Source: Geobacillus subterraneus
GTDB lineage: Bacteria; Bacillota; Bacilli; Bacillales; Anoxybacillaceae
Assembly (NCBI RefSeq): GCF_001618685.1
Contig: NZ_CP014342.1
Coordinates: forward strand, 1,984,001-2,048,000
DNA: 64,000 bases
Direction of reading: 5' to 3'
Shown here: positions 1-64,000 of the stretch, piece after piece
Layout of the letters: each line of letters starts with the position of its first letter
Numbering within the stretch: the stretch's first letter is position 1
Position numbers and translations under genes: made by a program
Notes under the pieces: generated by a model
What the model saw: the letters and a program-made list of their open reading frames with translations, nothing else
Database searches by the model: none
What the model was told of the DNA's origin: nothing

Positions 1-423
1 CCCTTGGCTGCCGATGTAAATCCAGCTGCCGGCCGTCATTTGCCCGTACATGATCAACCCTTTTTTGTCGAGTTCATGGAAATGGTCCCATGTCGCCCAT
101 GCCGGCACGAGGTTCGAGTTGGCCATGAGCACGCGCGGTGCGTCCGGGTGGGTGCGAAACACCGCGACCGGCTTGCCCGATTGAATGAGCAATGTCTCAT
201 CGTTTTCCAACCGGAGAAGAGTGTCTACAATCGCCTCGTAACATTCCCAGTTGCGCGCCGCTTTCCCGATGCCGCCGTAGACGATCAACTCATCGGGCCG
301 CTCGGCGACATCCGGATGCAAATTGTTGTGCAACATGCGCAGCGCCGCTTCCTGAATCCATCCTTTCGCTCGCCGCGTTGTTCCGGAAAGCGCTTGCACC
401 GTTCGCTTGTCTGTCACCGTCAT
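1..423 (-). CDS. hutU: Urocanate hydratase, N-terminal part (runs off left edge)
   Basis: Translating the minus strand from the ATG at 423 gives 141 codons in frame to the window edge, beginning [14 protein letters not shown] and ending [15 protein letters not shown]. The last segment is a hallmark of the NAD+-dependent urocanate hydratase N-terminal region. The enzyme converts urocanate to imidazolone propionate, the second step of histidine degradation in the cytoplasm. A purine-rich ribosome site (AAAAGGAGAGG) lies just before the ATG. It is downstream of hutG and an AraC-type regulator on the same strand, but a strong terminator at 568-633 separates it from them, so it may have its own promoter in the 140 bp before the start. 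The C-terminal three quarters lie outside the window. Confidence 0.93.
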
Positions 424-567
424 CCTCTCCTTTTCCCTCTTTGTTTTTATTGTAAAGAAGGGAAGAGAACGGAGATAGATGCACCTCTTTTAAAGGTGAG
501 TCATTTTTTTCGAAATTTCATATTTCTTTCTCCTTCATTGATCCATTTCTTTTGATCGCTGTTCATT

Positions 568-633
568 TTTTTTGAAAAAAACCGCCTACCGCGGTGATGA
601 CCGATACGATCGTTGTTCATCGCGGTAGGCGGT
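568..633 (-). terminator. Rho-independent terminator after the AraC-type regulator
   Basis: Perfect 13-bp arms (581-593 and 621-633, ACCGCCTACCGCG and its complement) enclose a 27-base loop. On the minus strand they are followed directly by a run of six T. The hairpin includes the last codons of the regulator and separates it from hutU. Confidence 0.85.
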
Positions 634-2073
634 CGGCGTCTCATTCAGTTCGGCTTTGAAGACGCGCGTCAAATAATGGGCGGTGCGAAACCCGGTTTGT
701 TCGGCGATTTCTTTAATCGACAAATCCGTCTGCCGAAGCAGCCGTTTCGCTTCCTCAAGCCGCCGGTTCGTCAGCCACTGGCGAAACGTCACGCCGCGCT
801 TTTTCGACAACAAATGGCTGAAATACGCGGGGCTGCGGCCGGCTGCCGCCGCGACCCGCTCCAACGTGAGCGACGGGTCGCGAAAATGGGCTTCCATATA
901 GCGGAGCCCCCGTTCGATGGCGTCGACGCGCGCGTCTGTGTCAGCCCGCCTCGCCTCGTAGAGAAGCCGATATAAAAACAATATCAATTCTTGAACGATG
1001 CGATACAGCACAGGATTGTACAAAATCTCTTGAAACAGGCGCATATACTCGCGTTCGGTCGTGCCGCGGTCCAGGCGGTACGTCTTCATAAACCGCCGGA
1101 TTTGCGCCAAGATGCTCGTCAGCCGCGTGCGCACCATCTCCGGGCTCGGAAACGGAGGCGTCCAATGGGAAAATTCCCGCTGAAGCCATCGCTTGACCGC
1201 TTCATGGTCAAACCGCTCAAGCATCTCGATCCATTGCCGCTGCTCTTCCGGCGTCAGAAACGGATCCAAGTCACGCCACCGCCCATCATCCGGCGCCGGA
1301 GCAATCACTTGCCGGTAGCCGATAAAAAACGTCGTCTCGAGCAGCCGACGAGCGGCTTGGTATCGCCCACGCACCGTTTGTCGGCCATCCGGCGGCATGA
1401 TGACGACCGCCAATGGCTCATGATGTTCCTCCTCCCAATCGCGCAACATCTTCCACGCTTCCTCTTTCCCGTCGCCCGGCAGCTCGGGAAAGAGACAGGC
1501 CGCCATATAGGTCAACGGCAAGACGCGCGCCCGCCGGCGAAACGGATAGTTCGTTAAAAAGCGGACCACTTCAGAAGAGAAGGCAGGCTGTTCGGCCTGC
1601 ACAAGCCATACGTGGGTCGACACGTCAACACAGTCATCGGCAAATAGCGAGCGATAATCGCCATCATGACCGCCAACGCCCGCGGACGGCCGAGAGCGCC
1701 CGTCCCCGGCGGCAAATGAAGCCGCCGTTCGCAACGCTTGCTTCAATTTGGCGGGCTCAAGCGGCTTCACAAGCAAATCGACGCATTGCCAGTCGATCGC
1801 TTGCTTCGCCCGCGCGAATGTCGCCTCCGCGGTTGCAGCAATCACCCGTTGGCAAAACAAGCGGATGCAAGATGTCGCTTTCCCCCACTGTTCATACGGA
1901 ATCATATCCAATTCGACGTACAACAGCTCCGGCGCCTCCCGCTCAAGAAGCGCCATCATCTCCTCGACCGTAGCCGCCGTATATACTTGCTCAATCGGCA
2001 AGGAATACGCGGACACGAGCCAGCGGATCGCCTCCCGTTCGTTGTCATCCCGTTCGGCAATGACCAATTTCAT
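586..2073 (-). CDS. AraC-family response-regulator-like protein in the hut cluster
   Basis: 495 residues. The first ~120 residues resemble a receiver domain: an acidic patch (ERDDNE) near the start, a strand ending in ELDMIP where the phospho-acceptor Asp is expected, and a Lys in LLVKPLEP. The spacing around the Asp is not the usual DxxMP, so phosphorylation is uncertain. A long middle region of unknown fold follows. The last ~100 residues are a clear AraC double helix-turn-helix (LTLERVAAAAGRSPAYFSHL, then IKEIAEQTGFRTAHYLTRVF). The layout is that of YesN-type regulators, but no histidine kinase is adjacent. It starts 46 bp after hutG and precedes hutU, so it is a likely regulator of histidine use; that role is inferred from position. 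No hutP is seen in the window. Confidence 0.8.
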   Translation of the reverse strand: MKLVIAERDDNEREAIRWLVSAYSLPIEQVYTAATVEEMMALLEREAPELLYVELDMIPYEQWGKATSCIRLFCQRVIAATAEATFARAKQAIDWQCVDLLVKPLEPAKLKQALRTAASFAAGDGRSRPSAGVGGHDGDYRSLFADDCVDVSTHVWLVQAEQPAFSSEVVRFLTNYPFRRRARVLPLTYMAACLFPELPGDGKEEAWKMLRDWEEEHHEPLAVVIMPPDGRQTVRGRYQAARRLLETTFFIGYRQVIAPAPDDGRWRDLDPFLTPEEQRQWIEMLERFDHEAVKRWLQREFSHWTPPFPSPEMVRTRLTSILAQIRRFMKTYRLDRGTTEREYMRLFQEILYNPVLYRIVQELILFLYRLLYEARRADTDARVDAIERGLRYMEAHFRDPSLTLERVAAAAGRSPAYFSHLLSKKRGVTFRQWLTNRRLEEAKRLLRQTDLSIKEIAEQTGFRTAHYLTRVFKAELNETPTAYRDEQRSYRSSPR

Positions 2074-2119
2074 CTTCTCACCGCCCCGGCTGCTTTGTGG
2101 AATGACTCGTGCAACGTGT

Positions 2120-3100
2120 TCATCGAACGTTTTCGACGCGGCTTTGCAAACGTCGAAAATGAAGAAGGATGTCTAGGCAAAAAGCAGCGGCGAGCGCCAC
2201 GGTTTTTCCGCCTTCATCCACGAGCGGATTGACTTCGCAAAGATCAACGCTGATCGTGTTCGGATGCGCAACGATGCGGCGAATGAGCGCGCGCACCAGC
2301 GACGGCGCGAGCCCAAACGGCGACGGCGCGCTCACCCCCGGCGCGGCGGCAGCGCTGATGGCGTCCATGCAAATGGTCAACATCACACCGTCATACGTTG
2401 AGGCAAATCGTTCGATCTGTTCATAAGCCGCCTCCATCGGCCCTGCAGTCAGCTGTTCTTCCAACATGTACTCGCATCCATACCGCTGTGCATCCGCAAA
2501 CAGCGCCGCCGTGTTGCCGAGCTTCTGAATCCCTAAGCAGCAATACCCCACCTGTTTGTCCTCATCCAAAATTTGCCGAAACATCGTCCCGGATGTTGGC
2601 CCGTCATCATACGGCCGCAAATCGAAATGGGCATCAATGTTGATGATGCCAAGGCGGACATCCGTCCCTAACGCTTCGCGGACGCCCAAATAATGGCCAT
2701 ACGCCGTCTCATGGCCGCCGCCGATCACCACCGGCGCCGCACCGCTTCGCAGCAGGCGGGAGACAGCTTTGCCGAGTTCAGCTTGGCTTTGTTCGAGACG
2801 TCTATCCACGCAAACGACATCGCCCGCATCAAAGACAGACACTCCTTGCGGAAGATGCCATGGCAGCCGGCCCAACGCCGCTTTCACAGCGGCTGGCGCC
2901 TCTTTCGCCCCTTGGCGGCCTTGGTTGCGGCGCACCCCCTCGTCGCAGGCAAAGCCGATGAGAGCCGCTGCTTGTTCCATCGGCGCCAACGGCTGCGTCA
3001 AATCCAACAAACGAATGCGCTGGTGGAGGCGAAACGCCCGTTCATCGCTCACACTGTCCACCCGCCCCGTCCAGCGGCTTTTCTCGGGTTGTTGGTACAT
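2120..3100 (-). CDS. hutG: Formimidoylglutamase (arginase family)
   Basis: 326 residues. The arginase/agmatinase fold is marked by the manganese-binding segments GGGHETAYGH, NIDAHFDLRP and the later MDAISAAAAPGVSAP stretch. It hydrolyses N-formimidoyl-L-glutamate to glutamate and formamide, the last step of one histidine-degradation route. The ATG at 3100 follows AAAGGGG with 8-bp spacing. It is first in the minus-strand order hutG, AraC-type regulator, hutU. The family also contains agmatinases and arginases; the hut neighbours decide the assignment. Confidence 0.9.
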   Translation of the reverse strand: MYQQPEKSRWTGRVDSVSDERAFRLHQRIRLLDLTQPLAPMEQAAALIGFACDEGVRRNQGRQGAKEAPAAVKAALGRLPWHLPQGVSVFDAGDVVCVDRRLEQSQAELGKAVSRLLRSGAAPVVIGGGHETAYGHYLGVREALGTDVRLGIINIDAHFDLRPYDDGPTSGTMFRQILDEDKQVGYCCLGIQKLGNTAALFADAQRYGCEYMLEEQLTAGPMEAAYEQIERFASTYDGVMLTICMDAISAAAAPGVSAPSPFGLAPSLVRALIRRIVAHPNTISVDLCEVNPLVDEGGKTVALAAAFCLDILLHFRRLQSRVENVR

Positions 3101-3262
3101 CGAATCATCCCCTTTCGACGATCAGCTACCTGTTTCTTTCGCTGCCGCTTCGCCGTTCTCCTTCCTGCAAGGTCAGAAAGAGGTGGGAGAGGGGTTGCTC
3201 GAAATGCCGCTTGGTCCGCTTTCGGAATCCCCTATGTCCCGCTCGCACGAATGACCGGTGTT

Positions 3263-3679
3263 TCATCGTTTTTCCATGATCAGTACAGATGACGTGGCGC
3301 TCGCCACCTCTTTGCCGTTTTGCCGCACGATGGCGGTCACATAGGCGATTGTGCGGCCGAACTTTTCCACTTGCGCCTCGATTTCCGCCTCCCCGGCTTC
3401 CATCGGACGATGAAACGTCGTTTGTAAGTTGATTGAAGCGTGCATTTGATCATCATGAAGCAAGGTCGTCACCGCATACGCCATCACAATATCCGCAGCT
3501 GCGCCGACAAATCCCCCCATAATGACGCCGTTGCCGTTGAGCAGCGATTCACTTACCTTCCATCCCCCTTTCGCATAGCCGTTTTGTGCTTCTGTCAAGC
3601 GAACGCCGAGCGTTGTATCGCACGGCGGCGGCGCGCTTTGGCCGGCGATGACGTCATGCAAGTTGACGGTTGATTTCAT
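3263..3679 (-). CDS. PaaI-family hotdog thioesterase
   Basis: 138 residues, one hotdog domain. The segment NGNGVIMGGFVGAAADIVMAYA has the Gly-Gly turn and long hotdog helix with an Asp at the usual place for acyl-CoA thioesterases of the PaaI/YneP type. The strand TTFHRPMEAGEAEIEAQVEKFGRT is also typical. It probably hydrolyses an acyl- or aryl-CoA in the cytoplasm; the substrate cannot be read from sequence. The ATG at 3679 has GAAAGGGTGG upstream. It stands alone between hutG and the tnpB remnant. A second, distinct hotdog protein lies at 4607-5089. Confidence 0.8.
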   Translation of the reverse strand: MKSTVNLHDVIAGQSAPPPCDTTLGVRLTEAQNGYAKGGWKVSESLLNGNGVIMGGFVGAAADIVMAYAVTTLLHDDQMHASINLQTTFHRPMEAGEAEIEAQVEKFGRTIAYVTAIVRQNGKEVASATSSVLIMEKR

Positions 3680-3758
3680 GCTGTGCCACCCTTTCTGTTT
3701 TCGTATCGTGTTACTTTATTCGCGGGAAGGACGCGATTTCCGTTACAGAAAACTTATA

Positions 3759-3797
3759 AAACTTTTATAAAGCCTTTATCAAACTTTATAAAAGTTT
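3759..3797. repeat. Perfect 14-bp inverted repeat beside the tnpB remnant
   Basis: AAACTTTTATAAAG (3759-3772) and its exact complement (3784-3797) are separated by 11 bases in a very AT-rich patch containing several TTTAT motifs. It could be a terminator-like hairpin or the outer edge of the IS200/IS605-type element. It contrasts with the GC-rich surroundings. Confidence 0.7.
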
Positions 3798-3799
3798 AT

Positions 3800-4435
3800 G
3801 TTTCTTTCCTTGTTCATCGCACCCGATTTCGCCAAAGCTACTCTCGTTGGATGTGGCGCTCCGAAGGCTTCAATTCCCCACTAACGAATGGGTACATGTC
3901 AATAGCCGCTTTTCGTGCTAGGCTATTGACTCACCATATTTTTTTAAGTTTCTACTTGCGTTCACATCCCTGTCTATTTTACTTCCACATTCATCACATA
4001 CAAACGTTCTTTCTGACAAAGAAAGTTTCTCTTTTACAGCCCCACAATGGCTGCAAGTTTTAGACGAAGGGAAGAATCGATCGGCAAGTATCAACTTGAT
4101 CCCATTCCAGGCACACTTATATTCCATTTGCCTTTTAAATTCATGGAATGTTTGTTCTTGGACGGCTTTCGATAGCTTTCTGTTCTTTAGCATTCCATGA
4201 GTATTTAAGCTCTCCATGACTACATACTCTGGCTTGGTTTTCACCAAAGATGCAGTGATTTGATGAATAGAATTGTGCCTGATGTGTTTTAGCCTTCGAT
4301 AGGTCTTTCGAACAAGGAATTCCAACTTCTTTATATTGTTTGTTTTTCTGTAACGGTATTCACCTCTATACACAACTTGTATAATAGTTTTTGCAAATTG
4401 TATATAGAGTTTTACGAAATTTTATAAATTTATTT
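3800..4435 (-). mobile_element. IS200/IS605-type element remnant (approximate limits)
   Basis: An AT-rich island of about 640 bp holds a shortened tnpB gene and nothing like tnpA. The upstream edge (minus-strand sense) carries TTTAT followed by AAAATTTCGTAAAAC at about 4400-4435, which could be a left end next to a target motif. The downstream edge lies somewhere between the tnpB stop at 3918 and the inverted repeat at 3759-3797. Limits are inferred from base composition, not from a confirmed junction. Confidence 0.6.
3918..4373 (-). pseudogene. tnpB: TnpB (RNA-guided nuclease of IS200/IS605), truncated
   Basis: 151 residues from a GTG at 4373, against roughly 370-400 for full TnpB. It keeps the second RuvC acid (VVMESLN, E54), a zinc ribbon (CSHC at 107-110, CDEC at 126-129) and the last RuvC acid (DRDVNAS, D136). 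The N-terminal domains with the first RuvC Asp are missing. Compared with the family as I remember it, the stretch between KTNNIKKLE and TYRRLKHIR also seems shortened, suggesting two deletions. Without the first catalytic Asp it should not cut DNA. It could still bind RNA or repress, as some inactivated relatives do, but that is speculation. Confidence 0.8.
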
Positions 4436-4548
4436 TAACTGTTCCATGCCTTCCTAGACCCCAACAATGACAAGGGGGATGATGGGCTTGGCCCGCCAGC
4501 GCGAGCTGAACTGCAGGGGGCGCTCAATTCTTCACCGCCCTCAGCGGC

Positions 4549-4596
4549 AAAGCGCCGAAGAAAGCGCTAACAAAAACAGCGGCTTTTCGGCGCTTT
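4549..4596. terminator. Hairpin between the tnpB remnant and the hotdog gene
   Basis: Arms AAAGCGCCGAA (549-559) and TTCGGCGCTTT (586-596) are exact complements around a 26-base loop that holds a smaller hairpin. A T-run follows on the plus side; on the minus side, where it would end the 4607-5089 gene, only TTT follows. Confidence 0.45.
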
Positions 4597-4606
4597 TTGC
4601 TGTTTG

Positions 4607-5089
4607 TTAAGGGCGGACAAATGTTTTCGGCATCACGACGGCGATGACTTGCCCGCGGGCGCATAATTCGCCATTGGCGAACACTTCGGTGTCAACTTGC
4701 CATTTTTTCGGATGAATTTCCGTCACTGTGCCGACGGCCACAAGCGGCACCCCGTGCGGCGTCGGTTTGAGAAAATCAACATGCAATGAAGCGGTGACAA
4801 AGCGCGGTGGCGCTTCCCCGCTGCCCGGCTCATGGCCGTTTTTCCGGTGCAGCGCCAGCGCCGCTGAACCGGTGCCGTGGCAGTCGATGAGCGAGGCGAT
4901 CAGCCCGCCATACACAAATCCAGGGATGGCTGTATGTTCGGGGCGCGGCGTGTATACGGTCACCGTCTTGTCCCCTTGCCATCCGGTGCGGAAATGGTGG
5001 CCGTGCTCGTTCAAACGGCCACAGCCATAGCACCAAGCGAATTCATCCGGATAGTCGTCTTGAATAGCGTGAACGATCGTTTCTTCCAC
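4607..5089 (-). CDS. Hotdog thioesterase with CxxCGxxN motif
   Basis: 160 residues from a GTG at 5089 behind GAGGAGATTTC. The N-terminus has CYGCGRLNEHGHHF, a motif seen in THEM4/PaaI-like thioesterases, followed by the hotdog core VYGGLIASLIDCHGTGSAALAL with the Gly-Gly turn and Asp. It probably acts on an acyl-CoA; the substrate is unknown. It differs clearly from the thioesterase at 3263, so this is not a simple duplication. It may be read with the VOC gene upstream, but about 325 bp containing hairpins lie between them. Confidence 0.75.
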   Translation of the reverse strand: MEETIVHAIQDDYPDEFAWCYGCGRLNEHGHHFRTGWQGDKTVTVYTPRPEHTAIPGFVYGGLIASLIDCHGTGSAALALHRKNGHEPGSGEAPPRFVTASLHVDFLKPTPHGVPLVAVGTVTEIHPKKWQVDTEVFANGELCARGQVIAVVMPKTFVRP

Positions 5090-5414
5090 GAAATCTCCTC
5101 CCCTCTTTTTCTAGTATATCATCCAATCGGAAAGGCCTCGACCCCTAAAGCGCACTTTTCGCCCCAAAGTTGCTGTCCATGCCACAATGAGCGTCGTGAA
5201 CAACGAAGCTGCTCCATCGGGAATCGTTCCCGAATGTCAGCCCTAACACACACGGACCGCCATCCGTACAAAGCGAAGCTGACAGACCTATGCCACCGCT
5301 CGGCGTGCGGTCAAGGCAAGAAAATAGAAGGAGGCGCCAGCCACGCTCTGGCGCCCAAAGCCCGATCGATGGCGACAGGCGGCCGAAATCGCAGGCCGCC
5401 TGTTTTCATTCTTC
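5090..5414. other. Intergenic region with two GC-rich hairpins
   Basis: No convincing gene. It holds two inverted repeats: GGCGCCA/TGGCGCC (5333-5339 and 5349-5355) and ACAGGCGGCC/GGCCGCCTGT (5375-5384 and 5393-5402). The first is followed on the minus strand by a T-rich stretch and may end the VOC transcript. The second has its short T-run on the plus side. Confidence 0.5.
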
Positions 5415-5798
5415 TTATCGTTCCGGCTCGTAAAATTCGATCCATTCCCCGTCCGGGCCGAGGAAAAACAAATATTTCGCCCCGTTCGGAAGCTCCGTAA
5501 TGTCCTCCCAAACGAGCGGGACGCCAAGCGACACGAGCCGCTCTTTCTCCTGCTCAATGCCTTCGACTGTAAAGGCAACATGATGCACTTTTCCTTCCGT
5601 CGGCAAATTCGGATTGTATCCTTCAATCAGCTCGACGATGATCTGTCCGTCAAGCCCTAAAAACGCCAGTTTCATCGTCCCGTTTGTATGGATCATCTCG
5701 CTGAGCAGCTCGAGGCCGACGACGTTTTGATAAAATGCTTTTGATGTTTCAATATCTTTCACCTGGATGCCAACGTGTTCAAATTTTTTGACTGCCAT
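5415..5798 (-). CDS. VOC-superfamily protein (glyoxalase I type)
   Basis: 127 residues if started at the ATG at 5798 (MAVKKFEHVGIQV), which has AAAGGA 10 bases upstream; a longer in-frame start at 5825 would overlap the previous gene. Two beta-alpha-beta modules carry a complete metal-ligand set: His in EHVGIQV, Glu in IIVELIE, His in VHHVAFTV and Glu in EWIEFYE. This points to a metal-dependent lyase, isomerase or dioxygenase of the lactoylglutathione lyase/methylmalonyl-CoA epimerase type. It starts 16 bp after the 111-residue gene that follows the S-box riboswitch, so it is probably controlled by S-adenosylmethionine. The substrate is unknown. Confidence 0.8.
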   Translation of the reverse strand: MAVKKFEHVGIQVKDIETSKAFYQNVVGLELLSEMIHTNGTMKLAFLGLDGQIIVELIEGYNPNLPTEGKVHHVAFTVEGIEQEKERLVSLGVPLVWEDITELPNGAKYLFFLGPDGEWIEFYEPER

Positions 5799-5814
5799 TC
5801 GTTGTTCTTCCTTT

Positions 5815-6150
5815 CTATGATTCAATGGAAAACACAGCCCGCAAATACGGGGTCATTCGTGGTGGGAAAATGTCCTTTTTTCCTAGCTCCATCCATACAT
5901 AGCGGTCAAGAGCATACGGTCCTTCCGCTTTCCATTCCTCCGCCTCATCGTTCGTCAGCACGATGGAAAACATCGCTCCTTGCGCTTCCCCATACAAGTG
6001 GATATAGCCGTCCCCGCGGTCGATATGCACCACCGCCTGCCGATCGAACCGGATGAGCTCCGTCCGCACGCAGCGCATGACATGAACAGCAAACGTCGCC
6101 GCCGGCAAATGCGCCGCCATGCAAGCGCGCAGCGACAGTCGTTCCGCCAC
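5815..6150 (-). CDS. Uncharacterised 111-residue protein behind a SAM riboswitch
   Basis: GTG start at 6150 after AAAGGGAGGTGAGGGGGAAGCA, a strong ribosome site. I do not recognise a family. The sequence has no signal peptide and no convincing membrane helix, a basic, Cys-containing N-terminal half (VMRCVRTELIRFDRQAVVHI) and an acidic stretch (TNDEAEEWKAEG). Its leader carries an S-box aptamer and terminator, so expression should rise when S-adenosylmethionine is low. With the VOC gene it forms a two-gene unit. A role in methionine, sulfur or methyl-group metabolism follows from the riboswitch only. Confidence 0.7.
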   Translation of the reverse strand: MAERLSLRACMAAHLPAATFAVHVMRCVRTELIRFDRQAVVHIDRGDGYIHLYGEAQGAMFSIVLTNDEAEEWKAEGPYALDRYVWMELGKKDIFPPRMTPYLRAVFSIES

Positions 6151-6176
6151 TGCTTCCCCCTCACCTCCCTTTCAAT

Positions 6177-6214
6177 AAAAAACCCCCTTCCGCCTCGGAA
6201 TGATGCGAAAGGGG
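6177..6214 (-). terminator. Riboswitch expression-platform terminator
   Basis: On the minus strand CCCCTTTCGC pairs with GCGGAAGGGG (one mismatch), followed by GGTTTTTTATT. It lies between the S-box aptamer and the GTG at 6150, as expected for S-box transcription attenuation. Confidence 0.85.
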
Positions 6215-6218
6215 ATAG

Positions 6219-6327
6219 CCGTTCTTATCATCCAAAGCGACATCGCTTTGCGGGTGTTAGCACCTTGCCAGCGGCAGGTTGCTGTGGGGTCATCAAGCCC
6301 GTTCTCTCGCCCACTCTTGATAAGACG
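6219..6327 (-). promoter_or_regulatory. SAM-I (S-box) riboswitch aptamer
   Basis: Read on the minus strand it shows the S-box landmarks in order: CTTATCAAGAGTGG, then GAGAGAACGGGC, then TTGATGACCCC, CAGCAACCTGC, GCAAGGTGCTAACACC, a variable stem (CAAAGCGATGTCGCTTTG) and the closing GATAAGAA that pairs with the opening CTTATC. The terminator at 6177-6214 follows. Binding of S-adenosylmethionine should favour termination upstream of the 111-residue gene. Confidence 0.93.
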
Positions 6328-6344
6328 TATGTAATTTACCTCTT

Positions 6345-6373
6345 ATGTTACCATAAGTGGGCAAAGGCAACAA
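6345..6373 (-). promoter_or_regulatory. Sigma-A promoter for the S-box transcript
   Basis: TTGTTG (-35, 6368-6373) and TAACAT (-10, 6345-6350) are 17 bp apart on the minus strand, placing the start of transcription about 10-15 bases before the aptamer. Confidence 0.6.
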
Positions 6374-6634
6374 CTTTTTTGTTTATTCTGTCTACTTCAA
6401 CCTTTGCGATGTTGACTGTTTGACGCTGAGACATAGACGAGACGACAGGCCGTTTCGTTTCTTCGCAGCTGTTGTGTTTCATTTTGTTTGAGCATTTAGC
6501 ACATAGTTTTAGGAAATAGGATAGTGGCTTTCTCTCGTTTTTCGTGCCGCCCGCTAATAAATCGAAGCTTGTGAGGGCTTGCATTAGAACCGATTTCCGC
6601 TGCCAAACTGGCAACTGCGCCTCTCGTTTCAGCC
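6351..6634. other. Intergenic region between glpK and the S-box leader
   Basis: About 280 bp with no open frame that resembles a protein and no repeat. It contains the -35 region of the S-box promoter at its left end and is otherwise featureless to me. Confidence 0.5.
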
Positions 6635-6670
6635 ACAAAAAAACGGACACCCTTAGCGAAGGGCATCCGT
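6635..6670 (-). terminator. Terminator after glpK
   Basis: ACGGACACCCTT (from 6643) pairs with AAGGGCATCCGT (to 6670) around a CGCT loop, with one mismatch. On the minus strand seven T follow. It lies 10 bp past the glpK stop. Confidence 0.9.
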
Positions 6671-6679
6671 CTTCCCTTG

Positions 6680-9063
<2,384 letters not shown>

Positions 9064-9151
9064 TTGCTCGCTTCCTCCTTTTCATTCGCGGTTTCTTCTT
9101 TTATTTCCTGCTTCGGCGGACCTTCCGGAAGGATGCCTGTTGGGCGAAAAA

Positions 9152-9196
9152 CAAAAAACCCACACACTTCCCCCTAACAAGGGAACATGTGTGGGT
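9152..9196 (-). promoter_or_regulatory. glpFK leader terminator/antiterminator hairpin
   Basis: On the minus strand ACCCACACATGTTCCC pairs with GGGGAAGTGTGTGGGT and is followed by six T. It lies between the promoter (9234-9263) and the glpF ATG. In B. subtilis, GlpP with glycerol-3-phosphate prevents termination at such a leader hairpin; the same control is inferred here. Confidence 0.8.
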
Positions 9197-9233
9197 CTCC
9201 GTTTCTCCGCCACAAACTCATTAACTTGTCTCT

Positions 9234-9263
9234 AGCATAGCGCAAATGTGTAAGCGTTGTCAA
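9234..9263 (-). promoter_or_regulatory. Sigma-A promoter of glpFK
   Basis: TTGACA (9258-9263) and TATGCT (9234-9239) on the minus strand, 18 bp apart. The -35 overlaps the cre site, and the promoter starts at the very end of the Spo0M-like gene. Confidence 0.85.
9249..9262. promoter_or_regulatory. cre (CcpA) operator at glpFK
   Basis: TGTAAGCGTTGTCA on the plus strand fits the consensus TGWAANCGNTNWCA at every position. It overlaps the -35 of the glpFK promoter, so CcpA bound here should block transcription when preferred sugars are present. Confidence 0.88.
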
Positions 9264-9264
9264 C

Positions 9265-9666
9265 CTATTTTTTCGGCAAAATTTGCACATAGTCGAAGTC
9301 GAGCGTATCGACCGCGTCTTCGATATGAAGGCGGGTGATGAACCGGTACGACCGGCCCGGGCGCGATGGCGGCAAGGTTTCCGGAATCGTGTAGGAAAAC
9401 GGGATTTCCTTTTTCTCGCTCGGCTTGATCGCGAACGCTCCGGCCGCCGGGATGACAGCCACGACCGCATCGCGCTCCTTGCCGTTTTCGATCGTTTTTT
9501 GCACAAGCTCGACGTCGAGCCGCTCGATCCTTTGTTCCACCGTTCCGCCGTAAATGTGGACGATCCCTTGAATCACTTCTCCTTGGCGCCATAACGATTT
9601 ATTTAAGATCAAGTCGACGTGCGCCGACCCGACTCCGACTTTTGACATCATTTTGCGCAATAACAC
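9265..9666 (-). CDS. Short Spo0M-like (arrestin-fold) protein
   Basis: 133 residues from the GTG at 9666, which has AAAGAGG 8 bases upstream; the first in-frame GTG at 9675 touches that site. The sequence (LRKMMSKVGVGSAHVDLILN, GTVEQRIERLDVELVQ, PSEKKEIPFSYTIPETLP) matches the N-terminal arrestin-like domain of the sporulation-control protein Spo0M, but B. subtilis Spo0M is about 258 residues. The stop at 9265 runs straight into the glpF promoter and I see no continuation in another frame there, so this looks like a genuine half-length form. It has its own promoter, cre site and leader hairpin. Confidence 0.75.
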   Translation of the reverse strand: MLLRKMMSKVGVGSAHVDLILNKSLWRQGEVIQGIVHIYGGTVEQRIERLDVELVQKTIENGKERDAVVAVIPAAGAFAIKPSEKKEIPFSYTIPETLPPSRPGRSYRFITRLHIEDAVDTLDFDYVQILPKK

Positions 9667-9737
9667 CGTAGTCACCTCTTTGTCTCTCTTGTCATATCAT
9701 CATACGAAAAAACGAAGCCGCCTGTTTCAACGCGAGC

Positions 9738-9774
9738 CAAAAAAGAAACAGACGATGCTCTCGCGGCACGTCTG
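9738..9774 (-). promoter_or_regulatory. Terminator-like hairpin in the leader of the Spo0M-like gene
   Basis: On the minus strand CAGACG pairs with CGTCTG, extended by TGC/GCA past a one-base bulge, and is followed by TTTCTTTTTT. It lies downstream of the promoter at 9828-9856 and about 70 bp before the GTG, so it would act as an attenuator rather than an end-of-gene terminator. Confidence 0.65.
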
Positions 9775-9809
9775 CCCCTGGGAGAAGCAGGGACGAATGC
9801 GGCTTGTTT

Positions 9810-9823
9810 TGTTACCGCTTACA
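9810..9823. promoter_or_regulatory. cre (CcpA) operator of the Spo0M-like gene
   Basis: TGTAAGCGGTAACA on the minus strand matches TGWAANCGNTNWCA fully. It begins a few bases after the -10 box at 9828-9833, covering the expected transcription start, a position where CcpA represses. Confidence 0.82.
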
Positions 9824-9827
9824 TTCG

Positions 9828-9856
9828 AGATTACCGCATTCGCCTTCCGCTGTCAA
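9828..9856 (-). promoter_or_regulatory. Sigma-A promoter of the Spo0M-like gene
   Basis: TTGACA (9851-9856) and TAATCT (9828-9833), 17 bp apart on the minus strand. An 8-bp inverted repeat (CCGCATTC at 9834-9841 and GAATGCGG at 9795-9802) flanks the start region and the cre site. Confidence 0.75.
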
Positions 9857-9860
9857 TTGA

Positions 9861-10112
9861 TTATTCGTACACATTTTCGTTCTCGATAATGTAGTCGATC
9901 CGGATGACCGGGACGTCTTGTTGCTCGACTTCCGCGACAATCAAGCCGACGCGATCGTTGTAGATGCAAAACGTGTCCTGCCCTTTGCGGAACGCTGATT
10001 CCCCGTACGAAAGAACCATGTGGTAAATTTTATTGTCGCTGAAATAACGGCGGCTCACCCGGTTGCCCAGCCGGACGATCACTTCTTGGCCCGCGATTTT
10101 TCCGCGGTACAT
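9861..10112 (-). CDS. Uncharacterised 83-residue protein
   Basis: ATG at 10112 with AAGGGGGAG about 8 bases upstream, a strong site that supports a real gene. I do not recognise the family. The protein is soluble, mostly beta by appearance (MYRGKIAGQEVIVRLGNRV, DTFCIYNDRVGLIVAEVE, VIRIDYIIENENVYE), acidic at the C-terminus, with a single Cys. Its stop lies only 5 bp from the -35 of the next gene's promoter, and no terminator is visible between them. Confidence 0.6.
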   Translation of the reverse strand: MYRGKIAGQEVIVRLGNRVSRRYFSDNKIYHMVLSYGESAFRKGQDTFCIYNDRVGLIVAEVEQQDVPVIRIDYIIENENVYE

Positions 10113-10264
10113 CCGCTTCTCCCCCTTTTTGTCATTCCTATTCCAATGTATGGTTTTTTTCGGCCGTTCATGACTTTTTTCTCCTTCAGCCGCCCGTTTT
10201 CCTTTTCCATGCGGCGTTTTTTAGACGGGCAAGCCACTTTTTTCGGAAATTTCCTTTCTTTTGC

Positions 10265-10294
10265 TTGACGCGGTAACCTTCGGTAGTGTATAGT
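10265..10294 (+). promoter_or_regulatory. Sigma-A promoter of the cold-shock gene
   Basis: TTGACG (10265-10270) and TATAGT (10289-10294), 18 bp apart. Transcription should start near 10301, giving a 5' leader of roughly 130 bases. Confidence 0.8.
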
Positions 10295-10305
10295 AAAGTC
10301 ATCAC

Positions 10306-10410
10306 ATAACAGAATATATTTCAGGCATTCAGCACGAATACGCTTCTTGGATTGCTGTGGAGTATATTTTGTTATTTGATAAAAATCTTGAGGTTAGCCA
10401 AGCTGGCTAA
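10306..10410 (+). promoter_or_regulatory. Structured 5' leader of the cold-shock mRNA
   Basis: Bases 10306-10320 can pair with 10361-10375 over 15 bp, 13 Watson-Crick plus two G-U pairs, closing a 40-base loop. A second hairpin, TTAGCCA-AGC-TGGCTAA (10394-10410), ends just before the AGGAGG ribosome site. Long leaders of cold-shock genes are known to control mRNA stability and translation with temperature; that role is inferred here. Confidence 0.7.
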
Positions 10411-10434
10411 AGGTATTAGGAGGAATTCAGTATT

Positions 10435-10635
10435 ATGCAACGTGGTAAAGTAAAATGGTTTAACAACGAAAAAGGCTACGGTTTTATCGAAGTGGAAGGC
10501 GGTTCGGACGTATTCGTTCACTTCACGGCAATCCAAGGTGAAGGGTTCAAAACGTTAGAAGAAGGCCAAGAAGTTTCGTTTGAAATCGTACAAGGAAACC
10601 GCGGACCGCAAGCAGCGAACGTTGTCAAATTATAA
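10435..10635 (+). CDS. cspB: Cold-shock protein (Bc-Csp type)
   Basis: 66 residues, a single OB-fold cold-shock domain with RNP1 (KGYGFIEV) and RNP2 (VFVHF). It binds single-stranded RNA and DNA and acts as an RNA chaperone. Arg-3 and Leu-66 are the two residues known to give the B. caldolyticus protein its heat stability over B. subtilis CspB, and the whole sequence matches Bc-Csp as I remember it. AGGAGG lies 11 bases before the ATG. Synteny with ypeQ-ypeP matches the cspD locus of B. subtilis, so cspD is an alternative name. Confidence 0.96.
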
Positions 10636-10673
10636 GGCTTCGTTGACATAGACGAAAGAACGGGAGCGGAAAC

Positions 10674-10702
10674 AAAAGGCACCTTAGTCAAGGTGCCTTT
10701 TT
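10674..10702 (+). terminator. Terminator after the cold-shock gene
   Basis: AAAGGCACCTT (675-685) pairs with AAGGTGCCTTT (690-700) around a four-base loop, followed by more T. Confidence 0.9.
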
Positions 10703-10759
10703 CCATTTCAATGCATAGATTCAGTCAAGAGGCAAACAATAGCAAAGGGAGGTGTTCAT

Positions 10760-11029
10760 ATGGCAAAACGCGATGCCGACGTACATACAGGGTACAACGA
10801 TTTAAGACAAGTGGAAATGTTCGTCGAGACGGCAGAAAAAATGGTCGGTCAGGCGACAATGCAGCTTGATCCGGAAATGCTTGACCACGCGGAACAAGCG
10901 ATCGAAAACGCCCGCCGCCAGCTTGCCCGCGCCCGGCAGGAAGCGACCGGCGTGGACGACGACGTTCTTGCCCGATGCGAACAAAAGTTGACCCGCGCTG
11001 AGCACCAGCTTCGCGAGGCGCAACAATAA
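10760..11029 (+). CDS. DUF2564 (YpzA-like) small helical protein
   Basis: 89 residues, almost wholly helical and amphipathic (YNDLRQVEMFVETAEKMVGQ, DPEMLDHAEQAIENARRQLA, DDVLARCEQKLTRAEHQLRE). The pattern fits the Bacillaceae DUF2564 family, which in B. subtilis (YpzA) sits by cspD and ypeP. GGGAGGTG precedes the ATG. Function unknown; no membrane segment or signal peptide. A separate terminator before it and one after it make it a single-gene unit. Confidence 0.75.
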   Translation: MAKRDADVHTGYNDLRQVEMFVETAEKMVGQATMQLDPEMLDHAEQAIENARRQLARARQEATGVDDDVLARCEQKLTRAEHQLREAQQ

Positions 11030-11042
11030 CCCGGGTCGGTCG

Positions 11043-11068
11043 GAGCTTCGCGAGGCGAAGCTCTTTTT
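11043..11068 (+). terminator. Terminator after the DUF2564 gene
   Basis: GAGCTTCGC and GCGAAGCTC are exact complements around a GAG loop, followed by five T. Confidence 0.92.
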
Positions 11069-11285
11069 GCTGCCGGCCTCTTCGGGCGCACTTCCCCCGC
11101 TTCGCCCGCCGGGCGAAGCGCTTTTCGCTACGCTGCCGCGCCATCCCCGCCGCCTGCCGCCCCTAGAAGGCTGGGGAAAAACAGCGACCGCCCCTAGCGG
11201 ACGCCGGATGACGTGAAACGAGAAGCTGATGTCACAAGGTTTCTCCATTTGAGAAACAAGGCGGTGAAGCAACCTGCTCCTTTCA

Positions 11286-11311
11286 TCACCGGTCTTCTAG
11301 AAGATCGGTGA
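11286..11311. repeat. 26-bp near-palindrome
   Basis: TCACCGGTCTTCT followed at once by AGAAGATCGGTGA; the two halves are complementary at 12 of 13 positions. It centres on TTCTAGAA. No gene overlaps it. Confidence 0.75.
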
Positions 11312-11401
11312 AAATCACTGTTTCCTCAACATGAATCGTTTTGGAAAGCTTCCGCTATTTACAACAGTGAAACGTCGTTTGACACCGTATGATCGGCTAA
11401 A

Positions 11402-11417
11402 TCACCGCTCTTCTAGA
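11402..11417. repeat. Second copy of the palindrome's left part
   Basis: TCACCGCTCTTCTAGA matches 11286-11301 at 15 of 16 positions, in the same orientation, 116 bp away. Confidence 0.7.
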
Positions 11418-11492
11418 CGCGCAAAAACGCCGGTTGCCCCCCATCGGCCGCACAAACCGCGTAAGAGAAACACCGCCTGTTCCCATCGCCTG

Positions 11493-11708
11493 TCATTGGC
11501 GCGGCCGCGGCGGTGCGGAAAGCAGCATCTCCCCGTACTGCCGCATTTGTTCCCCGACCGTGCATTGCTGGATGCAAAACGATTGGGCGTACGTTTTGCC
11601 GTACTCTTTCCGGAACGTGCTTTTTAAAAAGCAGCCATCGCAGTACGTTTCCTCCAGCCAAGCGATTTGGTCCAATATTTCTTTCCGTCGGTTTCGCTTC
11701 TTTCCCAT
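11493..11708 (-). CDS. ypeQ: YpeQ-like zinc-finger protein
   Basis: 71 residues. Four cysteines in two pairs (CDGC and, 18 residues on, CIQQC) suggest a small zinc-binding fold, with a basic N-terminus (MGKKRNRRKEIL) and an Arg/Pro-rich tail. It starts 6 bp after ypeP, so the two are co-transcribed as in B. subtilis. Function unknown; the basic tail and zinc site hint at nucleic-acid binding, in keeping with the RNase H-like partner. Confidence 0.82.
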   Translation of the reverse strand: MGKKRNRRKEILDQIAWLEETYCDGCFLKSTFRKEYGKTYAQSFCIQQCTVGEQMRQYGEMLLSAPPRPRQ

Positions 11709-11714
11709 CGACCC

Positions 11715-12380
11715 TTACCCTTTCTCCGTCAATTCCATTCGGCTCGTGATCAGCTGTCCGTCGAGCGCTTGGCGCGCGAGCGAATCCGCCTCTTTATTTT
11801 GCTTGCGCGAAATCGGCTCATACGCCGGCTGAATGCCAAGGTCGCGCATTTTTGCTTCAATGCGGTCAAGCCAAGCGTTATAATCGTCTTCCAAACACGG
11901 CCAGTCGCCTGACAGCTGTTTTAACACAACATGAGAGTCGCCGCGGAACGTCACTGGCAAATGGCGGACGCCAAGCTCCTCAAGCAGCTGCATCACAAAC
12001 CAAAACGCCGCATATTCCGCTTCGTTGTTCGACTTGATTTCGCCGAGCTGGCGGTTGGCGCGCAGCCGGTAGCGGTGGTCATTTTGCTTATAATACACGA
12101 CCGCGCCGACGCCGCCTTGAGCCGTCTCATGGTCAAACCCGCCATCAAAATACGCTACGACGTCATGCGGCTCGCTTTCGATTTCCTTCAGCAGCTTCTC
12201 GAGCTCTTTTTTCGACCACGCGGTCCCATTTCGGTCGACGAACTCAAGCGCCTTCGTCCGCCCGGTTTTTTCAAAATCGTCAGCCAACCGAAGCGACTCT
12301 TGGGCATCGATCCAATCTGATACGAGAACGGTTTCTTGCTTTTTCGGCGTGATATATGTCCAATGGATTTGCACATCCAA
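11715..12380 (-). CDS. ypeP: RNase H-like protein YpeP
   Basis: 221 residues from a TTG at 12380 (AAGGGTG 7 bases upstream). After a ~70-residue N-terminal region, an RNase HI fold carries the acidic catalytic set: Asp in VAYFDGGFD, Glu in NNEAEYAAF, Asp in TFRGDSHVV and Asp in EADSLARQA. It would cleave the RNA strand of RNA-DNA hybrids, though B. subtilis YpeP has been reported to lack easily detected activity. It lies upstream of ypeQ and convergent with the cold-shock locus. A GTG two codons in is a possible alternative start. Confidence 0.85.
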   Translation of the reverse strand: MDVQIHWTYITPKKQETVLVSDWIDAQESLRLADDFEKTGRTKALEFVDRNGTAWSKKELEKLLKEIESEPHDVVAYFDGGFDHETAQGGVGAVVYYKQNDHRYRLRANRQLGEIKSNNEAEYAAFWFVMQLLEELGVRHLPVTFRGDSHVVLKQLSGDWPCLEDDYNAWLDRIEAKMRDLGIQPAYEPISRKQNKEADSLARQALDGQLITSRMELTEKG

Positions 12381-12612
12381 CGGTCGTCACCCTTCCGCGT
12401 TGCGATGATCGAAGCTGATTTTTATTTTACCACACTTCCGCCCTTGTTCATTACCTATTTTTATGCACGATGAACGGTTGTATCAACCGTTTTGTGCTGC
12501 CGCCCACCCTTTTTCCAAAAAAGTATGTTTTTTTCGGCGCATTTATGATACACTAGCGGCTAGCAGCCGATCAAATGGCTCGACGTGAACAGACAAACAA
12601 GGAGGAATCGAA

Positions 12613-13539
12613 TTGAAGCAGCAAACCGTCGCCGATCTTAGTTTGCTGGCGGTGGCGTTCGTCTGGGGGGCGACGTTTGTCGTCGTCCAAAACGCCATTT
12701 CCTTTTTAGAGCCGTTATCGTTTAACGCCGTCCGCTTCAGTTTGGCCGGCTTGTCCTTGTTCGCATGGACGGTCATCGTTTCCCGCCCGCTGCTCGGCCA
12801 GTTATCATGGCGGATCGTCGGCGCCGGGGCTTGGATGGGGCTGTGGTTGTTTAGCGGCTATGCGTTCCAAACGGTCGGGCTTTTGTATACAACTTCCTCG
12901 AAAGCAGGCTTTATTACCGGGCTGAGCGTCGTGCTCGTGCCGCTGTTTTCGTTTTTGATGCTAAAGCAAAAACCGACCGCAAATGCAGCTGTCGGAGCGG
13001 TGCTCGCCGCCTTCGGTTTATATTGGCTGACGGGCGGAGCCGAGCTGTCATTCAACCGCGGCGACGTCTTCGTCTTCTTTTGCGCCATTTCCTTTGCCAT
13101 GCACATTCTTATCACCGGTCAATATTCGTCACGTTATTCGACATTGCTGTTAACGATGGTGCAAATTTTTACCGTCGCTGTCCTCTGTTTCATCTTTGCT
13201 TTTTGGTTTGAGGAGGCGACAAACATGTGGAACACGGCGGTGCTCCGCCGTCCGGAAGTGTGGGGGGCGCTCGCGATCACCTCGCTATTGGCGACGACAG
13301 CCGCCTTTTTCATCCAGACAAAGGTGCAAAAATATACGACGCCAACCCGCGTGGCGCTCATTTTCGCTACGGAGCCGGTGTTCGCTGCTCTGACCGCCTA
13401 TCTTTGGGCCGGCGAGCGGCTGTCGCCGTCTGCTTGGCTCGGCGGCATCGCCATTTTGGCCGGCATGATCCTCTCTGAACTTCCAAGTGCACGCTTATGG
13501 GGGAAACGGTGGCGGGAAAAACGGAACATCTCCTCATAG
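12613..13539 (+). CDS. DMT-superfamily permease (EamA type)
   Basis: 308 residues from a TTG behind AAGGAGGAATCGAA. About ten membrane helices in two EamA repeats: the first has FVWGATFVVVQNAI near the N-terminus, the second has TKVQKYTTPTRVALIFATEPVFAAL, a typical signature of the C-terminal repeat. It is probably an exporter or uptake carrier for a small metabolite; the substrate cannot be told. The basic tail WGKRWREKR is cytoplasmic. It is transcribed alone, divergent from ypeP, with its own terminator. Confidence 0.85.
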   Translation: MKQQTVADLSLLAVAFVWGATFVVVQNAISFLEPLSFNAVRFSLAGLSLFAWTVIVSRPLLGQLSWRIVGAGAWMGLWLFSGYAFQTVGLLYTTSSKAGFITGLSVVLVPLFSFLMLKQKPTANAAVGAVLAAFGLYWLTGGAELSFNRGDVFVFFCAISFAMHILITGQYSSRYSTLLLTMVQIFTVAVLCFIFAFWFEEATNMWNTAVLRRPEVWGALAITSLLATTAAFFIQTKVQKYTTPTRVALIFATEPVFAALTAYLWAGERLSPSAWLGGIAILAGMILSELPSARLWGKRWREKRNISS

Positions 13540-13543
13540 CAAC

Positions 13544-13580
13544 AAAAGCTGTCCTGCATGAAAGGCGGGACAGCTTTTTT
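13544..13580 (+). terminator. Terminator after the DMT permease
   Basis: AAAAGCTGTCC and GGACAGCTTTT are exact complements, ending in six T. Confidence 0.92.
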
Positions 13581-13836
13581 CGCATTGGGCGTCACTGTCC
13601 ATCATCCCAGCAGCGAACCGATCCACGTCTGCAACGTTTCTCCGCTTGAAAAACGAAAGGACGGCGCTTCCTTGCTCGTTCACTTGCCGGCCTTCCCGAA
13701 AGACGGTGAAAAACACGTTTTTCTAAGGGAAAAAGAAACATGGCGTCCATCCTGCTTTCCAAATTAAGAAATGGCATAATGCAGCTTCATTGTCCGGTCC
13801 ATCTCATCCTCCCGAAGCGCCAATGCCTCATTCGCT

Positions 13837-14313
13837 TCATCGTCTAGCCTTTCGCCGGCGGCGGCACGTCCAATGGGAAACAGCGCCAGTCACGATCCCA
13901 AGAAGCACCCCGCCGACGACTTCGATCGGCTCGTGGCCGAGGCGGGCGCGGAGCTGTTGCTGCCGTTTTTTGTATACGGCCTGTTGCGGATCGTCTTCGA
14001 GCTTTTTCACCTCTTCGGCAAGCTCGTTCAGGCGCAAGGCGAGTTCGCCCGCCTGGCGCCGCACTCCTTGCGCATCGTACATGACGATCAATCCGAACAG
14101 CGCGGCGAGCGCAAAATCAATCGTCCGCATCCCCCGCTCTAACGCGATAAACGTCGCCAACGCCGAAACGCCGGCGGAGTGGGAGCTCGGCATTCCCCCT
14201 GTTTCGAAAAACAACCGCCAATTCCACCGGCCTGTCTCAAGCTGTTTGATCGGGATCTTTAAAAACTGTGCCAGCGCGATCGTTGCGAGCGCCGTTTTTA
14301 ACCCTTTGTTCAT
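13837..14313 (-). CDS. YuiD-like divergent PAP2 membrane protein
   Basis: 158 residues from the ATG at 14313 (MNKGLKTALATIALAQFLKI). A longer frame to 14463 would overlap sspL and is not used. The motif FETGGMPSSHSAGVSALATF is the core of the PAP2/acid phosphatase fold, and RLGHEPIEVVGGVLLGI carries the second His. It has two to four membrane helices. The family (DUF212, YuiD) is thought to include membrane lipid phosphatases, but function is unproven. It is convergent with the DMT permease and divergent from sspL. Confidence 0.85.
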   Translation of the reverse strand: MNKGLKTALATIALAQFLKIPIKQLETGRWNWRLFFETGGMPSSHSAGVSALATFIALERGMRTIDFALAALFGLIVMYDAQGVRRQAGELALRLNELAEEVKKLEDDPQQAVYKKRQQQLRARLGHEPIEVVGGVLLGIVTGAVSHWTCRRRRKARR

Positions 14314-14367
14314 CACTCTTCCCTCCTTTGCCGGCCGTGCTTTGCTTATATTTTCACCTAGACCGGC

Positions 14368-14374
14368 CATACTA
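14368..14374 (+). promoter_or_regulatory. Sigma-G type -10 element of sspL
   Basis: CATACTA matches the sigma-G -10 consensus exactly and lies 21 bp before the sspL ATG. The expected -35 region (about 14344-14349) is a weaker match. Confidence 0.6.
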
Positions 14375-14394
14375 TCCAAGTGGAGGTGAAAACG

Positions 14395-14532
14395 ATGGCG
14401 AAAAACGGCGGCCGCAATCGCGGCACGAAGGCGCCGGGCGTCAACCCGCAAGGCTTCGGCCAAGACGGAACGCTTACTCCGGACCCGAAAAGCAAGCTCG
14501 AAAACGCGGCGAAAAAGCTCAACACAAAATAA
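14395..14532 (+). CDS. sspL: Small acid-soluble spore protein L
   Basis: 45 residues, MAKNGGRNRGTKAPGVNP and then QGFGQDGTLTPDPKSKLENA, ending AAKKLNTK. The pattern GVxPQG followed by DPKxxLExxAKKxNTK matches B. subtilis SspL. It is a minor forespore protein stored in the dormant spore core. GTGGAGGTG lies 7 bases before the ATG, and a sigma-G -10 lies upstream. It sits next to acnA, where B. subtilis has sspN, so synteny alone would have suggested another member of this group. Confidence 0.82.
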   Translation: MAKNGGRNRGTKAPGVNPQGFGQDGTLTPDPKSKLENAAKKLNTK

Positions 14533-14567
14533 AGCAGGCTTCCCGGTGCGGAAGCCTGCTTTTTATA
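14531..14567. terminator. Bidirectional terminator between sspL and acnA
   Basis: AAAGCAGGCTTCC and GGAAGCCTGCTTT are exact complements around a six-base loop. T-runs occur on the plus side and, more weakly, on the minus side. It serves both convergent genes. Confidence 0.92.
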
Positions 14568-14568
14568 G

Positions 14569-17289
14569 TTATTGCTTCACCTTCGCCAGTTTTTCGCGCA
14601 GCACCATTTGCAAAATGCCGCCATGGCGATAGTAATCGATTTCCACTTCACTGTCGAAGCGGACGATCACTTCAAACTCTTTTTTCTCGCCCGTCTCTGG
14701 GTTTGTCGCCGTCACTTTGACGAGGTCGCGCGGTTTGACGCTCTCATCGATCTGGACTTCGAACACTTCTTTGCCCGTTAAGCCGAGCGTTTCTGCGTTT
14801 TCGCCTTCTTTGAATTGAAGCGGCAAGACGCCCATCAAGACGAGGTTCGAGCGGTGGATGCGCTCAAAGCTTTCGGCGATGACCGTCTTGATGCCGAGCA
14901 AGAATGTTCCTTTCGCCGCCCAGTCGCGCGAGCTGCCCATGCCGTAGTCTTTGCCGGCAACGACGACAAGCCCGGTGCCGTCCTGTTTATATTTCATGCA
15001 CGCGTCATAAATCGACATCACTTCACCCGTCGGCCAGTACGTCGTGTAGCCGCCTTCCGTGCCCGGCGCGATTTGGTTGCGGATGCGGATGTTGGCAAAC
15101 GTGCCGCGCATCATCACTTCATGGTTGCCGCGCCGCGAACCGTATGAGTTGAAGTCTTTCGGCTCGACGCCTTTCGAAATCAAATATTGGCCTGCCGGCG
15201 TGTTTTTCCCGATCGAGCCGGCCGGGGAAATGTGATCGGTCGTGACCGAGTCGCCGAACTTGCCGACGACGCGCAAGCCGGTAAGCGGCTCGACTTTGCG
15301 CACATCCGGAGACAGCCCTTCAAAGAACGGCGGATTTTGGATGTACGTCGAGTTTTCGTCCCATTGGTAGAGCGGCTCGTCCGTCGTTTCGATGGCGTTC
15401 CAGCGCGGATTGCCGTCGAACACGCGCTCATATTCTTTGCGGAACAGTTCCGGATCGACCGCCCGTTTGACGACGTCTTTCACTTCTTCCATCGACGGCC
15501 AAATGTCGCGGAAGTAAACGTCATTGCCGTCTTTTCCTTTGCCGATCGGCTCGTTCAGCAAATCAATATCGACCGTGCCGGCAAGCGCATAGGCGACGAC
15601 AAGCGGCGGCGACGCCAAATAGTTGCCTTTCACCAGCGGATGGATGCGGCCTTCAAAGTTCCGGTTGCCGGACAGGACGCTTGTGACAAGCAAATCGCTT
15701 TCAGCAAGCGCTTTTTCCAGCTCTGGCGCAAGCGGGCCGGAGTTGCCGATACATGTCGTGCATCCGTAGCCGACGACGTTGAACCCAAGCTGCTGGAGAT
15801 ACGGAAGCAAGCCCGAGTCGCGCAAATAGCCGGTGACGACTTTCGAGCCCGGCGCGAGCGACGTTTTGACGTATTTCGGCACCGTGAGGCCGTTTTCCAC
15901 CGCTTTTTTCGCCACCAAGCCAGCCGCCACAAGGACGTACGGGTTCGACGTATTCGTACAGCTTGTGATCGCCGCGATGACGACGGCACCTGTTTTTAAT
16001 TTCACTTGTTCGCCGTTCAGCTCGACCGTAATTTCCCGCTCCAAGTCCGCTTCCGTCAAGCCAAAGCCTTGGTTGCCTTGCGGCGCTTTCACCGCGTCGC
16101 GGAACGACTGTTTCATTTTCGAGAGCGGAATCAAGTCTTGCGGCCGTTTCGGGCCAGACAAGTTCGTTTCAATTTCCGACAAGTTGATTTCCACAACATC
16201 CGTAAACACCGGCTCCGGTGCATCCGGCGTGTAGAACAAACCGTTCGCTTTGCAATACGCTTCGACGACTTGAACGTGATGTTCGTCGCGGCCGGTCAAG
16301 CGCAAATAGTCAAGCGCTTCAGCGTCGACCGGGAAGAAGCCGCACGTTGCCCCGTATTCCGGCGCCATGTTGGCAATCGTCGCCCGGTCGGCAAGCGGCA
16401 AAGTCGCCACTCCTGGTCCGAAAAATTCAACGAATTTGCCGACGACGCCTTTTTTCCGGAGCACTTGCGTCACCTTAAGCGCCAAGTCGGTGGCCGTCGC
16501 TCCGTCCGGCAGCTTGCCTGTCAGGCGGACGCCGATGACTTCCGGCACCGGGAAGTACGACGGTTGGCCGAGCATGCCGGCTTCCGCTTCAATGCCGCCG
16601 ACTCCCCAACCGAGGACGCCGAGGCCGTTGATCATCGTCGTATGCGAGTCCGTGCCGACAAGCGTATCCGGGAACGCTTCGTACTCGCCGTTCTCCCCTT
16701 CGACCGCGTGAACGACGCTTGCCAAATATTCCAAGTTCACTTGGTGGACGATCCCCGTTGCCGGCGGAACGGCACGATAGTTGTTAAACGCTTTTTGCGC
16801 CCATTTCAAAAACTTGTACCGTTCGGCGTTCCGTTTGAATTCCAAATCCATGTTGTACTCCAGCGCATCGTCTGACCCGTAGCGGTCGACTTGCACCGAG
16901 TGGTCGATGACGAGATCGACCGGAATTTCCGGGTTGATTTCGTACGGATCGCCTCCCAAATCGGCCATCGCTTTGCGCATCGAAGCCAAATCGACGACAG
17001 CCGGCACGCCGGTGAAGTCTTGCAAAATGACGCGCGACGGCTTAAACGGCACGTCGATGTCTTTCATTTCCGGCGTTCCCCATTTCGCCAAGTTTTCGAC
17101 GTGCTCTTTCGTGATGACGCGGCCGTCGACTTGGCGGAGCACCGATTCAAGCAATACTTTGATCGAGTACGGCAGGCGGCTCACCTGGCCGATGCCCGCT
17201 TCTTCAAGCGCTTGCAAACGGTAATAATTGTATTTTTTACCGTTGACTTCGAATGAAGAGCGGGCGTTGAACACATCTTGTTTCGCCAT
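14569..17289 (-). CDS. acnA: Aconitate hydratase
   Basis: 906 residues from the ATG at 17289 ([20 protein letters not shown]), which has GGGGG 8 bases upstream. It interconverts citrate and isocitrate in the TCA cycle and, without its cluster, can bind RNA in Bacillus. The [4Fe-4S] ligands are the Cys of [10 protein letters not shown] (near residue 435) and the CxxC of [12 protein letters not shown] (near 500). Substrate-binding segments such as [20 protein letters not shown], and the C-terminal swivelling domain with [12 protein letters not shown], are present. Length is usual for the AcnA/IRP class. A dyad that may be a CcpC operator lies upstream. Confidence 0.98.
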
Positions 17290-17318
17290 ATGTATAACCC
17301 CCTTCACTTCATAATAAT

Positions 17319-17348
17319 ACTATACTATTTTTTCGCACAAAAGTCGAA
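17319..17348 (-). promoter_or_regulatory. Sigma-A promoter of acnA
   Basis: TTCGAC (17343-17348) and TATAGT (17319-17324) on the minus strand, 18 bp apart. Confidence 0.6.
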
Positions 17349-17375
17349 AAAATAGCATGAATTCTCCCAATCCCC

Positions 17376-17397
17376 ATAAAGTTCGGCACGACTTTAT
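17376..17397. promoter_or_regulatory. Inverted repeat upstream of acnA, possible CcpC operator
   Basis: ATAAAGT and ACTTTAT are exact complements separated by 8 bp. The centre is about 75 bp upstream of the likely transcription start. B. subtilis CcpC binds ATAA-N-TTAT dyads at about -66 of citB, so the position and core fit. Identity as a CcpC site is inferred. Confidence 0.6.
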
Positions 17398-17474
17398 CTT
17401 ATTATAGAACAGCACAAGTTGTAAATAATGATTTCCATCATTTCGCCATTTTCATGCCTGACAGCGGCTGAAAA

Positions 17475-17504
17475 GGAATAAGGGGCCCGTTTCGTCGCAA
17501 ACTA
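17475..17504 (+). promoter_or_regulatory. Sigma-G promoter of sspO
   Basis: GGAATA (17475-17480) and CAAACTA (17498-17504), 17 bp apart, close to the consensus TGAATA / CATACTA. Confidence 0.65.
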
Positions 17505-17522
17505 GAAGCGGAGGTGAAACGA

Positions 17523-17672
17523 ATGGCAAAGCGAAAAGCAAACCACGTGATCCCTGGCATGAACGCCGCCAAAGCGCAAGGGATGGGCGCCGGCTACAAC
17601 GAAGAGTTCTCGAATGAACCACTGACAGAAGCACAGCGCCAAAACAACAAAAAACGAAAAAAGAACCAATAG
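17523..17672 (+). CDS. sspO: Small acid-soluble spore protein O
   Basis: 49 residues, [20 protein letters not shown] and then [20 protein letters not shown], ending NNKKRKKNQ. It is a close match to B. subtilis SspO (CotK), a minor forespore core protein. GGAGGTG precedes the ATG, and a good sigma-G promoter lies about 20 bp upstream. It is divergent from acnA, exactly as in B. subtilis. Confidence 0.95.
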
Positions 17673-17713
17673 CGTGGCGGCCGTTCCGCCATCCCGGCTT
17701 GCCATAGCCATCA

Positions 17714-17746
17714 GAAAAGGGAATGTCCGCCGCCGGCATTCCCTTA
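17714..17746. terminator. Bidirectional terminator between sspO and the 86-residue gene
   Basis: AAGGGAATG (717-725) and CATTCCCTT (737-745) are exact complements around an 11-base GC-rich loop. On the minus strand TTTTC follows, and the stop codon of the minus-strand gene lies inside the arm. Confidence 0.75.
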
Positions 17747-18004
17747 CTCATCTTGGTTGATCTCTGCGACAATTCCTTGCAAATCGTTGCGGAATTTCTC
17801 GAGCTGAACGCGCTGCGTTTCGGAAGCGACCTCGAGCGCGTTTTCGATTTGGGCAAACGCCTCATTCACTTCTTGCCGCAAATGGGCTAACTGGTGGCCG
17901 TAGTCGGCCTGGTCGCGCACTAAATGGTCGTGCCATTCCTTTGCTTCCATCGTCGCCTTTTGCGCCGCCTGAAACGCATCTTGCTTCGTTTTATGATATA
18001 CCAT
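17744..18004 (-). CDS. Uncharacterised 86-residue helical protein
   Basis: The ATG at 18004 (MVYHKTKQDAFQAAQKATME) has AAAGGAGG 8 bases upstream, so expression is likely. The whole protein is predicted helical with heptad-like spacing (HLRQEVNEAFAQIENALEVA, VQLEKFRNDLQGIVAEIN) and probably forms a coiled coil. I do not recognise the family. It lies between the spore-protein genes sspO and sspP but on the other strand; whether it is sporulation-related cannot be told from its promoter. Confidence 0.65.
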   Translation of the reverse strand: MVYHKTKQDAFQAAQKATMEAKEWHDHLVRDQADYGHQLAHLRQEVNEAFAQIENALEVASETQRVQLEKFRNDLQGIVAEINQDE

Positions 18005-18076
18005 GGCTCGTTCCTCCTTTGCGATCATGCCCATTGTTCACTACTTATCGTTTCAAACCGCCGGCAAATTATACAC

Positions 18077-18107
18077 CGAATAAGCGGCAGCCATCGTCGG
18101 CATGCTA
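18077..18107 (+). promoter_or_regulatory. Sigma-G promoter of sspP
   Basis: CGAATA (18077-18082) and CATGCTA (18101-18107), 18 bp apart, near the consensus TGAATA / CATACTA. Confidence 0.65.
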
Positions 18108-18131
18108 ATCAACAAAAGGAGGGACAAGGCG

Positions 18132-18278
18132 ATGACGAACAAAAACGACGGCAAAGACATGCGCAAAAACGCGCCAAAAGGCGACAACCCCGGGCAGCCG
18201 GAACCGCTTGACGGCTCAAAAAAGGTGAAAAACCGCAATCATACGCGGCAAAAGCATAATACAAGCCACGACATGTGA
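18132..18278 (+). CDS. sspP: Small acid-soluble spore protein P
   Basis: 48 residues, [20 protein letters not shown] and then [20 protein letters not shown], ending KHNTSHDM. It is a strong match to B. subtilis SspP (CotL), a minor forespore protein. AAAGGAGGG precedes the ATG by 9 bases. In B. subtilis sspP and sspO form one operon; here a minus-strand gene separates them and each has its own sigma-G promoter match. Confidence 0.93.
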
Positions 18279-18748
18279 GTGCCTTGGCAACCAGCGGCGC
18301 TTGGCGCTTCTTTTTTCCTGCAAAGAGGAAGCCCGCGCCGCTTCTATCGTCCTAAAGACGGCCGGCATGGCGACCCGCACATAAGAAACCATCACGCCTA
18401 AAAGTTTACATAACATATTTATTGTTTATTCAAAAACCTATTTCGCCAGTTTCGGACAGCACCTATATACCGTTCACTCTTTCATGCGGTTTCAAGCGGA
18501 CCAAACCTCGGCTCTTTCACCGCAAGCTGAACGGGAAGCTTTAGGGACCCCTTCTTGCGGCAACAGCGGGGCATGTGCAGACCGTGATCGTTGTTGGTTC
18601 CGCCCTAACCAGCCCTAAACGAAGCGTCCCCCTCACTCGACAGCTATGGCCGTCTTCTCTCCCATCGCGGCAGCTGTCATCAAACCGAGGCCCGCTTTGG
18701 TGATGTTTTTTGTCAGGACCGAAAAAAAGAGGCCCCATTCGGCCCCGT
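18279..18748. other. Intergenic region with no recognised gene
   Basis: About 470 bp. A weak hairpin and T-run near 18295-18320 could end sspP, and a GGCC-rich hairpin with a T-run at 18720-18742 could end the LysM gene on the minus strand. No frame resembles a known protein; a decayed element cannot be excluded. Confidence 0.4.
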
Positions 18749-19399
18749 TTACTTTGCAAAGACGTGATGTCCGATGCGAATCGTCACCGGACGCGACAGC
18801 ATCCATTTGTCTTTCGTGATTTTCGGATTATAGAAATAAAGCGAACCACGGCGGTCGTTTGGGAAGAGAGCAAGCGCCTTGTCCACCGCCTCGTAATCTT
18901 GCTTCGTCGGTTGAATGCGGGTCAATTTTCCTGTTTTGACCGGCACAAACGCATAGCCCGATTTTGTTTTTTGATAAATGACGCCGCGCACTGTCTTCGG
19001 AAACTCTGGATGCTTCGTGCGGTTGAAAACGACGAGCGCCACCTCCACTTTGCCGGCAAACGGCTCGCTCGAACCGGTCTCCGCCTGCACCAATTGAGCG
19101 AGCAGCTTCCGGTCGGCGGCGCTCAATGAAACCCCCTTTTTGTTTGCGGACGCTGTCGTTGTCGTTTTCGCTGCAGCCGGCACTTTCAACTTCTCACCAA
19201 TATAAATCATGTCGCTTTTTAACCGATTTAACGACTTTAGCGTCGTAACAGTTGTATGATATTGTTTGGCGATCCTTGACAACGTATCGCCTTTTTTCAC
19301 TTGATAGTATGTATACGAGCCCGCGGCTTCCGCCGATGGCGCCTGCCAGCCGAATGCCATGCAACAAGCGGCAGCGAGCGCGACAATCGTTTTTTTCAT
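18749..19399 (-). CDS. Secreted LysM cell-wall hydrolase (SleB/CwlJ type)
   Basis: 216 residues. A signal peptide ([17 protein letters not shown], cleavage near AEAAG) is followed by one LysM peptidoglycan-binding domain ([20 protein letters not shown]) and, from about residue 95, a hydrolase_2 domain of the SleB/CwlJ/YkvT kind ([36 protein letters not shown]). It probably cleaves glycan strands as a lytic transglycosylase or muramidase. SleB itself acts in germination, but the LysM replaces SleB's own binding domain, so a vegetative role like YkvT is equally possible. WalR-type repeats upstream favour growth-linked expression. Confidence 0.85.
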
Positions 19400-19450
19400 T
19401 CCTTCGATCCCTCCCGACCACAGTATTTCGACCTGCTTTGTTTGTCTACT

Positions 19451-19479
19451 AGATTAGCAGGCAACAAGAAGAATGTCAC
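19451..19479 (-). promoter_or_regulatory. Sigma-A promoter of the LysM hydrolase
   Basis: GTGACA (19474-19479) and TAATCT (19451-19456) on the minus strand, 17 bp apart. Confidence 0.6.
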
Positions 19480-19549
19480 TGTCTATCATTTCCATTGACG
19501 CCGACTGCCATCACCCGAGCGCTTGATGTTCTAAGACGAGACAGGCTTT

Positions 19550-19577
19550 TTTACAGTTGCATTACAGTTGCGTTACG
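19550..19577 (-). promoter_or_regulatory. Tandem WalR-type binding repeats
   Basis: On the minus strand CGTAAC-GCAAC-TGTAAT-GCAAC-TGTAAA: three hexamers at 11-bp spacing. Two adjacent ones fit the WalR consensus TGTWAH-N5-TGTWAH exactly. The repeats lie about 150 bp upstream of the LysM hydrolase start. Confidence 0.7.
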
Positions 19578-19753
19578 ATTGATGACAGACTAGAACAGCT
19601 GCTTTCCGCCCGTCTTTCAGGCTCTGAGAGCGGCGGGTCGAAACTTGCCAAACCGTGCGCTTTTCGACATAATAATAGACGAGCTTGTATGAACCGCTTG
19701 GCTGCCAGCAACGGCCTGGCGGCAAACTACCGATGATCGTTGAGGTGGGCATC

Positions 19754-20188
19754 GTGCTGACCGGATGGTTTCTTTGGTTTATTTTGTTTTGGGTCGTCTT
19801 TTTGCTTGTCATGATGTCGATCGGCGGCTTTTTTATGTTCCGCAAGTTTTTAAAACGTTTGCCGAAGGAAGACGGAAAATCGGAGCTTGACTGGCAGGAG
19901 TATTACATCGAACAGACGCGCCATTTATGGGGAGAGGAAGAAAAGGCATTGCTTGAGGAGCTCGTCCGCCCTGTGCCGGAGCTGTTCCGCGATGTGGCAC
20001 GGCAAAAGATCGCCGGCAAAATCGGCGAGCTTGCCTTGAAGGAACAAGCCCCCCGCATCACGCGCGATTTGCTCATCCGCGGCTATATTATCGCTACGCC
20101 AAAGCGCGACCATAAGTTTTTAATCCGGACGTTGCAAGCGAAAAACATCGATCTTGCCCCGTATCAACATTTGCTGGAAAGCCGCTGA
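19754..20188 (+). CDS. yneK: YneK-like membrane protein (DUF2621)
   Basis: 144 residues from the GTG at 19754 (then LTGWFLWFILFWVVFLLV), preferred because GAGGTGG lies 5 bases upstream and the start matches B. subtilis YneK as I recall it; an ATG seven codons earlier lacks a ribosome site. One or two N-terminal membrane helices (to ~30) precede a soluble helical region (KLPKEDGKSELDWQEYYIEQ-like, then ALLEELVRPVPELFRDVARQ). Function unknown. It stands where B. subtilis has yneK, next to ccdC, but is convergent with ccdC here. Confidence 0.83.
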   Translation: MLTGWFLWFILFWVVFLLVMMSIGGFFMFRKFLKRLPKEDGKSELDWQEYYIEQTRHLWGEEEKALLEELVRPVPELFRDVARQKIAGKIGELALKEQAPRITRDLLIRGYIIATPKRDHKFLIRTLQAKNIDLAPYQHLLESR

Positions 20189-20371
20189 CCGTCCCGCCCT
20201 TTAAGCCGGATGTCAGCGGCTTTCGTCCGTTTTGGCCACGCAACTCCTCCGGCGTGGCAGAAAGGTGTTAGGCGGCAATAAACTAAAAAAATGGCCAAAA
20301 CCATTGGCCTCCTGCAAAAGGCAAAGTACACCGCCATGAAGCTGTTTGGTGCGTATGTAGTATAGTGAAAG

Positions 20372-20400
20372 AGGGTGTCCCGTTGCTTTTGGGACACCCT
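20372..20400 (-). terminator. Hairpin downstream of ccdC
   Basis: AGGGTGTCCC and GGGACACCCT (372-381 and 391-400) are exact complements. The T-run after it is short (CTCTTTC). A similar AGGTGTCC hairpin ends the BCCT gene at 53672. Confidence 0.6.
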
Positions 20401-20457
20401 CCTTGATCTTCCCGGAAACCTCCCGCTTCAACATGGCACATACAAGCGGGGAGAACG

Positions 20458-20937
20458 TCAAGTGAGCACCGGAGGCTTCAGCTGCGCCGCCAACTTTTTA
20501 TACGACACATACATGGCGATCCGCCACGGGACGATCATGGAAAAAGCGAGCAAATAAAACATGCCGCTTAGTTGGCCATAGTCGATCGTCCGCCCTAAAT
20601 ATGTCTTCAAACCGAAGCGGATGGCGATCAAGCCGAGCAAAATCCAAATAAACGCCTTTGAGCGCTTTAAGTAAATGTCGTGGCCGCGAACTTCGAATTT
20701 CGACGTTTTAATGAGAAATAATGAGAAAAACATGCCGAGTATCACCGCTTCAACGAGCTCTCCGCGCGTAACGCGGAACACCGGATCGATGAACATGAGC
20801 GCCCCGGTGCTCATAAACAGCGGCGGCAAAAGAATTTTTTTCGCGTTCGTCGGCTTTTCCGCTGCTTTCATGCGCACAAAAAAGACGAAAAACGTCATCA
20901 CAATGGCGATGAGCGATGTAACAAGCGCCAAAGCCAT
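20458..20937 (-). CDS. ccdC: CcdC membrane protein
   Basis: 159 residues from the ATG at 20937 (MALALVTSLIAIVMTFFVFF). A -10 TATAAT at about 20970 lies upstream, ruling out the longer frame to 21120. About five membrane helices; the conserved segment RMKAAEKPTNAKKILLPPLF and ALMFIDPVFRVTRGELVEA fit the CcdC family. The gene lies with ccdA in Bacillus, but its role in cytochrome c maturation has not been shown. Length matches B. subtilis CcdC (160). Confidence 0.88.
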   Translation of the reverse strand: MALALVTSLIAIVMTFFVFFVRMKAAEKPTNAKKILLPPLFMSTGALMFIDPVFRVTRGELVEAVILGMFFSLFLIKTSKFEVRGHDIYLKRSKAFIWILLGLIAIRFGLKTYLGRTIDYGQLSGMFYLLAFSMIVPWRIAMYVSYKKLAAQLKPPVLT

Positions 20938-21040
20938 CACCTTCTTCCCGCAAAATTCATAGGCAACGCTATTATTATAGCAAAAACTCCTCCACTTGCC
21001 TATCATCCCCCCTTCAAACGCTCCGTCGGCGCCAGGCTGT

Positions 21041-21397
21041 CTATAAAAGGCGGGCGACCGCCTCGAGCACGCGGCTTTCCTCAAACGGTTTGACAATAAA
21101 GTCGGCGGCGCCCGCTTCAATCGCCTCGACGACCATGCGTTGCTGCCCTAGCGCTGAGCAAATAATGATTTTCGCTCCCGGGTCGATTTCCTTGATCGCC
21201 CGCACCGCTTCGATTCCGTTCATGACCGGCATAGTAATATCCATGATGACTAGCTCCGGGCGCAGCCGGCGGTACAGTTCGACCGCTTCTTTGCCGTTTT
21301 CCGCCTCACCGGCTACCGTATGGTCCGCTTTTTGCAATATGCGCGCCAACGTCACCCTCATAAACTTCGCATCATCCACAACCAAAATGGCAGCCAT
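21041..21397 (-). CDS. ccdB: CheY-like single-domain response regulator (CcdB/YneI)
   Basis: 118 residues from the ATG at 21397 (MAAILVVDDAKFMRVTLARI). A complete receiver domain: the acidic pair in VVDDAK, the phospho-acceptor Asp in LVIMDITMPVMNG, the Thr/Ser in ICSALG and the Lys in FIVKPFEES. There is no output domain, so it must act by binding a partner, unknown here. It lies between ccdA and ccdC as in B. subtilis, where the same gene is called ccdB or yneI. No kinase is adjacent. Confidence 0.9.
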   Translation of the reverse strand: MAAILVVDDAKFMRVTLARILQKADHTVAGEAENGKEAVELYRRLRPELVIMDITMPVMNGIEAVRAIKEIDPGAKIIICSALGQQRMVVEAIEAGAADFIVKPFEESRVLEAVARLL

Positions 21398-21463
21398 CTT
21401 TCCATCGTCCCCCCGAACGGTTTTATATTCGCAGCGGCCGTCCAAAAAGCCGCTTCATTCCCG

Positions 21464-22171
21464 CTAGAAGCCGGTAAATCCACCGAATAGGCTTGTCGTG
21501 TAGGCAATGATTTTCGTCATCCAGTCAAAATAAAGGACGACCCCCATCGCCATCATGACATATCCGCCCGCTTTCATAATGGACGCACTATGGCGGCGAA
21601 TCCATTGCAGTTTGCCGATAAAAAACGACAAAATGAAAAACGGGACAGCAAAACCGAGCGTATAGGCGAGCATATACATCATCCCTGAGCCCGGATTGGC
21701 CGCCGCGAGAGCGATCACCGCCACTAAAATCGGCCCCATGCACGGCGTCCAACCGGCAGCGAACGCCATTCCAATCAGCACCGAGCCGGCATAGCCCGAC
21801 GGCCGCTCACGAAACGAAATGCGCCGGTCTTTTAACAAAAAGGCCGGCTTCCACAGCCCGGCGACAACGAGGCCGAAAGCGACGATCACAACGGCGCCGA
21901 TTTGGCGGATTGCATCTTGATAGTCGGCAAACAGCCGGCCAAGAAACGACGTGCCGAAGCCGAGCGAAATGAAAATGAGCGAAAACCCGAGCAAAAAACA
22001 GAGCGTATGCCATAAACTGCGGCGATTCAGCATCGCATTTTCCTCTTTCAGCTCGCCGACCGACACCCCGGTAATATAGGACAAAAACGCCGGGTAAAGC
22101 GGCAGACAGCACGGGGAAATAAACGACAAAAACCCGGCGCCAAACGCTAAAAATATATTCAAATCATTCAT
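21464..22171 (-). CDS. ccdA: Cytochrome c biogenesis thiol transporter CcdA
   Basis: 235 residues from the ATG at 22171 ([20 protein letters not shown]), equal to B. subtilis CcdA. Six membrane helices with the two redox cysteines: [11 protein letters not shown] in helix 1 and [13 protein letters not shown] in helix 4. It carries reducing power from cytosolic thioredoxin across the membrane to partners that reduce apocytochrome c and, during sporulation, StoA. It heads the ccdA-ccdB-ccdC series on the minus strand. Confidence 0.95.
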
Positions 22172-22341
22172 CGCTAAATCAGCCCCTACCTCATTTTTTA
22201 CTTTTATTTTAGCAAAAATCCGTTCTTCCGTAACGTGTTTCTCATTTTCCCTGGTCAATTTTTCTATTTTCCCTTTTTGCGTTCATTGGTAAAATAGTAT
22301 AAAATACAATACACGACATTGATGAAAAGGACGGTTTATTC

Positions 22342-22521
22342 GTGCCGAAACGTAATCTCTTAACCTTGATCGAACAAAAACGGATGGAACTTGTCGACAC
22401 CGTAGCAAAGACGGGATTAAACTCCGCAGCGGCGATGAAAGTGAGCAGGGAGCTCGACACGCTGCTGAACGCCTATCAGCGCGAGCAAGTGAAACAACGA
22501 AAACAAAGCGCCTCCCGCTAA
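22342..22521 (+). CDS. Spo0E-like aspartyl-phosphate phosphatase
   Basis: 59 residues from a GTG at 22342 (AAAGGA 10 bases upstream). Sequence MPKRNLLTLIEQKRMELVDT, then VAKTGLNSAAAMKVSRELDT and LLNAYQREQVKQ. The motif SRELDTLLNAY is the signature (S-x-E-L-D) of Spo0E/YnzD phosphatases, two-helix hairpins that remove phosphate from Spo0A~P and so delay sporulation. In B. subtilis ynzD lies near this locus, so orthology is plausible. It has its own promoter-like TATAAAAT and a terminator, between ccdA and the exporter genes on the other strand. Confidence 0.88.
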   Translation: MPKRNLLTLIEQKRMELVDTVAKTGLNSAAAMKVSRELDTLLNAYQREQVKQRKQSASR

Positions 22522-22541
22522 GCGGGAAAAGGCGCTTTTTT
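22506..22541. terminator. Terminator after the Spo0E-like gene
   Basis: AAGCGCCT and AGGCGCTT enclose a nested CCCGCT/AGCGGG stem; six T follow on the plus strand. It ends 2 bp from the stop of the convergent ABC gene. Confidence 0.85.
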
Positions 22542-22543
22542 CT

Positions 22544-24322
22544 TTACGCACGGACGTCGACCAGCCCGTTTTGCAGCAAGTACATTTGATAGTATAGCCC
22601 TTTTTGTGCCAACAGCTGCTGATGCGTACCGCGTTCAACAATTTCACCGCGGTGGAGGACAAAAATTTGGTCGGCGTCTTGAATCGTCGACAGACGATGG
22701 GCGATGGCAATCGTCGTCCGCCCTTTCCGCATTTGCGCCAATGCTTCTTGAATCGCTTCTTCCGTTTCCGTATCAATATGGGCGGTCGCTTCATCAAGCA
22801 GCAATATTTTCGGATCGGCCGCGATCGTGCGGGCGAATGAAAGAAGTTGGCGCTGTCCGCTTGATAACGTCGCCCCCCGCTCAGCAAGCACATGATCGTA
22901 CCCGCCTGGCAATTGTTCAATAAATGCATCGGCCTGCACGAGGCGGGCGGCGGCCTCAAGCTCTTCGTCGCCTAATTGCTCGTTATACATGCGAATGTTC
23001 TCTCTCACCGTCCCGTAAAACAAAAACGGATCTTGCAAGACGAGACCGAGCGAGCGGCGCAGCTCGGCGCGCGAATAATCGCGGATCGACCGGCCGTCAA
23101 GCAAAATATCGCCGCGGTCAAATTCATAAAACCGCATAAGCAAATTGATGATCGAGCTTTTGCCGCTGCCCGTATGGCCGACAAACGCCACCGTCTGTCC
23201 CGGACGGATCGTAAATGACAGCCGTTTTAGCACATCGCGCTTGCCATCATATGAAAAGCTGACATCGCGGAACTCAATTTCCCCGCGTTCCACCGCATAC
23301 GGCGCTTGTTCCGGATTGAACGGCGCCTCTTCATCATGGTCAAGGAGCGCAAAGACGCGGGAGGCGGAAACGATCGCTTGCTGGTAGAGCGACAATCGCA
23401 TCATCATTTGCGTCACCGGCTCAAAAAAGCGTTCCAAATAGTTGACAAACGCGTACAGCACCCCGATCTCGACCGGACTCTCAAGCGCCGAAACGCCAAA
23501 AAAGCTGAGCACGACCATGATCGCCAACATGTAGATAACATCGATCGCCGGCCGAAGCAATAGTCCGTCAAGGCGAATGTTTTTCATTCCCGCTTCGTAA
23601 TGCGCCTCATTCACAGCGGCAAACTCTTGGTACAAGCGGTGCTGCTGGCGGAACGCTTGAATGATGGCCATCCCTTGCAGCGACTCATTCAATTTGGCGT
23701 TCAGCTCGCTCAGCCGTTCGCGCATCTGTTGGTAAAACACCGAACTGTAGCGGCGGTACGTTTTCATAATGAATCCGATGGCCGGGATAATGAACAGACA
23801 AAACAGTGCAAGCCGAACGTTGAGCGAAAACATGGCGATAAAAACACCAATGACAAACAAACCGTTTTGTACAAACACCGCTAAAACGCTAATAAACATG
23901 TCTTTGATGGCTTCCGTGTCATTCGTCACCCGCGAGACAATGCTTCCGCCCGGCGTCCGGTCAAAGTAGCTCATCCCGAGCCGATGCACTTTGGAAAAGA
24001 CGTCCATCCGCAACGCTTGGATAATGTATAAGGCGAGCCGCTGAAACCCGACAAGCTGGAAATACCAAATGACCGTTTTCCCGACGAGCACGCCGAGATA
24101 GGCGGCAGCTAGCGCCGTCACCGGTCCCGGAGCGAGGCGGTTCGGCATCAAATAATCGTCGATAAACACTTTCACCAAATACGGGCCGGCCAGCTCCCCC
24201 GCGGTCGCCAGCAGAAGGAGCGCGAAGGCGAGCGCGGCCTCTTTTTTGTATCGCCCCATATACGCGAGCAGCCGCCAGAGGACGCGCCGCTGCTCTTTGG
24301 CCGTCAATGTTTGTTCGTTCAT
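22544..24322 (-). CDS. ABC exporter subunit with consensus catalytic Glu (BmrD/YheH-like)
   Basis: 592 residues from the ATG at 24322 (MNEQTLTAKEQRRVLWRLLA). Six membrane helices (to ~330) then the nucleotide-binding domain: Walker A VGHTGSGKSS, an altered signature LSSGQRQLLS in place of LSGGQ, and Walker B with the catalytic Glu in ILLLDEATAHID. With the upstream partner, which has Asp for Glu but an intact signature, it forms an asymmetric heterodimer of the BmrCD/LmrCD kind, with one working and one degenerate ATP site. It probably exports drugs or lipids. It starts 20 bp after the partner gene. Confidence 0.88.
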   Translation of the reverse strand: MNEQTLTAKEQRRVLWRLLAYMGRYKKEAALAFALLLLATAGELAGPYLVKVFIDDYLMPNRLAPGPVTALAAAYLGVLVGKTVIWYFQLVGFQRLALYIIQALRMDVFSKVHRLGMSYFDRTPGGSIVSRVTNDTEAIKDMFISVLAVFVQNGLFVIGVFIAMFSLNVRLALFCLFIIPAIGFIMKTYRRYSSVFYQQMRERLSELNAKLNESLQGMAIIQAFRQQHRLYQEFAAVNEAHYEAGMKNIRLDGLLLRPAIDVIYMLAIMVVLSFFGVSALESPVEIGVLYAFVNYLERFFEPVTQMMMRLSLYQQAIVSASRVFALLDHDEEAPFNPEQAPYAVERGEIEFRDVSFSYDGKRDVLKRLSFTIRPGQTVAFVGHTGSGKSSIINLLMRFYEFDRGDILLDGRSIRDYSRAELRRSLGLVLQDPFLFYGTVRENIRMYNEQLGDEELEAAARLVQADAFIEQLPGGYDHVLAERGATLSSGQRQLLSFARTIAADPKILLLDEATAHIDTETEEAIQEALAQMRKGRTTIAIAHRLSTIQDADQIFVLHRGEIVERGTHQQLLAQKGLYYQMYLLQNGLVDVRA

Positions 24323-24342
24323 ACGCCCCCTCCTATCCGTCG

Positions 24343-26082
24343 TCATTCCACAAGCGCCTCAAGCTGTTGGCGCCGGTACATCTCACGATACCAGCCGTCT
24401 TCAGCCATTAAGTCTTCGTGCGTCCCCGCTTGGATGACGCGGCCTCCATCGAGGACGAGAATCCAATCAGCGTGCTCGACCGCGCTTAAACGATGAGCAG
24501 CTATGATCGTCGTTTTCCCGCGCCGCTCCTGCTTTAACGCCGTTAAAATCCGCTCTTCCGTTTTCGCATCGACCGCCGACAGCGCATCGTCTAAAATGAG
24601 CAGCTCCGCGTCGATCAGCAGCGCGCGAGCGATCGACAGCCGCTGCTTTTGCCCGCCGGACAGCGAGACGCCGCGCTCACCGATGACCGTCTCGTAGCCG
24701 TCCGGGAACTGAAGAATATCCTCGTGAATGTCAGCCAGCTTTGCTGCGTTGACGATTTCCTCCTCGCTCGCCTCCGGCTTGGCAAAGGCGATGTTATTGC
24801 GGACAGAGGCAGAAAAAAGAAAATGATCTTGCGGCACATAGCCGATCGCCATCCGCAAGGCAGAAAGCGTATAGCGGCGAATGTCGCGGCCGTCGAAACG
24901 AATGTCGCCGTCATAGTTGTCAAACTCGCGCAACAACAGGCGCAGCAGCGTCGTTTTCCCGGCTCCGGTTTTGCCGACGACGCCGAGCGTCGCCCCGCGT
25001 TCAAGCCGGAAGCGGACATCGACAAGCGCCGGTTTTGCCTCGCCCGGGTAGGCGAACTGGCGGATGTCATATTCGATGCTCCCTCGCGGCGGGACGGCAA
25101 GCGCGCCCGGCATTTCCTTGATCTCGTCGTCTTCAGCGAGCAGCGCCCGCACCCGGTCATATGAAGCGCGCCCGCGCTCGACAATGTTAAACAGCCAGCC
25201 AAACGCCAGCATCGGCCAAATGAGCAAGCCAAGGTACGTCGTAAACGACACGAGTTCGCCGATCGTCAACTCGCCGCCAACGACCATCTGACTGCCGAAC
25301 GCAACAGCAAGAAAAAACGACAGCCCGACAAGCAGCCCGATCGTCGGATCGAAGAGCGCATCAATTTTGGCCACCGCAATGTTTTTCGCTGTGACGTCTT
25401 CCGATTGGCGGCGGAACGCTTCCACATCCTTTTCTTCATAGCCGAACGCTTTGATGACGCGGATGCCGCTCATGCTTTCTTGCACTTTATCATTCAGCGA
25501 CGAAAACGCTTCTTGCGCCGTTAAAAACCGCCGGTGGAGCATCGTCCCATAGCGGCTTGTCGCTATGGCCATCACCGGCAGCGGAAGCAAGCTGACCAAC
25601 GTCAGCTTCCAGCTGATCGAAAACGCCATCGTCGCCAGCACAAACCCGCCGAGCATCACCGAATCAACGAGCGTTAAAATGCCGCTTCCAGCCGTTTGCT
25701 GGATCGCCTGCAAATCGTTGGTGGCATGGGCCATTAAATCGCCGATCCGCTTCCGCTGGTAAAACGCCGGCGCCATTTTCGTAAAATGGGCGTACAGCTC
25801 GTTGCGCAGCTGGCGGGCGAGCTTGACAGATGAGCCGAAAATGCAAATGCGCCAAGCGTAGCGGAGCACATAGAGCGCTCCGGCGATGACAGCGAGCGCG
25901 GCCATCCAACGAATGAGCACTTCTTTCGTCATCGTGCCGTTTTGCATATGGTCAACTAAAATGCCGATCACTTTCGGCGGGATCGTTTCCAAAAAGGCAA
26001 CGATCACAAGCAATAGAACACCGGTGATATACGCCTTTTTCTCTTGGCGAAAAAACCAGAACAAATCACGGAACACGCTCAT
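24343..26082 (-). CDS. ABC exporter subunit with degenerate Walker B (BmrC/YheI-like)
   Basis: 579 residues, transmembrane domain plus ATPase. Walker A GKTGAGKTT and signature LSGGQKQRLS are intact, but the residue after Walker B is Asp (LLILDDALSAVD) where Glu normally activates water. This is the mark of the BmrC half of heterodimeric exporters; its signature would complete the active site of the partner at 22544. B. subtilis has bmrC-bmrD (yheI-yheH) elsewhere on the chromosome, so the position between ccdA and yneF is different here. No bmrB-like attenuation leader is obvious. Confidence 0.88.
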   Translation of the reverse strand: MSVFRDLFWFFRQEKKAYITGVLLLVIVAFLETIPPKVIGILVDHMQNGTMTKEVLIRWMAALAVIAGALYVLRYAWRICIFGSSVKLARQLRNELYAHFTKMAPAFYQRKRIGDLMAHATNDLQAIQQTAGSGILTLVDSVMLGGFVLATMAFSISWKLTLVSLLPLPVMAIATSRYGTMLHRRFLTAQEAFSSLNDKVQESMSGIRVIKAFGYEEKDVEAFRRQSEDVTAKNIAVAKIDALFDPTIGLLVGLSFFLAVAFGSQMVVGGELTIGELVSFTTYLGLLIWPMLAFGWLFNIVERGRASYDRVRALLAEDDEIKEMPGALAVPPRGSIEYDIRQFAYPGEAKPALVDVRFRLERGATLGVVGKTGAGKTTLLRLLLREFDNYDGDIRFDGRDIRRYTLSALRMAIGYVPQDHFLFSASVRNNIAFAKPEASEEEIVNAAKLADIHEDILQFPDGYETVIGERGVSLSGGQKQRLSIARALLIDAELLILDDALSAVDAKTEERILTALKQERRGKTTIIAAHRLSAVEHADWILVLDGGRVIQAGTHEDLMAEDGWYREMYRRQQLEALVE

Positions 26083-26171
26083 GCAGTCCGCTCCCCCCTT
26101 CGTTCAGCTAACGGACAATCGCCATATTATTGTAACAAAACTAGAAAAATTTTGAAATAACATTTTTCCAA

Positions 26172-26200
26172 AATAAAAAGACACTCTCAATCGAGTGTCC
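26172..26200 (-). terminator. Terminator after yneF
   Basis: GACACTC and GAGTGTC (180-186 and 193-199) pair; on the minus strand TTTTTATTTT follows. Confidence 0.88.
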
Positions 26201-26207
26201 GTTTCGC

Positions 26208-26420
26208 TTATTTCAGCTGGTTGTTCATCATTTTCATCATTTGATTGATTTTCTTTTGCGACGGGGTCATGCCCATTTGCATCATCATCATGCGGATCAT
26301 TTGTTCATTGATCGGCGGATTTTTCTTCAAATAATTGATCATCGTTTTGCGGGCGATGAAAAACCCGAGCGCCACACCGGCGATCAGCGCCAGCACACCA
26401 ACGAGAATCGTGTCCCACAT
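26208..26420 (-). CDS. yneF: YneF (UPF0154) membrane protein
   Basis: 70 residues. A single N-terminal membrane helix ([20 protein letters not shown]) is followed by [20 protein letters not shown] and [14 protein letters not shown], the conserved UPF0154 tail. Function unknown; it is conserved across Bacillales next to sirA and tkt. Ribosome site AGGAGG precedes the ATG. Confidence 0.95.
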
Positions 26421-26508
26421 ACAGCGATTTTCCTCCTTCTTGTTGTCTCCCTAACAGTGTACTAAACGATGTGCCATTAGACAATATTTCACGGCAAAAA
26501 TCTTCACG

Positions 26509-26946
26509 TTACGCGAATTTTCTTCCTTGCGCCGGCGCAGACAGCCAATAGTAGTCGGCAAAATCAGCAGCGACCGCCAAAAACGACGGCGCTAGGTTGG
26601 CGAGCGCCCGGCCGATGTCGGCAGCCAACGGCGCGCTGTCACAGACAAGAAGCAGGCGGCGCTTTTGCACGACAAGCAGCGCTTCCTCACCGTCGTCATT
26701 TTGCAAAATGAACATGTTGCGCTCTAAATTTTTGCCGACACGCCCGATAAAATATTGCTTTAACCCTAACTCAAGACGCGAAAACGACAACTGTTCGGTA
26801 ATAAATTCGACTTGCTTGCGGCAAATCGTTTTCAACGGCGCCTTCGCATACTGATGTTCCCGAAGCAATTCGACGACTTTTTCCGTCCGATGGCGGTAGT
26901 GCGTCGCCACCTCATCATTTAATAAATATATCCAATAGCGAACCAT
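26509..26946 (-). CDS. sirA: Sporulation inhibitor of replication SirA
   Basis: 145 residues from the ATG at 26946 (MVRYWIYLLNDEVATHYRHR). The start and the later RLELGLKQYFIGRVGKNLER fit the SirA (YneE) family. In B. subtilis SirA binds domain I of DnaA and blocks new rounds of replication as cells begin to sporulate, under Spo0A control. Here a -10 TATAAT (26979-26984) lies 33 bp upstream without a good -35, as expected for an activator-dependent promoter, and a TTGTCGAT motif at 27037-27044 resembles a Spo0A box. Position between yneF and tkt matches B. subtilis. Confidence 0.9.
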   Translation of the reverse strand: MVRYWIYLLNDEVATHYRHRTEKVVELLREHQYAKAPLKTICRKQVEFITEQLSFSRLELGLKQYFIGRVGKNLERNMFILQNDDGEEALLVVQKRRLLLVCDSAPLAADIGRALANLAPSFLAVAADFADYYWLSAPAQGRKFA

Positions 26947-26978
26947 GCCCCATCCCCCATTTCTGTTCATCTATTTCT

Positions 26979-27044
26979 ATTATAGAAAAGAAAAGGGGAA
27001 AAATATGTCTACTAACGGCAATTTTTTTCACTAACATTGTCGAT
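26979..27044 (-). promoter_or_regulatory. sirA promoter region with possible Spo0A box
   Basis: Minus-strand TATAAT (26979-26984) has no -35 match at 17 bp. TTGTCGAT on the plus strand at 27037-27044 differs at one base from the Spo0A box TTGTCGAA. The assignment is tentative. Confidence 0.4.
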
Positions 27045-27079
27045 TTTTGTTTACAGGACCAGCCGACACAAATCGATCA

Positions 27080-27114
27080 AAAAAAAGCCGCCCTTGCGCC
27101 GTTGCAAGGGCAGC
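27080..27114 (-). terminator. Terminator after tkt
   Basis: On the minus strand GCTGCCCTTGC pairs with GCAAGGGCGGC (one mismatch), followed by eight T. Confidence 0.9.
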
Positions 27115-27131
27115 CTGTTGTCACGGCCGTT

Positions 27132-29141
27132 TCATTGCTTGCCAAGCAGCGTTTTCACGCGACGGACGACGTTGTCAACGGTAAATCCGTACTCGGCCAT
27201 GATCGTTTCTCCCGGAGCGGAGGCGCCAAACCGATCGATGGCTAAAATGTCGCCTTCTGCACCGACGTAGCGCTCCCAGCCGAGCGAGGCGCCCATTTCA
27301 ATGGCCAGCCGCTTCGTCACCGCCGGCGGGATCACTTCATCGCGGTACGCTTTCGGCTGCGCTTCAAAACGATCCCACGATGGCATGCTGACGACGGAAA
27401 CGTGAATTCCTTCAGCGGCGAGCGCTTCTTGCGCTTTTACCGCCAAGCTGACTTCCGATCCGGTCGCCAAGAGCAGCGCCTCGGGAGCGCCGTTTTTCGC
27501 CGGCGAGACGACGTAGGCGCCTTTTTTCACGCCTTCATACGCCAGATCAGCCGTTGTCGAAAGCGTCGGTATGTCTTGGCGCGTCAGAACGAGCGCGGTC
27601 GGCTTGTCCGTCGATTCAACTGCCAGCCGCCATGCCGCCGCCGTTTCGTTCGCGTCAGCCGGTCGGATGACTGACAAGTTCGGCATCGCCCTTAAGGAAG
27701 CGAGCTGTTCGATCGGCTCGTGCGTCGGGCCGTCCTCGCCGACGGCGATGCTGTCGTGCGTCAACACATACGTGACCGGCAATCCCATGAGCGCTGCTAA
27801 CCGGATCGCCGGGCGTAAATAGTCAGAGAACACGAAGAACGTGCCGCCGAACACTTTCACCCCACCATGGAGCGCCATGCCGTTTAACGCCGCTCCCATG
27901 GCAAATTCACGCACCCCAAACCAAATGTTGCGCCCTTCATAACTGCCCGGCAGGAAATTGCCGCCGCCTTTGATGAGCGTTTTGTTCGAGCTTGCCAAGT
28001 CGGCTGAACCGCCAAACAATTGCGGCACCGCTTTGGCGATGGCGTTGATCACTTCCCCGGAAGAGGACCGGGTCGCCAAGCTTTTTCCGGCTTCATACAC
28101 CGGCAGCGCAGCTTCCCAGCCGTCCGGAAGCTTCCCTTCGATCGCCTGCTTCAGCTGGGCGGCCAGCTCTGGATGCGCCTGCTCGTAAGCAGCCAGCTGT
28201 GCGTTCCATTCCGCTTCTTTTTTCGCCCCGGCTTCTTGCACCGTTTCCCGGAAATGGGCATACACTTCTTCCGGCACGTAGAAATCTTCGGCGAACGTCC
28301 AGCGGTATGCCTCCTTCGTCAGTTTCGCCTCTTCAGCGCCGAGCGGAGAGCCGTGAACGCCGGATGTGCCCGCTTTTGTCGGCGCGCCGTAACCGATCGT
28401 CGTTTTCACTTCAATGAGCGTCGGCCGGTTGAGGTCAGCCCGCGCCTCTTCAAGCGCTTTGGCGATTTCATCAATGTTGTTGCCGTCTTCGACGCGCAAA
28501 TATTGCCAGCCGTATGCTTGGAAGCGTTGGGCAACGTTTTCTGAGAACGACAAATTCAGTTCCCCGTCTAGGGAGATGTCGTTCGAGTCATACAGGACGA
28601 TCAAGCGGCCAAGCTGCAAATGGCCAGCGAGTGACGCGGCTTCGCTCGCCACCCCTTCCATTAAATCGCCGTCGCCGCAAATGGCGTACGTATAATGATC
28701 GATTATATCAAACCCGTCGCGGTTGTATGTAGCCGCCAAATGCCGTTCGGCCATCGCCATGCCGACTGCCATTGCGATTCCTTGGCCGAGCGGACCAGTC
28801 GTCGCTTCCACTCCCGGCGTATGGCCGTATTCCGGATGCCCTGGCGTTTTGCTTCCCCATTGGCGGAACTGCTTCAAGTCGTCCATCGATACGTCGTAGC
28901 CGCTTAAATGAAGCAAGCTGTAAAGCAGCATCGACCCGTGTCCCGCTGACAGGACAAACCGGTCGCGGTTAAACCAGTTTGGGTTCGCCGGATTATGGTT
29001 CATAAATTTCGTCCAAAGCGTGTACGCCATCGGCGCCGCGCCCATCGGCATGCCGGGGTGCCCGGATTTCGCCTTTTCGATCGCGTCAATCGACAGCGTT
29101 CGAATGGTGGTAATCGCTAATTCTTCGATCGAATGCGCCAT
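27132..29141 (-). CDS. tkt: Transketolase
   Basis: 669 residues from the ATG at 29141 ([20 protein letters not shown]), with AAAGGGAGG 6 bases upstream. It is thiamine-diphosphate dependent and moves two-carbon units in the pentose phosphate pathway. It shows the N-terminal [16 protein letters not shown] segment, the ThDP/Mg motif [20 protein letters not shown], the [20 protein letters not shown] region of the central domain and a C-terminal domain. Full family length. It lies between sirA and ynzC as in B. subtilis. Confidence 0.97.
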
Positions 29142-29225
29142 CGTTTTCCTCCCTTTCATCAACATGGTGTCACTTACTATCATATAGAAAATTGACTTCC
29201 TTGTACAACGATATTTTCACTGTCA

Positions 29226-29251
29226 GAAAAAAACAGGGCGCTCCCGCCCTT
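29226..29251 (-). terminator. Terminator after ynzC
   Basis: AGGGCG and CGCCCT pair around a short loop, followed on the minus strand by seven T. Confidence 0.8.
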
Positions 29252-29263
29252 CTTGCCCGCCGC

Positions 29264-29494
29264 TTAATGAAGGCGACGGCGCTGACTTTCCTTCAATTTT
29301 TTTGGCGTCACGTCATTGCCGTTCGGGTCGATGACCGTCACCGTATGAAGCATATCGGTCATCGCTTTGCGGAACGCCTGAATGTATTCGCGGCGCAGCT
29401 TTGCCTGCTCGATCGTTTCTTCCGCCGACAGGCCGGACGTTTTCGCCTTTTTGGCCAGTTCGTTGATGCGGGCTAATTTTTGTTTCGAAAGCAT
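29264..29494 (-). CDS. ynzC: YnzC (UPF0291) small helical protein
   Basis: 76 residues. The two-helix hairpin of UPF0291 is clear (MLSKQKLARINELAKKAKTS, SAEETIEQAKLRREYIQAFR), with the conserved tail VTVIDPNGNDVTPKKLKESQ. B. subtilis YnzC belongs to the SOS-induced yneA-yneB-ynzC operon. Here it follows yneB by about 100 bp on the same strand. Function unknown. Confidence 0.95.
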   Translation of the reverse strand: MLSKQKLARINELAKKAKTSGLSAEETIEQAKLRREYIQAFRKAMTDMLHTVTVIDPNGNDVTPKKLKESQRRRLH

Positions 29495-29592
29495 TGGTTA
29501 TCTTCTCCCATCTGTCGCATCGCTATTCTGTTTTATCTTATTCGATCGGACAGGCTAATGGCAACGGAGAAACCTTGGCCGTCTTGCGCGGC

Positions 29593-30578
<986 letters not shown>

Positions 30579-30596
30579 CTCCCCCACCCTTTTTTT

Positions 30597-30610
30597 AGAA
30601 TATGTGTTCG
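30597..30610. promoter_or_regulatory. SOS (LexA) box 1, yneA proximal
   Basis: AGAATATGTGTTCG matches the Bacillus SOS palindrome CGAACATATGTTCG at 11 of 14 positions. It lies between the yneA -10 and start codon. Confidence 0.6.
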
Positions 30611-30620
30611 CTTTTTCTTC

Positions 30621-30650
30621 ATTATAGCCAAGAACGTTTGTTTGCGTCAA
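30621..30650 (-). promoter_or_regulatory. yneA promoter with internal SOS-like box
   Basis: Minus-strand TTGACG (30645-30650) and TATAAT (30621-30626), 18 bp apart. The spacer (30631-30644) carries AGAACGTTTGTTTG, a 10-of-14 match to the SOS palindrome. Confidence 0.7.
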
Positions 30651-30660
30651 CAAAAAAATT

Positions 30661-30700
30661 CGAACTTATGTTTGTTTTTCTATTCCCCCCATGCTATAAT
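30661..30700 (+). promoter_or_regulatory. lexA promoter overlapped by the best SOS box
   Basis: CGAACTTATGTTTG (30661-30674) matches the SOS consensus at 12 of 14 positions. TTGTTT (30672-30677) and TATAAT (30695-30700), 17 bp apart, form the promoter, so LexA at the box would cover the -35 and repress its own gene. Confidence 0.8.
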
Positions 30701-30735
30701 GAAAGCAAACGATGTGGCAAGAGGTGTGAAAAGGG

Positions 30736-31359
30736 ATGACGAAACTGTCCAAACGCCAGCAACAAATTTTAGAATTTATCAAACAGGAAGTGAAAACGAA
30801 AGGCTATCCCCCGTCAGTAAGGGAAATCGGGGAAGCAGTCGGTTTGGCGTCGAGTTCGACCGTCCACGGCCACCTTGCGCGCCTAGAAAGCAAAGGGTTC
30901 ATCCGCCGTGACCCGACGAAGCCGCGCGCCATTGAAATTTTGGACAGCGATCTGACGAAAGAAAGAGAAAAAGAGGAGGTCGTTTCCGTGCCGGTGATCG
31001 GCAAGGTGACGGCCGGCCAGCCGATCACTGCCGTCGAAAACATCGACGACTATTTCCCGCTGCCGAAACGGCTCGCGGCCGGCGAGGAACAGCTGTTTAT
31101 GCTTGAAGTGATGGGTGACAGCATGATCGAAGCCGGCATTTTGGACGGCGACTACGTGATCGTCCGCCAGCAGTCGTCGGCCAATAACGGCGACATCGTC
31201 GTCGCCATGACGGAGGAAAACGAAGCAACAGTGAAACGGTTTTTCAAAGAAAAAGACCACATCCGCCTGCAGCCGGAAAACGCCCATCTCGAACCGATCA
31301 TCGTCCGCGACTGCACGATTCTCGGCAAAGTGATCGGCGTCTATCGCCTGATCGACTAA
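30736..31359 (+). CDS. lexA: LexA repressor
   Basis: 207 residues. A winged helix-turn-helix at residues 1-65 ([20 protein letters not shown]), the autocleavage bond Ala93-Gly94 (KVTAGQPIT), and the Ser129 (MGDSMIEAG) / Lys167 (EATVKRFF) catalytic dyad are all present. It represses SOS genes and self-cleaves when RecA filaments form after DNA damage. GAGGTG precedes the ATG. Divergent from yneA as in B. subtilis. Confidence 0.98.
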
Positions 31360-31386
31360 GGGTCCGGCCGGCGCCGCGCGCCATAA

Positions 31387-31419
31387 CAAAAGCTGCCCCG
31401 TTTGTCGGGGCAGCTTTTC
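31387..31419. terminator. Bidirectional terminator between lexA and glnA
   Basis: AAAAGCTGCCCC and GGGGCAGCTTTT are exact complements around a short loop. It ends 3 bp from the glnA stop and serves both convergent genes. Confidence 0.92.
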
Positions 31420-31421
31420 GA

Positions 31422-32756
31422 TTAGTACAGCTCCATATATTGGTCCAACTCCCATTGATGGACCGTTGTCCGATACATATCCCACTCGATTTCTTTCGCT
31501 TCGACGAAATGCTCGAATAAATGTTTGCCGAGCGCTTGGACGATCACCTCGTCCGATTTTAAGTTGTCGAGCGCTTCGATCAGCGTTGCCGGCAAATCGA
31601 CAATCCCTTCCTCGAGCCGCTCTTCTTTCGTCATGACGTAAATGTTTCGGTCAACCGGCGCTGGAGGAGTGAGCTTGTTGCGAATGCCGTCAAGCCCGGC
31701 TGCCAACAGCACAGCCATCGCCAAGTACGGGTTCGCCGCCGGATCGACGCTGCGCACTTCAATGCGCGTGCTCATGCCGCGCGAAGCTGGAATGCGGATA
31801 AGCGGGCTGCGGTTGCGCGCCGACCAGGCAACATAACATGGCGCCTCATAGCCCGGAACGAGCCGCTTGTACGAGTTGACCGTCGGGTTGGTCACCGCTG
31901 TAAAGTTCGGCGCATGCTTCAGCACGCCGGCGATAAACTGGCGGGCCGTATCGCTCAACTGCAAATCGCCGTTCGGGTCAAAAAAGGCGTTTTCGTTGTT
32001 GCGGAACAGCGACAAGTTGCAGTGCATTCCCGAACCGTTAATGCCAAAAATCGGCTTCGGCATAAACGTCGCGTGCAGCCCATGTTTGCGGGCGATCGTT
32101 TTAACGACGAGCTTAAACGTTTGAATGTCGTCGCATGCTTTGATGGCATGGGCGTATTTAAAATCGATCTCGTGCTGGCCCGGGGCGACTTCATGGTGCG
32201 ACGCTTCAATTTCAAAGCCCATCTCCTCAAGCTCAAGCACGATATCGCGCCGGCAGTTTTCCCCTAAGTCGGTCGGCGCCAAGTCGAAGTAGCCGCCGCG
32301 GTCGTTCAGTTCCATCGTCGGACGGCCATTTTCATCGAGCTTAAAGAGGAAAAACTCCGGTTCCGCTCCCAAGTTGAACGCCGTAAAGCCGAGCGCTTCC
32401 ATCTCTTTCAACACGCGCTTTAAATTGTAGCGCGGGCAGCCTTCAAACGGCGTGCCGTCCGCATTGTAAATGTCGCAAATAAAGCGGGCGACTTTTCCTT
32501 TTTCCGACGTCCACGGGAAGATGACAAACGTGTCCAAATCCGGATACAAATACATGTCCGATTCTTCGATGCGGACAAACCCCTCGATCGAAGACCCGTC
32601 AAACATCATTTTATTATTGAGCGCTTTCTCAAGTTGGCTGATCGGGATTTCGACGTTTTTGATCGTCCCCAAAATATCGGTGAATTGCAGGCGAATGTAC
32701 TTGACGTTTTCTTCTTTGACGATGCGCATAATGTCTTCGCGCGTATATTTTGCCAT
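31422..32756 (-). CDS. glnA: Glutamine synthetase
   Basis: 444 residues from the ATG at 32756 ([20 protein letters not shown]), the usual length for the Bacillus GSI-alpha class. It makes glutamine from glutamate, ammonia and ATP as a dodecamer, and feedback-inhibited enzyme also controls GlnR and TnrA. Signature segments: [20 protein letters not shown] with metal-binding Glu, [28 protein letters not shown] and the [13 protein letters not shown] region with the ATP-binding Arg residues. There is no adenylylation-site Tyr motif, as expected for this class. Second gene of the glnR-glnA operon (39-bp gap). Confidence 0.98.
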
Positions 32757-32795
32757 GTTGAAACTCCTCCCCGGCTCCGAAATCATTTCCCATCA

Positions 32796-33197
32796 TTAGT
32801 GAAAGAAGCGAGCGAGATCTCCTTGGCGAAGCGATGCGCGCTGAAACCGTCCGGCCTGCAGCAGCTCCGTCCGCAAAATCTCGCGCAACTCCTCGTCGGA
32901 CAGCTTCGGTTTCCCCACTTTTTCGACCTTTTCCGGCTGCTCATGGCGCCCTTCTTGCCGGGCGGCGAAAATTTGCTTGATGCCGGCGAGGTTTACGCCT
33001 TGGTCAATCAAGTCTTTAATCTCGAGCAAACGGTCGATGTCGTTGAGTGAAAACAGCCGCCGGTTGCCCTCGGTGCGCGCTGGCGTGACGAGGCCGTGCT
33101 CTTCGTAATAGCGGATTTGGCGGGCGGATAGATCCGTCAGCTGCATCACAATCCCAATCGGAAACAATGGCATGGAACGACGAATATGGCTGCTCAT
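32796..33197 (-). CDS. glnR: Glutamine synthetase repressor GlnR
   Basis: 133 residues. MerR-family winged helix domain at residues 10-80 ([40 protein letters not shown]) and a short C-terminal tail ([14 protein letters not shown]) that in B. subtilis autoinhibits until feedback-inhibited glutamine synthetase stabilises it. It represses glnRA when nitrogen is plentiful. AGGAGG lies 7 bases before the ATG. The promoter region holds a GlnR-like half-site pair. Confidence 0.97.
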
Positions 33198-33226
33198 GCC
33201 AATTCCTCCTCGCTTTTGATACTTTC

Positions 33227-33256
33227 ATTTTACCATAATGTCAAGAAACGAGTCAA
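33227..33256 (-). promoter_or_regulatory. glnRA promoter with candidate GlnR/TnrA site
   Basis: Minus-strand TTGACT (33251-33256) and TAAAAT (33227-33232), 18 bp apart. The overlapping TGACTCGTTTCTTGACA (33239-33255) fits TGTNA-N7-TNACA at 6 of 8 fixed positions, with a perfect right half. Confidence 0.6.
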
Positions 33257-33273
33257 TCAAGCGTTACATTTTC

Positions 33274-34545
33274 TCACAAACAAATCAACTGCTGTTCAAG
33301 CAAGCGGTGAACGGCTGAACAAACAGCGATTTTCACGTGCGAATACGTCAAGCCGCCTTGAACGTATGCGACATATGGCGGACGCAGCGGCCCATCTGCC
33401 GTCAGCTCAATGCTCGCCCCTTGCACGAACGTGCCCGCGGCCATGATCACTTTATCCTCGTAGCCGGGCATCTCGCCTGGGTACGGGGTAAAATGGGCGT
33501 TCACCGGGGAAGCCGCTTGAATGGCCTGGCAAAAAGCAACCATTTGCTCCGGGTCGTCAAAACGAACCGACTGTACGAGATCGGTGCGCTTAGCGTCCCA
33601 TGCCGGCGACGTCTCAAGCCCTATCCGCTCGAGCAGCGCAGCGGTGAACACCGCCCCTTTGAGCGCCTGTCCGACAACGTGCGGAGCAAGGAAAAACCCT
33701 TGGTACATATCAGGAAGGCTGTACAGTGACGGGCCGACTTCGGCGCCGATGCCCGGTGAGGTCATCCGGCAGGCGCACGCGTCGACGTATTTTTGCTTTC
33801 CGACGATATAGCCGCCCGTTTTCGCCAAGCCCCCTCCTGGGTTTTTGATCAGCGAGCCAGCCATAAGGTCGGCGCCGACATGGCACGGCTCTTTCTCCTC
33901 AACAAACTCGCCGTAGCAGTTGTCGACAAACACGACGACGTCGGGCTTGACCGCCTTCACAAAGGCGATCATCTCAGCGATTTCATCGACCGTAAACGAC
34001 GGGCGTGTCGCATAGCCGCGCGAACGCTGAATGCCGATCATTTTCGTCCGCTCGTTCATCGCCGCGCGCACCGTTGGAAAATCAACGGCCCCGTCCGCCG
34101 TAAGCGGCACGCTCCGATAACGAATGCCAAACTCTTTCAGCGAGCCGACGCCGCTGCCGCGGACGCCGACGATCTCCTCGAGCGTATCGTACGGGGCGCC
34201 GGTGATGTAAAGCAATTCATCGCCAGGGCGCAACACGCCAAACAGTGCAATGGCGATCGCGTGCGTGCCGGAAATGATTTGCGGGCGGACAAGGCCGGCT
34301 TCCGCACCGAATACGTCCGCGTAAATGCGGTCAAGCGTGTCACGGCCCGCATCGTCATAACCGTAGCCGGTCGACGGGATGAAGTGGCCGTCGCTCACTT
34401 GATGGCGGCGGAAACTGTCGAGAACGCGATATTGGTTCTCATCGACACGCTCATCGATCAAGCGATGGATCGGCGCAATTTGTGTTTCAACTTCTTCGAT
34501 GAAAGCAGCGATTGTTTCTCCGTATCTCCACTGTGTCCAAAACAT
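33274..34545 (-). CDS. ynbB: PLP-dependent lyase-like protein YnbB (methionine gamma-lyase family)
   Basis: 423 residues from the ATG at 34545 (MFWTQWRYGETIAAFIEEVE), AGAAAGGG upstream. A fold-type I PLP enzyme: Asp in VVVFVDNCYGEFVEEKEP and the Schiff-base Lys in GSLIKNPGGGLAKTGGYIVG. The family (YnbB, aluminium-resistance/Met_gamma_lyase) is conserved beside glnR and hflX in Bacillales; its true substrate is unknown. It starts 13 bp after the hflX stop and ends before the glnR promoter. Confidence 0.9.
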   Translation of the reverse strand: MFWTQWRYGETIAAFIEEVETQIAPIHRLIDERVDENQYRVLDSFRRHQVSDGHFIPSTGYGYDDAGRDTLDRIYADVFGAEAGLVRPQIISGTHAIAIALFGVLRPGDELLYITGAPYDTLEEIVGVRGSGVGSLKEFGIRYRSVPLTADGAVDFPTVRAAMNERTKMIGIQRSRGYATRPSFTVDEIAEMIAFVKAVKPDVVVFVDNCYGEFVEEKEPCHVGADLMAGSLIKNPGGGLAKTGGYIVGKQKYVDACACRMTSPGIGAEVGPSLYSLPDMYQGFFLAPHVVGQALKGAVFTAALLERIGLETSPAWDAKRTDLVQSVRFDDPEQMVAFCQAIQAASPVNAHFTPYPGEMPGYEDKVIMAAGTFVQGASIELTADGPLRPPYVAYVQGGLTYSHVKIAVCSAVHRLLEQQLICL

Positions 34546-34558
34546 AGATGAACCCTTT

Positions 34559-35806
34559 CTACCGTTGAAATGATTGCAGCTCCCCGTAGAGCGGGTGCGT
34601 CGGCAGCACGTACCCTTGACACTCGTACGTGCCCCCTTGTTCATTATAATGCCATTCATGCAAAATCGTGTCCGTTTTTAACTGGGCGAGCAATTTTCCT
34701 TTCCCGCTCGGAATCGACACGTCATAACGGCTCATTTGCTGTTTCACCGCTTCTTCGATAAAGCGGCGGAGCCGGTCGACATCGGCGGCCGAGAGCGCGC
34801 TCATCACGATCGCATCGGTTGTCGTCGGGAGAAATTCCGGCGTTTGCCGGTCGCTTTTATTGTAAACGGTGACGGCCGGAATTGAAGAAGCTCCTAGCTC
34901 CGCCAAGAGCCGCGATACGGTGCGCTCATGTTCGGCATAATCCGGATGCGACGAATCGACGACATGAAGCAGCAAATCCGCTTCCTTCACTTCTTCAAGC
35001 GTTGAGCGAAACGCAGCGACAAGCGTCGTCGGCAAGTCTTGAATGAATCCGACCGTATCGGTGAGAAGCACCGTATACCCGCACGGCAACACGCACTTGC
35101 GCGTAAGCGGATCGAGCGTGGCAAACAGCAAGTTTTCTTCCAATGAGTCGGCGGCCGTCAGCCGGTTAAAGAGCGTCGACTTGCCGGCGTTCGTATAGCC
35201 GACAAGCGCCACTTGAAAGGCGCGGTTTTTTTGCCGGCGCTCCCGGTACCGCCCGCGATGCTCGGCGATGCGCCGCAGCTCGCCTTTAATGTCGTCGATG
35301 CGGCGGCGAATGTGGCGCCGATCCGTTTCAAGCTTCGTCTCCCCCGGACCGCGCGTGCCGATGCCGCCGCCAAGGCGGGATAGCGCCTCCCCTTGGCCGC
35401 TCAGGCGCGGCAGCATGTACTCGAGCTGAGCGAGCTCAACTTGCAGCTTTCCTTCTTTCGAACGGGCGCGTTGGGCAAAGATATCTAAAATGAGCTGTGT
35501 CCGGTCAATGACTTTCACTTCGCCAAGCATGTTCGTCAAATTGCGGGCCTGGCTTGGCGACAGTTCGCTGTTGAAGACGATGAGATCCGGTTCGAGCTCC
35601 TTGACGAGGGCGGCCAGCTCTTCCGTTTTCCCTTTGCCGATATACGTGGCTGGATGCGGCGCTTCGCGTTTTTGCACAAGTTGAGCCGCCACCTCGCCGT
35701 TCGCCGTCGCAACGAGCGAAGCAAGCTCTTCCATTGAATAACGAAACCGCTCGTCATCAACACCGGCGAGTTGGCAGCCGACGATGATCGCTTGTTCGCG
35801 GCCCAT
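34559..35806 (-). CDS. hflX: Ribosome-associated GTPase HflX
   Basis: 415 residues from the ATG at 35806 ([20 protein letters not shown]). An N-terminal nucleotide-binding domain with the Gly-rich [20 protein letters not shown] hinge, then a G domain: G1 [10 protein letters not shown]3 DTVGF and G4 NKSD. HflX splits stalled 70S ribosomes, mainly after heat or antibiotic stress. GGAAGGGATGTC precedes the ATG. It forms an operon with ynbB, as in B. subtilis (ynbA-ynbB). Confidence 0.95.
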
Positions 35807-35957
35807 GACATCCCTTCCTTTCTGACGGACCTTTTTGCCTGCTTTCATCATACCAAATCGGCCGCCCTCCTGCTAGTTCGTTCAAAAAATGATTGATTTT
35901 CCGCCGTTTTTGCCCCTACAATGATACAAGAACACCGCACGGAAAGGAACAGCGAGA

Positions 35958-36575
35958 ATGACGTGGGAAGTGTTGAGCATCATCGGGACGATTGCTTTTG
36001 CCATCAGCGGGGCGATCGTCGCGATGGAAGAAGAGTACGACTTGCTTGGGGTGTACATTTTAGGGATCGTCACCGCCTTTGGCGGCGGGGCGGTGCGCAA
36101 TTTGTTGATCGGGGTTCCGGTGTCGGCGCTGTGGGAACAAGGTCCGCTTTTTCTCGTCGCCTTAGCTTCAATGACGATGGTCTATTTATTTCCGAAACAA
36201 ATGCTCCCGCCATGGAAACGATGGGGCAACTTTTTTGACGCCCTCGGGCTGTCAGCGTTTGCCATCCAAGGAGCACTGTATGCCGCAAAAATGGGGCATC
36301 CGTTAAGCGCGGTCATCGTCGCGGCGGTGTTGACCGGCAGCGGCGGCGGCATCATCCGCGACGTATTAGCCGGGAGAAAGCCGCTCGTGCTGCGTGCGGA
36401 AATTTACGCCGCTTGGGCGATTTTAGCCGGCATCGCCGTCGGCCTGAAATGGGCGGAATCGCCGATTGAGCTGTATGTGCTGTTTGTGGCGGTCGCTTCG
36501 TTGCGCGTTTTGTCGTACACGTACGGCTGGAAACTGCCGCGGCGGGCGGCCGGAGAACAGGCGGGCGGGCAATAA
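35958..36575 (+). CDS. TRIC-type membrane channel (UPF0126)
   Basis: 205 residues, about seven membrane helices in two repeats. The paired Gly-rich motifs AFGGGAVRNLLIGVP and GSGGGIIRDVLAGRKPLVLR are the mark of UPF0126/TRIC proteins, trimeric monovalent-cation channels in bacteria. GAAAGGAAC precedes the ATG. It is transcribed away from hflX and has its own terminator. Ion selectivity is inferred from the family only. Confidence 0.9.
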   Translation: MTWEVLSIIGTIAFAISGAIVAMEEEYDLLGVYILGIVTAFGGGAVRNLLIGVPVSALWEQGPLFLVALASMTMVYLFPKQMLPPWKRWGNFFDALGLSAFAIQGALYAAKMGHPLSAVIVAAVLTGSGGGIIRDVLAGRKPLVLRAEIYAAWAILAGIAVGLKWAESPIELYVLFVAVASLRVLSYTYGWKLPRRAAGEQAGGQ

Positions 36576-36621
36576 TGGGCCAAACCGTTGCAATCGGGCA
36601 AGAAGTAAACCGGTAGGCACG

Positions 36622-36657
36622 AAAGCGAAGCGCCGCGCCATGGTTCTTCGCTTTTTT
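36622..36657 (+). terminator. Terminator after the TRIC gene
   Basis: AAAGCGAAG (622-630) pairs with CTTCGCTTT (646-654), followed by more T. Confidence 0.8.
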
Positions 36658-36670
36658 GCCGCTGTATTCG

Positions 36671-37549
36671 CTAGGCGCTTTGGCCGCTCCGCACTGCCAC
36701 CGCCACTCCCGCGACAATGAGCGCCCCGCCCGCCCAAAAGGAAGCGTCAAGCCGCTCATGCAAAAACAGCCAGCCAAAGAGCGAGCCGACAAGCGGCTGA
36801 AAAAAGAAAAAGAGCGAGCCAATGCCGGCGTCGATCATCTCCATCCCTTTGTTCCACAAGAAAAACGCGCCCGCCGTTGACACGATGCCAAGGTACAACA
36901 CCCCCATCACGACGGGCGCATTCCATTGAACGGCCGTCAGCCCTGGACGTTCCACCATCAGCATCGGCGTCATGCCGACAAACGCCGCCAAGATGGCGAA
37001 TGTGGTAATGGAAAGAACGGTCAAGCGAGCCGACGCCATTTTCACCAGCACCGACAACAGCGCCCAAGTGACCGCCGCGCCGACTAACGCCATATTTCCG
37101 GCCAACGTCGACTCCCCGCTGCCCCCGAGGCCGACGATGACGATCACTCCCGCTGCCGCCAACAACAACGCCGCAAGCTTCCGCCATGTGAGCGCTTCAC
37201 CAAGAAGCCAGCGGGCAAATAAAACGACAAACGCCGGTGTTGAAGCCGTAATGAGCGAAGCGGTATGGGCGTTTGACCATTTCGTGCCGACAAATTGCAA
37301 CGAAATGGAAATGACATAGCCGATGACGCCGATCGCGATGACCATCGCCCAATCGCGTCCGTGCTTTGGAGGGCGCTCGCGTTTCGCTGCCGCGATCGCG
37401 GCAAGCACGATCAAGGCGACACCGTAGCGCAGCCAGACGAGCGTCAGCGGCGGTATGTACTCCAACACGTATTTGCTTACGACATACATCCCGCCCCAAA
37501 TGCCAGCGGCAAGGGATAAATAGAAGGAAGCGAGAAAGGCTTGCTTCAT
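36671..37549 (-). CDS. DMT-superfamily permease (EamA type)
   Basis: 292 residues from the ATG at 37549 (MKQAFLASFYLSLAAGIWGG), with AAAGGGG upstream; the longer frame to 37711 is not needed. Ten predicted membrane helices in two EamA repeats (VWLRYGVALIVLAAI in the first, FFFFQPLVGSLFGWLFLHER in the second). Substrate unknown. It differs from the DMT permease at 12613 and is convergent with the TRIC gene. Confidence 0.85.
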   Translation of the reverse strand: MKQAFLASFYLSLAAGIWGGMYVVSKYVLEYIPPLTLVWLRYGVALIVLAAIAAAKRERPPKHGRDWAMVIAIGVIGYVISISLQFVGTKWSNAHTASLITASTPAFVVLFARWLLGEALTWRKLAALLLAAAGVIVIVGLGGSGESTLAGNMALVGAAVTWALLSVLVKMASARLTVLSITTFAILAAFVGMTPMLMVERPGLTAVQWNAPVVMGVLYLGIVSTAGAFFLWNKGMEMIDAGIGSLFFFFQPLVGSLFGWLFLHERLDASFWAGGALIVAGVAVAVRSGQSA

Positions 37550-37647
37550 GACATCGATCCCCTTTGCTTTCTTCTTTCTGCTGCTGACACCAAAAGCGAA
37601 GCCGTTATTTCCAGAGATGGCAGCCAAACAAGGTTGTTCTCCATCAG

Positions 37648-38217
37648 CTACACATCGCTTTCTTCCGGAGGAAACACGGGGGCGAGCGAAACCGTCAAAT
37701 CCGGTTGCCAAAAAGAAACCAACTCATCGCTTGGCCCGAAAACCGCTCGCTGTTGAAATCGTCCATCTTGCCAGCTGAGCACTTCGATCGTTCGATTGCT
37801 GGGGTCTACAATCCAATATTCATGCACACCATATTTTTCGTATAAATAGTATTTCTGGTTTCGATCACGCAAGGCGGTGCTTGGTGACAGCACTTCCACA
37901 ACGAGATCGGGAGCCCCTTTCATTCGCCGATTCCCGATTTGCTCAACCCGACAAACAACTGATAAATCCGGCTGAACAACCGTTTTCGCCATCCGTTCCG
38001 GCTCCTCAGGATCAAGCTGAACATCAAACGGGGCAAGAATGACATGACAGCCACGCGCCTGAAAATACAAAGCCAATGCAAGGTGCAGTTGTCCGACCAC
38101 ATACTGGTGCTCAAACGACGGAGACGCCAATAAATAGGGAACACCATCGATCAGTTCCCAATTTCCTTCCCAATTTTCAATGTCGCGATACGTGTAAAAC
38201 GGCTTCTCCTTCTGCAC
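37648..38217 (-). CDS. Uma2-family protein (PD-(D/E)XK nuclease-like)
   Basis: 189 residues from a GTG at 38217 (AAAGGGG upstream). The Uma2/DUF820 core is present: TVVQPDLSVVC, GAPDLVVEVLSPSTALRDRN and KYYLYEKYGVHEYWIVDP, giving the Asp-Glu-x-Lys-like arrangement of restriction-type nucleases. The family is abundant in cyanobacteria and scattered elsewhere, often with unknown function. It stands alone between a DMT permease and the acyl-CoA operon; no partner gene suggests a restriction or toxin role. Confidence 0.85.
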   Translation of the reverse strand: MQKEKPFYTYRDIENWEGNWELIDGVPYLLASPSFEHQYVVGQLHLALALYFQARGCHVILAPFDVQLDPEEPERMAKTVVQPDLSVVCRVEQIGNRRMKGAPDLVVEVLSPSTALRDRNQKYYLYEKYGVHEYWIVDPSNRTIEVLSWQDGRFQQRAVFGPSDELVSFWQPDLTVSLAPVFPPEESDV

Positions 38218-38301
38218 TGCGCTTCCCCTTTCACTTGCTTTTCTTTCATCTTATCACATCGCTCCAGTTCCGTCTCATATTTTTATTTTCTCGTCATGAC
38301 A

Positions 38302-38327
38302 GAAAAAACAGCGGCCGCCACCGCTGT
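38302..38327 (-). terminator. Terminator of the acyl-CoA operon
   Basis: ACAGCGG and CCGCTGT pair around a GC-rich loop, followed on the minus strand by six T. It lies about 40 bp past the thiolase stop. Confidence 0.85.
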
Positions 38328-38367
38328 CGAGTGTGTGTCAAACAAATGTTTTTTCCACGCGTTGCTC

Positions 38368-39519
38368 TTACTCCCGCTCGATGATCGTGGCCGTCGCCAT
38401 GCCGTGCCCGATGCAAATCGTCAATAACCCATAGCGGCCTTCCCGCCGCTCCAGCTCATGAACGAGCGACGTCATGAGCTTGACGCCGGTGGCGCCGAGC
38501 GGATGGCCGAGCGCGATGGCGCCGCCGTTGACATTCACTTTCGCAAGCGGGGCGCCGATTTCTTTTTGCCAGGCGAGCACGACCGGGGCGAACGCTTCGT
38601 TAATTTCAATGAGATCGATGTCCTCGATCGCAAGTCCGGCTTTTTTTAGCACTTGTCTTGTCGCCGGAATGACGCCATCAAGCATATACGTCGGGTCGGA
38701 GCCGACGACCGTCTGCGCGATGATGCGCGCTTTCGGCTTCAGTCCAAACCGGCGCGCCGCCTCCCGCTCCATCAGCAAAATGGCGGCCGCCCCGTCGCTC
38801 ATTTGGCTCGCATTGCCGGCGGTGATGACGCCGTCTTCTTGAAACACCGGCTTGAGCGCGGCGAGCGCTTCCGGCGATGTATCGGCCCGCGGCCCTTCAT
38901 CATCGGTGACAAGGATTTCGCGGCCATCACGGTCAAGCCCTTTGACCGGGACGATTTCGGCGCGAAACTTCCCTTCGCGCATGGCGGCCAAGGCACGCCG
39001 ATGGCTTTCGTAGGCGTAAGCGTCAAGCTGTTCGCGCGTCAATCCGTATTTGTTGGCGATCCGCTCCGCCGAGACGCCTTGGTGGATGAATTCATACTTT
39101 TCATGAAGCGACGGCGGAATCGTCCGCTCATTGCCGTCGCTTAAAATCGGGACTTTCGTCATGCTTTCGACCCCGGCCGCAATGGTGACATCCATATCGC
39201 CGGAGCGGATTTCTTGAGCGGCAAAATGGATCGCCTGCTGCCCGGAGCCGCACATCCGATTGATTTGCACGGCCGGCACTTCGATTGGGAATCCAGCCTC
39301 CAACGCCGCGAGCCGGCCGATGTTGTATCCTTGCTCGGCGATCGGCGTCACGCAGCCCATGACGATATCTTCTACCTGTCCTTTTTCTATGCCCGCCCGG
39401 CGCACGACTTCATCCAACACCGCCGCGGCCAGATGGACCGGATGAACGTCGCGGAAGACGCCGTTCCGCTTGCCGACCGGCGTTCTGACGGCTTCCACAA
39501 TCACCGCTTCACGCACCAT
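38368..39519 (-). CDS. Acetyl-CoA acyltransferase (thiolase)
   Basis: 383 residues from the ATG at 39519 (MVREAVIVEAVRTPVGKRNG), AGGAGGGG upstream. The active-site Cys90 is in INRMCGSGQQAIH, with the catalytic His in GHPLGATGVKLM and the second Cys in LTICIGHGMA. It cleaves 3-ketoacyl-CoA in the last step of beta-oxidation (FadA type), or condenses acetyl-CoA. Last gene of the minus-strand acyl-CoA operon, 128 bp after the dehydrogenase gene. Confidence 0.92.
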   Translation of the reverse strand: MVREAVIVEAVRTPVGKRNGVFRDVHPVHLAAAVLDEVVRRAGIEKGQVEDIVMGCVTPIAEQGYNIGRLAALEAGFPIEVPAVQINRMCGSGQQAIHFAAQEIRSGDMDVTIAAGVESMTKVPILSDGNERTIPPSLHEKYEFIHQGVSAERIANKYGLTREQLDAYAYESHRRALAAMREGKFRAEIVPVKGLDRDGREILVTDDEGPRADTSPEALAALKPVFQEDGVITAGNASQMSDGAAAILLMEREAARRFGLKPKARIIAQTVVGSDPTYMLDGVIPATRQVLKKAGLAIEDIDLIEINEAFAPVVLAWQKEIGAPLAKVNVNGGAIALGHPLGATGVKLMTSLVHELERREGRYGLLTICIGHGMATATIIERE

Positions 39520-39647
39520 CTTCCCCTCCTTGTTGATGTTGTCAACGCCACTCCTTGACGGCGCAGCTGCACCGTTGTATCCAACGATGCACCGCGGCGC
39601 CGCCAAACGAGCCCGTTTCTGTCCACCTCTCCGTGAGAGGCGCTTGT

Positions 39648-40499
39648 TCATTTTGTATACGCATAAAACCCTTTCCCTGTTTTCCGCCCTAAATGCCCGG
39701 CTTCAACGAGCTTGCGCAAAAGCTGCGGCGCCCGGAAGCGGTCGCCGTACGCCTCGGTCATGTTTTCGCTCACAGACAGGAGCGTATCAAGCCCGACCAT
39801 GTCAGCGAGCTCAAGCGGCCCCATCGGGTAATTGAGGCCGAGCCGCACCGCTTTATCGATATCCTCAGCAGAAGCGATCCCTTCTTCATACATGCGGATG
39901 CATTCAATCATATGGGCGGCGAGCGCCCGCGTTGTGACAAACCCTTGCCGGTCTTTGACGACGACTGTTTCTTTGCCAAGCTCCGCGGACAGGCGGCGGA
40001 TGGCGTCGACCGTTTCATCGGCCGTCGTTTCGCCTTTGACAATTTCAATGAGCTTCATCACCGGCGCTGGATTGAACCAATGCATGCCGATGACGTTCTC
40101 CGGCCGGTTGGTCGCAGCGGCAAGCGCTGTCACGCTCAGCTCCGATGTGTTGGTCGCCAAAATGGCGCCTGGCTTCGTGAGTTCGTCAAGCTTTCGAAAC
40201 ACCTCTTTTTTCAGCGTCAAGTTTTCCGGCGCCGCTTCAATGACGACGTCCGCTTCACGCACCGCTTCCGCCAAATCCGTCGTCGGACGGATGCGGCCGA
40301 GCGCCGCCTGCGCCTCTTGTTCGGACAGGTGTCCGGCTTTGACAAAGCGGCGCAAGCTTTTTTCGACCGAAGCGAGCCCGTTTTGCAAGGCCGCTTCGGA
40401 CACGTCATATAAATGCACCGTTTTTCCCGCCATCGCCGCTGTTTGCGCGATGCCGCTTCCCATCACCCCAGCGCCGATGACCGTCAGTGTCTCAGCCAC
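39648..40499 (-). CDS. 3-hydroxyacyl-CoA dehydrogenase
   Basis: 283 residues from a GTG at 40499 with GGGGG 8 bases upstream. Rossmann motif GAGVMGSGIAQTAAMAG at the N-terminus, catalytic His in GMHWFNPAPVMKLIEIV, and the C-terminal helical domain with GLNYPMGPLELADMVGLDTL. Length is that of single-function enzymes such as 3-hydroxybutyryl-CoA dehydrogenase (Hbd), not of the FadB/FadN fusion. It uses NAD+ to oxidise 3-hydroxyacyl-CoA. It starts 13 bp after the ligase gene. Confidence 0.93.
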   Translation of the reverse strand: MAETLTVIGAGVMGSGIAQTAAMAGKTVHLYDVSEAALQNGLASVEKSLRRFVKAGHLSEQEAQAALGRIRPTTDLAEAVREADVVIEAAPENLTLKKEVFRKLDELTKPGAILATNTSELSVTALAAATNRPENVIGMHWFNPAPVMKLIEIVKGETTADETVDAIRRLSAELGKETVVVKDRQGFVTTRALAAHMIECIRMYEEGIASAEDIDKAVRLGLNYPMGPLELADMVGLDTLLSVSENMTEAYGDRFRAPQLLRKLVEAGHLGRKTGKGFYAYTK

Positions 40500-40512
40500 G
40501 ATATTCGCCCCC

Positions 40513-42132
40513 TTACTCGGCTGCGGCATCCGCATAGCGCGCCGCCATCTCATCGCGCAGCTTTCGCTTTAAAAATTTGCCGACGCTCGTTTTTGGGATT
40601 TCATCAAGAAAGACGATGTCATCCGGCAGCCACCATTTCGTAAACTGCGGGCGCAAAAAGTCGTACAGCTCCTCTTTCGTGACGCGTTTTCCTTCTTTCA
40701 ACACGACGCAGGCGATCGGGCGTTCCTGCCATTTCGGATGCGGCACGGCGACGACCGCCGCTTCAAACACCGCCTCATGGGCCATAAGCGCATTTTCCAA
40801 ATCAACGGACGAAATCCATTCGCCGCCGCTTTTAATGACGTCTTTCGTCCGGTCGACGATTTTGACAAACCCTTCTTCGTCAACGGTGACGACATCGCCG
40901 GTATGCAGCCAGCCGTCGCGGAACGCGTCTTTCGTCCGGTCGTCGTTGTAGTATTCGGCGGCAATCCACGGCCCGCGCAAGCAAAGCTCGCCCATTTCCT
41001 GGCCGTCCCAACGAACCGGGCCATTTTGGCCGATGACTTTCATTTCGAGTCCCGGAGCGAGCAGCCCTTGCTTGGCGCGAATGTCGAGTTTCTCCTCGTA
41101 CGACAGCGCGTCTTGATAACTTTTCGGGCGCGAGACGAGCACAAGCGGGCTCGTTTCCGTCATTCCGTAAGCATGGATAAACGGAATGCCGTATTTTTCT
41201 TCAAAGGCGCGGATCACTCCTTTCGGCGCAGCCGAACCGCCGCAAATGACGCGCGTCAAGCTCTTTACATCATAGTTTCCTTTCTCCAATTCTTGCAGCA
41301 GCCCAAGCCAAATCGTCGGCACACCGGCAGTAATCGTCACCCGCTCAGCGTCAATCAGCTCGGCAAGCACTTTCGGCGTAAACGCCGGCCCCGGCATGAC
41401 GATCGTTGAGCCGAACCACGTGGCAGCAAACGGCAGCCCCCAGGCGTTGACATGAAACATCGGCACGACCGGCATAATGACATCGCGCTCGCATAGCCCT
41501 TGCGTATCGGCCAGTCCTAGCGCCATCGCGTGCAAAACAGTGCTCCGGTGCGTGTAGACGACCCCTTTCGGATTGCCCGTCGTCGCTGACGTATAGCACA
41601 TACCGGCCGGTTGGTATTCATCGAGGTCTTTGAAGAACGGGAATGTCGGATCGCCTTCAGCAAGCAGCTTCTCATAATGGTACACCGGCGACAGCGTCGT
41701 TTCCGGCAGCTCGTCGGCGTCAGTCATGATGATGAAAGCGCGTACGTTCGGAATCTCGTCTTTCACCGCTTCAATGGCCGGCAGCAGATCGTCGTCAATG
41801 AGCAAGACGCGGTCATCGGCATGGTTGATGATATAGGCGATATGCTGTGCAGAAAGGCGAATGTTGATCGTATGCAGCACCGCCCCGATGCCCGGAATGG
41901 CAAAATACGCTTCCAAATGACGGTGATGGTTCCAGGCGAACGTGCCGACGCGGTCGCCGACTTCCACGCCAAGCTGCTTTAACACGCTTGCAAGCCTGCG
42001 CGTCCGCGCGCCGATTTCCTTGTATGTATGGCGGACGACGCCCCCTTTCATGCGGGAGATGACTTGTTTTTTCGGAAAAAACATCTCCGCCCGCTCAAGC
42101 ATCATCGAAATGTTTAACGGCGTTTTCATCAT
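40513..42132 (-). CDS. AMP-forming acyl-CoA ligase
   Basis: 539 residues, ANL superfamily. The ATP loop is YTSATTGNPKGVVYTHR, followed by the HAYGMTETSPLVLVSRP motif, the hinge DRTKDVIKSGGEWISSVDLE and the C-terminal catalytic Lys in PKTSVGKFLKRKLR. It is probably a medium- to long-chain fatty acid:CoA ligase. AAGGGGGAGGAG lies upstream of two adjacent ATG codons. It starts 3 bp after the CoA-transferase gene. A second ligase of the same superfamily opens the operon at 45969. Confidence 0.9.
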   Translation of the reverse strand: MMKTPLNISMMLERAEMFFPKKQVISRMKGGVVRHTYKEIGARTRRLASVLKQLGVEVGDRVGTFAWNHHRHLEAYFAIPGIGAVLHTINIRLSAQHIAYIINHADDRVLLIDDDLLPAIEAVKDEIPNVRAFIIMTDADELPETTLSPVYHYEKLLAEGDPTFPFFKDLDEYQPAGMCYTSATTGNPKGVVYTHRSTVLHAMALGLADTQGLCERDVIMPVVPMFHVNAWGLPFAATWFGSTIVMPGPAFTPKVLAELIDAERVTITAGVPTIWLGLLQELEKGNYDVKSLTRVICGGSAAPKGVIRAFEEKYGIPFIHAYGMTETSPLVLVSRPKSYQDALSYEEKLDIRAKQGLLAPGLEMKVIGQNGPVRWDGQEMGELCLRGPWIAAEYYNDDRTKDAFRDGWLHTGDVVTVDEEGFVKIVDRTKDVIKSGGEWISSVDLENALMAHEAVFEAAVVAVPHPKWQERPIACVVLKEGKRVTKEELYDFLRPQFTKWWLPDDIVFLDEIPKTSVGKFLKRKLRDEMAARYADAAAE

Positions 42133-42135
42133 CGG

Positions 42136-43209
42136 TTACTCCTCCCCCTTCAACAAATGTGCGTGTTCGTTCACTTGCGGCGCCGCCCCGCCGCTCCATT
42201 GTCCATCCAGCCCGTGCGCGGCCGTCCATGCTTCGTTTGACTGCAGCCGGACAAGACGGCGAATCCGGTCACCGGCAAACAGCTGCTTCGCTTCATCCGT
42301 TTCGAGCACCGGAGCGAGGCAAGCGTCGACCGTTTCCGCAAACGCGCTCCATTCGGAAAACGTTTTTTCGCGAAACAAAGCGGCAAGTCCTTCATACACT
42401 TCTTCCCCGGGCTCGGCCGGCGCCCATTGCGCCTCAATCCATTCCGGATGGCCGACCGCCTCGCAAAACTGGCGCCAAAAGTGCGGTTCGAGCGCTGCTA
42501 GGCTTATATAGCGGCCGTCCTTTGTCTCATACAGCTGATAACAGACGACTTCCCCAGCAAGCTCCGCAAGGCCGTTTTTCGGCCCGCCGCCATGCGCAAT
42601 GGCAAAATGGCCGGCCATCATCGCCGTTAGGCCGTCGACCAAGGAAACATCCAAATAGGCGCCTTTGCCGGTTCGCTCGCGGGCAAACAGCGCTGCCAAA
42701 ATGCGCTCGGCCGCCGCCATGCCGCCAATAAAATCAGCGAATGTCACCTTCGGATGAACCGGGCGGCCGCTTCGGTCCACAAGCTGCGCCAACAGTCCGG
42801 AGACCGCCATATAGTTTAAATCGTGGCTGCCGAGCAGCGAGCGCCCGCTCTGCTGGCCGAAGCCGCTGATCGAGCAGTAGACGACCCGCTCGTTGTTGCG
42901 GCGAATATCGCCATAGCTGAGCCCGAGCCGCGCCATCACCCCGGGGCGGAAGCTCTCGATCACCACATCGGCGCGGGCGGCAAGCCGCCGGGCTTGCTCG
43001 CGCCCCTCGTCCGTCTTTAAGTCCAAGGCGACGCTTTTCTTGCCGGCGTTGTACGCGGCAAACAGCCGGCCCTCGGCGAACGGGCGCAGCCGATCGCCGG
43101 ATGGCGGCTCGATTTTGATCACCTCGGCCCCGAGCTGGGCGAGGCGCCAGCTCGCAAACGGGCCGGGCAAGTAATGGGAAAAGTCAAGCACAACGATACG
43201 ATTCAGCAT
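42136..43209 (-). CDS. CaiB/BaiF-family CoA-transferase
   Basis: 357 residues, family III CoA-transferase. The N-terminus VVLDFSHYLPGPFASWRLAQ and GAEVIKIEPPSGDRLRP are typical, and SHDLNYMAVSGLL contains the Asp that forms the acyl anhydride with CoA. It moves CoA between a carboxylic acid and an acyl-CoA donor, as in carnitine, bile acid or alpha-methylacyl-CoA (racemase branch) metabolism. Because racemases share the family, 2-methylacyl-CoA epimerisation is a real alternative. It lies 15 bp after the acyl-CoA dehydrogenase. Confidence 0.88.
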   Translation of the reverse strand: MLNRIVVLDFSHYLPGPFASWRLAQLGAEVIKIEPPSGDRLRPFAEGRLFAAYNAGKKSVALDLKTDEGREQARRLAARADVVIESFRPGVMARLGLSYGDIRRNNERVVYCSISGFGQQSGRSLLGSHDLNYMAVSGLLAQLVDRSGRPVHPKVTFADFIGGMAAAERILAALFARERTGKGAYLDVSLVDGLTAMMAGHFAIAHGGGPKNGLAELAGEVVCYQLYETKDGRYISLAALEPHFWRQFCEAVGHPEWIEAQWAPAEPGEEVYEGLAALFREKTFSEWSAFAETVDACLAPVLETDEAKQLFAGDRIRRLVRLQSNEAWTAAHGLDGQWSGGAAPQVNEHAHLLKGEE

Positions 43210-43224
43210 GAAACGCCCCTCTTT

Positions 43225-44370
43225 CTACAAGTCTAGCTGCCGGGCGATGATCGTTTTCATCATCTCGTTCGTCCCGGCGTAAATGGCGCTCACCGGAATG
43301 TCGCGATAGCGCCGGGCAATCTCGTATTCTTCCATATAGCCGTAGCCGCCGTGCAGCTGCATGGATTCGGCCGCGACGCGCTTCGCCATCTCCGTGATCC
43401 ACCATTTCGCCATCGACACTTCTGCGACGATTTGTTTTCCCGCCATGTGCTCCTCGATGACGCGGTCGACAAACGTACGCCCGAGGGCGATGTCAGTCGC
43501 CATTTCGGCGAGACGGAACTGGACGGTTTGAAACTCGCTCACCCGCCGGCCGAACGCTGAGCGCTGTTTTACGTACTGCTTTGTGAGCGAAAACATCACT
43601 TCGGCCGCCGTCTGCGCGGCGATGGCGACAACAAGCCGCTCCTGCTGAAGCTTTTCCATCAAATAGTAAAAACCTTTTCCTTCCTCGCCGAGCAAGTTGC
43701 ACGCCGGCACTTTCGCGTCTTGGAAAAACAGCTCAGCCGTATCTTGAGCGTGTAGCCCGACTTTCTCGAGCTTCCGCCCGCGCGTAAATCCCGGCGTATC
43801 GCGTTCGACAACAAGCAGGCTGATGCCGCGGTGCGGCGGTTTGGCATGCGGGTCGGTTTTGCAGGCGACGATGATCAAATCGGCGTGGATGCCGTTTGTA
43901 ATAAACGTTTTTTGTCCATTGACGATATAATCATCGCCTTCTTTCACCGCTGTTGTCGAAATGTTCGCCAAATCCGATCCAGCTCCCGGCTCCGTCATGG
44001 CGATCGCCGTAATGACCTCGCCGCTGACGCATTTCGGCAGCCATTTTTGCTTTTGTTCTTCCGTTCCGTATGAAGCGATGTACGGCGTCACGATGTCGTT
44101 ATGCAAGCCGATGCCGACAAGGCTGGAACCGACTTTTTCCAACTCTTCATTGATGACGACCGAATAGGCAAAATCAGCGTTTACTCCCCCGTACTTCTCA
44201 TCGACCCATGGACAAAGAAAGCCGTTTTCCCCCATTTTCGCCCAAAACGACCGCGGAATGATGCCGCGTTGTTCCCATTCTTCATAATATGGATACGCCT
44301 CTTTTTCCAAAAACTTGCGGAACGCCTCGCGAAAAATATGGTGCTCTTCGCGCAAATAGCGGGCTGCCAT
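43225..44370 (-). CDS. Acyl-CoA dehydrogenase
   Basis: 381 residues, the standard FAD-dependent fold. Signature stretches are AIAMTEPGAGSDLANISTTA in the middle and MQLHGGYGYMEEYEIARRYR near the end; the latter holds the catalytic Glu in the place used by short- and medium-chain enzymes. It makes the 2-enoyl-CoA, the first oxidation of beta-oxidation, passing electrons to an electron-transfer flavoprotein not encoded here. It follows the first ligase by 24 bp in the operon. Confidence 0.95.
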   Translation of the reverse strand: MAARYLREEHHIFREAFRKFLEKEAYPYYEEWEQRGIIPRSFWAKMGENGFLCPWVDEKYGGVNADFAYSVVINEELEKVGSSLVGIGLHNDIVTPYIASYGTEEQKQKWLPKCVSGEVITAIAMTEPGAGSDLANISTTAVKEGDDYIVNGQKTFITNGIHADLIIVACKTDPHAKPPHRGISLLVVERDTPGFTRGRKLEKVGLHAQDTAELFFQDAKVPACNLLGEEGKGFYYLMEKLQQERLVVAIAAQTAAEVMFSLTKQYVKQRSAFGRRVSEFQTVQFRLAEMATDIALGRTFVDRVIEEHMAGKQIVAEVSMAKWWITEMAKRVAAESMQLHGGYGYMEEYEIARRYRDIPVSAIYAGTNEMMKTIIARQLDL

Positions 44371-44394
44371 CCATCATCCCTCTTTTCCGTTCCG

Positions 44395-45969
44395 TCACTT
44401 TTCCGTTGTTCCGCCCGCCGCCTGCTGTTTTAGCCGCTCGCGCAGCAAAAACTTTTGGATTTTGCCGCTCGCGTTGCGCGGCAGGGCGTCGATGAAATAA
44501 TAGGCACGCGGCCGCTTATACGGGGCGAGGCGGTCGCTCGTTTGGCAAAACCGCTCAAGCTCCTCAGCGGTCAAGCGGTTATCTTTTTTGACAATGAAAG
44601 CGACGACTTTTTCCCCCCACAGCTCATCCGGCTCGCCAAGCACGGCGACGTCAAGCACGCCGGGATGCTCGTACAGCACATCCTCCACCTCGCGCGGGTA
44701 GACGTTTTCCCCGCCGCTAATGACCATATCATCAACCCGGTCAGCGACGTACAAGTAGCCGTCTTCGTCAACGTAACCGAGGTCGCCGGAATGGTACCAG
44801 CCTTTGTACAACGCTTGTTCTGTCGCCTCTTCGCGCTTGTAGTAGCCAGCCATCATGCACGGGCCGCGCATAATGATCTCGCCGACTTCACCCGGCGGCA
44901 GCACATTGTCTGGGTCGGACGGCCCGTCTTCCCGCGCGCGGACGACGCGGATTTCATGGTTCAGGCAGGCACGTCCGGCAGAACCGGCTTTTTTCAGCTG
45001 TTCGTCTTCCAATAAAAACGTGACCGCCGGTCCCATTTCCGTCATGCCGTACGCCTGCACTAAACCGATGCCGAGCCGCTCTTGACACTGCCTCACAAGC
45101 GCCGGGGCCATCGGGGCGGCGCCATACAAGCCGAGGCGGAGCGAAGAAAGGTCGTAATCGCTTACATTTTCCTGCAAGATCATATTCCACATCGTCGGAG
45201 CGCCGAACATGAGCGTAATCCGTTCGCGTTCGATCGTCTCGAGAACGAGCTTGGCGTCAAAATGATGCAAAATGATGCTCGCCGCTCCGGCATGCACGCG
45301 CGGCAGCAAGCAGCAATGCAGTTCGGCGCAATGAAACAGCGGCGCTGCGGCCAACCCGCGGTCCGTTTCCCGGATGCGCATCACGCCATGGCAAATGACG
45401 CTTTGCTCGATCATGTCGCGGTGCCGGTGCATCACCCCTTTGGGCCTCCCGGTCGTTCCGCTTGTGTACATAATGGCGTAAAGATCGCTCTCTTCCACAT
45501 GCACGCGCGGCGCTGCCGCTGAAACCCGGGCAGCTTCTTCGTGAGCGCTTTTGGCAAACGGCGGTGGATCGCCATCAATCGACCAAAATGCCACATGCGG
45601 AAAACGGCTGTGAATCGCGGCGAGCTGCGGTTCGACCGCCCGTTCAAATACGACGATTTTCGGTTCGGCGTCCGTCAAAATATAGGCGATTTCTTCCGCT
45701 TTCAGCCGAAAATTGATCGGATTGAACACCGCGCCGATTTTGGCGCAGGCAAACAGGGCGGTGGCGAGTTCGAGCGTGTTGTACAGCACCGTCGAGATGC
45801 GGTCCCCTTTGCGGACGCCGGCTTCAAGAAAAGCGTTCGCCCATCGGTTCACTTCCCGCTCCCATTCGGCGTACGTATAGCGGCGTCCGGTCGCCACCTC
45901 AACGACCGCCTCGCGTGTCGGAAATTTTCTCACTGTTTGAGAAAACATCTCCCCAATCGTTACGTACAA
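44395..45969 (-). CDS. AMP-forming fatty acyl-CoA synthetase, first gene of the operon
   Basis: 524 residues from a TTG at 45969 (MYVTIGEMFSQTVRKFPTRE), with AAAGGGGG 8 bases upstream. ANL motifs: YTSGTTGRPKGVMHRHR, QAYGMTEMGPAVTFLLE, DRVDDMVISGGENVYPREVE and the C-terminal Lys in RNASGKIQKFLLRERL. Most like medium/long-chain acyl-CoA synthetases such as LcfB/YngI. It leads the minus-strand series ligase, dehydrogenase, CoA-transferase, ligase, hydroxyacyl-CoA dehydrogenase, thiolase. I see no clear FadR operator upstream. Confidence 0.9.
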   Translation of the reverse strand: MYVTIGEMFSQTVRKFPTREAVVEVATGRRYTYAEWEREVNRWANAFLEAGVRKGDRISTVLYNTLELATALFACAKIGAVFNPINFRLKAEEIAYILTDAEPKIVVFERAVEPQLAAIHSRFPHVAFWSIDGDPPPFAKSAHEEAARVSAAAPRVHVEESDLYAIMYTSGTTGRPKGVMHRHRDMIEQSVICHGVMRIRETDRGLAAAPLFHCAELHCCLLPRVHAGAASIILHHFDAKLVLETIERERITLMFGAPTMWNMILQENVSDYDLSSLRLGLYGAAPMAPALVRQCQERLGIGLVQAYGMTEMGPAVTFLLEDEQLKKAGSAGRACLNHEIRVVRAREDGPSDPDNVLPPGEVGEIIMRGPCMMAGYYKREEATEQALYKGWYHSGDLGYVDEDGYLYVADRVDDMVISGGENVYPREVEDVLYEHPGVLDVAVLGEPDELWGEKVVAFIVKKDNRLTAEELERFCQTSDRLAPYKRPRAYYFIDALPRNASGKIQKFLLRERLKQQAAGGTTEK

Positions 45970-46102
45970 GCGCGTTTCCCCCTTTTTTCCAAATGGACAG
46001 AGGGCAAGAAGATTGATTCGACAGACAATTCAGATCATTTGGCGCATGCGCCCTCGTTGTTTATGTATTCGCCCTTTTTCGTGACATTCCTCTTTTGCCT
46101 CC

Positions 46103-46136
46103 AAAAAAAAGAAAGGGAGGCTTCCCTTTCTTTTTT
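46103..46136. terminator. Terminator after spoVK
   Basis: AAAGAAAGGGA and TCCCTTTCTTT pair around a four-base loop with A/T runs on both sides; it can work in either direction. Confidence 0.88.
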
Positions 46137-47052
46137 AAGAGTAGATGGCTAAATCGCGGTCGCGGATCGTCATCAGCTCCTTTTTGTCGTAGCGCCCTTC
46201 ATGAAGAAGACGAACCGCCTGCTTGCGGATCGCTTTTTCGATCAAGTTGCGGACGTAGCGGCCGTTGCTGAACTTCAGCCGGCCCGCGGCCTCGAGCGTC
46301 CCCTCTAAATGGACGTACAGCTTCCGTTCCGCCTCCGGCGTCATTTCGTACTCACGCTCGCGCAACATTTGCTTAGCGATTTGCACAAGCTCCTCGACCG
46401 TATAATCGGGAAACTCAATCGTCAACGGAAAACGCGACGGCAAGCCGGGGTTTAATGACAAAAAATAATCCATTTCCTTCGGATAACCGGCTAAAATGAC
46501 GACTAAATCGTCACAGTAATCTTCCATCCCTTTGACGAGCGTATCGATCGCTTCTTTGCCGAAATCTTTTTCGCCGCCGCGGGCGAGCGAATACGCTTCA
46601 TCGATAAACAATACACCGCCGCGCGCTTTTTTGATCAAGTCGCGCGTTTTGCTTGCCGTATGCCCGATATATTCCCCGACTAAATCAGCCCGCTCGGCCT
46701 CAATGAAATGCCCTTTCGACAGCACGTTCATTTCAAAAAACAGTTTGCCGAGCAGACGCGCCACCGTCGTTTTCCCTGTTCCGGGATTTCCTTTAAAAAT
46801 CATATGAAGTGCTTGGCGGTTCGCTTTCAAGCCGTTTTCTTTGCGCATCCGGCTAATGTACAGCCAGGCATAAATTTCCTTAACGATTTTTTTGACATGA
46901 TCGAGCCCGATCAGTTGGTCGAGCTCTTTTTGAATATTGCGAAGCGCCTGATGTTCTTCGCCATCAAGCCAGTCATTCCGCTCTTCTTTCACTAAGTGAT
47001 TCACCGTTTTCGAATTCAACACAATATTAATTTGCCCTTTCGCTTTGTTCAT
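46135..47052 (-). CDS. spoVK: Stage V sporulation protein K (AAA ATPase)
   Basis: 305 residues from the ATG at 47052 (MNKAKGQINIVLNSKTVNHL). A CbbX-type AAA+ domain: Walker A FKGNPGTGKTTVARLLG, Walker B GGVLFIDEAYSLARGG, then SRFPLTIEFPDYTVEEL with the Arg finger region. In B. subtilis SpoVK is made in the mother cell under sigma-E and is needed for spore maturation; the molecular role is unknown. A TTG five codons earlier is an alternative start. It lies by hfq and miaA as in B. subtilis. Confidence 0.94.
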   Translation of the reverse strand: MNKAKGQINIVLNSKTVNHLVKEERNDWLDGEEHQALRNIQKELDQLIGLDHVKKIVKEIYAWLYISRMRKENGLKANRQALHMIFKGNPGTGKTTVARLLGKLFFEMNVLSKGHFIEAERADLVGEYIGHTASKTRDLIKKARGGVLFIDEAYSLARGGEKDFGKEAIDTLVKGMEDYCDDLVVILAGYPKEMDYFLSLNPGLPSRFPLTIEFPDYTVEELVQIAKQMLREREYEMTPEAERKLYVHLEGTLEAAGRLKFSNGRYVRNLIEKAIRKQAVRLLHEGRYDKKELMTIRDRDLAIYS

Positions 47053-47314
47053 CGTCACCTCTGACAAGGGGCGTCACCTCGCTTCCCGTTTTTGCCATCC
47101 ACACCCATTCCGATTTGGCTGTCGACGCCTCGCCTTTTCCCTATTAGTATACGTACGCCGCCGCCAATCCGTGACAATCGCCCAAACGAACAGCCGGCCG
47201 GCTGATCTTAGCACGGAAAAGTTTGTATATTTTTATTCAAATCGGCGGCCGTTTACGCATCGGAAATAAAAAAGCGACGTGAGCTGGGGCGGGAAGGGCG
47301 GAGCGAGAAATGCA
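47053..47314. other. Upstream region of spoVK
   Basis: About 260 bp with no gene. A GTATACTAAT stretch on the minus strand near 47145-47155 could be a sporulation-type -10 for spoVK, but the -35 is not convincing. Confidence 0.4.
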
Positions 47315-47346
47315 GAAAAAAGACGCCCCCCCTAAGGAGAGCGTCT
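47315..47346 (-). terminator. Terminator after hfq
   Basis: AGACGC and GCGTCT pair around a 14-base loop; six T follow on the minus strand. Confidence 0.75.
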
Positions 47347-47376
47347 CTTTTCTCGGCGGCTTATGTACCGGCGGCA

Positions 47377-47604
47377 TCATTGCTCGGTTTCAAACTGGAT
47401 GTTCCGCTCCGGCGCAAACGTCGAAATCGCATGTTTGTAGATGAGCTGCTGTTTTCCTTGCACTTCGAGCAACACGGTGAAGTTGTCAAAGCCTTTAATG
47501 TACCCGCGCAGCTGGAAGCCGTTCAATAAGAACACAGTTACTTGGATGCTTTCTTTGCGCAGCTGGTTTAAAAACTGGTCTTGAATGTTGATCGTATTTT
47601 TCAT
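47377..47604 (-). CDS. hfq: RNA chaperone Hfq
   Basis: 75 residues. Sm1 ([20 protein letters not shown]) and Sm2 ([12 protein letters not shown]) motifs are complete, with the proximal-face YKH. A hexameric RNA-binding ring that in Gram-positive species has a milder role than in enterobacteria. GGAGGACG precedes the ATG. It follows miaA by 34 bp. Confidence 0.98.
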
Positions 47605-47638
47605 GGAACGTCCTCCTCTTTTCTCTCTAAGGATATGG

Positions 47639-48586
47639 TTATATATTCGCTTCGAGTTGAAGCTTTCCTGCTATGTAGTGAAAAATTTCCTCCACCTTGG
47701 CGGCGAACTGTTCGGGGTCCGTCATGTCAAACCATCTAACCGGCATTTGGTTGCGAAACCATGTCAGCTGCCGTTTCGCATAGCGGCGTGAATTTTGTTT
47801 CAGCTGCTCGATCGCTTCGTCGAGGGAGACGCGGCCGTCAAAATAGTCGTACAGCTCTTTGTAGCCGATCGCCTGCACCGCCTGACAATCGCGCAAGCCG
47901 CGGTCGTACAGCGACTTCACCTCTTCCATCAGCCCCCCGGCGATCATCTCGTCGACCCGTTCATTAATGCGGCGGTAAAGCACGTTCCGCTCCGCCGTCA
48001 ATCCGATGATGGCCGTTTCGTATAAAAGCTGCCGCTGCTGCCCCCGCTGCCACTCACTGAACGGTTTCCCGGTGCAATGATACACTTCGAGCGCACGAAT
48101 GACGCGGCGGATGTTGTGCGGATGGATGCGCGCTGCGCTTTCCGGATCAACCGTCTCAAGCTGCCTGTAAAGCACTTCCGCCCCTTGCTCGGCTGCCAGC
48201 TGTTTAAGCGCTCGGCGATATGCTTCATCGGAAGGGGCATCGGAAAATTGGTAATCGTAAATGGCGGCTTGAATGTACAGCCCGGTGCCGCCGACGATGA
48301 TCGGCAGCCGGCCGCGCGCGGAAATATCGGCAATAAGCGCACGGGCGAGCCGCTGAAATTCGACGACGGAAAACGGTTCGCACGGCTCTTTAATGTCGAG
48401 CAAATGGTGCGGAACCCCTTCCATTTCATCCGGCTTCACTTTCGCGGTGCCGATGTCCATTCCTTTATAAATTTGCATCGAATCGCCGCTGATGATTTCC
48501 CCGCCCAGCTTTTTCGCCAACGCGATGCCGAGCTTCGTTTTGCCGACTGCCGTCGGTCCGACGATGACAACGACTTTTTCTGCCAT
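47639..48586 (-). CDS. miaA: tRNA dimethylallyltransferase
   Basis: 315 residues. P-loop [20 protein letters not shown], the substrate motif [20 protein letters not shown] and the later [17 protein letters not shown] region match MiaA. It adds the isopentenyl group to A37 of tRNAs that read UNN codons. MiaB, which methylthiolates the same base, is encoded at 61204, so both steps of ms2i6A formation are in this window. It is upstream of hfq in one operon. Confidence 0.97.
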
Positions 48587-48751
48587 GGTGTGCCACTGCT
48601 TTCTGTTGCTAAACTCGTATCAAACACCATTATACATAAAAACGGCAACGCATGAAACAATTTCTTTCCTACGTTTTCGCCATCCGCCCGCCGTTTTATA
48701 CATAGCAACGCGAAAAATTGCCGTCCGTTCCTTTCGCCGCGCCGAACGGGG

Positions 48752-48782
48752 CAAAAAAAATGAACGCCGTCAGAGGCGTTCA
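48752..48782 (-). terminator. Terminator after the chemoreceptor gene
   Basis: TGAACGCC and GGCGTTCA pair around a six-base loop; eight T follow on the minus strand. Confidence 0.92.
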
Positions 48783-48785
48783 TCA

Positions 48786-50477
48786 TCAGAGCGAAAATTT
48801 GCCGACAATCGCCTGCAAATCATCAGCCATTTTCGACAGCGATGCAGCGGAAGCTGAAATTTCTTCCATTGATGCCAGCTGTTCCTCGGTCGCCGCCGAT
48901 ACTTCCTGCGTGCCGGCCGATGTCGATTCGGCGACGTCAGCAACAAGCCGAACGGAACGTACGATTTGTTCCGAGGAAGCGGCCATCTCGCCAACCGAAG
49001 CCGATACGTCGCGAATTTGCGCGGCCACTCCGTCAACGGCGGCGCGGATTTGAGCAAACGTCTCGCCCGAAGCGCGGATGACTCCCGTTCCGGCTGTCAC
49101 TTCATTGACGACCGATTCCATCGATTGGACGGCATGAGCCGTTTCTTCTTGAATGGCAGCGATCAATTCTGCGATTTGCCGCGCCGATTCGGCCGATTGC
49201 TCCGCCAGCTTCCGCACTTCATCGGCGACGACGGCGAAGCCGCGCCCGTGCTCGCCGGCGCGTGCGGCCTCAATGGCGGCGTTTAAGGCGAGCAAGTTCG
49301 TCTGCGCCGCAATGTTGCGAATCGCCTCAATAATCGAGCCGATTTGCTCAGAACGGCGGCCGAGCCCTTTAATCACTTCGGCCAGCTGTTCGACCGTGTC
49401 GTTCACCTTGTTCATTTGCGCGACGCTCGCCTCGATCGTTTGTCCGCCGTCCGCGGCTTGTTTCGATGTTTCAGCGGCGATAGCCGCGACGCGTTGCGCG
49501 CGCTCGGAGATTTGCCCGATTTGTTCGGACATGGAGTCGACGGCGGCCGATGTTTCTTCGACGCTTTGCATTTGCTTGTCCACACCGGAAGCAACGCCTT
49601 GAATCGTCATGGCGATTTGCTCGGTCGCTTTGCTCGTTTGTTCGGCGCTCGCCGCCAGCTCTTCTGAGGAAGCGGCGACTTGTTCGGCATTTTGCGCCAC
49701 TTCATGCAGCACGCCGCGCAAGTTTTTCGCCATTTGTTCAAACGAAGCGGCAAGTTCACCGATTTCATCGCGGTTGCGCACGCCGGTTTTCGTCTCGGTC
49801 AAATCGCCGGCGGCAATCCGCTTCGCTGCCTCTGACAGAGCAAGCAGCGGGCGGGAAAGCGAACGGCTGATGTAATAGCTGACGATCGCCCCGGCCGCTA
49901 CCGCCAACACACCGACAATGACGATAAGCCGGCGAACGGCGGCGGCTGATGCGCTCGCGTCATGGCTCGCTTGGTCTACTTCCTGTTGCTGCAAGGCAAC
50001 GAACTCGTTAATTTTTTGATCAAATTGGGTCGTTATGTCGCGCCCGGTTGTCATGACGAGCGCGGTATATTGCTCCGGTTTGTTTTGATCCTTCAATTCA
50101 AACGCTTTTTGGCCGAGCGCGTAAAACTGTTGCTCAAGCAAATCGAGATCAGCCAGCAGCTGTTTCGTTGTTTCTTGCGTTAACGAAACTGCGAGCTTTT
50201 CGCTTGTTTTTTTGTACTCCTCATGCGCCTTTTCAAAGTTTTCCCGCGACGTCTCGTCACCGGTCAACAAATAGCCGCGCATGCTGCCGACTTGGCGGCG
50301 GACGAGCACTTCAAGCTGTTTCGCATTTGCGAGTTTGGGCATGCGATTGTCGGTAACGTCCGTGTATGTACGGTCAAGCGTTGAAATCTCGTAATAAGCG
50401 AAACCGACCAGCAGCACAATTAACACGTAGACGAGACCGAAGCCAGCGAGCAGTTTTTTGCGAACGGTCATCTTCAT
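48786..50477 (-). CDS. Methyl-accepting chemotaxis protein
   Basis: 563 residues from the ATG at 50477 ([20 protein letters not shown]), GGGGGATG upstream. Membrane helices at 9-28 and 182-203 bracket a ~150-residue sensor that is helical ([20 protein letters not shown]), of the four-helix-bundle MCP type. HAMP at about 204-257, then the signalling coiled coil with its hairpin tip [20 protein letters not shown]. The ligand is unknown. It stands alone between miaA and an MFS gene. Confidence 0.93.
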
Positions 50478-50602
50478 CGATACATCCCCCGTTTTTGTAA
50501 TGAAATCAGTCGTTCCACTTATATTATCGGATGATAGCCGCCGATGTTTAGCCATTTTTTGACGGACGTGCCGCGGCGGCAGCATTCCTCCTTCGACCGA
50601 CT

Positions 50603-51952
50603 TTATGTCGTCCCCTCCGGCTGCCACGTGTTTCGGCTGGCTTCCGCTTCATCGCGGATAAAAAAGGAGGTAATGAGCGCGATGATGCTGCCAATTAAGC
50701 CAAATAAAAACAGGTGGCGAATGCCGGTCATAAATGTCGGCGCCTGCGCCAAAAACGCCCCCATCACCGTGACGCCGATCGCCGTGCCGATATTGCGGCA
50801 AAACATAAAAAAGGAAGTTGCAATCCCCTTTTCGTGGGCATCGGCCAATTGCTGCGAGCCGATGACGCCAACGGTCGACGTCAAGCCGAACGATAGCCCT
50901 TGCAAAAACATGATGAAAAAGACGTACCAAAACCCATGGCTTTCATTAAGCAAGGCGAGGAAAAGGCCGGAAGCGACAAGCAGCACGTTGCCGATGATCA
51001 GAAGCGGGCGGTAGCCATAGCGCAAAATCCACTTCCCCGCTGGCACGGCGGCGATCATCCAGCCGACAGACGAGCCAAGCAAAGCAACACCGCTCATAAA
51101 CACGGACAAGTGGGCGACATTTTGCAAAAAGAGCGGGATGTAGCTTGACGTCCCAAACAAGGCGACACAGCTGACAAAGCCATTAATGTTCATCCATTTA
51201 AGCGTCCGATGATGGACAAGCGACAGCGGCACAAGCGGAGATGGCTGCCGTTTTTCGAAATAATAAAAGGCGACAAGCAACAACGCCCCGACCGCACCGT
51301 ACCACCATTGCCCCCGTTCAACGACCGTCACAAGCAAAAGCAGGCTGATCGCCGCCGCAAACAGCGCCGCGCCCATATAGTCGACCGCCGCCCGCTTCGG
51401 TTCATACACTTCTTTATACGGAAGCAGCGTCAAAAGCGAGAGCAAGCAAATCGGAATGTTGACATAAAAAACCCAGCGCCATGTCGCATACTCGACAAAC
51501 AGCGAACCTAAAAGCGGCGCCAACACGGCAGAAAGTCCCCACATGGCCGTAAAAAATGCTTGGATTTTTCCACGCTTTTCCACGGGGAACAAATCGCCGG
51601 CGATAATTGCCGGAAACGGCATCATAAATCCGGCCCCCACCCCTTGCAAGGCGCGGAATAAAACAAGCTGCACCATGTTTTGCGACAACCCGCAAAGAAG
51701 TGAGCCGATTAGAAATAAAATAATGCCAAAGCTGAATACTTTTTTGCGGCCGAATAAGTCCGACAGGCGACCGGCAATCGGCGACAGGACGGTGGTCGTA
51801 ATCATGTACGATGCAAACGTCCACGCATACAGGGAAAATTCCCCAAGCTCTTTGGCGATGATCGGCATCGTCGTGTTCATAATCGTCGTATCCATAGACG
51901 CGACGAGCATCGCCAGCACGATGCTGATCATGACCGACAGGCGGCTGTTCAT
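50603..51952 (-). CDS. MFS drug:proton antiporter (DHA2-like)
   Basis: 449 residues, about 12-14 membrane helices. Asp/Thr-rich helix 1 [20 protein letters not shown], motif A in [16 protein letters not shown] and the antiporter motif C region [20 protein letters not shown] are typical of multidrug exporters. AAAGGAGG precedes the ATG. It is divergent from the BCCT transporter across about 190 bp. No regulator gene is next to it. Confidence 0.88.
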
Positions 51953-52146
51953 ACCAATGACCTCCTTTTTTAAGTAAGCTACGAATATTTTATTTTACAT
52001 GATAAAAAATGATGGCACCAAATGATATGCGTTGAACATCCGAATCATTTGTATTCGTTGTCGAATTTTGTTACCCTGTAAATGGAAATCCCCAAAACTG
52101 CTAACCTGACTCCCATCATATCATCGCGCCAGTAAGGAGGAGAGAG

Positions 52147-53667
52147 ATGAAAAAAACGACGATTGTCTTTTCGATTTCGATTGTGATTGCCATTGCGTTT
52201 ATTATTTGGGGGATGATTCCGGAATCTTTATGGCCGCGCTACAATTTAAATGCGGTCAGCAGCGCGGTACACACGTTTCTAATCGATAAATTCGGCTGGT
52301 TTTATTTGCTCAGCGCTTCGTTGTTTTTAGCGTTTTGTTTGTTTCTCATTTTTTCCCGCTACGGAAATATCCGTCTTGGCCGCGACGGAGAAAAACCGGA
52401 ATACAGCTATATGACATGGTTTGCCATGCTGTTCAGCGCCGGAATGGGAATCGGGTTAGTGTTTTGGGGAGTGGCCGAACCGATGTCCCACTATTACACG
52501 CCGCCAACAGGGGAAGGGGCGACAGCGGAAGCGGCCCGTCTGGCGATGCGCTACTCGTTTTTCCATTGGGGGCTGCATCCATGGGCGATCTACGGTGTCC
52601 TGGCCTTGGCGCTCGCTTACTTCCAGTTTCGCAAACGGGAGGCCGGTGTTGTTAGCCGCACGCTGCGCCCGCTGTTTGGCGCACGCACAGAAGGCGGCCT
52701 CGGGGTAGCCATTGATACATTAGCCGTCTACGCAACCGTGTTTGGCGTCGCCACTTCGTTAGGGCTGGGAGCCATTCAAATTAGCGGGGGATTGCATCAG
52801 CTGTTTCCCCGTATTTCAAACAGCTTTTCGACGCAGCTGCTCATCATTGTCGTAGTCACTGTCTTGTTTATGCTCTCAGCGCAAACCGGCCTTAACAAAG
52901 GCATAAAATGGCTGAGCAACTTAAATATTGCGCTCGCGTTGCTGCTCATGGTTTTCATGCTGTTTGCCGGGCCGACGAATTTTATCATGGATGTGTTCAC
53001 AGCAACGATCGGGACGTACTTGCAAAACCTCCCGTCGATGAGTTTCCGGCTGAACCCGTTTGAACAAAATGATTGGCCGAAAGTGTGGACCATTTTTTAT
53101 TGGGCGTGGTGGATCGCGTGGGCGCCGTTTGTCGGGACGTTCATCGCCCGCATTTCCCGCGGGCGCACGATCCGTGAATTTATGATCGGCGTTTTGGCAG
53201 TTCCAACGATTTTCAGTGCTCTCTGGTTTTCTGTTTTTGGCGGTTCGGCCCTTTATCTCGAACAGTTCCGACATGCCGGCATTGGCGAAGTGATGAATGA
53301 AAAAGGGATAGAAACAGCCTTGTTCTTTACATTCGAACATTTCCCGCTCGCTACATTGCTTTCGGGAATCGCCATTTTGCTCATTTGCACGTTTTTTGTC
53401 ACATCGGCCGACTCGGCGACGTTTGTGCTTGGGATGCAGACGACCAACGGCAGCTTAAACCCGCCAAACTCGGTCAAATTCGTCTGGGGCATTGTCCAAT
53501 CAGCGACAGCGGCCATCCTTCTGTTCGTCGGCGGACTTGAATCGCTGCAGACAGCATCTATTATCGCCGCGTTCCCATTTGCGATCATCATGATTTTGAT
53601 CGTTCTGGCCCTTATCCGCTCCTTCCAGCAAGAAACAGCGCGAAAAGCGCAAAAACCTGTCGAATAA
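52147..53667 (+). CDS. BCCT-family glycine betaine transporter (OpuD-like)
   Basis: 506 residues, 12 membrane helices. The BCCT signatures are clear: AGMGIGLVFWGVAEPMSHYY with the cation-binding Gly-rich helix, HWGLHPWAIYG, and the Trp-rich segment FYWAWWIAWAPFVGTFIARI in helix 8, where betaine is bound by an aromatic box. It imports betaine-type osmoprotectants with sodium. The charged C-terminal tail is short, unlike the long osmosensing tail of BetP. AAGGAGG precedes the ATG. OpuD of B. subtilis has about the same length (512). Confidence 0.92.
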   Translation: MKKTTIVFSISIVIAIAFIIWGMIPESLWPRYNLNAVSSAVHTFLIDKFGWFYLLSASLFLAFCLFLIFSRYGNIRLGRDGEKPEYSYMTWFAMLFSAGMGIGLVFWGVAEPMSHYYTPPTGEGATAEAARLAMRYSFFHWGLHPWAIYGVLALALAYFQFRKREAGVVSRTLRPLFGARTEGGLGVAIDTLAVYATVFGVATSLGLGAIQISGGLHQLFPRISNSFSTQLLIIVVVTVLFMLSAQTGLNKGIKWLSNLNIALALLLMVFMLFAGPTNFIMDVFTATIGTYLQNLPSMSFRLNPFEQNDWPKVWTIFYWAWWIAWAPFVGTFIARISRGRTIREFMIGVLAVPTIFSALWFSVFGGSALYLEQFRHAGIGEVMNEKGIETALFFTFEHFPLATLLSGIAILLICTFFVTSADSATFVLGMQTTNGSLNPPNSVKFVWGIVQSATAAILLFVGGLESLQTASIIAAFPFAIIMILIVLALIRSFQQETARKAQKPVE

Positions 53668-53671
53668 TGAC

Positions 53672-53708
53672 TAAAGGTGTCCCGCTTTTAAGGACACCTT
53701 TTCTTATT
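53672..53708 (+). terminator. Terminator after the BCCT gene
   Basis: AAAGGTGTCC and GGACACCTTT pair around an A/T-rich loop; TTCTTATTT follows. Confidence 0.88.
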
Positions 53709-53794
53709 TATATACCTAATGATTGTCAAACGCTATCATTCACACCGCCCTCCTGATGGGCAGCTACGGCAAAGGTCATGCATCGAAAGCACAA

Positions 53795-53843
53795 GAAAAA
53801 GGCTGCCCGCCAAAACCACAAAGCGCTTTATGCGAGCAGCCTT
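53795..53843 (-). terminator. Terminator after the LytE-type gene
   Basis: AAGGCTGCCCGC (799-810) pairs with GCGAGCAGCCTT (832-843) with one mismatch; TTTTTC follows on the minus strand. Confidence 0.75.
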
Positions 53844-53899
53844 CCGCCGCATTCGGTTATGTGTTTAGGCGACAGGCAAAACGCCCATCCCCCATTCCG

Positions 53900-54922
53900 T
53901 TAGTTAAGCACCCGAACCGCTTTTACAAACCGCGTTTTCCAATACGAGGAAGTGAGCGATGAATACGTAACGCCTAACGAAACAGTCGCATTGATCATTT
54001 GCCCGTTGCCGGCATAAATGCCGACGTGGTTGATCGTGCCGTTCGAATCGGTGTCAAAAAAGACGAGATCGCCTTTTTGCAATTGGTTAAACGACACCGT
54101 TCTTCCGGCTTGCGCTTGGGCCGATGATGTGCGCGGCAGCGAAATGCCCGCCTCGCTAAAGACGCGCATCGTAAACGAAGAGCAGTCAAACACATCGGTG
54201 CGCGATGGGCTCGCCCCGTACAAATATCTCGCCCCTAAATATTTTTCACCGATTTCGATGATTCGGTCGGCAAGTGAAGCGGACGATTCAGCCGCAACCG
54301 GCTTGACGGCCGATACGCTTTGCTCGGCGCGGACAGCGGTTGCTCCGCCCGCCACTTTAATGGCTTGGCCGATGCGAATCACGTTCGGGTTCGTAATTTG
54401 CGGGTTAAGCGCCAACAGACGGTCGACGGTCGTTTGAAACTTGTTGGCAATCCCCGACAATGTGTCCCCTTTTTGGACGATGTACTGGCCGTTCACAGCC
54501 GCGGCCGCCGGCTGCACAGTATATGTATTTGTGCTTGCCTGTCCGCCCGTTACTTGGAGCGCTTGTCCGGCGCGGATAAAGTTCGGATCGGCAATGCTTG
54601 GATTCAGCTTGAGCAACGCGTCTACCGTTGTGCCAAACTTCCGGGCAATTCCGCTTAACGTGTCGCCGGGCTGAACGGTGTATGTATTGGAAACGGCTTG
54701 TTCGCTCTCGCTTTGTTCATCGATTTGCAATACTTGACCTGGAAAAATGAGATCAGAAGATAAATGGTTTTGTTGTTTTAATCGATCAACGGTCGTATCA
54801 TATTTCTTCGCAATTCCCGAGAGCGTATCGCCTTTTTGCACCGTATAGCTCGCGGCTGAAGCGGCATGGCCGGCTAATAACGATCCGATCAATGTTCCGG
54901 TAAATAGAAGTGTTTTTTTCAT
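53900..54922 (-). CDS. lytE: LytE-type D,L-endopeptidase (3 LysM + NlpC/P60)
   Basis: 340 residues. Signal peptide (to about AASAAS, residue 24), then three LysM domains (SYTVQKGDTLSGIAKKYDTT; TYTVQPGDTLSGIARKFGTT; QYIVQKGDTLSGIANKFQTT) and a C-terminal NlpC/P60 domain with Cys in DVFDCSSFTMRVF and His in GTINHVGIYAGNGQMINA. It cuts the gamma-D-Glu-mesoDAP bond in peptidoglycan. Architecture and length match LytE of B. subtilis (334 residues, three LysM), and a consensus WalR site lies upstream. CwlS, with four LysM, is less likely. Confidence 0.9.
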   Translation of the reverse strand: MKKTLLFTGTLIGSLLAGHAASAASYTVQKGDTLSGIAKKYDTTVDRLKQQNHLSSDLIFPGQVLQIDEQSESEQAVSNTYTVQPGDTLSGIARKFGTTVDALLKLNPSIADPNFIRAGQALQVTGGQASTNTYTVQPAAAAVNGQYIVQKGDTLSGIANKFQTTVDRLLALNPQITNPNVIRIGQAIKVAGGATAVRAEQSVSAVKPVAAESSASLADRIIEIGEKYLGARYLYGASPSRTDVFDCSSFTMRVFSEAGISLPRTSSAQAQAGRTVSFNQLQKGDLVFFDTDSNGTINHVGIYAGNGQMINATVSLGVTYSSLTSSYWKTRFVKAVRVLN

Positions 54923-55022
54923 GCTGCATCCCCCTATGACATCAATTTGACATTCCTCTATTTCTTTAGGTAAATTTCGCTATCACTCTACAAAATTCGC
55001 CATGTATTCCTGCACATGAGCC

Positions 55023-55028
55023 ATTATA
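55023..55028 (-). promoter_or_regulatory. -10 element of the lytE-type gene
   Basis: TATAAT on the minus strand. The -35 position 17 bp upstream (CAGACG) is poor, consistent with activation by WalR bound further upstream. Confidence 0.55.
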
Positions 55029-55072
55029 GTAAAATAAAAACAAGACGTCTGTAACAAGAAGAATAAAAGTAG

Positions 55073-55089
55073 ATTACAAAATGATTACA
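55073..55089 (-). promoter_or_regulatory. WalR binding site upstream of the lytE-type gene
   Basis: TGTAAT-CATTT-TGTAAT on the minus strand fits TGTWAH-N5-TGTWAH at every position. It lies about 45 bp above the -10 and 150 bp above the ATG, and it abuts the T-run of the mutL terminator. Confidence 0.8.
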
Positions 55090-55117
55090 AAAAAAGCTCC
55101 CTTGTCACAAAGGGAGC
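55089..55117 (-). terminator. Terminator after mutL
   Basis: GCTCCCTT and AAGGGAGC (exact complements, 55096-55117) with a six-base loop; seven T follow on the minus strand. Confidence 0.92.
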
Positions 55118-55122
55118 GTCAT

Positions 55123-57054
55123 TTACATTACCCGTTTAAATAACTTTTCAATTTCATAGGTTGAAAAATGCACGATGATGGGCCGGCCGTGCGGGCAAGT
55201 GAACGGGTCGGTTGTCTTCCGCAACGCTTCGAGCAAAACGAAGATTTCATCGTTGCGCAAATGTTGGTTCGCTTTAATGGCGCGCTTGCAGCTCATCATG
55301 ATGGCGGCTTGCTCGCGCAGCTGCTTGATATCGACCGTTTTGGCCGCCAGTACGTGTTCAATCATTTCCTCGATGATTTCTTTTTCTTTCCCTTTCGGAA
55401 ACCACACAGGATGGGAGCGAACGAGAAACGCCCGTAGGCCGAACGGTTCAAGAAATACGCCGCAGCGGGCGAGTTCGTCGCGGCAGGCGGCGATTCGCTC
55501 GTATTCATCGGCCGGGTATTCAAACGTCAGCGGAACGAGCAGCTCTTGCACCTCATTGGTCACTTCACCAAGTTTTTCCCGGAAATATTCGTAGTTGACC
55601 CGTTCTTGCGCCGCATGCTGATCGATCATATAGAGCCCGTGTTCATTCTCAGCCAAAATATACGTGCCGTGCAGCTGACCGATTGGATAAAGCGGCGGGA
55701 GGCGGTCGGCCGCCGGTTTCCCGTCGGCCCGTCCGGTATCCGGCAGGTGCGCCGCCGGTTTTTCCCCGGCCTCGGCAGCCGGCTTCGGCTCGGCCATAAA
55801 CGCGTCATCAGCACCCGCCTTTTTTTCTGAAATTATCGGCGCCGCCGCTTCTTCCCATCGGGCAGGCGCATCGGCTTGGGCGGCGGCGGGAGGCGGGCCA
55901 AGCGTTTCTTTGCCGGCTAAAGGCGCTGCTGCGGTCACATCGCTCGTTTCCCCCGCTTTTCCGTCGAGCGGGGCGGCTGGTTCATGAACGCGGTGGGCCA
56001 ATGTCCAGGCCGCTTGCTCCGCCTTCGCTTTGGCCGTTTTGCTGTCGGCAGATACGGATGGAATGAGCGTCCGTCGGCGGAACGCTTGGCGGATTGCAGC
56101 GGTGACGAGCTCGTTTAACTCGGCTTCTTTGCTGAAGCGGACCTCGAGTTTCGCTGGATGGACGTTCACATCCACGAGCACCGGATCCATGTCAATCGCG
56201 AGAAATACAATCGGATAGCGGCCGATCGGCAACAACGTATGGTAGCCGGCCTCAATCGCCTTCATCAGCGGCATGTTGCGCACGTAGCGCCCGTTGACAA
56301 TGAGCGATATATAATTGCGCGAAGCGCGCGTCACTTCCGGCAAGGAAACATAGCCGCGAACAGTAAAATCGAGCGACTCCGCCTCAAGCGGTATCATTTG
56401 CTTCGCCGTTTCCATGCCGTAAATGGCGGCGAGCACATGCCGGACATCACCGCTTCCGTTTGTCGCAAGCAACGTTTTGCCGTGATGGCGAAGCCGGAAC
56501 GACACGTCCGGATGAGCAAGCGCTAACCGGTTGACGACATCGGCCGCATGACCGAGCTCAGTATGGATCGTTTTCATATATTTCAGCCTTGCCGGGGTGT
56601 TGAAAAATAAGTTGGACACCGTGATGTCCGTTCCTTTGCGCCCGGCTGCCCGTTCGCAAGATATGAGCGCACCGCCTTGTAACACAAGCTTCGTCCCCGG
56701 GCCGCGTCCAGTGCTGGTCACCAGCTCCACTTCGGACACCGAGGCAATGCTCGGCAGCGCCTCACCGCGAAAGCCAAGCGTGCGAATGCGGAACAAATCG
56801 TGTTCGTCTTGAATTTTGCTTGTCGCATGCCGTTCAAAAGCGAGAAGACAGTCATCCTCTTCCATTCCGTCACCGTTGTCAATAATGCGGATTTTCGTCA
56901 TCCCGGCTTCCTCGAGTTCAATGTCAATCACCGTGCTATGGGCGTCGATGGCGTTCTCGACGAGCTCTTTCACCACCGAAGCCGGCCGTTCGACCACTTC
57001 GCCAGCGGCGATTTTGTTCGCTAGCTGATCGTCGAGCTTGCGAATGCGTCCCAT
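55123..57054 (-). CDS. mutL: DNA mismatch repair endonuclease MutL
   Basis: 643 residues from the ATG at 57054 ([20 protein letters not shown]), GGAGGTGGGG upstream. The GHKL ATPase domain (to ~330) has [23 protein letters not shown] and [15 protein letters not shown]. An Ala/Pro/Glu-rich linker (~345-450) precedes the C-terminal dimerisation and nuclease domain with the metal-binding [12 protein letters not shown] motif and [10 protein letters not shown], so it should nick DNA itself, as expected without MutH. Follows mutS by 13 bp. Confidence 0.97.
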
Positions 57055-57067
57055 CGCCCCACCTCCG

Positions 57068-59791
57068 TTATTTAAGCAGTTTTTGCAGTTCATACAGCTT
57101 GTTTAACGCCTCAAGCGGCGTCATCTCAAGCAAATTGACTTCCTTAAGCGCCGCGAGCGCCTTTTTCTCTTTGCCGGACAAGTGCGGCTCGGCAGGCGCC
57201 GGGACGAAGTCGGGAAACATGCTCAACTGTTCAAAGGCCGCTTCGTTTACTGCGTCTGCTCTATCTCCCGCTTCCTGCCTAGCGCTTCGCTCGTCAGCGC
57301 GGCCGGCGGCCGATTTCGCATTTGATTCCAACCCGCGCGGCGGCCGGAGCGCTTCTTTTGTGGCCGCACCATTCTCCGGCCCGGTTTCAAGCCCGTGCGC
57401 AAGGGCGCTGTTTCCAGCCGCTTGCTCGAGCTTGGCTAAAATATCGCGGGCTCGTTCGATGAGCGGAGCAGGCAGCCCGGCCAATTCGGCGACATGGATG
57501 CCGTAGCTGCGGTCAGCTGGTCCGTCGGCGATTTGGTGCAAAAAGACGACCTTGCCGTTTTCTTCGACGGCGCGGGCATGGACGTTGCACAGCCGCTCGA
57601 GCGAGCCTTCTAACGCGGTCAGCTCATGGTAGTGCGTGCTGAACAACGTTTTCGCGCCGATATAGTCGTGAATGTATTCGATCATCGCTTGCGCGAGTGC
57701 CATGCCGTCATACGTCGATGTGCCGCGCCCGATTTCATCGAACAAAATGAGGCTGTTTTGCGTCGCGTAGGCGATGGCGCGGCGCGCCTCGAGCATTTCG
57801 ACCATAAACGTGCTTTGACCGGCCGACAAATCGTCAGCAGCGCCGATGCGGGTAAACACTTGATCGAAAATCGGCAGCACCGCTTGCTCCGCCGGGACGA
57901 AGCAACCGATTTGCGCCATGATGGCGGTGAGCGCCACTTGCCGCATGTACGTGCTTTTCCCGGCCATGTTCGGCCCGGTGATCAGCAGCATTTCCCGCTT
58001 GCGGTTCATATAGCAGTCGTTCGGCACGTATGTTTGCGCGCCGAGCACTTTTTCGACAACCGGGTGGCGGCCGCCTTGAATGGCCAAGACGCGATCGGCG
58101 GAAAATTGCGGGCGCACGTAGCGCCGCTCATCGCTCACCGTCGCCAGCGACTGAAGCACATCAAGCTCAGCGACCGCCTTAGCCAGCTTTTGCAGGCGCG
58201 GAATATATCCTTTCACCTGCTCGCGAATGGCGACAAACAGCTCATATTCGAGCTCTACACTTTTTTCTTCCGCTTCTAAAATGAGCGCCTCTTTTTCTTT
58301 CAACTCAGCGGTAATAAAACGCTCGGCGTTGGCGAGCGTCTGCTTCCGCTCATAGCGTCCTTCCGGAATGAGCGGAAGGTTCGGCTTCGTCACTTCAATA
58401 TAATAGCCGAATACGCGGTTGTAACCGACTTTGAGCGATTTAATGCCGGTCGCTTCCCGCTCTTTCGCCTCCAGTTCGGCGATCCACGCTTTGCCGTTGC
58501 GGCTTGCGTCGCGATAGCGGTCAAGCTGCTCATCATACCCGTCTTTAATGATGTTTCCTTCCTTCACGGAAAGCGGCGGCTGTTCTTGAATGGCGCACTC
58601 AAGCAAAGCGACAAGCTCTTCGCACGGGTCCAGGCGCCCAGCCAGCTCGTCCGCTTCGGCAAGCGGCAGGCTGTCCACCGTCTGGCGAAGCGCTGGCACT
58701 TGAACGAGCGATTTTTTCAGCTGCACGAGATCGCGGGCGTTGGCGTTGCCGTAGGCGATGCGGCCGACGAGCCGCTCGATGTCATAGACGCCGCGCAGCT
58801 TGTCGCGCAGTTCGTGCCGTTCAAAATAGGACGTTTTCAATGTTTCTACGAAATCGAGGCGCCGTTCAATGGCACGCTGGTCAATGAGCGGCCGGTCAAG
58901 CCATTGCTTCAAGAGCCGGCCTCCCATGGCTGTCACCGTCTCATCGAGCAGCCATAGAAGCGATCCTTTCCTCCCTTTTGACCGCACCGTTTCCACTAAC
59001 TCTAAGTGCAGCTTCGAATGCCGGTCCATTTTCATATACTGATCGACCTGGTACAGCTCAGCCGGCTGCAAATGGTCAAGCTGCCGTTTTTGCGTGCGGA
59101 CGAAGTAATGGAGCAGGCGGGCGACCGTCGCCCGCAGCTTTTCTTGCGTCACATGGCCGGCGACGACGCTCCATTCGTCCCGCAGCGATGTTTCGTCTTC
59201 GTACGAGACGGCCGCTCCGTACCGTTCTTTCAGCTCGCGCACCCACTCCTCGGCACTGTCAGAGCCGATGACGATTTCCCGCGCCCCGATGGCGTGCAGC
59301 TCGTTTATCGTCTCCTCCCATGAAGAAAGGAGCGTCAACCGGACTTCGCCGGTCGATAAATCCGCGTAAGCCAATCCGTATGTACCGTCAGCAAACGGCG
59401 TCAGCGTCGCTAAATAATGGTTTTCTTTCTCGATGAGCCCTTTGCCTTCCATGAGCGTGCCCGGAGTAACTAGCTGAACGACTTCGCGGCGCACGACGCC
59501 TTTTGCTGTTTTCGGATCTTCCACTTGTTCGCAAATAGCGACTTTGTAGCCTTTTTCCACGAGTTGTTCAATATAGCCTTGCGCCGAATGGTACGGCACC
59601 CCGCACATCGGCACCCGCTCATCGCCGCCTCCGTCGCGGCTTGTCAATGTAATTTCTAACTCTTGCGCCGCCTTTATAGCGTCATCAAAAAACATTTCAT
59701 AAAAGTCACCGAGCCGAAAAAACAAAAACGCGTCCGGATATTGCGCTTTAATATGCAAATATTGCTGGATCATCGGTGTATACGATGGCAT
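57068..59791 (-). CDS. mutS: DNA mismatch repair protein MutS
   Basis: 907 residues, about 50 longer than B. subtilis MutS. Mismatch-reading motif [15 protein letters not shown] at about residue 25, Walker [14 protein letters not shown], Walker [17 protein letters not shown] and the signature [11 protein letters not shown] region are present. The extra length is a charged, low-complexity linker near residues 800-875 ([40 protein letters not shown]). After it comes EQLSMFPDF, a likely sliding-clamp binding motif of the QLSMF type, then the C-terminal helix-turn-helix. First gene of mutS-mutL. Confidence 0.97.
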
Positions 59792-59856
59792 TATTTCTCC
59801 CCAACCTTTTCGGCCAACAGACCGTTGATTGCGCTACTATTATAACAAGCGGCAAA

Positions 59857-59888
59857 AGAAAAAACTAGGAAAGAAATTTCCTAGTTTT
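59857..59888 (-). terminator. Terminator after cotE
   Basis: AAAACTAGGAAA and TTTCCTAGTTTT pair around a four-base loop; TTCTTTTG follows on the minus strand. Confidence 0.88.
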
Positions 59889-60435
59889 ACTCTTCTTCGC
59901 CGAGCAACAGGTCCGGGCTTAAATCTTCCAATTCTTCGTCAAGGTCGTCGTCATCGCAAAAATCGTCGTCTTTGCCGCACCCTTCTGGGTTGATGGCGAC
60001 ACACACTTTCGTTTCGCCGATCACTTCGGCGACAAACTCCCGCTCGACATCGACGACGATTTTGTTGCCGTTCGGCGAAATGGTGCATTCAAGGCAGTTT
60101 GGCTGCTGGATGACGCGGACGATAATATCGGTATCGTCGCTAATTAAATTGTCTTTATCGCGATATTTTAACTTGACCACATCGGTGTACGAGACCGTTT
60201 CCGTGACGACTTCCGTTTTCGTATTGTTGTTGTATGAATACCAGACGTTAATGTCGTAGTGGCCGTGAATTTCCACCGTTTTATCGCATTTTTTCGCTTC
60301 ATAGCGGTGATTGATGATCCAGCAGCCGAGAATGCTTGACGGGCGGTTCGGCGCCGTCACCGTATGGGTCGATTGCGTGAACTTGCGGCCTTTGCCGACA
60401 ACGGCTTTTGTAATAATTTCTCTGTATTCAGACAT
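59887..60435 (-). CDS. cotE: Outer spore coat morphogenetic protein CotE
   Basis: 182 residues. N-terminal [20 protein letters not shown], central [20 protein letters not shown] and the very acidic tail ([20 protein letters not shown]) are those of CotE. It forms the ring on which the outer coat assembles in the mother cell. GGAGGG precedes the ATG. A consensus sigma-E promoter lies 94 bp upstream. Gene order miaB-ricA-cotE-mutS-mutL matches B. subtilis. Confidence 0.97.
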
Positions 60436-60528
60436 CGAACGGAACCCTCCTCAAATGAATCTTCATTTCATCCTATGCGTGATCTCCGCTAATGTGCACA
60501 GCAAATGAATCATTATTCCGTATAGTTC

Positions 60529-60558
60529 ATTGTATGCATGTGTTCCGTTCAATGTGCC
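60529..60558 (-). promoter_or_regulatory. Sigma-E promoter of cotE
   Basis: Minus-strand GGCACATT (60551-60558) and CATACAAT (60529-60536), 14 bp apart. The -10 matches the sigma-E consensus CATACANT exactly. A CATAGGATG stretch closer to the gene could be a second, sigma-K-like element, with less support. Confidence 0.78.
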
Positions 60559-60617
60559 TGCTTTTTCACCACCGAACAGCCGCGCTGATCAGACGAGGGT
60601 CAGACGCCTGCCGATCG

Positions 60618-60661
60618 GAAAAAGACTCGTTGCCTAGCGCATCGCTGCAAGAGGCTTTTTC
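60618..60661. repeat. Inverted repeat upstream of the cotE promoter
   Basis: GAAAAAG-A-CTC (618-628) and GAG-G-CTTTTTC (651-661) pair apart from one mismatch, loop 22 bases. It is flanked by T on either strand and may be an extra terminator between ricA and cotE. The rest of 60562-60736 shows no gene. Confidence 0.55.
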
Positions 60662-60736
60662 GAAAACGTTCCGCGCCGCCTGCACGCACAAAAAAGCCCC
60701 TAAACCGTCCTTGCAGGCCCGCTGCCCATGACAAAT

Positions 60737-60766
60737 GAAAAAAGCGCCCGAAAGGACGCTTTTTTG
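60737..60766 (-). terminator. Terminator after ricA
   Basis: AAAAAAGCG and CGCTTTTTT arms with a GGACC-like upper stem and one mismatch; six T end the minus-strand hairpin. Confidence 0.85.
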
Positions 60767-60770
60767 TTCG

Positions 60771-61202
60771 TTAATGGCAGCCGCCATGCTTGTTGTAGCG
60801 AAGCGCGGCGCCCGTTTCACCGCGCAGCACATCGCCGCCGGTCGATGCAAGAATTTCATCAGTCACCGTATTGGAAATCGTCGAGGCGATGAGCTGAAGC
60901 AAATCGTTCACATCGGCTTGCGATTGCTGAAATTCGCTGACGATCGGAATTTGCTCCAGTTGCTCATAAATGGCGTCGATTTTCGCCTCGACGCGCTTCA
61001 GCGCTTCATGTTTGCCGTAGTGCTGGAGGTTGACCGCTTGTTTTTGCAGCGACTTTAACTCATTGATTAACGTGCGCACTTTTTCGTTTTGGTGGATTTT
61101 TTCTTCCGCCCGTTTGAAAAAGTCGACTTCTTCCGTTTCAGCGATCATTTTCGCCAGCTGCTTCGCCTTCGCCAAAATCTCGTCCCGCGTATATTTTGCC
61201 AT
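60771..61202 (-). CDS. ricA: RicA (YmcA), Ric complex subunit
   Basis: 143 residues, helical (YTRDEILAKAKQLAKMIAET, QNEKVRTLINELKSLQKQAV) with a C-terminal GETGAALRYNKHGGCH tail holding a conserved Cys. With YlbF (RicF) and YaaT (RicT) it forms the Y/Ric complex, which carries iron-sulfur clusters and, in B. subtilis, helps RNase Y process mRNAs and speeds Spo0A activation. It directly follows miaB, as in B. subtilis (ymcB-ymcA). Confidence 0.93.
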   Translation of the reverse strand: MAKYTRDEILAKAKQLAKMIAETEEVDFFKRAEEKIHQNEKVRTLINELKSLQKQAVNLQHYGKHEALKRVEAKIDAIYEQLEQIPIVSEFQQSQADVNDLLQLIASTISNTVTDEILASTGGDVLRGETGAALRYNKHGGCH

Positions 61203-61203
61203 C

Positions 61204-62775
61204 TTAGTTCACCTCGATCGCTTCATTCACTAATTCGCCCGTCAACGTCCACGTTTTCGCCTGCGTAATGCGCACGTTGACCAACTGGCCGACGAGCGAT
61301 TTCGGGCCGACGAAGTGGACAAGCTTGTTTTTGCGCGTATATCCCGCTAGCACATCTGGATTCGTTTTGCTTTCGCCTTCAACGAGCACTTCGACGACTT
61401 GACCCTCGTATTGTTTCATTTTCTTCGCCGCAATCTCCTGAACGAGGGCGTTCAGGCGCTGAAGCCGCTCTTTTTTCACTTCCATCGGCACGTTGTCATT
61501 CATTTTCGCCGCCGGGGTGCCTTCACGCGGCGAGTAAATGAACGTATACGCCGAATCAAACTGGACTTCACGGTAAAGCGACAACGTTTCTTCAAACTGC
61601 TCGTCCGTTTCGTTCGGAAAGCCGACGATAATGTCGGTCGTCAACGCGACATCCGGAATGGCCGCTTTAATTTTGCGGACGAGTTCCAAATACTCCTCGC
61701 GTGTATATTTCCGCCCCATCATTTTCAAAATTTCCGTGCTGCCCGATTGCACCGGCAAATGAATATGTTCGACTAAATTGCCGCGCTTGGCAAGCACTTC
61801 GATGAGCCGGTCGTCAAAGTCGCGCGGATGGCTTGTCGTAAAGCGGATGCGCGCGATATCAATTTTGCGCAGCTCGTCCATCAAATCGCCAAGGCCGTAT
61901 TGAATATCGTTGAAGTCTTTCCCGTAGGCGTTGACGTTTTGCCCGAGCAGCGTAATTTCTTTGTAGCCTTGGGCCGCGAGCTGGCGCACTTCTTGGATGA
62001 TGTCTTCCGGACGGCGGCTTCGCTCCTTGCCGCGCGTGTACGGAACGATGCAGTACGTGCAAAACTTGTCGCAGCCGTACATAATGTTGACCCATGCTTT
62101 AATGTCGCCTTTGCGCACCTTCGGTAAGTTTTCGACGACATCGCCTTCTTTCGACCATACTTCGACGACCATTTCCTTCGACATGTACGCCTCATGCAAA
62201 ATGTACGGCAGGCGATGGATGTTGTGCGTGCCGAAAATCATGTCGACATACTGGTATTGTTTTAAGATTTTATTGACAACCGCTTCTTCTTGCGACATAC
62301 AGCCGCATACGCCAAGCAGCAAATCCGGGTTCGTCGTTTTGAGCGGCTTTAAGTAGCCGAGTTCGCCGAACACTTTGTTTTCCGCATTTTCGCGGATCGC
62401 ACACGTGTTGAGCAAAATGACGTTCGCCTCTTCCGGACGGTCGGTCGGCTCATAGCCGAGCGCCATGAAAATGCCGGCCATCACTTCCGTGTCATGCTCG
62501 TTCATCTGGCAGCCGTACGTGCGGATGTAAAACTTCCGCCCGCGCCCCATGCCCCGGAACTCATCCGGAATCGTAAAGTCTTTCACATACTGCACTTCTT
62601 CCTTGCCGCGTTTTTTCGCCTCTTTTAAGTTGGGCGGAAGAAAGACGCTCGTGAAATATTTCTCATAGTCTTTCGTCGTTTTTGCTTTCAGCCGATCCAA
62701 GTCGGATTTTCTGTCCGCTGGATGGCTGGCTGTTTGAATTTGTCCGGTTTGTTCCAAACGTTGCTTTTCGTTCAT
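61204..62775 (-). CDS. miaB: tRNA-2-methylthio-N6-dimethylallyladenosine synthase
   Basis: 523 residues. Three cysteines of the N-terminal auxiliary cluster ([33 protein letters not shown]), the radical-SAM CxxxCxxC in [20 protein letters not shown], and a C-terminal TRAM domain ([16 protein letters not shown] onward). It adds the methylthio group to i6A37 in tRNA, after MiaA. The ~60-residue charged N-terminal extension is usual for Bacillus. AGGAAAGGAG precedes the ATG. Confidence 0.97.
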
Positions 62776-62885
62776 AACAATCTCCTTTCCTCGTCAAATG
62801 TTTGAACGCACACAGCCAGGCGGCTTTCATTTTCGCGGCCGCCCATGTTGTCTCGGCAAATTTCTTCCATCACACACACTACCAT

Positions 62886-62914
62886 AGTATATCGCGGGTG
62901 ACAATGAAACACAA
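62886..62914 (-). promoter_or_regulatory. Sigma-A promoter of miaB-ricA
   Basis: TTGTGT (62909-62914) and TATACT (62886-62891) on the minus strand, 17 bp apart. Confidence 0.65.
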
Positions 62915-62932
62915 TGGTTTTTGTTCCGGATG

Positions 62933-62950
62933 TCCGGAACATGTTATAAT
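62933..62950. promoter_or_regulatory. Perfect palindrome upstream of the miaB promoter
   Basis: GTTCCGGA-TG-TCCGGAAC: 8-bp arms with a two-base centre, 18 bp above the miaB -35. It looks like an operator for a dimeric regulator. On the plus strand it also sits between TTGTTC (62932-62937) and TATAAT (62955-62960). Confidence 0.6.
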
Positions 62951-62962
62951 AGCAAAAAAACA

Positions 62963-63000
62963 CCCGATGAGGCAAGTCCCCATCGGGCGTGAATCATTTC
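62963..63000 (-). terminator. Terminator after korB
   Basis: CCCGATG and CATCGGG (973-979 and 991-997) pair; seven T follow on the minus strand. Confidence 0.88.
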
Positions 63001-63005
63001 CATTT

Positions 63006-63872
63006 TTACATAAACTCCGCGACCAGTTCAGCAAATTTTTCTTTGCTTAGTTTCAAATCCGCTTCAGAAAGCGGCGTCTCGCTGTAACCGGGGACAAGCT
63101 CTTGGTACGACTTTTGCTCTTGATTTTGGTAGATGAGCCCGGTGACAAGCCCGTTATATTTCATCACCGTTTGCATCGCCATCTCCCGGTTGGATGGATC
63201 GTACCCTTCGATGTCGTCCACTTTCACCAAATGCTCTTTAAACCATTCGTACGTGTTCACTTTATTGTATGTGACGCACGGGCTAAAGACGTTGATGAGC
63301 GAAAAGCCTTTATGTTTGACGCCTTCTTCAATTAAGCTTGTCAACTCTTTTAAGTCGCTCGAGAAGCTTTGCGCGACAAACGTCGCTCCGGCGCTCAAAG
63401 CGATTTCAAGCGGCGACAACGCCGGCTCGATCGATCCTTGCGGCGTGCTTTTTGTTTTAAATCCGGCGGCGCTGCGCGGCGATGTTTGCCCTTTCGTCAG
63501 CCCGTAAATTTGGTTGTCCATGACGATGTACGTAATGTCGATGTTGCGGCGAATGGCGTGAACCGTGTGCCCCATGCCGATTGCAAATCCGTCGCCGTCG
63601 CCGCCGGCGGCGATGACCGTCAAGTCGCGGTTCGCCATTTTCACTCCTTGGGCAAGCGGCAAAGCGCGTCCGTGCGTGCCGTGAAACCCGTAAGAGTGAA
63701 TGTAGCCGGAAATGCGACCCGAACAGCCGATCCCGGAAATGACAGCCAGCTGGTGCGGTTCCAACCCGAGGTTGGCGGCTGCGCGCTGGATGGCGGCTTG
63801 AACAGAAAAGTCGCCGCAGCCCGGGCACCAGTTTGGCTTCACATCATTGCGGAAATCTTTAAAGGTGGCCAT
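63006..63872 (-). CDS. korB: 2-oxoacid:ferredoxin oxidoreductase beta subunit
   Basis: 288 residues. The ThDP-binding signature GGDGDGFAIGMGHTVHAIRR ... NIDITYIVMDNQIYGLTKGQ is clear, and WCPGCGDFSV with GIGCSGRISGYIHSYGFHGT near the N-terminus provides the cluster and domain motifs of the KorB/PorB family. With KorA it oxidises 2-oxoglutarate (or another 2-oxoacid) to the acyl-CoA, reducing ferredoxin. The frame overlaps the end of korA by 34 bp, suggesting translational coupling. Confidence 0.94.
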   Translation of the reverse strand: MATFKDFRNDVKPNWCPGCGDFSVQAAIQRAAANLGLEPHQLAVISGIGCSGRISGYIHSYGFHGTHGRALPLAQGVKMANRDLTVIAAGGDGDGFAIGMGHTVHAIRRNIDITYIVMDNQIYGLTKGQTSPRSAAGFKTKSTPQGSIEPALSPLEIALSAGATFVAQSFSSDLKELTSLIEEGVKHKGFSLINVFSPCVTYNKVNTYEWFKEHLVKVDDIEGYDPSNREMAMQTVMKYNGLVTGLIYQNQEQKSYQELVPGYSETPLSEADLKLSKEKFAELVAEFM

Positions 63873-64000
63873 TGTGCTAACAACTCCTTACATTTGGTAT
63901 AAACGTCGCCTGGCAAGAATGGATTGCCGTCAAATTTCAAGACGCTTGCGATTTTATCGGCATGCCCGACGTTCATTTTCAACAAGCTCGCCAATTGCCC
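63839..64000 (-). CDS. korA: 2-oxoacid:ferredoxin oxidoreductase alpha subunit, C-terminal end (runs off right edge)
   Basis: 54 codons including the stop are visible on the minus strand: GQLASLLKMNVGHADKIASV, then LKFDGNPFLPGDVYTKCKEL and LAQWPPLKISAMM. This is the usual C-terminal end of KorA/PorA, which ends with a Lys-x-x-Gly-x-Pro-Phe segment. The rest lies beyond the window. The 34-bp overlap with korB supports co-expression of the two subunits. Confidence 0.85.
   Translation of the reverse strand, partial: GQLASLLKMNVGHADKIASVLKFDGNPFLPGDVYTKCKELLAQWPPLKISAMM

Follow-up and report, generated by a model that had tools for sequence, protein, structure and literature searches.

A distinct S-box subclass precedes the genes of the unnamed protein P111 and a VOC enzyme in Geobacillus subterraneus

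Leader and genes of the P111-VOC locus

The window analysed here is a stretch of 64,000 nucleotides of the Geobacillus subterraneus genome, to which all coordinates refer. On its minus strand, between positions 6373 and 5415, lies a leader followed by two genes, the same span that an earlier sequence-only reading had assigned to the finding. The first gene (5815–6150, stop included) starts with GTG and encodes a protein of 111 amino acids from an unnamed family, here called P111; it is recognized by its homologues, its dN/dS ratio and a structural model. The second gene (5415–5798, stop included) starts with ATG and encodes a VOC (glyoxalase I-like) protein of 127 amino acids, identified by Pfam family PF00903 and by adjacent orthologues. 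A Shine-Dalgarno-like GGAGGTGAG lies upstream of the P111 start codon at 6150, and the VOC start codon at 5798 is located 16 nt past the P111 stop (5815). Hairpins 3′ of the VOC gene (5332–5405, minus strand) are a likely operon terminator, based on a terminator-like site at 5356–5332 and on folding of the region.

An Rfam scan detected one S-box within the 64-kb window, at 6326–6222 on the minus strand. It matches the SAM-I family (RF00162) over its full length with 81.7 bits, compared with a gathering threshold of 44.4 (E 1.1e-17), in agreement with the complete aptamer that had been proposed from the sequence. Like other SAM-I elements, it shows the P1–P4 fold and the stretches GAG, GCAAC, GGUGC, UAUC and GAU, to which we assign the contacts with SAM, presumably the J1/2 G, the P3 A/C and U/G and the A-U pairs of P1. 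The linked expression platform is present as well: a hairpin followed by a U-run forms an intrinsic leader terminator at 6214–6177 (minus strand), evident from sequence and fold, and this region folds with –21.4 kcal/mol over 42 nt. The terminator claimed earlier is thus real, and a hairpin ahead of a U-run was found in 29/29 P111-class leaders folded, where hairpins were counted without a shuffle control. Pairing of GCUUUGRAUG with the 5′ arm of the terminator looked attractive by eye as an antiterminator, but performed weakly in a permutation test. Across 27 leaders, with the arm cut too short in L115, L139 and L150, the cognate mean was –6.16 and that of shuffled arms –5.56 (sd 0.32), and 449 of 5000 permutations reached the cognate mean; a cognate antiterminator in P111 leaders is weakly supported.

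The weakest item of the locus is the promoter. A consensus scan of the window reports none on the minus strand. The putative σA element TTGTTG-17-TAACAT at 6345–6373 (minus strand), with a TG ahead of the –10 region, is nevertheless plausible, because 11 of 26 listed leaders carry a TTGTCA-17 spacing that is similarly far from the aptamer.

The P111 family and the VOC gene

Among 101 genomes searched, 26 have a P111 homologue, and a profile search of 397 genomes of the order identified 65; both figures include the own genome. In a class-wide sample, 31 of 299 genomes gave matches, including 26 from family f62, which belongs to another order. The median dN/dS is 0.20 (32 of 105 pairs usable). 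Based on this distribution and a dN/dS of about 0.2, comparison of sequences indicates that P111 is a real gene family under purifying selection and more than a chance open reading frame. The earlier reading could not place it, and it has no named family: none of 23 members matched Pfam or NCBIfam at E 0.01. One of these 23 weakly matches phrog_7730 in PHROGs (E 0.0015), no sequence match was found in the PDB, and phages and plasmids gave none at E 0.01. In the nearer set, conservation is highest in the motif PYALDR, close to the C-terminal helices, while in the wider set V24 alone is invariant and M1, R8, D82 and Y102 are conserved in at least 90% of the sequences.

The AlphaFold model of P111 (pLDDT 92) shows the order helix-helix-three strands-helix-helix, which in our view resembles the α-β-β-β-α arrangement of dsRBD or SRP Alu-domain proteins. 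Chains of these two types are among the weak Foldseek matches of the model, which include nothing below E 0.028 in the PDB (TM-scores about 0.3) and nothing below 0.0071 in BFVD, and we make no claim of homology. Since Foldseek against PDB and BFVD returned no match below E 0.001, the function of P111 cannot be read from its structure. Because the protein is small, has few invariant residues and lacks both an enzyme-like profile and a fold match, we regard it, on weak evidence, as most likely a small adaptor or regulator of the cytosol without enzymatic activity, which would be made at low SAM.

We then related P111 to S-boxes. An S-box is located within 300 nt upstream of the gene in 61 of 80 P111 loci and 1.9–2.6 kb upstream in three; the remaining 16 have none. 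In the nearer loci, an S-box is found upstream in 20/20 homologous loci and in 7/7 further ones; G034 is part of both sets, which leaves 26 distinct loci, or 27 including the window. The 53 distant loci (L078, L109–L160) have an S-box within 300 nt in 34 cases, at 1.9–2.6 kb on the same strand in three (L116, with only 34.9 bits, L119 and L131) and none in 16. In f6 (L116, L119), the S-box leads genes for a TPR/Trans_reg_C-like protein and an M42/M28-like peptidase, followed by P111. Two linked S-boxes look degenerate by reading, since L110 lacks part of P3 and P1/J4-1 is broken in L131. The S-box-less loci comprise twelve of f40, that of Domibacillus, two of f25 and one of f2. Rfam searches for another leader in 15 of them revealed only two T-boxes, both on the strand opposite to P111, and the sixteenth (L078) has one T-box, also on the opposite strand. 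Searching P111 loci of f62 with model R2 yielded an S-box in 0/6; G497 has one. With 16/53 distant loci and 6/6 of these f62 loci lacking an S-box, P111 is not always under SAM control.

A few loci deviate in other ways. P111 also follows a TPR/Trans_reg_C-like protein and an M42/M28-like peptidase in L110 (f13). A second S-box on the same strand is located downstream of P111 in L145 (3191–3299) and L152 (995–1102), in addition to the one leading P111. G021 carries three S-box-P111 copies (L056, L059, L159), one of full length and with a VOC gene, the other two shortened.

Of the 14 Geobacillus genomes, eight have an intact P111 and five a disrupted one (G003, where the N-terminus is out of frame, G005, G006, G007 and G013); in the last it was not found. 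In L058 (G031) and L061 (G005), deletions have apparently truncated P111 and fused its start to other sequence, by reading a VOC-like piece in L058 and, in L061, sequence matching the AraC-type gene; the S-box is intact in both.

The second gene had been described as a VOC enzyme, and its match to PF00903 (58.8 bits, cut-off 20.6; query started one codon upstream) confirms this and places it in the same fold family as glyoxalase I-like proteins. Its nearest PDB sequence is 3l7t (E 3.9e-7), presumably a protein of S. mutans. The score against the SMU1112c/YaeR equivalog NF050075 is 50.1 bits, below the cut-off of 140, so the protein falls outside NCBIfam's YaeR family. Residues of a putative His-Glu-His-Glu metal site are present, by reading, in EHVGI, VELIEG, HHVAF and IEFYEP, which we take to be the expected metal-holding stretches. 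By analogy to its superfamily, the protein is probably a metal-dependent glyoxalase I-like detoxifier, and it would act on an oxoaldehyde or a thiol adduct. Identity with a named Bacillus glyoxalase was considered and dropped: the neighbourhoods of VOC relatives in three genomes gave no tie, and we assign no gene name. The glyoxalase passage of a paper on antisense riboswitches (PMC9943018) concerns an aminoglycoside riboswitch.

The sequence-only reading had proposed that P111 and VOC together handle one metabolite tied to methionine or methyl-group metabolism. Of the 26 nearer loci, 19 indeed carry a full-length VOC gene that follows P111 behind a common leader, and L040 carries a decayed copy. 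However, this adjacency is limited to the family of the window and to G065 (f26), and no VOC gene was found at E 0.001 in 53/53 distant P111 loci (each about 4–10 kb). At E 1e-20, 109 of the 397 genomes contain VOC relatives. We searched 21 of the 30 VOC loci returned with model R1, leaving out nine S-box-linked loci of f1; an S-box is present in three of them, and judged by position that of L170 (G065) is the only one leading the VOC gene, so that in 20/21 no S-box does. The two genes are also lost independently: VOC is intact and P111 disrupted in G003, G006, G007 and G013, and VOC is decayed and P111 intact in G004, which argues against one shared reaction. A joint pathway is thus distinctly improbable in our assessment, and the proposal was not supported. 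The VOC gene, with a median dN/dS of 0.059 (75 of 171 pairs usable), is best explained as a local, lineage-specific passenger of the P111 operon, a role that we infer from these distributions.

Between positions 586 and 5089, the window encodes by reading two 4HBT thioesterases, an arginase-like protein and an AraC-type protein. This set adjoins P111-VOC in 11 of 12 Geobacillus loci examined. The same region contains a RAGATH-18 RNA at 3806–3867 on the minus strand (RF03064, 64.9 bits, gathering threshold 44.9), just downstream of an open reading frame (3918–4373, minus strand) that by reading resembles the end of a TnpB-like transposon protein.

The P111-type S-box subclass

The usual view of S-boxes is that they control methionine and sulfur genes. 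The own genome contains nine S-boxes, and the eight others lead what we take, from the open reading frames, to be metI/metC-like, methionine synthase/methylene-THF reductase-like, two metN-type ABC, cysH, mtnW, mtnK and metK-type genes. P111 and VOC stand outside the classical S-box targets, as had been noted before. A comparison of leaders adds a feature that is invisible from one sequence, namely that the window leader belongs to a distinct subclass.

For this comparison, all 29 S-boxes that a census detected in six genomes were combined with the nine of the own genome; the combined set holds five P111 leaders and 33 others. The difference is clearest at positions 64 and 85 (presumed T. tengcongensis numbering), which are A-U (4) or C-U (1) in the five P111 leaders, compared with U-A (28) or C/C (5) in the 33 others. 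Among 88 elements of the subclass, 87 are readable at these positions and 75 have A-U, the others being U/U (3), A/C (3), C/U (2), G/C (2) and G/U (2). The P4 sequence GCAAAGC is present in 73/88 subclass elements and in 0/33 other S-boxes, and the P2 loop GGCUC in 80/88 and 0/33, respectively. The window aptamer shows this pattern with A64-U85 and P4 GCAAAGC/GCUUUG. PMC2258182 describes a long-range cis Watson-Crick pair in which one base directly precedes the 3′ strand of P1 (position 85); its named partner precedes the P2b pseudoknot on the 5′ side and need not be position 64. The 64-85 pair therefore rests on our own counts, in which positions 64 and 85 change together, while the base preceding the L2 strand does not follow them.

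In a tree of 88 subclass elements and 32 other S-boxes (109 columns; the mtnK S-box was left out because of a long insert), the subclass forms one side of a branch with an SH-aLRT of 97, which is not independent support because its members were picked by similarity. As judged by these sequence features, the P111 leaders are a distinct S-box subclass of SAM-I that travels with P111 through the order.

To define the genes led by this subclass, we searched 397 genomes with a model of the P111 leaders under strict filters. All 397 contain some S-box match, and about 150 of the best matches were considered. The subclass was taken as the listed matches that score at least as high as that of G200 (85.8 bits), a cut-off chosen by hand, with G080 (86.1 bits, metE-like gene downstream) left out; two matches examined below it, in G117 and G330, were both cysH-type. 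This gave at least 89 elements in at least 84 genomes, with downstream genes assigned by position or by reading the next open reading frame. Among these at least 89 listed elements, 63 lead P111 or short P111-like genes and one a classical met gene, a marked difference from SAM-I elements at large. P111 itself, including decaying copies and one operon (G206), accounts for 49. A further 14 elements, all in f44, lead short proteins of about 80–100 amino acids; seven of these proteins matched P111 in hhalign with a probability of 81% (E 1.3e-5), which is suggestive of a relationship. An alpha/beta hydrolase is led by 12 elements, and a small "TPEELEAF"-type protein by nine, once followed by a gamma-glutamylcyclotransferase-like gene. 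One element leads a gamma-glutamylcyclotransferase-like gene alone, one a MetY-like gene, and three are without assignment. Pfam identified one hydrolase fragment as Hydrolase_4/Abhydrolase and one cyclotransferase as GGACT, and gave no match over the cut-off for two TPEELEAF-type and two short f44 proteins.

Such unusual targets could reflect a change in the signal, i.e. the subclass might sense SAM at a different set point, or another ligand. Its separation from the 32 other S-boxes in the tree, its own gene associations and the differences at 64-85, P4 and the P2 loop all fit this explanation, and SAM-I variants that reject SAM have been published (PMC10853860). The variant characterized in that report is the spermidine riboswitch of Gram-positive bacteria, which also has its own gene associations, with changes in J1/2 and the P3 internal loop and with polyamine genes downstream. 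By comparison with these published changes, neither the window nor the subclass is altered in J1/2 or the P3 internal loop: GAG is kept in 88, GGUGC in 87, GAU in 87, UAUC in 86 and GCAAC in 82 of the 88 elements. Polyamine synthesis genes are likewise missing downstream, where the window has P111 and VOC and none was seen by eye in 44 further loci (Pfam on seven open reading frames). With neither the J1/2-P3 changes nor polyamine genes, we rejected identity of the subclass with the spermidine variant.

Positions 64 and 85 presumably have a structural role in the crystal structure rather than contacting the ligand, which also speaks against an altered ligand. Because the contact stretches are intact, we keep this explanation as a rival only and consider it unlikely.

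Proposed regulation

Based on established S-box biology and the anatomy of the leader, we read the element as an OFF switch for P111 and VOC. At high SAM, P1 of the aptamer would be stable, the terminator at 6177–6214 would form, and both genes would be silent. At low SAM, as under methionine limitation, the 3′ side of P1/J4-1 would be free, the terminator would be avoided, and P111 and VOC would be transcribed. The window leader is accordingly predicted, from its conserved aptamer, to bind SAM and thereby to lower readthrough, and in some lineages members of the same subclass lead other uncharacterized genes.

Alternatively, the terminated leader itself could be the product, acting as a SAM-dependent RNA in trans with the downstream genes being secondary. 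The Listeria S-box RNAs SreA and SreB are reportedly trans-acting. This explanation would account for the conservation of the P4 sequence far beyond the needs of a helix, for S-boxes that remain intact where P111 is broken (G005, G006, G007, G013, G031) and for downstream genes that vary between lineages. But P4 conservation may serve an antiterminator or the aptamer, and intact P111 copies are under purifying selection; we consider a trans-acting leader highly improbable.

Attenuation in cis is the preferred reading, and we think it likely, with some reservation, that the locus is a P111-VOC operon controlled by a SAM-I attenuator of a distinct subclass that travels with P111, with P111 as a non-enzymatic protein and VOC as a passenger. 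A further-reaching version, to which we give a low probability, would make the P111-type S-box a functionally separate subclass that has a ligand or SAM set point of its own and perhaps works in trans, and the basis of a second Bacillales SAM regulon of uncharacterized small proteins and hydrolases, with P111 as the founder of a new family of SAM-starvation effectors.

S-boxes in front of orphan genes are already in print, since in Table 4 of an RNA-seq study of Bacillus methanolicus (PMC4342826), three genes or operons marked "Unknown function" are preceded by SAM riboswitches. These resemble the present case in their orphan targets, and the passages on them describe no family or subclass. 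Within the open literature, which excludes most subscription papers, we found no report of the P111 family or of this S-box subclass.

The association of an S-box lineage with an unnamed family in dozens of species suggests that the response to SAM extends beyond biosynthesis. It also provides a set of orphan genes with predictable induction, i.e. P111, its short relatives, the alpha/beta hydrolase and the "TPEELEAF" protein. For the riboswitch itself, the inverted 64-85 pair and the near-fixed P4 offer a natural test of how such changes tune a well-studied RNA. A third state of this pair, C/C, is found in L009 of the own genome and in L208, L212, L213 and L218; among these S-boxes, metK was read downstream for L009 only.
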